35,351 bases of DNA from Acidobacteriota bacterium. GTDB lineage: Bacteria > Acidobacteriota > Holophagae > Thermotomaculales > Thermotomaculaceae. This document shows positions 1-35,351 of this stretch, in pieces. The notes under the pieces are model-generated. The model saw only the letters and a program-made list of their open reading frames with translations, was not told where the DNA came from and ran no database searches. Both the position numbers and the translations under genes were made by a program. Each line of letters starts with the position of its first letter. Position 1 is the first letter of the stretch. Location of the stretch: the NCBI GenBank assembly GCA_013152385.1, contig JAADGL010000058.1, positions 1 to 35,351 on the forward strand, written 5' to 3'.

Positions 1-29
1 TTATGACGGCGTTAACCGGAAGCCGGTAA
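1..29 (+). other. possible 3' end of an upstream gene
   Basis: The window opens a few dozen bases before an intrinsic terminator, so an upstream plus-strand gene probably ends here. In-frame stops occur at 4-6 (TGA) and 27-29 (TAA), in different frames. The sequence does not show which one is used, and too few codons remain to identify a product. Confidence 0.25.
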
Positions 30-70
30 AATCGGCGCCGAGGCCAGAAACAGGCCTGAACCGTTTATGC

Positions 71-102
71 AGAGGGCCGGGATTTTCCCGGCCCTCTTTT
101 TT
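71..102 (+). terminator. intrinsic terminator of the upstream transcript
   Basis: A perfect 12-bp inverted repeat (71-82 with 86-97) encloses a 3-nt loop and runs into a stretch of Ts ending near 102. On the minus strand the same hairpin is not followed by Ts, so it acts on transcripts entering from the left. It isolates the TPR-GGDEF gene from whatever lies upstream. Confidence 0.85.
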
Positions 103-221
103 ATCTGTAGCCGCGTACTTCCTGATACCCGATTTGCATTCCGGCAGCCACTTCCGTTTCCTTTTTTCCCGATAAAATTTATTATAACCGGGTTTGTTGA
201 TTCGCATTCATCAGCGTAATC

Positions 222-230
222 TGCTATCAT
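222..230 (+). promoter_or_regulatory. extended -10 promoter candidate for the TPR-GGDEF gene
   Basis: TG-C-TATCAT matches the extended -10 form TGnTATAAT in 8 of 9 positions. No good -35 box lies 17 nt upstream. The same TGnTATCAT element occurs before the membrane protein gene at 3083, and a related one before mrp, which supports a shared vegetative promoter style. The start point would fall near 237, giving a leader of about 25 nt. Confidence 0.4.
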
Positions 231-261
231 ATTGAATAGAACTCTCATAAAAGGACACCAA

Positions 262-2184
262 ATGAAAGCCGTTATTTCCTTCTTATTCTTAATGATTCTA
301 ACTGCACCCTTCATCTGCGCAAATGAAATAGAAAACATGGAAAAGAAACTTTCCATTACATCCGGAAAAGAGAAAGTCCGGCTTCAACTGGAACTGGCAG
401 GAAAATATCACTTCCGCTCTCCGCAGCGTGTGTTGGAGCTGGCAACGAAAGCTTACGCCGAAGCGATCAAACACAACTGGAATAAATTGGCTGCACAGGC
501 ACTTCTGGCTCAGGGAACCGGTTATTACTATAATTCCGAACTGGAAAAATCAGAAAAAGCATATAAAAACGCCCTGGCAGCCGGAAAAGCAATGAAAATG
601 CCATTGGTAATCGGAGGGGCACTGAATGGTATCGGAGTCGTCGCACTGTCCCGAGGTAAAACAGATGCCGCCCTGAAATTCATGGAGGACTCCCTCCCCT
701 ACTTAAAAAAGGCCGGTGTGAAAAGCAAACTGGCGGCAATCTACAATAATGTTTCTGTAATTTATTACAATAGGGGGCGATTCAGCACTGCACTTGACAA
801 TATTTCAAAGGCGCTGAAGCTCTATGAGGAAACAGACAACAAGGCCGGCATCTGCATCGCATTGAATGCCATCGGAAATATCCAGATCAAACTTTCCAGA
901 ATTGACGCGGGGCTGGCTTCTTTTAGAAAATCCCTGAAAATCAGTAGAGAAACCGGAAATCCGCAACTGGAACTCATCTCGCTGATCAACGTAGGAGATG
1001 TGGAACGCAAACAAGGCCATATTAAAGAAGCGCTGAAAAATTTTCGGGCCGCCCTGGAACTGGCAAAAGAAAATAAAAACCGGGATTACACCGGCGTCTG
1101 CCTAAACAATATCGGCGATGCGTACCGCAGCCTGGGAATGTACAAAAAAGCACTGAGAAATTATCTCGAAGCATTGACAATATTTGAAGAACTGAAGGCC
1201 AAACCGAGGATTTCATTCGCTCTTGCCAACATCGGCCAGCTGTACGCGCTGCGCCGACAACCGCAGAAGGCGGAAACCTACCTGCTGAAAGCCTACCGCA
1301 TGTCAAAAGAAATTCAGGATCAAAACAGGTTAAAAGACACAACCGAAAGTCTTTATCGTCTTTATGAGAAACAACATCGTTATAAAGAAGCTTTAAAATT
1401 CAGAAATGAATTTGACAAAATCAAAAACAAACAGATGTCTGCTCAAGCCTACGAAAAAATATCTCAACTGGAAGCCCGCCATGAAAAAGAAAAACGGCAA
1501 AAAGAGATTCAACTTTTGAAAAAAGAACAGGAAATCCGGGACGAACGGATCCGTCACCAACAGGTCACACTTACCCTCGTCGTCATTGCAACCATTCTGG
1601 CGCTGGTTCTCCTGATGACACTCTATCGCCGTTACAAACTGAAAGTCAAAAGCAGTAAAGAACTTGAAAAAGCATTTCAGAAAATGGAAGAACTCGCCGG
1701 TACCGATCAATTGACCGGGCTTTACAATCGCCGCTCTTTCCTTGAACGGGTTGAAATTGAAACCGTCCGAATGGGAAGAACATGGAAACCGTTCAGTTTT
1801 ATAATGCTGGATATTGACAACTTCAAAACAATCAATGACACTTTCGGCCACGAATGTGGGGACACCGTACTGAAAGCCCTCGCAAAAGCCCTGAAAAATT
1901 CTCTCCGCCTTCAGGATGTATCTGCCCGCTGGGGAGGAGAAGAATTCCTTCTTCTCCTGCCGGACACCGGTATTCAGGGTGCTTTCCGGCTTGCTGAAAA
2001 AATTCGCAGAAATATTGAATCTATCCGGGTTTCCTGCAACGGGGACACGATTCGATTTACCGTTTCCGCCGGGGTTTCCTCTTACGATCATCCCGGTGCA
2101 ATTGACAGTGTAATCCGAAAAGCTGACGAGGCCCTTTACCTTGCAAAAAAAAGTGGGAAAAATTGCGTTAAACAGACCACATAA
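262..2184 (+). CDS. exported TPR sensor diguanylate cyclase (GGDEF)
   Basis: 640 aa. It probably makes the second messenger c-di-GMP from two GTP in response to a periplasmic signal. Order: signal peptide (about 1-20), a long array of tetratricopeptide repeats (about 25-390, including TPR-like helix pairs such as NNIGDAYRSLGMYKKALRNY), a charged coiled coil (about 395-434), one transmembrane helix (about 436-457), then a GGDEF domain. The catalytic GGEEF is at 558-562, and RLQD at 549-552 lies exactly five residues ahead, which is the product-inhibition I-site. So the enzyme looks active and feedback-controlled. The ATG at 262 is preferred over one 30 nt upstream because AAAAGGA sits 8 nt before it and it opens the signal peptide. 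The pilin gene follows 187 nt downstream, and c-di-GMP commonly controls pili. No EAL domain is present. Confidence 0.9.
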   Translation: MKAVISFLFLMILTAPFICANEIENMEKKLSITSGKEKVRLQLELAGKYHFRSPQRVLELATKAYAEAIKHNWNKLAAQALLAQGTGYYYNSELEKSEKAYKNALAAGKAMKMPLVIGGALNGIGVVALSRGKTDAALKFMEDSLPYLKKAGVKSKLAAIYNNVSVIYYNRGRFSTALDNISKALKLYEETDNKAGICIALNAIGNIQIKLSRIDAGLASFRKSLKISRETGNPQLELISLINVGDVERKQGHIKEALKNFRAALELAKENKNRDYTGVCLNNIGDAYRSLGMYKKALRNYLEALTIFEELKAKPRISFALANIGQLYALRRQPQKAETYLLKAYRMSKEIQDQNRLKDTTESLYRLYEKQHRYKEALKFRNEFDKIKNKQMSAQAYEKISQLEARHEKEKRQKEIQLLKKEQEIRDERIRHQQVTLTLVVIATILALVLLMTLYRRYKLKVKSSKELEKAFQKMEELAGTDQLTGLYNRRSFLERVEIETVRMGRTWKPFSFIMLDIDNFKTINDTFGHECGDTVLKALAKALKNSLRLQDVSARWGGEEFLLLLPDTGIQGAFRLAEKIRRNIESIRVSCNGDTIRFTVSAGVSSYDHPGAIDSVIRKADEALYLAKKSGKNCVKQTT

Positions 2185-2247
2185 ACCGGTACTCCTGCAC
2201 TTATTCTCCAAAAAATGGAAAGTTCCAATGACAATTTTTTGTAAAGA

Positions 2248-2264
2248 GTGACAAATTTTGTCAC
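2248..2264. promoter_or_regulatory. 17-nt perfect inverted repeat, candidate operator or activator site
   Basis: GTGACAAA-T-TTTGTCAC is an 8-bp perfect dyad with a single central base. It lies about 55 nt upstream of the -24 element of the pilin sigma-54 promoter, and a related half (TGACAA) occurs at 2229. A dimeric regulator could bind it. The spacing of the GTGA/TCAC arms does not fit CRP/FNR sites, so the protein is unknown. It has no T tract and is not a terminator. Confidence 0.5.
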
Positions 2265-2318
2265 CAAGCTAAATCAATAAAATAAAAATTGGTCTTAATT
2301 TCTTACAGTTCCGTTTTT

Positions 2319-2334
2319 CGGTACTTTTCTTGCA
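2319..2334 (+). promoter_or_regulatory. sigma-54 (-24/-12) promoter of the pilin gene
   Basis: CGGTAC-TTTTC-TTGCA matches the RpoN consensus TGGCAC-N5-TTGCW, with both invariant GG and GC pairs separated by exactly 10 nt. Transcription would start near 2345, giving a leader of about 27 nt with a GGTGG ribosome site. Sigma-54 control of major pilin genes is known in Pseudomonas, Geobacter and Myxococcus, so the position before a pilin gene fits well. Confidence 0.75.
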
Positions 2335-2371
2335 GTAAATTCCATTAAACCAAAACAGGTGGAAAACAGTT

Positions 2372-2881
2372 ATGCCGAAAAACAGGAAAAACAACAGGCC
2401 AAACAGAAATATCGGCTTCACATTGATTGAATTATTAATCGTTGTAACCATCATTGCAATTCTCACCGCCATCGCAATTCCCGGCTATCTTGGGGCTCAG
2501 AACCGGGCAAAAATTGATTATTTAAAGGGAAACGCCAACACAATTGCCAAAACCCTTCAACTCTGGCTTACTTCTTCAAATGCAATAGATCCAACCGAAC
2601 GATATGCGGACACCAATGGCGATGGGATTCCGGATAAACTCGGTAAAAGAATCAAGGCCCAAAACCTGGTAAGAATTCTCGCCAGGGATCCGAAATTCAA
2701 GAATCTCAAAAACCCATACAACCCCAAACGGAAACTGATACGGAAACGTATCGCAAAACGGCCCGGCTATATCGGTATTTATGCCATCAACAGTACCACC
2801 ATTATCATCAACGCTGTAGCCAAATCACCTAACCGAAGGGGAGGCGTGGAAGTATTTCGAACAACTGTAAGCGGTGGATAA
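2372..2881 (+). CDS. type IV pilin-like protein (basic, cysteine-free)
   Basis: 169 aa. This is a prepilin with a 15-residue leader ending in Gly15, then the class III signal FTLIELLIVV with Glu at mature position 5 and a hydrophobic stretch continuing to about residue 40. A PilD-type peptidase would cut after Gly15 and N-methylate the Phe. The globular part has no cysteines, so it lacks the usual C-terminal disulfide loop. It carries DTNGDGIPD (about 84-92), a calcium-binding loop of the dockerin/thrombospondin type-3 kind. The C-terminal half is rich in Lys and Arg (for example KRKLIRKRIAKR). No other pilus assembly gene is in the window. It could be a major pilin, a minor pilin or a type II secretion pseudopilin. 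The strong sigma-54 promoter and stand-alone position favour a major or specialised pilin. Confidence 0.88.
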   Translation: MPKNRKNNRPNRNIGFTLIELLIVVTIIAILTAIAIPGYLGAQNRAKIDYLKGNANTIAKTLQLWLTSSNAIDPTERYADTNGDGIPDKLGKRIKAQNLVRILARDPKFKNLKNPYNPKRKLIRKRIAKRPGYIGIYAINSTTIIINAVAKSPNRRGGVEVFRTTVSGG

Positions 2882-3024
2882 TGCAGTCCGGAAAACTATA
2901 TGCAAGTTGAGAATTCCGGATTCAAGAGATTGAAAATTCAAAGTTAATTCTCACCGAGCGTAAACCTGAAGTTCCCTTTGGCCACAATCGTCTGTTTTTT
3001 TTGCATGCGCTCACTCTGCCACTT

Positions 3025-3033
3025 TGTTATCAT
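3025..3033 (+). promoter_or_regulatory. extended -10 promoter candidate for the membrane protein-ferredoxin pair
   Basis: TG-T-TATCAT is an extended -10 element, the same as the one at 222-230. A start near 3040 gives a leader of about 43 nt. The nearest -35-like box (TTGCAT, 3001-3006) is too far away at 21 nt. The rest of the gap between the pilin and this gene (2882-3082) holds only a 7-bp inverted repeat (2887-2893 with 2914-2920) without a T tract. Confidence 0.35.
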
Positions 3034-3082
3034 ACAAATGCTGTCTGAACGGGACAGCCAAATGATCACAGGGAGATATTGT

Positions 3083-3718
3083 ATGGGTGAAGAGGTAATT
3101 GCCAAAGGGTTGGAAGTCTGGACACTTCAGACACTTGTAAATATTTCCATCTTATTGGGTTTTTTTGCATTGGGCCTTGCCATTGCTCAGGGATATTTTT
3201 CCTCACTGCGGGAACGGCTCACGCTGAGAGTATCCATTGAACTGTGGGATGTTATTCTTATCCTAATTACGGACATGTTCCTGGTTGTCGTTGTTTTACT
3301 GGGATTTCTGGTTCTGAATCCCGATATCATGGCAGATATCAAAATTGCCGTCCCTTTCGTCCCGCTTGGGACAATCTTGTTCGCCATTGCACTGGTTATC
3401 CGCTTATTTTACGGGGGACATCATCCCTCCAACCCCCGTTTCCGGCTGGCACTTCTATTCATGTTTTCGGCTGTTTTCGTCCAGACAATAGGATTCTCTC
3501 TCATTATGGAAGCTCCGGGAAAAGAATATCTTGCACTTCATCCAAGCCCATTCTGGAATTTTATAAAAATGAATTTCCGCTCCAATGCAACCCCCCACGG
3601 ACTGGAACTGGCACAACTGACTTTTTCCGTCCTCTTCCCGATTCTAATTATGGTGTTCATCTGGGGGTTTATTCGCGCACTGAAACAACTGAATACAACC
3701 CCATTCGCCCGGAAATAA
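3083..3718 (+). CDS. small multi-pass membrane protein of unknown function
   Basis: 211 aa with about five hydrophobic helices: near 17-36, 50-75, 85-105, 118-140 and 180-203. A hydrophilic segment of roughly 45 residues precedes the last helix. The ATG at 3083 is chosen because GGGAG lies 7 nt before it; an upstream ATG at 2978 in the same frame has no ribosome site and would overlap the promoter. I do not recognise the family, and there are no conserved Cys or His pairs that would obviously bind haem or metal. The ferredoxin gene starts 4 nt after the stop, so the two are almost certainly co-transcribed. The protein may be the membrane anchor or partner of an electron-transfer step, but that is inference from position only. 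Confidence 0.7.
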   Translation: MGEEVIAKGLEVWTLQTLVNISILLGFFALGLAIAQGYFSSLRERLTLRVSIELWDVILILITDMFLVVVVLLGFLVLNPDIMADIKIAVPFVPLGTILFAIALVIRLFYGGHHPSNPRFRLALLFMFSAVFVQTIGFSLIMEAPGKEYLALHPSPFWNFIKMNFRSNATPHGLELAQLTFSVLFPILIMVFIWGFIRALKQLNTTPFARK

Positions 3719-3722
3719 TCCC

Positions 3723-3929
3723 ATGGAATGGAAGTGGACACGAAAAGACAATGCCTGCACCGGATGCGGAATCTGCCTGGATGTCTGTCAGGAAGAAGCG
3801 ATTCTGATGACACGGGAAATGGGACTGCCGGAAGCTCTTCCCGGAGCCTGCACCGGATGCAGAGAATGCGAAAGGGAATGCCCTTTTGAAGCGATCACGG
3901 TAACGATCTGTCAAAATGACAAGCTTTGA
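3723..3929 (+). CDS. 2[4Fe-4S] ferredoxin-like protein
   Basis: 68 aa. It has two complete CxxCxxCxxxC cluster motifs: Cys12, 15, 18 and 22, then Cys43, 46, 49 and 53. The second is followed by the usual Pro and the first by Gln. This is the bacterial clostridial-type ferredoxin fold, a small cytosolic carrier of low-potential electrons. The linker between clusters (REMGLPEALPGA) is slightly longer than in minimal ferredoxins. It starts 4 nt after the membrane protein gene without a strong ribosome site of its own, suggesting coupled translation. It may be a subunit dedicated to that membrane protein rather than a general ferredoxin. Confidence 0.9.
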   Translation: MEWKWTRKDNACTGCGICLDVCQEEAILMTREMGLPEALPGACTGCRECERECPFEAITVTICQNDKL

Positions 3930-4059
3930 ACAGCCTTCCGGAAGTCAAAAAGCTTTTCTCTTTCTTTCCCTGGGATTTTCCGTTACACTTGTGGCATGAA
4001 ATCATATTGTCCAGCGGGATAAAGAAACTGTCTTTCATCCCACAAGGAGGGAGAAAGCG

Positions 4060-6054
4060 ATGAAATGTCCAAACTGCCATGAAACACTCACCGGTCCCTG
4101 TTTAGTCTGCCCCGGCTGCGGAACCGTCTTCACCGGTGAAACTGCTGAAAAAATCTCACTTTATTTTGATGTAAAAGAGCAGCTGGCATATCTGAGCACT
4201 TTGAAGAATTACCTTGACAGCTCCCTGACAAGCCTGAATACCAGTCTCGGCAGGCTTGAAAAAGTCATGACAGAATCCCTGGACGAACATCCTGCCGGCG
4301 AACCGGAATCCGCCGCCGGCCCTGCGGAAAATCATCTTCACCCCGGGGCCGAAAATAAGTTCACAGAAGAAATTCCGGCCGAATCAGCTGTCCGGAAACC
4401 CGAATACCTGTCGTCCCCTTCCCCACTGTCCGCCCCGCCACCTGCAGCCATTGGAGAAAACGAATTTCATTTCGGCCAGAAATGGCTCCTCATCATCGGA
4501 ATTATCACAATGGTATTTGCAGTGGGATATTTTCTGAAATACTCGTTCACAAAAGGCTGGGTCGGCCCCACCGGCCGTGTTGCCCTTTCCTATTTCTGGG
4601 GAATCGTATTTCTCGGGATGGGAGAATGGTTCCGAAAGAAAGACTTCCGTGCCTTCGGATTATCCCTTACGGGAGGCGGCATCGCCGTCCTTTACTTTGC
4701 CACTTTTGCCGGATTTCAGCTCTATCATCTGGTCTCTTTTGGGGTTTCTTTTTCACTGATGCTTGTCATAACCTGCTTTTCAGCAGTACTGGCAATTATT
4801 TATGACACAAAATGGCTTGCCGCGCTGGGAACACTGGGCGGCTTTTTAACCCCCCTCCTCCTGTCCACCCACAGTCCAAACCAAATTGCCCTGATGTCCT
4901 ACATGCTGATTCTCAACCTCGGAATTCTTGTACTGGCAACAAGAAAAAGCTGGCGCATCCTGGAATCCATCGGGTTTGTTTTTACCTGGCTCCTGTACAC
5001 TGCCTGGTACGCCCCCTATTATAAAACAGCTTGTTTCTGGCCTTCCATCATCTTTCTTCTTCTTTTCTTTCTCATCTACGCGATTCTCCCGGTAGCCGGC
5101 ACCCTCTATCGGAAAAGCACTCGTTCCATCAGCAGTCTGTGGTTTGCCGCCCCGAACGCGCTCATTACTTTCGGGTTTGCCTTTGCCCTGGTGACAGACC
5201 GGTTCAGTACGCCCTATGTTTCCATTGTCACAATTCTCATTGCCGTCGTTTTCCTTACACTGGCAAACCGGCTGTCAAAGGACGATACTCCGAAAAGTTC
5301 CGCATTCTGGTACCTCGTTGCCAATGCGGTGTTTTATCTTGTTCTAACTGTTCCTATCCTCTTTTCTTCCAACTGGATTACAATTTTCTGGGCACTGGAA
5401 GCTGCACTGACCATCTGGCTGGGCCTGAAAACGGAAAGGAAGTGGATGACTGCAACCGGAATTACACTGATTCTCATTGTCGCAGGAAAATTCATTTTCT
5501 ATGATTATCACTTTGTTTTCCACCTTTCCCGTTCATGGTATTTTTACAACATCCTCTACACGAAAATGCTCCCGGAACGAATTCTCACAGCCGCGGCGGT
5601 TTTAACCGCTCTTTACAAAAGCAGCCGGCAGCTTCACAGCTCGGCAATCCACGCCCGAAGCCGATGGGGAGGGATTCTTTTTGTCGCTTTTGCCGCCACA
5701 CTTTTTATCACGTTGACCATTGAAACCGCTGCGTTTTTTCACCAGTATGTACCGGGTGCACGTTTTGCTTCCATCTCCATTCTCTGGGCAATCTTTGCCT
5801 CCGCGCTGATGGTGCAGGGTTTCCGAAAGGAAAACGGTATCATGCGCAAAACCGCTATTGCGATTTTTATTGTCACCCTGTTCAAAGTATTTCTTGTGGA
5901 TATTTCCCATTTCAGTACACCCTATCGCATCCTGTCTTTTCTTGTTCTGGGCATGCTTCTCATTACTTCTTCGTGGCTGTATCACCATTTCAGGAAGATG
6001 CTGACGGAAAACGCCGAAGCAGAAAACAGAAGGGGAAAAGATGAAACCGTTTAA
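4060..6054 (+). CDS. DUF2339 polytopic membrane protein with N-terminal zinc ribbon
   Basis: 664 aa. Residues 3-20 form a zinc ribbon (CPNC ... CPGC). A soluble, partly coiled and then acidic/proline-rich linker runs to about 140. From about 145 to 645 there is a dense series of perhaps 16-18 transmembrane helices. The first membrane block, with FLKYSFTKGWVGPTGRVAL, is the hallmark of DUF2339. The family has no established biochemical function. At 664 aa this is shorter than many members. The ATG at 4060 follows a near-perfect ribosome site (AAGGAGGG). The next gene, DUF3999, overlaps the end by 14 nt; DUF2339 and DUF3999 are often neighbours, so they probably form one envelope complex. The 130-nt gap upstream has only a weak promoter-like pair (GTTACA 3982-3987, TATTGT 4005-4010). 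Confidence 0.85.
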   Translation: MKCPNCHETLTGPCLVCPGCGTVFTGETAEKISLYFDVKEQLAYLSTLKNYLDSSLTSLNTSLGRLEKVMTESLDEHPAGEPESAAGPAENHLHPGAENKFTEEIPAESAVRKPEYLSSPSPLSAPPPAAIGENEFHFGQKWLLIIGIITMVFAVGYFLKYSFTKGWVGPTGRVALSYFWGIVFLGMGEWFRKKDFRAFGLSLTGGGIAVLYFATFAGFQLYHLVSFGVSFSLMLVITCFSAVLAIIYDTKWLAALGTLGGFLTPLLLSTHSPNQIALMSYMLILNLGILVLATRKSWRILESIGFVFTWLLYTAWYAPYYKTACFWPSIIFLLLFFLIYAILPVAGTLYRKSTRSISSLWFAAPNALITFGFAFALVTDRFSTPYVSIVTILIAVVFLTLANRLSKDDTPKSSAFWYLVANAVFYLVLTVPILFSSNWITIFWALEAALTIWLGLKTERKWMTATGITLILIVAGKFIFYDYHFVFHLSRSWYFYNILYTKMLPERILTAAAVLTALYKSSRQLHSSAIHARSRWGGILFVAFAATLFITLTIETAAFFHQYVPGARFASISILWAIFASALMVQGFRKENGIMRKTAIAIFIVTLFKVFLVDISHFSTPYRILSFLVLGMLLITSSWLYHHFRKMLTENAEAENRRGKDETV

Positions 6055-7360
6055 GTTCATAATCCCTGTATTTCTGCTTTTTTGTTTTGTCTCTTCCGCC
6101 GGGGTGCTGAAACCGGAAAATTTCCGCTACAGCCGGGAATTACCCGGACCGCTGGCAATTGGGAAAATTTACAAAATTCCGCTTCCCGGAGAAGTATTGA
6201 ATCATACCGCCACAGACCAGCGGGACATTCGTATTTTTTCCCCGGACGGCAAACTGATTCCATTTACAATACTGGAAGAAAGAAAAGCTGCTGTTCCCAT
6301 GTTATTGTTTCACTTAACAATCCGTGCATTTTCAACAAAAAAAAATATCACAACCCTGTTGCTGGAAGTCCCGGCGCAGAGAATGGCAATGAGAGAACTT
6401 TTTTTTGCCACTCCCAACAAAAATTTTAAGAAAACAGTCTCCATCAGCATCAGCAATGACAAAAAGAACTGGCAGCCAGTTGCAAATGAAAGCATTTACG
6501 ACTTCAGCAGGAATGTGGACCTGAGAAAAACCTCGGTATCTTTCAAACCTGTCAAATGCCGATGGGTAAAAATCAAAATGAAGGATGCCGAGCTTCCCGC
6601 CGGAAATGAAGCAATCCAATTGAATTACAAAGGGCTCCGCTTTACCAGTAAGGGAAAATTCACGCCGGCATTTAAAATCATCTCCGTCAGCGGCCTGAGC
6701 CAGCCTTCGGGCACAGGAAAGACCATCACTGACACAATGAAAATCACCGACTTTACCATTCAAACCGATGCCGCAGGCAACAGCATCCTGTCATTTTCCA
6801 GCGGCATTCCCATTTCCGCACTTTCCATCATCACCGATGCCCCCGCTTTCTACCGAAGTGTCATTTTGAAAGGAGAACGCATCACAATTAACCGCCATAA
6901 GATTTTCCTGGCGAAAGGCAGTTTTTACCGCTTTTTACTTGACGGCCGGACGGAAAGCAGGCTGACACTGCTTGCACACCCTTCCGATACCGGAAACTAT
7001 ACGCTCATCATTCACAACGGCGACAATAGTGCCCTCCCGATTAAGGCGTTGAAGCTCAGCTGGTTTCGCCGGAATATTTTCCTTATACCGGAAACCAAGA
7101 CAGTTGCCCGTGCCATACTCTGCTATGGGAACCTGAAAATCCCGGCAGCACACTTTGATGTTTCCCGCTTCATCCGCCAGGATAATTGGCAACAGCACAA
7201 AACCGCAGTAATTAATCCGAAAACTTGTGTGCAGAACCCTGATTTTCAGCAGGCGGAAAAACCCTGGACTCCGGATTTCTCCCGTATTGCCCTGACCCTC
7301 ATTGTCCTGATGCTGATCGTGGTGTTGTCCATCTGGATGTGGAAGTTGACCCGAAACTAA
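6041..7360 (+). CDS. DUF3999 exported, membrane-anchored protein
   Basis: 439 aa. It has an N-terminal signal peptide (about 1-20), a long beta-rich periplasmic region and a single C-terminal transmembrane helix (about 412-435) ending in a short basic tail. The N-terminal block, with RDIRIFSPDGKLIPFTI, and the overall plan fit DUF3999. Its start codon lies inside the last codons of the DUF2339 gene, preceded by AGGGGAA, so the two are translationally coupled. The topology suggests a large periplasmic domain sitting on the polytopic DUF2339 partner, possibly binding an envelope polymer or ligand; no catalytic motif is visible. A terminator follows directly after the stop codon. Confidence 0.8.
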   Translation: MKPFKFIIPVFLLFCFVSSAGVLKPENFRYSRELPGPLAIGKIYKIPLPGEVLNHTATDQRDIRIFSPDGKLIPFTILEERKAAVPMLLFHLTIRAFSTKKNITTLLLEVPAQRMAMRELFFATPNKNFKKTVSISISNDKKNWQPVANESIYDFSRNVDLRKTSVSFKPVKCRWVKIKMKDAELPAGNEAIQLNYKGLRFTSKGKFTPAFKIISVSGLSQPSGTGKTITDTMKITDFTIQTDAAGNSILSFSSGIPISALSIITDAPAFYRSVILKGERITINRHKIFLAKGSFYRFLLDGRTESRLTLLAHPSDTGNYTLIIHNGDNSALPIKALKLSWFRRNIFLIPETKTVARAILCYGNLKIPAAHFDVSRFIRQDNWQQHKTAVINPKTCVQNPDFQQAEKPWTPDFSRIALTLIVLMLIVVLSIWMWKLTRN

Positions 7361-7394
7361 AAAAAGCAGGGAATTTGACATTCCCCGCTTTTTT
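7359..7394. terminator. bidirectional intrinsic terminator
   Basis: The hairpin pairs AAAAAGC-A-GGGAAT with ATTCCC-C-GCTTTTT around a 5-nt loop, with one A/C mismatch. A-runs on the left and T-runs on the right let it work on both strands. It sits between the convergent DUF3999 gene (+) and the repeat protein gene (-). Confidence 0.85.
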
Positions 7395-7448
7395 CCAGAC
7401 AGCCACCCGGCTACAAATTCCAAAACACGCGAACCTGCCGCAGGCGCA

Positions 7449-8765
7449 TCAATAATTCCAGAGCAGAACCCCATAATTCCCAACGGCTATCCAGCGGGGG
7501 CCGTTTATATCGGCCGCCACAGGATACCCCCGGTCAGCAACAGGGCCGTCATCAATCAGCGTATCGGTAGAAGCACGGTAATGGTAAGTGGAATAACTGG
7601 TACAGACAATAAAGTTTCCCTCTTCCGTCATTTTTGCAGAGAGGTAATCTCCCAGCCCCATTCCGTCGTATTGAAAAATATTGTTCAGAAAGATACCGTC
7701 GGTTCCAACCGCAATCCAATCGCCGCTGTCATTGATATCCACCGCCACCATTTCACCCGGTGCGGTCACAGGATTAAAGTTCTGATTGTCATTGTAAATC
7801 AGATAGTCGTCACCCGCCGCCACATAGTCGGTATAGTTGTTGATGGCACAACTATGGAAAGAAGTGGCTGCTTTCGCTACTTTTTTTCGAACCTTATGAT
7901 TGAGATACCAGGGCTTGTAATGATAATTCACTGTGAATTTCACATTTCCTGCCGCTTTGTGCACAGCAATCGGAATATCCGCTCCAACAACCCGGGGAAC
8001 CGCCTTTGACGATTTTTTTCGAACCAGCCTGACCTCCATGGACTTCTTACCGTTTGTCAGGCCGAGAAGGGTATTGATTGCACCGGTTGCCACAAAATCG
8101 CCATTTGCGTTTATATCTGTCCATACCGAATCGTTTGAAACAGACACCGGGTCATAGCTGGTCAACTGCACGGTATTCTGATCGTCAATATACCCATAAA
8201 GAACCTGCAATGAACCGGCTGCCACAAACTCATCATTCTCATTCAGAGAACAGTGGGAATATTCACCAACATTGTTGACATAGTCCAGAAAAGTCGGCGC
8301 CTGTGCCCCACTGCCGATATACACGCCATCTTCGGAAGAGACAAGCCAGGTATCATTATTGTTGATAGCCGCGTTGATAAATGTACCGTTGGTATTATCA
8401 TAAACTTTTTTCAGATTCCCGCTTAAATCCCCGAAATAAATCCCATGCTCGAAAGCGGCAATAAAATTTCCGTTATCATTCAATGCAATTGCACGGTCCG
8501 AATCGGTACTTCCGGTATCCATGGAAATCAGGTTGAAATCCGTCTGGTTTCCGTTTCCAAACGCAATTCCCCGGCTTCCGGCCGCCACCCACTCACCGTA
8601 GCTGTTAATCGACGCTCCGACAAAAGCGGCTCCGCTGGACACATCACCGATCAAATCATTGTCCCCGATATTAATTCCCACATCCACATGACTGCCGGAT
8701 GAGCAGGAAATCTGCCACCCGGCAACTACCGCTAAAAACCCAATCAAAATAAACAGCCTTTTCAT
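7449..8765 (-). CDS. exported repeat protein, probable beta-propeller
   Basis: 438 aa. The signal sequence ends around Cys21 in the context WQISC; this is a poor lipobox (Gln instead of Leu at -3), so lipidation is uncertain. The rest is about nine divergent repeats of 40-50 residues with the core IN-x-x-G-[DEN]-[WF]-[VI]-A-[AV]-G followed by G-[IV]-x-[YFL]. Examples are INSYGEWVAAGSRGIAFG, INANGDFVATGAINTLLG and INDSGDWIAVGTDGIFLN; the last copy (INGPRWIAVGNYGVLLWNY) forms the C-terminus. Blade-sized repeats with conserved Gly and Trp suggest a beta-propeller that scaffolds or binds ligands at the cell surface. Between repeats 5 and 6 there is a Lys/Arg-rich insertion of about 65 residues. 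The start has GGGAGG 4 nt upstream. It is divergent from the TPR gene at 8859. Confidence 0.75.
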   Translation of the reverse strand: MKRLFILIGFLAVVAGWQISCSSGSHVDVGINIGDNDLIGDVSSGAAFVGASINSYGEWVAAGSRGIAFGNGNQTDFNLISMDTGSTDSDRAIALNDNGNFIAAFEHGIYFGDLSGNLKKVYDNTNGTFINAAINNNDTWLVSSEDGVYIGSGAQAPTFLDYVNNVGEYSHCSLNENDEFVAAGSLQVLYGYIDDQNTVQLTSYDPVSVSNDSVWTDINANGDFVATGAINTLLGLTNGKKSMEVRLVRKKSSKAVPRVVGADIPIAVHKAAGNVKFTVNYHYKPWYLNHKVRKKVAKAATSFHSCAINNYTDYVAAGDDYLIYNDNQNFNPVTAPGEMVAVDINDSGDWIAVGTDGIFLNNIFQYDGMGLGDYLSAKMTEEGNFIVCTSYSTYHYRASTDTLIDDGPVADRGYPVAADINGPRWIAVGNYGVLLWNY

Positions 8766-8800
8766 ATCGCCTCCCTGAATTCAGTATTCGGTAAATTGTT

Positions 8801-8829
8801 TTGCAATATCCGTTCCATAAAACTATACT
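8801..8829 (+). promoter_or_regulatory. sigma-70 type promoter of the TPR gene
   Basis: TTGCAA (8801-8806), a spacer of exactly 17 nt, then TATACT (8824-8829). The start would be near 8836, about 23 nt before the ATG. It lies in the 93-nt gap shared with the divergent repeat-protein gene. Confidence 0.65.
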
Positions 8830-8858
8830 ACATTATGAAAACTGTTTTGAGGTGAGAT

Positions 8859-10025
8859 ATGTCACGATTCGGGTTGTTCGGGAAACTGGGAAAAAAAGAT
8901 TGTAACAAATTGAAATTAAAAGGTGATAAACAATTTTCAAAAGGAGAGTATTATCTCGCTCTGGTGGCATACGAGGACGCTGTCGCGGTTTCCGACTGTC
9001 CTTCTGAGGTTACAGTTCGGATAAAGGAAAAAATAGAGGAATGTAAACTGAAACTGGCACGCCACAATCTGCAGCTTGCGCAGTCCCACTTCGAGGCAGA
9101 AGAATTCGAAACCGCCGCAGACTTTGCCACAACCTGCCTCCGGTACGTAACAGACGAAAAAACCCGGGAAACCGCCCGGCACATCCTTGATGAAATTGAC
9201 AAACAGTATGACCAATTTGAAGCTGTTTTCGGCCCGGATCAGGCAAAACAGGAATTACTGCCGGAAGATGACGACGCCTACGCGGAAATTCTTATTGCCA
9301 ATTACCCTGAATTTATCCAAAGGGAAATCCAGGAAAACGAGGCGCTGAAACACGCGATGGCAGCACTGAACCGTGAAGATTTTGAGAAGGGAAAAGCTAT
9401 CCTGGAACTGGAAGAATCCCCGGCTGTACTCTATTTTCAGGCATTATATTATTCTCTGAAAAAAGAATACACAACCGCTCTTGAAATCTTTCTGCGCCTT
9501 TCCGGAAAATACCCGGACCTGCTGGACGGGCCGCGCTGGGCAGAACTCATTGAACTCATTGCCCGGGCTGAATCCGATGAACCGATTGATGAAATTCTGG
9601 AAAACTACCCCTTCCCTTCTGTAATCCGTGCCGCCGTCACCTTTTATATGGGGAGAGAGGAAATGGATGCCGCAGGAGAACTGCTGGAAGAAAGCCTGGA
9701 AGCAATGTCTCCCAACCGGCCGGATCCTCTGCTGATCGCGCTGGCCGGAATCTACCGTTTCCGGTTGAAAGAGTTTGAAAAAGCTGTGGAACACCTGACC
9801 CGCTTTCAGAACCTGATGGCAATGAGCGGCCAATTCACACTGAGCCCGGAATACGCAGTTCCCCTTGCCATCTCGCTGGAACAGACAGGGCAGAACGACG
9901 AAGCCTTGGAAATTGCCCTGCACACGGCAAAAATTTACGGGATTCCGGAAGCGATCGAACTCTCCCGCACCCTTGCCGGGAAATCCGGCCGGGAAGATTT
10001 GAAAAGACTGGCTGAAAAACTGTGA
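8859..10025 (+). CDS. cytosolic TPR-like protein
   Basis: 388 aa, with no signal peptide or membrane segment. The N-terminal 110 residues contain helix pairs typical of tetratricopeptide repeats (KGDKQFSKGEYYLALVAYED; LAQSHFEAEEFETAADFA). A more divergent helical middle and further TPR-like pairs follow (KEYTTALEIFLRLSGKYPD; LKEFEKAVEHLTRFQNL). The protein is acidic and has only a few cysteines. Such proteins act as protein-interaction scaffolds; no enzymatic domain is visible and I cannot name a partner. GAGGTGA lies 4 nt before the ATG. The gene is transcribed alone and is convergent with the TolB-like gene; the 71-nt gap between them has no clear terminator. Confidence 0.75.
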   Translation: MSRFGLFGKLGKKDCNKLKLKGDKQFSKGEYYLALVAYEDAVAVSDCPSEVTVRIKEKIEECKLKLARHNLQLAQSHFEAEEFETAADFATTCLRYVTDEKTRETARHILDEIDKQYDQFEAVFGPDQAKQELLPEDDDAYAEILIANYPEFIQREIQENEALKHAMAALNREDFEKGKAILELEESPAVLYFQALYYSLKKEYTTALEIFLRLSGKYPDLLDGPRWAELIELIARAESDEPIDEILENYPFPSVIRAAVTFYMGREEMDAAGELLEESLEAMSPNRPDPLLIALAGIYRFRLKEFEKAVEHLTRFQNLMAMSGQFTLSPEYAVPLAISLEQTGQNDEALEIALHTAKIYGIPEAIELSRTLAGKSGREDLKRLAEKL

Positions 10026-10096
10026 GGGAAAAGCCCGGTATCCCGGAGCCGAAACATATTCATCAAGTCAGCAGCCGCTTATCCGCGGAAATCCAC

Positions 10097-11449
10097 TTAT
10101 TGATGTTCCGCAGATCCGGATTGCTTTGCCGCTGTAAGTGTCTTTAATTTTTTACACGCATCTGCATCCTTACACCGGTTGCAGAGCATCTCCAGGGCAT
10201 CTTTCTGCAAGGGATCCAGATAAAGAATTTTCTGCAGGGAATCAATCGCTTCATCTTTTTCCCCCGCATTCAGTGCCTCCCTTGCTTTTTCCAGATACAA
10301 CTCTTTGATTTCCAGCAAATCCGGCACAGTAGAATCTGTTTTCCCGCCCGTGCAGAACTGATACATTGACAACAGGCCCGGCTTTCCCTTTTGTGCGGAC
10401 ACAGCATCCTCCGTATCGGCACAAAGCGGATGCGAACCACTGCATCTCCCGCAGCAAAAGAAGGCAAGCACTTTCGCCTTGTCGGTGAACCGGAACACCG
10501 CAACATAGCGGCTCAGGACATCCAGTGCAAAATTCCATTTCCCCTGTGCCGCCTCAACCACCGCACGGTCAAACAGAACCACCGGCTCCTTCACCGGCGT
10601 TTTTTCCGGAAGAGAATCCAGAAAAGCGGAAGCCTCCGCGGGATGTCCGAGATTCAGCAGACAACCGGCGGCATTTACAACCGACGCGGTGTCTCTCCTG
10701 GTTTTCAACGTTTGAAGAAAATAAATAAGCCCGTCCGAAAATTTTTTCAAAACGGTACAGCACATCCCCGACCGGAACAGTCCCGCCGTATCCGTCTCCG
10801 GCAACCGTTTCAAATACAAAAGTGCCTCTTTGTACCGGCCGGTATCATAAAGAAGATTGCCGAGATTCCGGTTCAGCGGTTCACAGTCGGAAATTTTTCC
10901 GGCAAGCTTTTCAATTTCCGTAAAATCATCGTTTACTCCCGCCCGGAGCATCCCCCGGACATAAGCTTCAAAAGCATGACTGCTGAACGTTTTCGGATAC
11001 GGATAAGCGGCACCGGTTTCCTTTCGGATAAAGGGAGCAAGATCAGCAGGAAACCCGAATTTTGACACGGTACACCGCGCCTTTTTTTCAAGAAGACGAT
11101 CAATCCGATAACAAAAAAACTCAATGGAAATGATATTGTCTGAAATCGAAAAATTACCGGTAATCAGCGTGTCCGCACCCAGTTTCCGGGCAATAATCAC
11201 CCGTGTGGCCAGCGTCAGGCCGGCGGTATCCGGTACATCCATCCGGTCCACAGCATCCATTCTGTCCGAAAGGGAGACAGCCCCCAGGCTGTCCTCAAAA
11301 AGGACTTCAAGGCCGTAACTCAGCCATTCAACCCGGCTGTTATCCGAACGGTTTTCAAAGGGAAAAACAACAACCTTCCCCCGTGCCATTAAAAAGGGAG
11401 AAAACAAAAGAAACAGGAATATAAAACTATTCCGTTTCGTCATTATCAT
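10097..11449 (-). CDS. exported TolB-like/TPR protein, cysteine-rich
   Basis: 450 aa. Signal peptide about 1-23. Residues about 24-140 resemble the N-terminal fold of TolB/FlgO/CsgG-like periplasmic proteins (KVVVFPFENRSDN, then RKLGADTLITGNF). From about 150 on there are TPR-like helices (LGNLLYDTGRYKEALLYLK; EKAREALNAGEKDEAIDSL). It contains an unusual number of cysteines for a TPR protein, clustered around FFCCGRCSGSHPLC and near the C-terminus (MLCNRCKDADAC). In the periplasm these could form disulfides or bind metal. The start overlaps the end of the PIN-TRAM gene by 23 nt (or 17 nt from the Met at 11443), so it is probably translated from the same mRNA. The function is not known; envelope scaffolding is a guess. 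Confidence 0.7.
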   Translation of the reverse strand: MIMTKRNSFIFLFLLFSPFLMARGKVVVFPFENRSDNSRVEWLSYGLEVLFEDSLGAVSLSDRMDAVDRMDVPDTAGLTLATRVIIARKLGADTLITGNFSISDNIISIEFFCYRIDRLLEKKARCTVSKFGFPADLAPFIRKETGAAYPYPKTFSSHAFEAYVRGMLRAGVNDDFTEIEKLAGKISDCEPLNRNLGNLLYDTGRYKEALLYLKRLPETDTAGLFRSGMCCTVLKKFSDGLIYFLQTLKTRRDTASVVNAAGCLLNLGHPAEASAFLDSLPEKTPVKEPVVLFDRAVVEAAQGKWNFALDVLSRYVAVFRFTDKAKVLAFFCCGRCSGSHPLCADTEDAVSAQKGKPGLLSMYQFCTGGKTDSTVPDLLEIKELYLEKAREALNAGEKDEAIDSLQKILYLDPLQKDALEMLCNRCKDADACKKLKTLTAAKQSGSAEHQ

Positions 11450-12368
11450 TTACCGTTCCAAAAATCATTTTTCCCGCCGGATTCTGCAACACACTTGTAA
11501 TCGTTGCCTGAACCCGCTTTCCGATAAAATTCTCCCCGCCGTCAATTACCACCATTGTTCCGTCATCAAGGTACCCAACACCCTGGTCTTCTTCTTTTCC
11601 TTTTTTGATAATGTGAATTGAAATTCGCTCACCCGGAAGTGCCACCGGTTTCAGCGCATTTGCCAGTTCATTGATATTCAAAACTTCAATTTCTTCCAGA
11701 GATGCAACCCGGTTCAATGTGTAATCATTGGTCACGATTTTACCTTTCAGCTTCTTTGCCAGCGCAATCATCCGCTGATCCACATCTTTTTCCCCGGAAA
11801 AATCAAGTTCACAAATCCGAAACTGAATACTTTTCATATTCTGTAACTTACGAATCAATTCCAGTGCGTGTTCCGCCCGCTGCTGCTTCAGCTCTTTACC
11901 GGTTTCGTGAATCCGCTGAATCTGTTTCATCACAAACCGCGGAACAACAATTGTCCCGTCCAGGAACCCTGTCTCCACAATATCCACAATCCGCCCATCC
12001 ATCAAAATAGACGCATCCAGAATCTTGGTACACCGCATTCCATCAACATGCCCCATTGCCACCGGAGTCATTCCCACATTTTGAGACGGAATCAGCAGCG
12101 CGCTGACAACAGCGAGATACAGCACGCCGAAAAGAACAAAATACTGTTCCGTTCCGGTTAAATTCAACACCGGAATCAAAACCCAGGCGACAAATGAAAA
12201 TACCAGCAGCGCCATTAAAAACCCGCTTACATACTTTTTCATATAACGGGAAAGGAGAAAATCGGAAATTGCCAGTACCGCAACCACCGTAGCCGCAACG
12301 GGGAAATTACCGGAAAATATTGAATACCCCAGCAAACAAAAATAAAAAAACAATTTCACATAAACCAT
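11427..12368 (-). CDS. membrane-anchored PIN-TRAM domain protein (YacL family)
   Basis: 313 aa. Four hydrophobic helices (about 4-18, 22-39, 48-68, 75-95) are followed by a cytosolic PIN nuclease domain (about 112-235) and a C-terminal TRAM RNA-binding domain (about 240-305). Candidate PIN metal-binding acids are Asp118 (in KILDASILMDGR), Asp197 and Asp215 (in IVTNDYTLNR). This is the arrangement of YacL-type proteins common in Firmicutes and many other phyla; the cellular RNA target is not established. The ATG at 12368 is chosen because GGAGGT lies 7 nt upstream. The same frame is open further upstream, but that part is antisense to mrp and not protein-like. It is the first gene of a two-gene unit with the TolB-like/TPR gene and is divergent from mrp. 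Confidence 0.9.
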   Translation of the reverse strand: MVYVKLFFYFCLLGYSIFSGNFPVAATVVAVLAISDFLLSRYMKKYVSGFLMALLVFSFVAWVLIPVLNLTGTEQYFVLFGVLYLAVVSALLIPSQNVGMTPVAMGHVDGMRCTKILDASILMDGRIVDIVETGFLDGTIVVPRFVMKQIQRIHETGKELKQQRAEHALELIRKLQNMKSIQFRICELDFSGEKDVDQRMIALAKKLKGKIVTNDYTLNRVASLEEIEVLNINELANALKPVALPGERISIHIIKKGKEEDQGVGYLDDGTMVVIDGGENFIGKRVQATITSVLQNPAGKMIFGTVNDNDETE

Positions 12369-12435
12369 TGTATGACCTCCGGTCTCACTTTGGGTTACTA
12401 TAACGGATATTGATATGGAATTGCAACCTTCCTTG

Positions 12436-12444
12436 TGATAGAAT
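12436..12444 (+). promoter_or_regulatory. extended -10 promoter candidate for mrp
   Basis: TG-A-TAGAAT fits the extended -10 pattern. The start would be near 12451, followed by a leader of about 26 nt with AAAGGAG 7-8 nt before the ATG. The 108-nt gap 12369-12476 must also hold the divergent promoter of the PIN-TRAM gene, which I could not pin down. Confidence 0.45.
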
Positions 12445-12476
12445 GCATTGGTTACTTTTTTGTAAAGGAGATCCAA

Positions 12477-13520
12477 ATGGGCAAAATATCGCGAATTCAA
12501 ATTTATGACAAGCTGGATACCATTCAGATACCGGGGACGGATATCACCCCGATAAAATTCAAAGGGGTCAAGGGGCTGGACATTTCCGAAAATGGCGAAA
12601 TTGAGGTTCGGATAGAGCTTCCTTCCCAGGCCGCCGGCCATGAGAAAGAGTTTGAAGCTGCTGTAAAAGAAGCGCTGCTTTCCGTGGAAGGCGTCAAAGA
12701 AGTTTCCGTCACACTGAAGATCCAAACAAAAGCCTACGGACAGGTAGAGCAGCTGAACCTTCTGCCGAAAGTGAAACACCCGATTCTTATCGGCAGCGGA
12801 AAAGGCGGCGTCGGAAAATCCACGGTAACGGTAAATCTCGCGGTGGCGCTTGCAAAGTCCGGTTACCGGGTCGGCTTAATGGATGCCGACCTCTACGGGC
12901 CGTCCATTCCCACCATGTTTGCCATTGAAGGCGAACCTGTGGTGAACGGGAAAGGGCAGATTATTCCCTTTGAAAAACACGGTGTAAAACTGATTTCCAT
13001 CGGTTTTCTGTTGAAAGACGACACGCCGGTACTGTGGCGGGGCCCCCTGCTCCACAAGGCAATTCAGCAATTCATGAAAGATGTGGACTGGGGTGAACTG
13101 GATTTCCTTCTCATTGACCTGCCCCCCGGAACCGGAGATATTCAGCTGTCTGTGGCTCAAAGCACCCGGGTATCCGGTGCCATTGCCGTGAGCACGCCCC
13201 AGGATATCGCGTTGATTGACGTGAAAAAAGCCATCACCATGTTCCGGACTCTGAAAATTCCTCTCCTCGGGGTGGTGGAGAATATGAGTTATTTCCGCTG
13301 TTCCGAGTGCGGCCACATTCACCATATTTTCGGCGGCAACACCACAATGGATGCCGGCGATAAACTCGCCGCCGAAGTGCTGGGCAAGATTCCCATTACC
13401 ATCGCGGTTCGGGAAGGCGGAGACAATGGCGTTCCGGTAATGATTCTGGAGCCGGAATCGGAAGCCGCAGTGGCATTCTCCAATATTGCCAAAAAGATTG
13501 CCGAACGCCTCAACTCATAA
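12477..13520 (+). CDS. mrp: Mrp/NBP35-type Fe-S cluster carrier ATPase
   Basis: 347 aa. Mrp (ApbC) proteins are cytosolic P-loop ATPases that bind and deliver [4Fe-4S] clusters to target enzymes. The N-terminal ~95 residues look like a divergent MIP18/DUF59 domain (VEGVKEVSVTLKI). The deviant Walker A, GSGKGGVGKST, is at about 106-116, followed by LMDADLYGPSIP and LIDLPPGTGD. The cluster-binding CxxC (Cys275 and Cys278, in YFRCSECGH) and the nearby IFG motif are intact. The ATG at 12477 is favoured by AAAGGAG; a start 42 nt upstream would lie within the promoter. Likely clients encoded nearby are the serine dehydratase and the ferredoxin, though that link is inference. The 3' end contains the promoter of selC. 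Confidence 0.95.
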   Translation: MGKISRIQIYDKLDTIQIPGTDITPIKFKGVKGLDISENGEIEVRIELPSQAAGHEKEFEAAVKEALLSVEGVKEVSVTLKIQTKAYGQVEQLNLLPKVKHPILIGSGKGGVGKSTVTVNLAVALAKSGYRVGLMDADLYGPSIPTMFAIEGEPVVNGKGQIIPFEKHGVKLISIGFLLKDDTPVLWRGPLLHKAIQQFMKDVDWGELDFLLIDLPPGTGDIQLSVAQSTRVSGAIAVSTPQDIALIDVKKAITMFRTLKIPLLGVVENMSYFRCSECGHIHHIFGGNTTMDAGDKLAAEVLGKIPITIAVREGGDNGVPVMILEPESEAAVAFSNIAKKIAERLNS

Positions 13521-13526
13521 TATAAT
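13498..13526 (+). promoter_or_regulatory. consensus promoter of the selenocysteine tRNA gene
   Basis: TTGCCG (13498-13503), a 17-nt spacer, then a perfect TATAAT (13521-13526). The -35 box and spacer lie within the last codons of mrp and the -10 starts right after its stop codon. Transcription from about 13533 gives a 29-nt 5' leader, containing a small inverted repeat (TCCCG...CGGGA), before the mature tRNA end. Confidence 0.75.
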
Positions 13527-13561
13527 CAAGTCCCGGTACCGTCATCGGGAAAGCGGCAAAT

Positions 13562-13659
13562 GGAAGCGAATGGGGGCTGGTGTCTCCCCCGGTCTTCAAA
13601 ACCGGTGGGCCTTTGCGGCAGTAAAGGTCGGTGGGTTCGATTCCCACACGCTTCCGCCA
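13562..13659 (+). tRNA. selC: tRNA-Sec (anticodon UCA)
   Basis: 98 nt including an encoded CCA. The 7-bp acceptor GGAAGCG/CGCTTCC is followed by an A/A mismatch where bacterial tRNA-Sec normally has an eighth pair. The discriminator is G. The D-arm is GGGGG/CTCCC with one wobble. The anticodon stem is CCGGT/ACCGG around CT-TCA-AA (anticodon 13596-13598). The long variable arm has a 7-bp stem (GGCCTTT/AAAGGTC). The T-arm is GTGGG/CCCAC with TTCGATT. The UCA anticodon, 8/5-like architecture and long variable arm identify selenocysteine tRNA: SerRS charges it, SelA converts Ser to Sec, and SelB delivers it to UGA. None of those partner genes, nor a clear selenoprotein, lies in the window. Confidence 0.95.
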
Positions 13660-13666
13660 TTTTACA

Positions 13667-14596
13667 TTAGTGATTCTCTTTTTTTTCATGTGGATATGCC
13701 ATCTCACCTGCCCGAATGGGAACCGGCAGCGTATTTTCAGCCGGCGGAACAGGACAGTTGTAGGCCGGTGAATAATTGCAGAGGGGATTGAACGCCAGAT
13801 TGAAATCCAGACGCATCGTATCTCCGGGAGTTTCCTTCAATTCCAGAAAGCGCCCGGCGCCGTAACTTTCTTTTCCTGAAGTTGCGTCCCGGAACGGAAT
13901 AAACAAAAGGTCGTCATACGCGCCTTTCAAATTCATTTTATATGCGGTCAGCCGGCAATCTTTCCCATTGACCCTGAAATGCAGAATAGCATAGCGATAG
14001 TAGCTCTTCACCAGATTCCGGCTTGTGAGCATGGTAATTTTATCCGGTTTTCGAATTCTCTCCACCTTTGCGTTCACCACCAGGCCGGGATTGGGTTTAA
14101 AATATCTTAAATGCTGAAAATGAAGCAACTCCGGACGCTTTGAATCAAACACCAGCAGTACCAGTGTATCCCCTTCGGGATAGCCTTGAAGGGTATACCT
14201 CCCCAGGCTGAAAACCATCTCATCTGAAATCCGGTTTCCGGTACAGGGCTTTCCGTTCAATTTACAGGAAACCGTGTCCGACAGTGCTCTCCACGTCCAA
14301 TTGCCCTTCGAACCGTACACCTGCAATGCCGCACCGTCCTTTTGGCCTGCCCGGCGGATGCCGGTTTCATCCGGTACCAGAAAAGTTTCTTTCCCGGCAG
14401 AAATGTTCAGACGCGCAATACCCGCCATGGGAGAAAGAGGGTCATGCTTGAATTCATTGTCTGTCTTTGCCCTTTCTTTCAGCAGATTTTGTTTCCAGCC
14501 CGCAATTTCATTCTGTTTCAGGGCTGTACCGTTTCCCCCGCAGGAAAGCAGAAATATTCCCGCCGCAATCAATGCCGGAAAAATTCCTTTCTTCAT
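13667..14596 (-). CDS. DUF1684 lipoprotein
   Basis: 309 aa. It is an exported lipoprotein with signal peptide and lipobox LLSC (Cys19). The family signature near the C-terminus is clear: DFNLAFNPLCNYSPAYNCP followed by PPAENTLPVPIRAGE. DUF1684 proteins are widespread in bacteria and lack a firmly established function; no catalytic residues can be named. The start has GGAGG 7 nt upstream. Its stop lies only 7 nt beyond the CCA end of the convergent selC, so the two transcripts may collide; no hairpin terminator separates them. It is divergent from the serine dehydratase gene, and the 133-nt gap carries the latter's promoter. Confidence 0.88.
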   Translation of the reverse strand: MKKGIFPALIAAGIFLLSCGGNGTALKQNEIAGWKQNLLKERAKTDNEFKHDPLSPMAGIARLNISAGKETFLVPDETGIRRAGQKDGAALQVYGSKGNWTWRALSDTVSCKLNGKPCTGNRISDEMVFSLGRYTLQGYPEGDTLVLLVFDSKRPELLHFQHLRYFKPNPGLVVNAKVERIRKPDKITMLTSRNLVKSYYRYAILHFRVNGKDCRLTAYKMNLKGAYDDLLFIPFRDATSGKESYGAGRFLELKETPGDTMRLDFNLAFNPLCNYSPAYNCPVPPAENTLPVPIRAGEMAYPHEKKENH

Positions 14597-14671
14597 TCGA
14601 AACCTCCGTAGTTATCCGTATCTTTTACAAAAAATTATTCTACACGAATCCGATGAAAAAACGGGCATTTT

Positions 14672-14700
14672 TTGGTTCATGAAAATTATTACGATACAAT
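14672..14700 (+). promoter_or_regulatory. promoter of the L-serine dehydratase gene
   Basis: TTGGTT (14672-14677), a 17-nt spacer and TACAAT (14695-14700). The -10 is good and the -35 is weak. Start near 14707, leader about 23 nt. Confidence 0.55.
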
Positions 14701-14729
14701 GTGAACGAAAAGACAATGAGGAGATTGCA

Positions 14730-15956
<1,227 letters not shown>

Positions 15957-15963
15957 TTCCGCC

Positions 15964-15987
15964 GCCCGGTATTTCATCTTTCCGGGC
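15964..15987 (+). other. weak hairpin after the serine dehydratase gene
   Basis: GCCCGG (15964-15969) can pair with CCGGGC (15982-15987) across a 12-nt loop. No T tract follows, so termination here is doubtful. Confidence 0.25.
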
Positions 15988-15993
15988 ACTCAA

Positions 15994-16024
15994 TTGCCAC
16001 TCCGGCTTTCGGCTGTGCTAAAAT
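15994..16024 (+). promoter_or_regulatory. promoter candidate of the ktr-lptD operon
   Basis: TTGCCA (15994-15999), a 19-nt spacer, and an extended -10, TGC-TAAAAT (16016-16024). The start would be near 16031, only a few bases before the ktrB ATG at 16034, which also lacks a Shine-Dalgarno. Either the mRNA is leaderless or a different promoter is used. Confidence 0.4.
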
Positions 16025-16033
16025 GATCCGGTT

Positions 16034-17386
16034 ATGAAGGTAGAAAGATTTGTTTTTCGGTTTCGACTGTGGCGGGAACGGCCGGAAACAGCACTGATTT
16101 CCAGTTTTGCCGCAGCGATTTTCCTGGGCGCATTGTTATTGATGCTGCCGATTTCAACCGTTTCAGGACAATCCACGGGATTTTTAACCGCATTGTTCAC
16201 CTCAACCTCGGCCACCTGTGTCACCGGGCTGATTGTAGTGGATACCGGCACTCATTTTTCCCGTTTCGGCCAGGTTATTATCATGCTCCTGATTCAGGCG
16301 GGGGGGCTGGGAATCATGACCTTTACCGCCCTGTTCGCGTGGATCAGCCGCAGAAAAGTATCCATTCAGAGCCAACTGACACTGCGGGATACCTTTCTGG
16401 CCCGTACCGAACCGGTTTCCCTGAAACGGCTACTGTTGTTTATCCTGTCCACCACCGCGGTAATTGAAGGTGCCGGAGCAGCGGTACTCTTTTTCTCAAT
16501 GACAAATCCCGCACCCGGAGGCCGCCTGTTCAATGCGCTTTTCCATTCGGTATCCGCATTCTGCAATGCCGGGTTTTCTCTGAATTCCAACAGTGTAATG
16601 CCGTTTCACACCTCTATTCCCGTAATGTCAACCATCATGCTGCTGATTATTTTCGGCGGCATCGGATACCCGGTAATGCTGGAAATCAGAGGCCGCCTGA
16701 AAGCACCGGGACAGGCGGGGCACTGGTCTCTTCACACAAAAACGGTTATTCTCACCACCATCATTCTGATTTTCGGCGGCGCATTCTTCATCAAACTCGG
16801 TGCCCCGGATTTTTCCGTTCTCGACGCCTTATTCCAATCGGTGACCACAAGAACTGCCGGATTCAATTCGGTGGCATTCGGCCACCTGCCCCATGCCATC
16901 ATGTTTGTAATGATTGTACTGATGTTCATCGGCGGCTCCCCCGGCTCCTGCGCCGGCGGCATCAAAACCACCACTTTTTCCGGAATGATTGTGGTGTGGA
17001 AAGACTGGTTATTCGGCGCATCCAGAAAACGGTTTTTCAAACGGAAACTGTCCCGGGACACAATCCGGAAAATCAAAGCGGTAATCGGACTGGCCGCCAT
17101 CTGGATCACGCTGTCCTTTACCCTGCTTCTCTACACGGAAACACGTGTCTTTGCCATTGACCCCGCCGCATTTCAGGACATTCTCTTTGAAGTGGTGTCG
17201 GCCATGGGCACGGTCGGCCTGTCCGCCGGGGTCACCCCGCATCTTTCCACAGTGGGCCGGGTGGTAATTATTCTGGATATGTTTGTAGGCAGGGTCGGGC
17301 CGCTGGCCGTGGTTACCGCACTCCTGAACGCCGGAACCTCCCGGGCGAAAATCGGGTATCCGGAAGAAAAGATTATGATAGGATAG
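16034..17386 (+). CDS. ktrB: K+ uptake channel subunit, KtrB/TrkH family
   Basis: 450 aa integral membrane protein that carries K+ (in KtrB usually Na+-coupled) across the inner membrane. It contains the four pore-loop repeats of the superfamily, each centred on a selectivity-filter glycine: SATCVTGL, AFCNAGFSL, RTAGFNSV and MGTVGLSAG, with flanking M1/M2 helices. GGSPGSCAGGIKTTTF, the conserved hinge region, is also present. The length fits KtrB (~450) rather than the longer TrkH. The single-RCK KtrA gene follows 8 nt downstream, so the pair should be a Ktr system. No good ribosome site precedes the ATG. Confidence 0.92.
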   Translation: MKVERFVFRFRLWRERPETALISSFAAAIFLGALLLMLPISTVSGQSTGFLTALFTSTSATCVTGLIVVDTGTHFSRFGQVIIMLLIQAGGLGIMTFTALFAWISRRKVSIQSQLTLRDTFLARTEPVSLKRLLLFILSTTAVIEGAGAAVLFFSMTNPAPGGRLFNALFHSVSAFCNAGFSLNSNSVMPFHTSIPVMSTIMLLIIFGGIGYPVMLEIRGRLKAPGQAGHWSLHTKTVILTTIILIFGGAFFIKLGAPDFSVLDALFQSVTTRTAGFNSVAFGHLPHAIMFVMIVLMFIGGSPGSCAGGIKTTTFSGMIVVWKDWLFGASRKRFFKRKLSRDTIRKIKAVIGLAAIWITLSFTLLLYTETRVFAIDPAAFQDILFEVVSAMGTVGLSAGVTPHLSTVGRVVIILDMFVGRVGPLAVVTALLNAGTSRAKIGYPEEKIMIG

Positions 17387-17394
17387 GAGCTGTT

Positions 17395-18063
17395 ATGAAA
17401 TCAATTTGCATTATCGGACTGGGACAATTCGGTTCACACCTCGCGCAGTATCTTTCAAAAAACGGGGTACAGGTTGTGGCAGTGGACTTGCATCAGGATC
17501 GGGTCAATGCCATTTCCGACAAAGTAACACAGGCCTTTGTGGGAGATGTCCGGGACCGGGAAGTGCTGGAAACAATCATTCCGAAAAATGTTGACGCCGT
17601 GGTGGTGAGCATCGGAGAAAGTATCGAACCCAGTATCCTCTGTGTCCTGCACCTGTCCCAGATCGGCATTCGCAAAATCATTGTGAAAGCGGTCAACGAT
17701 GACCACGCGGAAATTCTCCGGGCCATCGGCGCCCACGAAATTGTTTTCCCGGAACGGGACATGGCGGAACGAACCGGACGGAACCTGATTCAGAAAAACA
17801 TGGCGGACATTCTTTCCCTGTCGGCGGATTACAGCATCAAAGACATTGAACCGCTGCCGGAATTTATCGGAAAAAACCTCATTGAACTGGACCTGCGAAA
17901 ACAATATCATATTTATGTGATTGCGTTGAAAAACCGGGACAATCCGGATGAAATCACAATCCTCCCTTACATTGACACCGTAATCGAATCCCACCACATC
18001 ATGACAGTGCTGGGAATGGACGAACATATCAATGCCCTTGTGGAAAGGAGTTCCACCCAATGA
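17395..18063 (+). CDS. ktrA: K+ uptake regulatory subunit KtrA (RCK domain)
   Basis: 222 aa cytosolic protein forming the gating ring under KtrB. The Rossmann RCK_N domain has GLGQFG (8-13) and an acidic residue, Asp31, at the end of strand 2, as in NAD(H)/nucleotide-binding members. A TrkA_C domain occupies about 140-215. A single RCK_N/TrkA_C unit distinguishes KtrA from the tandem TrkA of enterobacteria. Nucleotide (ATP/ADP or NADH) and, in some species, c-di-AMP binding controls such subunits. AGGAG lies before the ATG. The stop overlaps the next start as ATGA, giving translational coupling to the exported protein and lptD. Confidence 0.93.
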   Translation: MKSICIIGLGQFGSHLAQYLSKNGVQVVAVDLHQDRVNAISDKVTQAFVGDVRDREVLETIIPKNVDAVVVSIGESIEPSILCVLHLSQIGIRKIIVKAVNDDHAEILRAIGAHEIVFPERDMAERTGRNLIQKNMADILSLSADYSIKDIEPLPEFIGKNLIELDLRKQYHIYVIALKNRDNPDEITILPYIDTVIESHHIMTVLGMDEHINALVERSSTQ

Positions 18064-18653
18064 GAAAACCCGCTCCGTTTATTATCACCCTCTTTTTCCT
18101 CGCTGCATTGAATGGAACCGCCCGGGAACACCGCTATACCTACCAATTCGAACCCATCGCGACACCGCTTTCATTTGTACTGGGAAAACGGGTCATTATC
18201 TCATCCAAAGGGGTAACCGTGTCACTGGAACAGATACACAAACCGGACTTCGCCGATAAATTTGAAATCTTTCAGGCGGAACCGGACATCTATTTCTTCT
18301 ACTTCAAAATCACCATCCGAAACCGCTCCGGCCAGCCGCTGGAAGTAAACCCGATTTTCTTTTCCGCCCTTGATGACAGAAGAGAGTTCCGCAAACCCTT
18401 GAATTACGACCAGCTCTACCGGATGCTGGGGAAAATGTACCCGGAATCCGAATTCAAGGGAATTTTAGAAAAAGAACTCCTCGACTTTTGCTCTCCCATT
18501 CGAAACGGCGACGAAAAAACCGCCATTCTCATTTTCCGGAATTTCAGAGAAAAGGGGAAAAAATGCATCATCAAACTGGATGCAATGTCAATGGGAGGCC
18601 GGCCCCTTGCCTTCAGTTTTCCATACAATTTAAAGAGAACGGAGATTCGGTAA
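18060..18653 (+). CDS. exported protein of unknown function
   Basis: 197 aa. It has a clear signal peptide (about 1-21, ending ...NGTA), then a mostly beta-rich mature part without cysteine pairs or recognised catalytic motif. The stretch YFFYFKITIRNRSGQPLEVN resembles an immunoglobulin-like DUF4352-type strand pattern, but I would not assign it. It overlaps ktrA by 4 nt (ATGA) and lptD by 1 nt (TAATG), so it is made together with both. A periplasmic role linked to LptD or envelope assembly is possible but rests only on position. Confidence 0.7.
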   Translation: MRKPAPFIITLFFLAALNGTAREHRYTYQFEPIATPLSFVLGKRVIISSKGVTVSLEQIHKPDFADKFEIFQAEPDIYFFYFKITIRNRSGQPLEVNPIFFSALDDRREFRKPLNYDQLYRMLGKMYPESEFKGILEKELLDFCSPIRNGDEKTAILIFRNFREKGKKCIIKLDAMSMGGRPLAFSFPYNLKRTEIR

Positions 18654-20638
18654 TGAAAAAATTGCCGATTCTTTTCTGTTTACTCTCACTCATCAGTATC
18701 AACACCATTGCCGACACCCTGAATATGAGTGCCGATGAAGTACATTCCGACACAAAAAAAGGAATCTTTACCCTGATCGGTTCCGCGACTGTGAAATCAG
18801 AAAAAGTGACCATCCATGCCGACATGATTACAATTTACAGAAAAGAAAAACAGGTTGTCGCAAAAGGGAATGTGCATGGAAAAATGGCAAGCGGCAGTTT
18901 CAGCGGCGAAAAAATGGTTTATTCCACCCAAAAAGGGACAGCAGACATCTCAGACGGAAGCATCCTCCTGAATCAGGGCTTCATTTTCCGGGCAAAAGAA
19001 ATTCACTACCTCGGAAAAGGCCGTTATCATCTTGTGGAGGGCTCCATGACCACCTGCCCCGACTGCTGCGCAAGATGGTCATTCGATGCAAGTGAAATCA
19101 AAGTAAAAAAAGAAGGATATGCCTTTTTTGACAACCTGACCTTCCGAATCGGCAACCATCACTACATGTACCTGCCGAAATTCATCTACCCGGCAAAAAT
19201 GAAACGGACTTTCGGCCTTCTTATTCCGGAAATCGGAAATTCTTCCAGACAGGGATTTAAATACAGGCAAAGCCTGTTCATTCCCATCGGTGAATCCATG
19301 GACATGACCTATACCCTTGACTATTACTCCAAAGCCGGTACCGGAAACGGTTTTGAATACCGCCTGGCACGGCATCCCGGTGAATTCGGCCGTTTTTACC
19401 TGTACAGCATCAGCAACAATTTGAAAGGGGGAGAACGGAGCAGCTTATTCGACGGAAAATATCACGACTTTCTGCCTTCGGGTGACAAAATCCGCCTGAC
19501 CAGCTTTGAGGGAGACGATTTCAATCTGGTCCGTGATTTCACCTTCCGCCAATACGACCTTGCCATGCGGCAATACAACACGGACTTCTCATACGAAATA
19601 AACCGCCCGCATTTTCAGCTGACCCTTGCCGCCGCCAGGCGAAACATCCTGTTCACCGACGGGAAAAAAACTTTTTACAATCTTCCGGAACTCCGGTTTT
19701 CCAGCCGGGGGCTGACCCTTGCCGGACACCGCGTCCGCCTGGATGCCCGTATCGGAAACGTAAAAAATCCCAACATGGGGGATTCCGCCTTCCTCAGCAG
19801 CTTTATCCGTTCGGAAGCAAGGCGGAGCTTCTCCCTTGGAAACTTTACGGTAACAGACCGTTTCAGGGTTTCTGTTCATCAATACGGAAACAATCCCGTT
19901 TTAAATGATTTCAGTTCATATCTCGGGGAAATCAGGCTGTATTCCCCCATGCTGGAACATCACTACGGCTCATCCGTCCATCAAATCCGCTTCTTCACCG
20001 CCTTTGGCTACCACAATGCCAGCTCCGGCTTCCCTGAATTTATCAACGACAGTGAAGACTACATCACACCGGACGGCATATACGGCAGTGCCGGAGTGGA
20101 ATCCATTTTAATTTCCGGAAACAGAACCGCAATCGGCGGCATGTACATCACCCGGAACCTCTCCGGGAACATGTACCACAATCCCAACGACAGCAGCCGG
20201 GAATCCAAAACCAGCCCCATAATTGCCTACCTCCGGTTTCCGTTCTCCGACAGCATCCGTTTCAGTCTGGACGCCCGCTTTGACCCCGCCTTGAACACAC
20301 TGGACAGAATGATGTTCACAGCCAATTTTGGAGAACACATTTCCGCATCTTACCTCCGGGCATTCACATTCGGGGAAAACCAAATCCGCGACTCCCTGAT
20401 CGCCGCCATTCAGGGGCAGCTCAGTGAAAACTGGAGTGCCGCGTTCCGTGCGGATTATGACTTTACCCTCAATGATTTCCGATACAAAATGATACAGCTC
20501 CGCTACTACCGGGACTGCATCGGGATGAATATCACCTACCGGAACAACTCTTACAGCACCGTCACCACCAACGAATTCACCATCTCCCTTGTTTTGAGAA
20601 ACATCGGTGAAATGTTCAAATACCGCCTCGGGCTGTGA
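18653..20638 (+). CDS. lptD: LPS-assembly outer membrane protein LptD
   Basis: 661 aa. LptD is the outer-membrane barrel that, with LptE, inserts LPS into the outer leaflet. Signal peptide about 1-20. An N-terminal OstA/LptA-like beta-jellyroll (about 21-130, with DGSILLNQGFIFRAKEIHYL) leads into the cysteine motif TTCPDCC (133-139) and then a large barrel of alternating strands to the C-terminus. A late cysteine, in YRDCIGMNITYR, could pair with the early ones, as in E. coli where disulfides switch LptD on. It is shorter than the E. coli protein (784 aa) but within the range of other phyla. The ATG at 18653 overlaps the preceding stop (TAATG) and follows ACGGAGA; a longer opening in the same frame overlaps the previous gene. 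A CGGATT/AATCCG hairpin lies just downstream without a T run. Confidence 0.88.
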   Translation: MKKLPILFCLLSLISINTIADTLNMSADEVHSDTKKGIFTLIGSATVKSEKVTIHADMITIYRKEKQVVAKGNVHGKMASGSFSGEKMVYSTQKGTADISDGSILLNQGFIFRAKEIHYLGKGRYHLVEGSMTTCPDCCARWSFDASEIKVKKEGYAFFDNLTFRIGNHHYMYLPKFIYPAKMKRTFGLLIPEIGNSSRQGFKYRQSLFIPIGESMDMTYTLDYYSKAGTGNGFEYRLARHPGEFGRFYLYSISNNLKGGERSSLFDGKYHDFLPSGDKIRLTSFEGDDFNLVRDFTFRQYDLAMRQYNTDFSYEINRPHFQLTLAAARRNILFTDGKKTFYNLPELRFSSRGLTLAGHRVRLDARIGNVKNPNMGDSAFLSSFIRSEARRSFSLGNFTVTDRFRVSVHQYGNNPVLNDFSSYLGEIRLYSPMLEHHYGSSVHQIRFFTAFGYHNASSGFPEFINDSEDYITPDGIYGSAGVESILISGNRTAIGGMYITRNLSGNMYHNPNDSSRESKTSPIIAYLRFPFSDSIRFSLDARFDPALNTLDRMMFTANFGEHISASYLRAFTFGENQIRDSLIAAIQGQLSENWSAAFRADYDFTLNDFRYKMIQLRYYRDCIGMNITYRNNSYSTVTTNEFTISLVLRNIGEMFKYRLGL

Positions 20639-20721
20639 TAAAAAGGAACATTTCCACCCGGTTCGGATTTATCTCCCGAATCCGCATAAATTATCAGCAT
20701 GAAAATGAACAAAAGCATCCT

Positions 20722-20752
20722 TTGAAACGTAGTATACATTGTAAAGGATAAT
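20722..20752 (+). promoter_or_regulatory. weak promoter candidate for the TolC-family gene
   Basis: TTGAAA (20722-20727) and GATAAT (20747-20752) are separated by 19 nt, longer than ideal. TATACA (20733-20738) is an alternative -10 without a good -35. The 131-nt gap contains nothing else besides the small hairpin after lptD. Confidence 0.3.
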
Positions 20753-20769
20753 TTCTTTCTGGAGGGAAC

Positions 20770-22314
20770 ATGAAGAAGTTAATTGTATTGGGGATTCTGC
20801 TGGTTGCGCTGCCGCTGGCCGCGAAAAACCAACAGAAACTGACACTGGACGGTGCCATCAAACAGGCATTGAAAAACAACCTGGACATTCAAATCTCCAA
20901 AATCTCCTACGAACAGAGCCGGGCGGATATCAACGGCGCCAAAGGAATTTTCGACTTAAAATTCACCATGAACGCCGAACACAGCGATACCAGCCGTGCG
21001 CCGAGAACTGAACTGGACGCAACATCCGATAAACAGGACCTCCTCACATTCTCTGCGAAACAGCTTATCAGCACCGGCGCCACCCTGTCCCTGAATTTCA
21101 CCAACTACAAATACGAAACATCAGCAGACTACATGTTTTCCACATTAAATCCGGTTTACGGAGCCAACACCCGTTTCAGAATCGATCAGCCGATTTTCAA
21201 CGGTTTCGGCAAAAAAAACGTGGAATATCAAATCAACCTCAACCGAAAATACAGCCAACGGGCACTGGAACAACTGAAAAATACCATCCTCGGCCTTCTG
21301 ACCGATACCGAATCCGGTTACCTGGACCTCCTTTACAGCTTTCAAAACCTGAAAGTCGCCCAGGAATCCCTGAAACTTGCGAAAGAACAGTCAGAAATCA
21401 CCCGCAAAAAAGTGCAGGTCGGCACCCTTGCCCCGGTGGACCAGCTCCAGGCAGATGCCAACCTCGCCGACGCGGAACAGAAACTGGTTTCCGCGGAAAA
21501 CCTGTTACTGGCAGCTCAGGACCAGCTGAAAAAAATTCTGAACCTGAAACGGGAAAATTGGAATGTAACATTCATACCCGAAGAAGACCCCTCCTTTCAT
21601 ATTCAGCATTTTAGTCCTGAAAAATGTGTGGATACCGCACTGAAAAACAACCCGACAATCAAAATGGCAAAACTCGACACAGAAGTTTCAAAACTGACAA
21701 TGGACTTTCAGAAAAATAAGATGAAACCCACCGTAAACCTGTACGGAACCCTCTCATATGACGGAAACAACAAAGAAATTTTGAGAGACCCGGCGACAGG
21801 GGAACCCATTTACGACCAGTACGGCCGAATCCAGGTCTTCCCCGGTTCCTACCGCAACGCATTCAACGACATGACCAGCCTGAACCATCAGTCCTGGTCC
21901 GTGGGTTTCAATGTGAGTTTCCCCCTCCAGAACCGGGCGGCAAAAGCCGCTTACATGCGGGCAAAACTGGACAACAGCAGCAAAAACTTTCAATTGAAAA
22001 ATGCCGTTATTCAAGTCACCAACAGCGTCCGGGACGCACTCCGGAACCTGAACGCCAGCCTCAGAAGCATTGACGCTGCAAAAAAAACCCGTGAATTAAG
22101 GGAAAAGAATCTGGAAATCGAAAAGAAAAAATTTATCAACGGAATGTCCACCAACTTTCTGGTATCCCAACGGGAAGATGAACTGGCACAGGCAAAAATT
22201 GCCGAACTAAACGCAAAAGTCTCCTATCAGAAATCTGTCGTACTTCTGAAAAAAGCGATGGGAACACTTCTGGAAGAGCGGCACATCAGATTTGAGGAAC
22301 CGAAAAACAACTAA
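20770..22314 (+). CDS. TolC-family outer membrane efflux protein
   Basis: 514 aa. It is an outer-membrane channel protein of the OEP/TolC family that forms the exit duct of tripartite pumps or type I secretion. It has a signal peptide (about 1-18) and then the expected two similar halves of long coiled helices and short beta segments: KLTLDGAIKQALKNNLDIQI at the start of repeat 1, and SPEKCVDTALKNNPTIKMAK at repeat 2. The helical hairpins are Lys/Gln/Ala rich. A long insertion near 330-365 (ILRDPATGEPIYDQYGRIQ) lies in the beta region. GGAGGG is 5 nt before the ATG. No inner-membrane pump or adaptor is adjacent, so the substrate is unknown. Confidence 0.88.
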   Translation: MKKLIVLGILLVALPLAAKNQQKLTLDGAIKQALKNNLDIQISKISYEQSRADINGAKGIFDLKFTMNAEHSDTSRAPRTELDATSDKQDLLTFSAKQLISTGATLSLNFTNYKYETSADYMFSTLNPVYGANTRFRIDQPIFNGFGKKNVEYQINLNRKYSQRALEQLKNTILGLLTDTESGYLDLLYSFQNLKVAQESLKLAKEQSEITRKKVQVGTLAPVDQLQADANLADAEQKLVSAENLLLAAQDQLKKILNLKRENWNVTFIPEEDPSFHIQHFSPEKCVDTALKNNPTIKMAKLDTEVSKLTMDFQKNKMKPTVNLYGTLSYDGNNKEILRDPATGEPIYDQYGRIQVFPGSYRNAFNDMTSLNHQSWSVGFNVSFPLQNRAAKAAYMRAKLDNSSKNFQLKNAVIQVTNSVRDALRNLNASLRSIDAAKKTRELREKNLEIEKKKFINGMSTNFLVSQREDELAQAKIAELNAKVSYQKSVVLLKKAMGTLLEERHIRFEEPKNN

Positions 22315-22380
22315 CCCCCACAGGCGCTGTACCTCCAGCGTTTGCCATTCAGTTCGCCCGGCAGACAGGCGGACAAACCG

Positions 22381-22411
22381 AAAAGGCCGGCGGATATCCG
22401 CCGGCCTTTTT
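22381..22411. terminator. bidirectional terminator, 30-nt perfect palindrome
   Basis: A 15-bp perfect inverted repeat (22381-22410) has four As on the left and five Ts on the right. It ends the TolC-family transcript and, on the other strand, the pyrRBC transcript. The rest of the convergent gap 22315-22445 shows nothing. Confidence 0.9.
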
Positions 22412-22445
22412 CATCTGCCTGCCAAAACAGAAAAGCTGATATCCG

Positions 22446-23738
22446 CTACTGCACTTCCCCCACATCACACCGGACAACCCGTGTCCCGGAAATTGCATAT
22501 ACCGGACAGCCCTTCAGCTTCATCCCCTTAAACGGCGTATTCCTCGAACGCGACTTAAACCGCTCGGGACGTATTACGACCTCACTACCGGTGGAGAAAA
22601 CCGTAATATCGGCTTTGGCGCCGACCCGGAGGCGATCATCCTTCATTCCGATAATTTTCGCAGGATTGGTGGACATACACTCAACAATCCGCTTCAACGG
22701 CACATCATAACGGTGATACAGAACATCCAGAACAGCGGAAATCGCGGTCTCAAACCCGATAATCCCGAAAGCGCAAATATCAATCTCACAATTCTTATAT
22801 TCATGGGGATGGGGAGCGTGGTCAGTGGCGATACAGTCAATCGTCCCGTCCTTGATCCCCTCAATCATGGACAGCCTGTCCGCTTCAACCCGGACAGGGG
22901 GTTTCATAACAAAATTCGTATCAAACTGTTCCAACCGGCTGTCATTGAAAAAAAGATGATGGGGCGTTACTTCCGTGGTCACACGGTCCCCCCTCTCCTT
23001 TGCCCGGCGGATCATGTCCAGGCTGTACGCGCTGGACAGATGGGACACATGAAGCCAGCCCCGGACATAGCGGTTGAGAATAATATCGCGGGCCACAACA
23101 ATATCTTCCGCAACCGTCGGCATCCCCTTCAGGCCCAGCTTGGTGGACATAAACCCCTCATTCATCACCGCGCCCCGGGTCAACGTAACTTCTTCCGCAT
23201 GCTCCATCACCGGAATCCCGAATAACTGGCAATATTCCAGAGCCTTCTTCATCAGCTCGGCAGTGGCAACCGGACTGCCGTCGTCACTGACCGCCACAAT
23301 ACCTTCGTGAACCATTTCCCCGATTGCGGCAAGCTCCCGGCCTTCCCTGCCTTTACTCACCGCGCCGACGGGACACACCTTCGCGTAACCGGCCCGGTGC
23401 GCCTTCTCCCGAACCAGCGAGACAATGGCGGCATTATCCATACACGGATTGGTGTTCGGCATAGCGGTAACAGTGGTAAACCCGCCATTCATCGCAGCCT
23501 TACACCCGCTCTCCATCGTTTCCGCCCGTTCATTGCCCGGCTCCCGCAGATGGGCGTGAATATCCACAAACCCCGGTGCAACAATCATATTTCCGGCATC
23601 AATAACCTTATCCGCCATGCTCTCATCAAGGTTTACATCAATCTTGTCCACCCTGCCGTCCACAATCAGGATATCCAGCACTTTATCAATACCGGAATCC
23701 GGATTTATAATATGTCCGTTTTTAATGAGTAAGTTCAT
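22446..23738 (-). CDS. pyrC: dihydroorotase
   Basis: 430 aa. It catalyses the reversible cyclisation of carbamoyl-aspartate to dihydroorotate in pyrimidine synthesis. It is a class I amidohydrolase-fold enzyme: metal-binding HxH at His61/His63 in VDIHAHLREPG, VSDDGSP near 154 supplying the Asp ligand used instead of carbamylated Lys in Aquifex-type enzymes, further His in ME-H-AE and LHVSHLSS, and the catalytic TDHAPH near 300. All key residues are present, unlike the inactive pyrC' partners of some aspartate transcarbamoylases. Its start overlaps the end of pyrB by 17 nt, so the two are coupled and may form one complex, as known for Aquifex. It is the last gene of the operon. Confidence 0.95.
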   Translation of the reverse strand: MNLLIKNGHIINPDSGIDKVLDILIVDGRVDKIDVNLDESMADKVIDAGNMIVAPGFVDIHAHLREPGNERAETMESGCKAAMNGGFTTVTAMPNTNPCMDNAAIVSLVREKAHRAGYAKVCPVGAVSKGREGRELAAIGEMVHEGIVAVSDDGSPVATAELMKKALEYCQLFGIPVMEHAEEVTLTRGAVMNEGFMSTKLGLKGMPTVAEDIVVARDIILNRYVRGWLHVSHLSSAYSLDMIRRAKERGDRVTTEVTPHHLFFNDSRLEQFDTNFVMKPPVRVEADRLSMIEGIKDGTIDCIATDHAPHPHEYKNCEIDICAFGIIGFETAISAVLDVLYHRYDVPLKRIVECMSTNPAKIIGMKDDRLRVGAKADITVFSTGSEVVIRPERFKSRSRNTPFKGMKLKGCPVYAISGTRVVRCDVGEVQ

Positions 23739-24660
23739 TGATTTTCCCCCCTGCCAGCAGGTACAAAACCGCCATCCGAATCGAAATCCCGTTGCTGACC
23801 TGTTCCAGTATTACCGACCGTGCTCCGTCCGCCACCTCGGAATTAATTTCAACTCCCCGGTTAATGGGGCCGGGATGCATCACAATACTCTTCTCCTTCA
23901 ATCGCTTCAACCTTTCCCTGCTCAACCCGTACAACATATTGAACTCCTCTAAAGAAGGGAAAAAACTCTCTTTCTGCCGTTCCTTTTGAATCCGGAGCAT
24001 CATCACCACATCCGCGTCCTCAATCGCCTTGTCAAAATCCGTCTCCACCTTCACATTCAGCCCTTCAATCTCCCTTGGAATAAGCGTTGCGGGACCCGAC
24101 AGCACCACATCATTTCCCATCTTCGTCAACAGAAAAATATTGGAGCGGGTTACACGTGAATGAGCAATATCCCCGGCAATCACAATTTTCAACCCCGTCA
24201 GCGTCCCCATCTTCTCCCGAATCGTAAACGCGTCAAGCAAAGCCTGAGTAGGATGTTCGTGGGGGCCGTCCCCGGCATTGGCAACCGAAGCATCAATGTT
24301 GTCTGCGAGGAACTTTGCCGAACCGGGAGAGGAATGGCGCATCACTACAATATGAGGCTCCATGGATTCAAGCGTTTTAATGGTATCGTAAAAAGACTCT
24401 CCTTTGGTCAACGAACTGGCGGAAGCCGAAAAATTCAGAATATCCGCCCCGAGGCGTTTTTCCGCAATCTCAAAAGAAGAACGCGTCCGGGTGGAATTCT
24501 CCATAAAAAGATTCAAAATCAGTTTCCCTCTGAGAGCGGGGAACTTTTTGTTATTACCGGCACAAAGCTCTTTAAAAATCTTCGCGCCGTCAAGAATCTG
24601 CTCGATTTCAACCTTGTCCAGGGGCTCAATCCCCAGAAGATTTTTATGCTTAACAGACAT
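23722..24660 (-). CDS. pyrB: aspartate carbamoyltransferase catalytic chain
   Basis: 312 aa. It transfers the carbamoyl group from carbamoyl phosphate to aspartate. The carbamoyl phosphate-binding STRTR is at 56-60, the catalytic Lys is in SLTKGES (near 86), HPTQALLD near 136, and MHPGPINRGVEI near 265. No pyrI regulatory-chain gene is adjacent, so allosteric control by CTP/ATP through PyrI is not expected from this locus. The start lies 1 nt after the pyrR stop, with GGGAG inside the pyrR end as ribosome site. Confidence 0.96.
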   Translation of the reverse strand: MSVKHKNLLGIEPLDKVEIEQILDGAKIFKELCAGNNKKFPALRGKLILNLFMENSTRTRSSFEIAEKRLGADILNFSASASSLTKGESFYDTIKTLESMEPHIVVMRHSSPGSAKFLADNIDASVANAGDGPHEHPTQALLDAFTIREKMGTLTGLKIVIAGDIAHSRVTRSNIFLLTKMGNDVVLSGPATLIPREIEGLNVKVETDFDKAIEDADVVMMLRIQKERQKESFFPSLEEFNMLYGLSRERLKRLKEKSIVMHPGPINRGVEINSEVADGARSVILEQVSNGISIRMAVLYLLAGGKINELTH

Positions 24661-24661
24661 A

Positions 24662-25207
24662 TCACTCCCCGTCCTTCTTCAAAAGCAGAACCTCATCCTG
24701 CCCGTCCTCTTCCACCACATGCACCTGCACCATCTCATCGGAAGACGTTGGAATATTCTTCCCCACCACATCCGCCCGAATCGGCAGCTCCCGGTGTCCC
24801 CTGTCCACCAGAACGGCCAGGCGGATATACCGGGGACGGCCGAAATCCAGAATCCCTTCAATCGCTGCCCGGACCGTCCGCCCGGTGTACAGCACATCAT
24901 CCACCAGCACCACCTTCTTATTGGTAACCGGAAACGGAATCTCGGTCTCCTTCAAATACGCGTTGGCAACATTGGTAATCAAATCATCCCGGTACAGAGT
25001 AATATCCAGAAGCCCCACCGGCACCTTTGTTCCCTCCACCCCGGCAATGGTATCCGCAATCCGCCGGGCAATATGATCCCCCCGGGTCCGAATACCGACA
25101 AGGAGCAAATCTTTGCACCCTCCGGTCATCTCCAGAATTTCATGGGTCATCCGTTTAATCGTCCGCCCCATCGTTTCGGCATTCATCAAAACCTTCTCAC
25201 TTGGCAT
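24662..25207 (-). CDS. pyrR: PyrR, pyrimidine operon attenuation regulator / uracil phosphoribosyltransferase
   Basis: 181 aa. PyrR binds pyr mRNA in response to UMP/UTP and also has uracil phosphoribosyltransferase activity. The PRPP-binding loop VVLVDDVLYTGRT is intact at 99-111, and LVGIRTRG (36-43) and LDITLYRDD (67-75) match the family. It heads the order pyrR-pyrB-pyrC, the arrangement also seen in pseudomonads. Its ribosome site, GGGGGGAG, lies immediately downstream of an intrinsic terminator and inside a leader ORF that ends 8 nt into pyrR. I did not find a convincing copy of the Bacillus PyrR-binding loop in the leader, so whether PyrR acts here on RNA is open. Confidence 0.95.
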   Translation of the reverse strand: MPSEKVLMNAETMGRTIKRMTHEILEMTGGCKDLLLVGIRTRGDHIARRIADTIAGVEGTKVPVGLLDITLYRDDLITNVANAYLKETEIPFPVTNKKVVLVDDVLYTGRTVRAAIEGILDFGRPRYIRLAVLVDRGHRELPIRADVVGKNIPTSSDEMVQVHVVEEDGQDEVLLLKKDGE

Positions 25208-25292
25208 ACTCCCCCCTGTTGAAAAAAAAGACCGGACATCCCGGCCTTATGGTTAACTGAATTTTAATTTTGATTGTACGGGTAATGTGCAT
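25197..25292 (-). CDS. putative leader peptide of the pyrRBC operon (pyrL-like)
   Basis: 31 codons, too short for routine gene calling. The ATG at 25292 is preceded by AGAGGTGAAGG, a good Shine-Dalgarno. The frame starts MHITRTIKIKIQ, crosses the entire attenuator hairpin (codons 15-24, including three Phe/Phe/Phe codons from the T run), continues through the pyrR ribosome site and stops at 25199-25197, overlapping the first pyrR codons in another frame. A ribosome following RNA polymerase closely would melt the hairpin and prevent termination, as in enterobacterial pyrBI where low UTP slows the polymerase. There are no regulatory amino-acid codon runs, which fits nucleotide rather than amino-acid sensing. 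Translation is inferred, not shown. Confidence 0.5.
   Translation of the reverse strand: MHITRTIKIKIQLTIRPGCPVFFFNRGEYAK
25222..25248 (-). terminator. attenuator terminator in the pyrR leader
   Basis: On the minus strand AAGGCCGG pairs with CCGGTCTT (one G-U pair) across loop GATGT, followed by eight Ts (25229-25222). It points in the direction of pyrR transcription and ends about 15 nt before the pyrR start codon, inside the leader. It therefore acts as an attenuator rather than as the end of an upstream gene; none exists on this strand for about 400 nt. Confidence 0.8.
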
Positions 25293-25339
25293 CCTTCACC
25301 TCTTTCCGGCATCACGGTACCGAATTAAAGAGCTAATCT

Positions 25340-25368
25340 ATTGTGACGCACCCCCGGCATTTTCGCAA
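25340..25368 (-). promoter_or_regulatory. promoter candidate of the pyrRBC operon
   Basis: On the minus strand TTGCGA (25368-25363), a 17-nt spacer and CACAAT (25345-25340). The start near 25333 gives a leader of about 125 nt, with the leader ORF beginning about 40 nt in. The remaining gene-free stretch up to 25586 is C/T- or A/G-rich in places and shows no other structure I can support. Confidence 0.5.
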
Positions 25369-25586
25369 GAACTATTTTCCCGATATCAACACAAAAACAA
25401 AAATACACCGTTTACCCATCGGGTTCGGCGCAGGGCAGGAACAGGGATAAAACAAGAAAGGCCGGGGGAAAAACATTCCATACTGTTGTCCCTGACTTTG
25501 TCCCACTCTTCCGACTTCAACACCCCGACAGGTCACCCGCGTGGGATAATTTTCTTACATTCCATCGGATTTTAAAATTATTTCAG

Positions 25587-25616
25587 TTGAAATTGAAAAG
25601 CAAATTGGAGTATCCT
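25587..25616 (+). promoter_or_regulatory. promoter candidate of the transglutaminase-TPR gene
   Basis: TTGAAA (25587-25592), an 18-nt spacer and TATCCT (25611-25616). The start near 25623 gives a leader of about 68 nt. Confidence 0.45.
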
Positions 25617-25690
25617 GTCTGAAACTTAAAGGAATCGGGTCTCACACATGAAATTCGATTAAGCGTTTCAAATTGAAGGAGAAAATATTT

Positions 25691-28600
25691 ATGACAATCC
25701 CAATGAAGGCAAAACGGGCAGCGAGAATTTTTCTGTTTGGAATCTGCACAGTACTCCTTACCGCATCTCCAAAAAACACAGCTCCGGCAGAATGGAACAG
25801 CGCAATGCTCCAGACACCGGCCGCAGCGGTTCTGGCAGCAGCCAACAGCGTTGCCGCAACCCCCGGTGATCATGTAAAAGGGCTTTTCCGGTTGAAGCAC
25901 TATGAATTTGACAAAGCCGGCAGAATGAAAACCCGTTTCATCTGGATTTATCAGATTATGGATCAGACCGGAGTGGAAAACTGGGACAACACCGAGGTAA
26001 ACTGGGAACCCTGGCATGAAAACCGTCCGGAAATTCACGTCCGGGTCATCAGCCCGGATGGGAAAGAACATATTCTGAAACAATCGAACATCATCGAAAA
26101 CAGCAGCGGAAACGCCGATGTAAAAATGTACAGCGATAACAAAGTACTCCGGGCGCCGCTTCCCGCGCTTTCCATCGGCGCGGTAGTGCTGGAAGAAGTT
26201 ACAACCTCGGAACACACGCCCCTCTTTGATGCCGGAACCGCTCACATCGTTTTCCTCACTGAGCCGGTTCACATGGAACACCTGCAGGTGGACATTTCCC
26301 TGCCGAAACGGAGCCCGTTCCAATACAAAGTATTCAAACTGGAAAACCTGAAACCGGCTGTCACGAAAAAAGACGGCATCATCACCTACTGTTTCGACCG
26401 CAAAAATGTGGCGGAAGACCCGGAAGTGGACAGCAATGTCCCCATTGACATTCCGGTTTATCCCTACATCGGTTTTTCCACCGGCAAATCCTGGAAAAAA
26501 ATAGCGGCGCGTTACGGAGAAATAGTAGACAACGCCATCAAAGGTGCCCGGTTCCCCGATGAAATCATGAAACAGAAAACCGATTCTCCCAGGGAAACGG
26601 CTGTCCGCTTCCTGAAATGGATTGACAAAAAAGTCCGATACATCGGGCTGGAAATCGGCAAACGCTCCATTGTTCCCGCCGCCCCGGAAACAGTGCTGAA
26701 ACAGGGCTACGGAGATTGCAAAGACAAGGCGTCATTGATGGTAGCAATGCTGCGCCAGGCGGGATTCAATGCCCACGTGGCACTGCTCCGGGTAAGTAAA
26801 CGCCGGGACATCGACCCCGGCCTTCCCGGTTTCGGCCGGTTCAACCACGCGATTGTGGTAATCCGCGGAAAACCGGACATCTGGTTCGACGCCACTGTCC
26901 CCCTGAACCGCACCGGAATTCTCCCGGCGGGGGACCAGGGGCATTACGCCCTGATTGCCTGGAAAAAAACAAAGAAACCGGTTAAAACTCCCTTCTGCAA
27001 GCCGGAAGAAAACACCATGAACGACGTCCGGGAATACCGGTTTACCGACAAAAAATACATGGACGTAACCCAAACCGTCACCTATGCGGGAATTCAGGAA
27101 ATCAACAGCCGGCTCCTGTTTCAGGACGCGAAACCGGATAAACTGAAAGAAGGGCTCCAATCCTACATCACAAGAAATTACCGCTTCGGAAAACTGAAAA
27201 AGTGGACCATTACTCCGGTAACCGACCTCTCCTCACCCTTTGTCATGACACTGGAAATCGAAGGCGCCGGCCGGGGCATCAGTCAGGGAACCTCCGCAGT
27301 GGTCGCACTGATGAAGGGCGAATTAATCAACAACCTCCCCGGTATACTGACCAAGGCGCCGGAAGAGAAAACCGAAAGCGGCAAACCGGAAAAGAAAAAA
27401 GAAAAGAAACGGAAATATCCCTACCGGCTGCCGGTTCCCTACGAAAGCAGCATTCATTACCACATCCTGCCGCCGGACGGATTTGTAGCGAGAAAAGTTC
27501 CGGAAAACAAAGCTGTTGAACTGGGCCCGATTACATTTTCCATGAACTTCAAAGCCGGGAAAGATGGAATACTGGACGCTGAAATGGCCATTGTTAATCA
27601 CGGCGGAGAAGTTACACCGGAACAAATCAAAGAAATCCGGAAAAAAATCGCGGATTTAATGAAAAAACAGGCAGTCATCATCTACTTCGACCACAAGGGA
27701 GAACAGGAGCTGGCCAACGGAGAATACAAAAAAGCCCTGGAAAGTTTCAGAAAACTGGTCAAACGGCACCCCAACGAACCGATTCAGTACATCCGGCTGG
27801 CACGGGCGTACCTGAAAACCGGGTTGGGCACAGCAGCAAAGAAAACCATAAACCAGGCAATCAAACTGAACCCGAAAAATGCCAAAGCATGGGGGGCAAA
27901 AGGCTGGATTCTGCAGCATGACGAACTGGGCCGGCGCTTCGGCCACGGCTACGACCGTGCAGGCGCCATTGCCGCGTACAAAGAAGCCATCAAACTGGAT
28001 CCCAAAGAATGGACCTATCCCGCCGATCTGGCAATTTTGCTTGAATACGACGAAAACGGGCGCCGCTACACCATTCCGAAAGACATGGAAGAGGCGCTGA
28101 ACTACTACAAAATTGTCGCGGACAAACTGAACCACAAAGAAATGAAAAGCAATGTTCCCTACGACCTGATGTACCTTGGCAAATTCAAAGAACTAAAAAC
28201 ATACGCAGACAAAATTGATGACGAAAACACACGCAAAGGATACAAACTTCTTGCCACAGTGGGAATCAAAGGGGTAAAAGAAGCCATCAAAGAAGCAAGA
28301 GAAATTCAGCCGGTCTCCAAACGCCGGCAGATAATAATTCAGGTAGCAGGCAACCTGCTGAACCTCCGCCGCTATCAGGATGTTGCCGCGCTGTTCCGGG
28401 AAGCGGCGAAAGGCGCAGACAACGCAATGGACCTGGAAAGCCGTGCCGACCTCTTCAGCAAACTCCGCCCGTTTGAAAAACTGAAACTGAACCTGAAAAA
28501 ACCGGAAGATGTATTCAGAAAATTTCTAATCGACATCTTCAACTCCCACGGATGGAACTTTCAGGCACTGAAATCCATCACCGCGCCGGAATTTTACAGC

Positions 28601-29845
28601 CACTACAAAGAAAGCGGCCACGCCAACAGCTTTAACCACTTTTACAGCCAGATCATTCCCGCTCCCTCCAACGGAAACGTCCGCCAGGACGTGGCATTGG
28701 ATTTGATGCTCGGAACCATGAAATTCCGGGTGGAAAAAGACGGGGAAAAAAGCTGCCGCTTCACATTAAGCGGCGTAGGATACAAACAGATGGACACAAA
28801 CATCTACATGAAAAAAACCGGAAAACAGTTTGTCATCATCGGCGACAGCGGATTCACCCCCCTCATCGGGAAAGAAATACTCCGGCTGGCCGATAAAGGC
28901 AAAACAAAAGCTGCGGAAAAATGGATGAAATGGATGTCCGACGAATTCCCCCAGATTCGGGACTCCGAAAGCGGCCTGCTCATGGGCAACCCTATCCATT
29001 ACTTTCACAACGACAAACATCGGGACACCCTTTCCATCCGCATGGCGGCAGCTTCCCTCATGGATGAAACATGTTGCGCGAAAGACGGAACAGAAATTCT
29101 GGAATCCGGCAGGGGAAAATGGGGTGTCCCGGACGAACAGTACCTCATAGATGCGGCGTTGTGCAGAATGTACAACGCACTTCAGGAACCGGAAAAAATG
29201 CTGAAATCGGCGGAAGTTCTTGAAAAAGCGGCACCAAAATCCCCCTACACCGCAATACAGCACACCGGAGCGCTGATTATGCTGGGCCGGCCGCAGAAAG
29301 CCTATCAGGTCATTCGGCAGAAAGTAAACGCAGAACCGGACAACAACATTCTGGTCCGCCTGCTGATTCCCATCACCTCGGAAATACCCGGATTCAAAGA
29401 TATGTGGCGCGAATTCCGCAAACTGGAAACAGAAAACCGCCTCAACGCCAACGACTACAACACCGTGGCGTGGGCATGCCTCTTCGGGGCCGGCCCGGTG
29501 GATGACGGGCTGAAATACGCAAGGACATCGGTAAAACTCTCCAACAGCAAAGAAGGCGGTTACCTCCACACACTGGCAGCCCTCTACGCCGAAGCCGGAC
29601 GGTGCCGGGAAGCCCGGAACACACTGGACACCTGCATGAGCGCCGACGGCCTCATTCTGCCGGACGAAAACGACTGGTACGTTCTGGGGCGGATTGCCGA
29701 ACAGTACGGAGAAACCGCCACCGCCATTGAAGCCTACAAAAAAGTCAAAGAACCGAAAGGGCTTGAAAACAAAACCCTGTCCACCTATGTACTGGCCCAA
29801 AAACGCCTGAAAATACTGGGGGCGGCAGCCAACCGGGTAAACTGA
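25691..29845 (+). CDS. large exported DUF3857/transglutaminase-like/TPR protein
   Basis: 1384 aa. Signal peptide about 1-33 (basic start, hydrophobic core IFLFGICTVLL). A DUF3857-like beta domain spans about 40-250. Next is a transglutaminase/papain-like core with the full catalytic triad: Cys343 in GYGDCKDKAS, His386 in RFNHAIVV, Asp400 in IWFDAT. A beta region follows, with a Lys/Glu-rich spacer near 560-580. From about 660 to the end there are TPR repeats (ANGEYKKALESFRKLVKRHP; GRPQKAYQVIRQKVNAEPDN) interrupted near 970-1060 by a non-TPR domain. Bacterial DUF3857-transglutaminase proteins may cleave or cross-link peptides; the substrate is unknown. The ATG at 25691 follows AAGGAG by 9 nt; a TTG 18 nt upstream is in frame but would overlap the ribosome site. 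A terminator follows. Confidence 0.88.
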   Translation: MTIPMKAKRAARIFLFGICTVLLTASPKNTAPAEWNSAMLQTPAAAVLAAANSVAATPGDHVKGLFRLKHYEFDKAGRMKTRFIWIYQIMDQTGVENWDNTEVNWEPWHENRPEIHVRVISPDGKEHILKQSNIIENSSGNADVKMYSDNKVLRAPLPALSIGAVVLEEVTTSEHTPLFDAGTAHIVFLTEPVHMEHLQVDISLPKRSPFQYKVFKLENLKPAVTKKDGIITYCFDRKNVAEDPEVDSNVPIDIPVYPYIGFSTGKSWKKIAARYGEIVDNAIKGARFPDEIMKQKTDSPRETAVRFLKWIDKKVRYIGLEIGKRSIVPAAPETVLKQGYGDCKDKASLMVAMLRQAGFNAHVALLRVSKRRDIDPGLPGFGRFNHAIVVIRGKPDIWFDATVPLNRTGILPAGDQGHYALIAWKKTKKPVKTPFCKPEENTMNDVREYRFTDKKYMDVTQTVTYAGIQEINSRLLFQDAKPDKLKEGLQSYITRNYRFGKLKKWTITPVTDLSSPFVMTLEIEGAGRGISQGTSAVVALMKGELINNLPGILTKAPEEKTESGKPEKKKEKKRKYPYRLPVPYESSIHYHILPPDGFVARKVPENKAVELGPITFSMNFKAGKDGILDAEMAIVNHGGEVTPEQIKEIRKKIADLMKKQAVIIYFDHKGEQELANGEYKKALESFRKLVKRHPNEPIQYIRLARAYLKTGLGTAAKKTINQAIKLNPKNAKAWGAKGWILQHDELGRRFGHGYDRAGAIAAYKEAIKLDPKEWTYPADLAILLEYDENGRRYTIPKDMEEALNYYKIVADKLNHKEMKSNVPYDLMYLGKFKELKTYADKIDDENTRKGYKLLATVGIKGVKEAIKEAREIQPVSKRRQIIIQVAGNLLNLRRYQDVAALFREAAKGADNAMDLESRADLFSKLRPFEKLKLNLKKPEDVFRKFLIDIFNSHGWNFQALKSITAPEFYSHYKESGHANSFNHFYSQIIPAPSNGNVRQDVALDLMLGTMKFRVEKDGEKSCRFTLSGVGYKQMDTNIYMKKTGKQFVIIGDSGFTPLIGKEILRLADKGKTKAAEKWMKWMSDEFPQIRDSESGLLMGNPIHYFHNDKHRDTLSIRMAAASLMDETCCAKDGTEILESGRGKWGVPDEQYLIDAALCRMYNALQEPEKMLKSAEVLEKAAPKSPYTAIQHTGALIMLGRPQKAYQVIRQKVNAEPDNNILVRLLIPITSEIPGFKDMWREFRKLETENRLNANDYNTVAWACLFGAGPVDDGLKYARTSVKLSNSKEGGYLHTLAALYAEAGRCREARNTLDTCMSADGLILPDENDWYVLGRIAEQYGETATAIEAYKKVKEPKGLENKTLSTYVLAQKRLKILGAAANRVN

Positions 29846-29876
29846 CCCAAAACGCAAAAAAATAAAATGCCGCAAA

Positions 29877-29908
29877 ACGGGGAAGCACTTCCGCTTCCCC
29901 GTTTTTTT
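29877..29908 (+). terminator. intrinsic terminator of the transglutaminase-TPR gene
   Basis: ACGGGGAAGC (29877-29886) pairs perfectly with GCTTCCCCGT (29893-29902) across a 6-nt loop and runs into seven Ts. It lies 32 nt after the stop codon. Confidence 0.9.
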
Positions 29909-29974
29909 GTTGTTCCTGAAAATCAAAGAGAGCACCCAAAAGCAAACAGCTTAAATCAAATACGGGAAGAATCC

Positions 29975-30004
29975 TTGACACCGGCAGTCACTGTCTGATT
30001 TAAT
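29975..30004 (+). promoter_or_regulatory. strong promoter of the GH114-like gene
   Basis: A perfect TTGACA (29975-29980), an 18-nt spacer and TTTAAT (29999-30004). Start near 30011, leader about 79 nt. It is the best sigma-70 type match in the window apart from the selC promoter. Confidence 0.7.
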
Positions 30005-30089
30005 TATATTAACTTAAAGAATGAAAGGGATAAATACCCCCCGGAAAACCGGAAAATTCCCGGTGGGAAATCAATGGAGAGAAACCGCC

Positions 30090-31673
30090 ATGTGCAAAAA
30101 ACTTCTGATTTTATTTTTTCCCCTGTTACTGACCCTTCATTCTGCCGCAGCCAATTGCTTTATCTTTGTTCATATTCCCGAATCACCCTGGAACACCACA
30201 ATAACAGTCTGGAACACTGGAAACTGTACCGCCGATGCAGTCCTGAAAATCCGCAGCACTTCAGAGGCCTTTGAACATTCAATCAGTATTCCGGCAAACG
30301 GAAGAACCGTTCTGAAAAGCGGAACAGACTTTGAGCTCGGTGAATCGGGAGAATTGACCACCGAAAGTGACCGCCTGCAGGTGAAATTAAGTTACCAGTA
30401 TAAAACCTCCCCTTCTGTTTCTGAATTTTTTATCGATGCCAATAAAAGCGGAAAAAAATTCCTTCTGCAAAACACAATTATGGACTGGACCGACTGGTTT
30501 GGCATGGCATTTTACAACCCCAACCCCTTTTCCGTAACACTGGCACTGCACGCATGGAAAGAAGGCACCAAAATCGCCGACAGTCAACTCTCCCTGCCCC
30601 CATTCCGCAAGCTGGTTGTCCTCTGGTCCGACATCTGGCCGGGCCTCACCCAGTCCGGCCTGGACACCGTCATTGCGGAAAGCAACGGTTTCATTTCCCC
30701 GCCAATCTCCATTACCGGAAACACTGCCCAGGACCGGCACGTTTTCTTTCAGGGAAGAATTCTGCAGGAACCGGATCTCAATTACAGAAAAGAAATGCGC
30801 CTCTTTGTTGAAAGAATCAGTGAAATCGGAAAAACAGCCGCCCCCGGTTTTTTCATCGTGCCCCAAAACGGCCAGGAACTTTTTACCGGCACCGGAGAAC
30901 CTGACGGAACTGTGGAATCCCAATACCTGGCAGCAATAGACGCCACCGGAAAAGAAGACATGTTTTTCGGCTATTCAGGAGACGACATCGCAACCCCCGC
31001 AGACGTCCGCGCCTACTACACCGCCCTTCTCAACATTGGGAAAAGTGCCGGAGTGGAAACACTGGTCACCGATTACTGCTATACACAAAGCAAAGTGGAT
31101 GAATCCTACCAACTGAACCAAGCCGCCGGATTCATTCCCTTTGCAGCTTCCGACAGAGACCTGGGCACCATTCCACCCTATCCTTCACACCCCATTGATG
31201 AAAACAACAATTCCATTGAAACTTTCAGCAGCGCAAAAAATTTTCTCTATCTGATCAACTCAGCCAACTTCGGAGACGCCCGCGCAAATTACCTCAACAC
31301 ACTGGACAATACAAACTACGACGTCCTGATTCTGGACCTGTTCTTTAACGACAATTCGCCGCTGACAGCTTCTGAAGTTCAACAACTGAAAACAAAACCC
31401 GGAGGCGGAAAAAGAATCGTACTGTGCTACATGAGTATCGGCGAAGCGGAAAACTACCGGTACTACTGGCAAACGGAATGGGCCACAACGCCCCCCTCCT
31501 GGCTCATGGCTGAAAATCCCAACTGGCCCGGAAACTACGCTGTCAAATACTGGGAAACTCCGTGGCTTGAAATCATTTTAAACCCCGGCACCGGTTACCT
31601 GAAAAAAATAATCGACGCGGGATTTGACGGTGTTTACTTAGACAAAATCGACACATTTGAATATTTTGAATAA
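30090..31673 (+). CDS. exported GH114-like (TM1410/MJ1477 family) putative glycosidase
   Basis: 527 aa. Signal peptide about 1-21. Residues about 22-230 look like two beta-sandwich modules (WNTTITVWNTGNCTADAVLK; WFGMAFYNPNPFSVTLALHA). From about 235 to the end is a TIM-barrel of the MJ1477/TM1410 type, related to endo-alpha-1,4-polygalactosaminidase (GH114). Characteristic stretches are FFIVPQNGQELF, KRIVLCYMSIGEAENYRYYW, NWPGNYAVKYWETPW and the C-terminal FDGVYLDKIDTFEYF. Acidic residues in SIGEAE, ILDLFF and YLDKID are candidates for catalysis. GH114-related enzymes cut galactosamine-containing polysaccharides, so biofilm or capsule trimming is plausible but not shown. The ATG at 30090 has GGAGA about 9 nt upstream and opens the signal peptide. 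It is transcribed alone. Confidence 0.82.
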   Translation: MCKKLLILFFPLLLTLHSAAANCFIFVHIPESPWNTTITVWNTGNCTADAVLKIRSTSEAFEHSISIPANGRTVLKSGTDFELGESGELTTESDRLQVKLSYQYKTSPSVSEFFIDANKSGKKFLLQNTIMDWTDWFGMAFYNPNPFSVTLALHAWKEGTKIADSQLSLPPFRKLVVLWSDIWPGLTQSGLDTVIAESNGFISPPISITGNTAQDRHVFFQGRILQEPDLNYRKEMRLFVERISEIGKTAAPGFFIVPQNGQELFTGTGEPDGTVESQYLAAIDATGKEDMFFGYSGDDIATPADVRAYYTALLNIGKSAGVETLVTDYCYTQSKVDESYQLNQAAGFIPFAASDRDLGTIPPYPSHPIDENNNSIETFSSAKNFLYLINSANFGDARANYLNTLDNTNYDVLILDLFFNDNSPLTASEVQQLKTKPGGGKRIVLCYMSIGEAENYRYYWQTEWATTPPSWLMAENPNWPGNYAVKYWETPWLEIILNPGTGYLKKIIDAGFDGVYLDKIDTFEYFE

Positions 31674-31724
31674 AAATTCCGAGGCCCTTTCTTTTCAAGT
31701 CTTCCGCTCAAGCCCGCCTTCCGG

Positions 31725-31753
31725 TTGACAGAAAAGTTTTTTCATTGAACAAT
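31725..31753 (+). promoter_or_regulatory. promoter of the methionine gamma-lyase-like operon
   Basis: A perfect TTGACA (31725-31730), a 17-nt spacer and AACAAT (31748-31753). The start near 31760 makes an 87-nt leader that begins with a long hairpin. A second, weaker pair (31798-31803 with TAAAAT 31821-31826) is possible. Confidence 0.5.
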
Positions 31754-31762
31754 GGATTGAAA

Positions 31763-31802
31763 GGGAAATTCAACCGCATCGAGCCCATGCCGGAGAATTC
31801 CC
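31763..31802 (+). promoter_or_regulatory. long hairpin in the 5' leader of the lyase operon
   Basis: GGGAAATTC (31763-31771) pairs with GAATTCCC (31795-31802) with one bulged A. Inside, CCGCAT pairs with ATGCCGG with one bulged C, closing a 7-nt loop CGAGCCC. The 40-nt element fills the start of the predicted leader, has no T tract and leaves the ribosome site (GAGGTGAAG) free. It does not match a SAM or other riboswitch that I know. Confidence 0.45.
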
Positions 31803-31846
31803 GTTCACTGTGAAAAAATATAAAATTCTATTGACGAGGTGAAGAA

Positions 31847-33151
31847 ATGAGTCATTACGATTGGTGGGAAAAATGGATGGACAGAAAGCACCGCTACGCG
31901 AAAACAGAACAGGTATTCATGGACGAAGGCCTGTTCAACGCAAAATCAGTGGGGACCGGGCTGCCGTCGATATATCAGCAAAGCACATTCAGTTTTCAGA
32001 ACGTGGAAGACGGCCGCAGCCGCTTTCTCGGAGTATCCCCCTCCGGAGAAAAACCCTTCGCCCGAATCTACACAAGGCTGGGAAACCCCACAACCGAATA
32101 CCTTGAAAAAATCATGTTCCAGCTGGAATGCCAGCACATCATTGACAACGCCCTGGCAGCGGACGAAAAAGAACCCACCATCGGCGTAATGGTCACCTCC
32201 TCCGGAATGGGCGCCATCAGCACCTGCATCATGAGCCTCCTTTCAAGCGGAGACGAAGTCATCGTAGGCACCGTCTACGGCTGCACTGACTCCCTCTTCC
32301 GCCACATGGACGAAAAATACGGAGTCAAAGCCCACTTCATTGATACCAGCAACCTGGAAAAAGTCGCCGAAACCCTGGAACAACACCCGAAAATCCGGGC
32401 AATCTACGTAGAAACACCGGAAAACCCCACCCTGAAACTCAACGACATCCGGGGCTTGTCCAAACTAACCGAACAACATGAAATCCCGCTGATTGCGGAC
32501 AACACCTTCTGCTCCCCCTACCTCCAGCAGCCCTATCGCCTCGGTGCCGACATCGTCATTCACAGCATGACCAAATACGTCAACGGGCACTCCACCTCCG
32601 TTGCCGGCATCATGCTGGGCCCGTGGGACTTCATGCTCAACCACGCCTTCGTCTTCTACAAAGACCTCGGTGCCACCCCGTCCCCCTTCGACTCCTGGCT
32701 CAACGCCCAGAACGTACAGGACCTCGCCGTCCGCCAGAAACACCAGTGCACATCGGCTGAAAAAATCGCCCGCTTCCTCGACACCCACCCCATGGTATCC
32801 AAAACCATCTATCCATTTCTTGACAGCCATCCCCAGCACCAACTGGCAAAACGGCAGATGCGCATGGGCGGCGCCATGATCTCCTTCGAACTGAAAGGCG
32901 GATACGACGCCGCGGTCAAACTCATGAACTACTTTGCCCGTCACGACACCCCCATGGAACTTGCCGTCAGCCTCGGCTCCGTCATCACCTACATCCAGCA
33001 CCCGGCATCCATGACCCACGGCGGCGTACCGGAAGACGAAAAAAAACGCATGGGCATCACCGAAGAACTGGTCCGCATCTCCGTAGGGCTGGAAGGCACC
33101 GACGTACTCATCAACGCACTGGAAAAAGGAATCCGGCTTGCCCACGCCTGA
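31847..33151 (+). CDS. methionine gamma-lyase-like PLP enzyme (Cys/Met metabolism family)
   Basis: 434 aa. PLP-dependent gamma-family enzyme; the PLP-binding Lys243 is in SMTKYVNGHS. YTRLGNPT (the tyrosine/arginine that grip the phosphate of a neighbouring subunit) and TSSGMGAI are present. Cys146 in VYGCTDSLF is at the place of the reactive Cys116 of methionine gamma-lyase, where cystathionine synthases and lyases usually have Gly. I therefore favour methionine gamma-lyase (methionine to methanethiol, 2-oxobutyrate and ammonia), with cystathionine gamma-lyase or gamma-synthase as alternatives. The protein is slightly longer than typical (about 400) through an N-terminal extension beginning MSHYDWWEKWMDRKH. 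GAGGTGAAG precedes the ATG. The next gene begins inside its last codons. Confidence 0.82.
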   Translation: MSHYDWWEKWMDRKHRYAKTEQVFMDEGLFNAKSVGTGLPSIYQQSTFSFQNVEDGRSRFLGVSPSGEKPFARIYTRLGNPTTEYLEKIMFQLECQHIIDNALAADEKEPTIGVMVTSSGMGAISTCIMSLLSSGDEVIVGTVYGCTDSLFRHMDEKYGVKAHFIDTSNLEKVAETLEQHPKIRAIYVETPENPTLKLNDIRGLSKLTEQHEIPLIADNTFCSPYLQQPYRLGADIVIHSMTKYVNGHSTSVAGIMLGPWDFMLNHAFVFYKDLGATPSPFDSWLNAQNVQDLAVRQKHQCTSAEKIARFLDTHPMVSKTIYPFLDSHPQHQLAKRQMRMGGAMISFELKGGYDAAVKLMNYFARHDTPMELAVSLGSVITYIQHPASMTHGGVPEDEKKRMGITEELVRISVGLEGTDVLINALEKGIRLAHA

Positions 33152-34535
33152 CGACCCGGAACTTCAACTCGTTTTAAAACACCTTCGACAAACATCCCGG
33201 CCGCCTCTCCTCGTGGGAGGGGCGGTTCGGGACTGCCTCCTCAACAAAAAACCGAAAGACCTTGACTTCCTCATAACCGGAACCGAAATCAGCGAATTTG
33301 AAACCGCAATGGCCGAACTGGCAGACACACTGAACCTCAACACCATCCGCCCCGCCGCCTTCCCGGAAGTCATCCGCCTGGTCAACCGGGACATCAGCCT
33401 CGACTTCACCTTCATCTCACCGGAAACCGTCACCGAAAACCTGATGGAACGGGACTTCACCGTCAACGCCATGGCCATGAACCCCGCCGACGGCGAAATC
33501 ATCGACCCGGCAGGGGGCAGAAACGACCTGAAACAGAAAAAACTCCGGTTTGTCCGGGAAAGCGCCTTTCAAAAAGACCCCGTCCGCGTCATCCGCCTCT
33601 TCCGCTTTCAGACAGAACTGGGATTCACACCGGACAAAACAACACTGAAACTGGCAAAAAAAGCCGCACCCCTGCTGAACAAACCCGCCGGAGAACGAAT
33701 CCGGGAAGAACTCTACCGCATCCTTGCCAACGACAACGGCGCCGTCGCCGTCAAAGAAATGGCACACCCCATCCTCACCGAACTCTTTCCCTCCCTCTCC
33801 GCCATCCGCAGCATCCCCCAGAACGGCTACCACCATTTAGATGCCTTCGGCCACAGCCTTGCCGTCACCGAATGGACATTCCGCATCAAAAAACTGGCCG
33901 CCATCGCAAACATCCCGGAACCCGACATCTCCGACAAAGACAAAATCATCCTGCGCCTCGCCGCCCTCTTCCACGACACCGGCAAAGCCGACACACTGGC
34001 ATGGAACGAAAACGGCATCACCACCTTCAAAAAACATCAAATCCACTCCGGCGAACACTTCCTTGCCGACATCGCCAGGCTCAACCCCTCAAAAAACCTC
34101 ACCGAACGGGCCGCCGCCCTCATCCGCCGGCACATGCTCTTTCTCAACTTCATGCTCAACGGCTGGTCGGAAAACTCCTTCCGCAAACTCATCCGAAAAA
34201 TGGGAAAAGACAGCCGGCTCCTGGCACTGCTGGCATTAGCCGACAAACTATCGGCAAACGGCCCGCTCTCCGCCGGCAGCGCGGACAAAATCGCCAAAAT
34301 CATCGGAAAATTCATAAAATACTACGAAAAAGAAGCCGAAACCATCGAAAAACTCCCCAAACTGCTGTCCGGCAGAGAAATCATGGACACACTGGGCATC
34401 TCCTCCTCCCCGGAAGTGGGAAAAATCCTCAACGAAATCGCCGAAAAACAGCTTGCCGACCCCGCCTTCGGCCGGGAACAGGCACTGCAAATTCTGCAAA
34501 CACACAAAAAAAACACACAGGAACACAAACCGTGA
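33138..34535 (+). CDS. CCA tRNA nucleotidyltransferase / poly(A) polymerase family protein with HD domain
   Basis: 465 aa. It is a class II nucleotidyltransferase: GGAVRD (27-32) and the metal-binding DLD (41-43) form the head; RDFTVNAMA and RFRFQTELGF match the neck and body; an HD phosphohydrolase-type motif is at His279/Asp280 (ALFHDTGKAD). It repairs or adds the 3' CCA of tRNAs, or adds A only, or acts as poly(A) polymerase; sequence alone does not separate these. The start is a TTG at 33138, overlapping the lyase gene by 14 nt. It is chosen because AAAAAGGA lies 8 nt upstream and the nucleotidyltransferase fold begins soon after. The 3' end overlaps the next gene by 4 nt (GTGA). The plus strand here is strongly C-rich, with most codons ending in C. 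Confidence 0.9.
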   Translation: MPTPDDPELQLVLKHLRQTSRPPLLVGGAVRDCLLNKKPKDLDFLITGTEISEFETAMAELADTLNLNTIRPAAFPEVIRLVNRDISLDFTFISPETVTENLMERDFTVNAMAMNPADGEIIDPAGGRNDLKQKKLRFVRESAFQKDPVRVIRLFRFQTELGFTPDKTTLKLAKKAAPLLNKPAGERIREELYRILANDNGAVAVKEMAHPILTELFPSLSAIRSIPQNGYHHLDAFGHSLAVTEWTFRIKKLAAIANIPEPDISDKDKIILRLAALFHDTGKADTLAWNENGITTFKKHQIHSGEHFLADIARLNPSKNLTERAAALIRRHMLFLNFMLNGWSENSFRKLIRKMGKDSRLLALLALADKLSANGPLSAGSADKIAKIIGKFIKYYEKEAETIEKLPKLLSGREIMDTLGISSSPEVGKILNEIAEKQLADPAFGREQALQILQTHKKNTQEHKP

Positions 34536-35308
34536 AAATCACCTTTCTCGGAACCGGAACCTCCATGGGCGTGCCCCTCATCAACTGCGGCTGCCCCGTC
34601 TGCACCTCCGCCGACCCCAAAGACAAACGAATGCGGGCATCCGTAAAAATCGAAACCGGCGGCAAAACCCTGCTCATTGACGCCTCCTCCGACTTCCGCC
34701 AACAGGCACTGCGGTTCGGCATCCCCACCATCGACGGCATCCTCCTCACCCACCCCCACGCCGACCACATCTTCGGGCTGGACGACACCCGCATCTACTC
34801 CCTGAGAGAAAAAAGAGCCATCCGAATCTTCGGCAGCGCATACACACTGAAAAACATCCGCCACATCTTCTCCTACGCCTTCGAAGACATCCGGGACGAA
34901 CGCCTCATCAAACCCCTGTTTCAACTGAACCAACTGAAACAAAAACAGGAACTCTTCGGCTTAAACATCACCTGCCTGCGCCTCAACCACGGCGGCATGC
35001 CCGTCACCGGCTACCGCATCGGCAACTTCGCCTACCTCACCGACTTTGCCGAAATTGAAGAAAACGACATCGAGCTACTCTACGGCGTCACCCACCTCGT
35101 TGTCGGCGCCCTCCGCTACACCCCCAGCATCTCCCACCTCACCGTGGGCCAGGCTGTCCAACTCATTGAAAAAATCCAGCCGAAAGAAGCATGGCTCACC
35201 CACATGAGCCACGAAATCTCCCACAAAAAACTTGAAAACGAACTCCCCGCCCCCATCCACGCCGCCTGCGACGGCCTCTCCTTTCACTGCCCTGCCGGGA
35301 GGCCGTGA
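34532..35308 (+). CDS. metallo-beta-lactamase-fold hydrolase, PhnP-like
   Basis: 258 aa, starting with GTG inside the stop of the previous gene; AGGA lies about 9 nt upstream. The active-site HPHADH is at 74-79, with further ligands expected at the Asp of YLTDFAEI and a late His (THMSHE). Cys19, Cys21 and Cys24 in INCGCPVC are the structural zinc site characteristic of PhnP and relatives, which hydrolyse cyclic phosphate or phosphodiester substrates. No phn (phosphonate) genes are nearby, so the name describes the fold, not the pathway. Its coupling to a tRNA nucleotidyltransferase suggests a substrate with a 2',3'-cyclic phosphate or similar, but that is speculation. The last 43 nt of the window after the stop show nothing. 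Confidence 0.87.
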   Translation: MKITFLGTGTSMGVPLINCGCPVCTSADPKDKRMRASVKIETGGKTLLIDASSDFRQQALRFGIPTIDGILLTHPHADHIFGLDDTRIYSLREKRAIRIFGSAYTLKNIRHIFSYAFEDIRDERLIKPLFQLNQLKQKQELFGLNITCLRLNHGGMPVTGYRIGNFAYLTDFAEIEENDIELLYGVTHLVVGALRYTPSISHLTVGQAVQLIEKIQPKEAWLTHMSHEISHKKLENELPAPIHAACDGLSFHCPAGRP

Positions 35309-35351
35309 ATTGTGATTTTGGGAAGTGATTAGTGTTGTTATAAACAGAGTC

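Follow-up and report, generated by a model that had tools for sequence, protein, structure and literature searches.

We found that a five-helix membrane protein outside the recognized families (here called M) and a small 2[4Fe-4S] ferredoxin (Fd) form a conserved gene pair: 22 of 28 M loci have an Fd coding region on the same strand directly after M, whereas no short dicluster ferredoxin occurs in 396 kb of control sequence (20 regions from six M-bearing genomes, 15 of the regions coming from one genus). Hence, the recurrence of the pair exceeds chance. We tentatively propose, with somewhat less than even confidence, that M and Fd are two subunits of a small inner-membrane electron-transfer module. 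The pair was detected in the DNA stretch analyzed here (the window), which is a whole 35,351-base contig of a 2.57 Mb draft genome with 99% completeness.

M is encoded on the plus strand at positions 3083..3718 (ATG 3083 to stop 3718), a 211-aa open reading frame preceded by a likely ribosome-binding site, AGGGAG (3070..3075, plus strand), 7 nt before the ATG, and the start residue is the same in close relatives. An AlphaFold2 model of M with a mean pLDDT of 87.5 and a pTM of 0.84 contains five long helices (residues 3-43, 49-77, 92-109, 118-142, and 171-204) plus short ones, which agrees with the five-helix membrane protein described in the initial annotation, and the protein is predicted to reside in the inner membrane. 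Between M and two of its relatives, dN was 0.13 and 0.15, far below the dS values of 1.8 and 2.0, which are near saturation, and M is therefore under purifying selection.

The Fd gene follows M after 4 nt (3723..3929, plus strand, ATG 3723 to stop 3929) and encodes a 68-aa bacterial-type 2[4Fe-4S] ferredoxin with W3-x-W5 close to its N-terminus. The cluster motifs are C12-T-G-C-G-I-C-L-D-V-C22 (3756..3788, plus strand) and C43-T-G-C-R-E-C-E-R-E-C53 (3849..3881, plus strand). Two CxxCxxCxxxC motifs in a small protein together with a Fer4 profile match assign Fd to the 2[4Fe-4S] ferredoxins; the Pfam matches over the cut-off were Fer4 (6.2e-11), Fer4_7, and Fer4_10. Its sequence lacks an N-terminal extension that could serve as a signal peptide. 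We saw no Shine-Dalgarno-like run before the Fd start in the window, so that both the 4-nt spacing and the lack of a strong ribosome site for Fd hold as first described. A search of window positions 1-12000 with Rfam gave nothing above the gathering scores. The pair is flanked upstream by a gene for a pilin-like protein with an N-terminal methylation motif (2372-2881) and downstream by a DUF2339 membrane protein gene that overlaps a DUF3999 gene (4060-7360), followed on the minus strand by a gene for a 438-aa probable lipoprotein for which no Pfam family scored over the cut-off (7449-8765).

The survey of the pair covered 28 M loci in 27 genomes from five phylum-level groups, including two incomplete loci, L048 (only the last ~80 residues of M) and L063 (M broken and decayed); two weak matches, in genomes G039 and G012 (E about 0.055), were left out of the count. 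Twenty of the 22 ferredoxins beside M have two cluster motifs, one has a single motif left (L067), and one is decayed (L063). Among 21 pairs, 7 show a 4-nt overlap between the Fd start and the M stop, and in 7 more, including the window, the Fd start comes 2-4 nt after that stop; it is elsewhere or unclear in the remaining 7, and in L020 there is no standard start codon at the usual place. The pairwise distances of M and Fd correlate (r=0.79, 19 pairs, permutation p about 0.0005, excluding the copies of L067, L048, and L063), which is what joint inheritance as a unit would produce. No Fd was found within 1,500 nt of M in six of the 28 loci (L065, L039, L041, L043, L046, and L047). Five of these form one clade in the tree (100/100), and the sixth, L065 (row L010), has a branch of its own within a larger group (99/98) that contains this clade and also two Fd-bearing members. 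Hence, Fd is usual beside M and not obligatory. The co-occurrence that the initial annotation suggested looking for in other genomes is therefore real, and its idea of a dedicated pairing holds for the link itself, which is conserved across phyla, and fails as a strict rule.

Two of the copies are altered. Genome G002 carries two copies of M; the ferredoxin next to one of them (L067 9396-9683, the same place as in L002) has lost a cluster motif, apparently by an in-frame deletion between the two CTGC repeats, and the other G002 copy keeps both motifs. In L063 (7214-7714 and downstream), the match to M ends after about profile position 139 and the broken gene is followed by a one-motif ferredoxin remnant in another frame.

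We searched for relatives of M among known families, using an alignment of 24 M sequences and scanning each of these singly against Pfam and NCBIfam. No Pfam, NCBIfam, or PDB-sequence family matched M. The 24 sequences gave scattered matches to unrelated families, each in one to three members, with best E values of 0.0048 (Pfam) and 0.009 (NCBIfam), and profiles built from 14 and 24 members found nothing credible among PDB sequences (best E of 0.76 and 2.5). A Foldseek search of the model against PDB chains returned nothing at E<=0.001 (best E of 0.22). With VIA-align, the best Z was 9.6, which is within the range that its notes give for a common helix arrangement, and heme-copper oxidase subunit III chains were in the list at Z of about 7-8, which is common for helical bundles according to the same notes. 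We obtained no credible match of M to an unrelated family, the finding that the initial annotation had named as counting against it, and M deserves the label of an unrecognized family with respect to the libraries searched. We also found no paper on the family in open-licence PMC text, either by search terms or with the peptide NPDIMAD.

Several specific memberships were considered and rejected. A weak similarity to NrsF (E=0.07, below the cut-off) appeared in 2 of the 24 members and was taken as a chance hit. M has no corrinoid domain and matched no HgcA or similar model of Pfam or NCBIfam, which excludes it from HgcAB. At the sensitivity of HMMER, none of the 24 sequences matched RnfD, RnfA, RnfE, or NqrB at E<=1, and the same was true for NrfD/PsrC and NapH models of Pfam or NCBIfam; no Rnf-like protein was present among the ten window proteins that were scanned with Pfam. 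A b-type cytochrome membrane subunit (NarI-like or other) was rejected because no histidine occurs in the columns conserved in at least 22 of the 24 rows.

The topology of M was predicted from the charges of its loops. The mean number of Lys and Arg residues in the 24 members was 3.42 in loop 1-2, 2.50 in loop 3-4, and 3.00 in the C-terminus, compared with 1.42 in the N-terminus, 1.00 in loop 2-3, and 2.42 in loop 4-5, which is 30 residues long. The prediction is therefore N-out/C-in, with the first three segments in the cytoplasm and the other three in the periplasm, and it agrees with the signal-peptide-like N-terminal extensions that four of the five Fd-less clade members carry, as judged by eye. 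Based on the alignment and the loop charges, residues 79-94 (NPDIMADIKIAVPFVP; 3317..3364, plus strand) are predicted to lie on the periplasmic side, and N79, D81, D85, K87, P91, and P94 within this segment are invariant in all 24 rows. The other invariant positions on or near the predicted periplasmic side are K8, E11, W13, G137, E143, W158, and S167; D64, which is midway along helix 2 and thus about halfway across the membrane, and the helix 5 residue F181 are also invariant. Hence, given the predicted topology, most invariant polar residues of M face the periplasm. No His or Cys is conserved in the 24-row alignment and M therefore has no heme or Fe-S ligands, in line with the initial annotation, which saw no obvious heme motif.

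The lack of a recognizable cofactor site leaves room for M to be a transporter, an anchor, a quinone reductase, or part of a sensor. One role to set against these residues is that of a membrane anchor or scaffold, which would hold a dedicated Fd at the membrane for another enzyme without any electrons passing through M. An anchor would have no need of a cofactor motif and would account for the conserved pairing, but the strongest conservation of M is periplasmic, where a cytoplasmic anchor would not need it, and M persists without Fd in 6 of the 28 loci. We therefore regard an anchor as unlikely.

We compared the five Fd-less M proteins of the clade with closer Fd-bearing ones, using five diverged Fd-bearing M proteins as a control. 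The two cytoplasmic loops of the Fd-less clade lost most similarity, with ratios to the control of 0.59 and 0.45, and the periplasmic segments kept it (0.77, 0.92, and 1.03). There were two exceptions: helix 2 had a ratio of 0.61, as low as the loops though it is not one, and the C-terminal cytoplasmic tail was unchanged at 1.01. With caution, we read the two loop ratios as the release of a docking surface for Fd, which suggests that Fd docks on M.

We analyzed the distribution of M within genomes drawn from different phyla. M was present in 17 of 297 genomes of its own phylum, in 4 of 80 genomes of the phylum of L003 (a Krumholzibacteriia record), in 1 of 195 genomes of the phylum of L011 (Myxococcota according to the tree tool), in 2 of 194 and 3 of 194 genomes in two overlapping draws from one further phylum, and in 2 of 8 genomes of another; the absences were counted in draft genomes and are soft. 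M had no match in collections of plasmids and phages or in viral contigs, and carriage on known mobile elements was rejected on these grounds. The nearest named carrier is an Acidobacteriota MAG with an M that is 79% identical. In the tree, the window M falls into a group (100/97) with three sequences from Krumholzibacteriia and both M copies of a related genome, and it is only 48-50% identical to the M proteins of three other genomes of its own class. This pattern suggests that M was transferred between phyla, with mis-binned MAG contigs as a possible alternative explanation.

A constant third gene was sought in the neighborhood of M by clustering open reading frames of at least 80 aa, in flanks of unequal length. 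Apart from the frames of M and the ferredoxin, no cluster spanned more than 6 of the 28 loci; the two clusters that reached six combine broad families, and close relatives account for most of the smaller clusters. Hence, the third subunit that had been suspected elsewhere is not supported as a fixed neighbor. The sparse distribution, the apparent transfer between phyla, and the absence of a fixed pathway neighbor are also what one would expect of a regulatory or sensing pair, in which Fd would report the cytoplasmic redox state to M and M would act on a process in the envelope. However, neither M nor Fd contains a signaling domain detectable with Pfam or NCBIfam, and the weak similarity to NrsF is confined to the two members mentioned above; we consider such a function very improbable.

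We next looked at genes that adjoin the pair and could point to a redox partner. Genes for c-type cytochromes adjoin M in 5 of the 28 loci, in three lineages (L019, L020, and L021, all of one genus, L039, and L045). In L019 and L020, a one-heme protein that ends in Phe and has a near-Cyc2 motif is followed by a 104-aa one-heme protein, M, and Fd, and in L021 a different one-heme protein of the near-Cyc2 kind is located upstream. The near-Cyc2 proteins of these three loci matched a relaxed Cyc2 pattern and not the strict one, and the relaxed motif was absent from the 20 control regions (396 kb). In L039, a 5-heme protein is followed by a 378-aa protein with a Cyc2 motif (AIPAFARKY-GFS-CSVCH-APF-PHL), whose gene is the one directly upstream of M. 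Cyc2 is characterized by AXPXFAR[Q/K][T/Y] before CXXCH, PXL after it, and a length of at least 365 aa (PMC8406198), and the 378-aa protein has all of these; the first motif is placed 5 residues upstream of CXXCH in the same source, compared with 3 residues between them in L039. The 378-aa protein had no Pfam or NCBIfam match at E<=0.001. In L045, Fd is separated by 140-290 nt, according to which start is used, from a downstream gene for a protein with 7 CxxCH motifs; next come a 610-aa protein without a family and a decaheme cytochrome, for which the DmsE family was the best model, below the cut-off.

A crude screen detected 11 cytochrome-like open reading frames in 224 kb around M, 3 of which were NapH-like false positives, and 8 in the 396 kb of control sequence, some of them doubtful. 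By the same screen, 23 of the 28 loci, including the window, have no c-type cytochrome within 4.5 kb or up to the contig end. Of 61 genomes of the window's class, 3 have the near-Cyc2 cytochrome of L019; two of these carry M, and one (G037) does not. The model of this putative outer-membrane cytochrome, built from three near-identical sequences, had a mean pLDDT of 26.5 and gave no proof of a fused beta-barrel. Because L019-L021 belong to a single genus, the cytochromes beside M represent at most a few independent cases; this genus also supplied 15 of the 20 control regions. The redox role initially suggested for M is supported by the cytochromes indirectly.

The cytochrome-c assembly family PF01578 was present in 25 of the 27 M-bearing genomes and in 33 of 36 others, and genome-wide cytochrome-c assembly was therefore rejected as a correlate of M. 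The two M-bearing genomes lacking PF01578, G154 and G282, are Fd-less, which indicates that M can work without c-type cytochromes, at least in the Fd-less clade. Since PF01578 is as common without M and is absent from these two genomes, a c-type partner is not obligatory.

Alternatively, M could hold a quinone pocket and act with Fd, without any other partner, as a ferredoxin:quinone oxidoreductase. Indeed, MenG/UbiE scored over the cut-off in 22 of the 27 M-bearing genomes (in two of them only after neighboring hits in the frame were added), including G154 and G282, and cofactor-free quinone-binding subunits beside Fe-S proteins exist in the NrfD/PsrC systems. Yet five M-bearing genomes had no MenG/UbiE over the cut-off (G066, which is 100% complete, G207, G326, G329, and G797), compared with a match in 16 of 22 genomes without M, and the conserved pocket would be on the side away from Fd, which would leave a long electron path without a cofactor. 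We find a quinone oxidoreductase improbable, and the gaps in PF01578 and MenG/UbiE among M-bearing genomes mean that neither cytochromes nor quinones were proved obligatory. In three genomes of one genus, a gene for a long NapH/NapG-like ferredoxin-type membrane protein is located on the opposite strand just beyond the Fd-less M (L041 8587-10029, L039 8132-9565, and L046 8997-10424); the models for it were below the cut-off in L041, the locus that was scanned.

Other neighbors are connected with the transport of ions. In L062 (4308-9013), M and Fd lie within a same-strand run of genes for a two-part ModA-type binding protein, a molybdate-type permease, an ATPase, and a second binding protein; the ModA-type protein scored over the cut-off, and the permease and ATPase are nearest to molybdate, tungstate, or sulfate types, below the cut-offs. 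A binding protein and an ABC permease are encoded nearby on the other strand in L066, the pair has cation-efflux (CDF) genes next to it in L064, L008, and L063, and CusB/CusA-like genes are found 7-9 kb from the pair in L045. A two-component system upstream of the cytochrome-M-Fd genes in L019 (3325-5494) and L021 (4784-6139) is nearest to the heavy-metal type TIGR01386/TIGR01387, below the cut-off (both genes in L019, the kinase only in L021). These genes would fit a role of M in moving a metal ion or an oxyanion, as a transporter or an ion-coupled permease, with the periplasmic acidic pocket binding the substrate and Fd supplying reducing power inside. However, clusters of ABC ATPase, CDF, and RND genes occur in only 4, 3, and 4 of the 28 loci, such genes are common, and M offers no conserved Cys or His for a soft-metal site, so that a transporter appears rather unlikely to us.

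We return to the electron-transfer module as the explanation that we tentatively favor. Fd would dock in the cytoplasm on the cytoplasmic loops of M and give or take low-potential electrons. M would combine a conserved acid-rich pocket on the periplasmic face with D64 halfway through the membrane, and we infer that it exchanges electrons with a partner on the outer side. This partner would differ between lineages and might in some of them be a c-type cytochrome leading to a Cyc2-like or Mtr-like outer-membrane conduit. As M has no recognizable motif, any redox cofactor within it would need to be a bound quinone or a non-canonical cofactor. That the pair is a quinone-bypassing gate between the cytoplasmic ferredoxin pool and periplasmic or outer-membrane conduits, operating in either direction with a new kind of cofactor site, seems distinctly doubtful.

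Were M-Fd to move electrons between ferredoxin and the periplasm, it would rank among the smallest membrane ferredoxin systems, and anaerobes would gain a ferredoxin-to-envelope route that does not depend on Rnf or hydrogenase. M belongs to a strongly conserved family that has no match in the searched libraries and has seemingly moved across phyla, and two short genes with a defined set of invariant residues make M-Fd tractable to study.

Overall, M-Fd shares features with several known systems. Genes of the Cyc2- and Mtr-type conduits are neighbors of M in L039 (Cyc2 motif), L019-L021 (near Cyc2), and L045 (decaheme), but these are outer-membrane systems, whereas M is predicted to be in the inner membrane and, by the crude screen, lacks them in 23 of 28 loci. 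Rnf and Nqr are likewise membrane systems linked to a low-potential Fe-S carrier; they comprise about six genes instead of two, and no Rnf/Nqr model was among the matches of M. In NrfD/PsrC systems, too, a membrane protein without an evident cofactor is encoded beside an Fe-S protein. However, the NrfD/PsrC membrane subunit has eight helices compared with the five of M, M has no match to the family, and Fd, which has no export signal in its sequence, is taken as cytoplasmic. The nearest precedent in layout is HgcAB, the mercury-methylation pair, a two-gene unit that joins a 2[4Fe-4S] ferredoxin to a protein whose membrane domain has five helices (PMC7305189). HgcB was also among the nearest NCBIfam models for Fd (E of 1.2e-7, 31.5 bits versus a cut-off of 99). 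Unlike HgcA, the 211-aa M is a membrane protein throughout and has no corrinoid domain. In HgcB, a Cys about 12 residues past the second cluster motif is strictly conserved (PMC7305189), whereas 16 of 20 ferredoxins beside M have no Cys after the last cluster motif; the window Fd has a Cys 10 residues after C53. M represents a family that is not in the libraries searched, and M-Fd falls among the ferredoxin-linked membrane modules.
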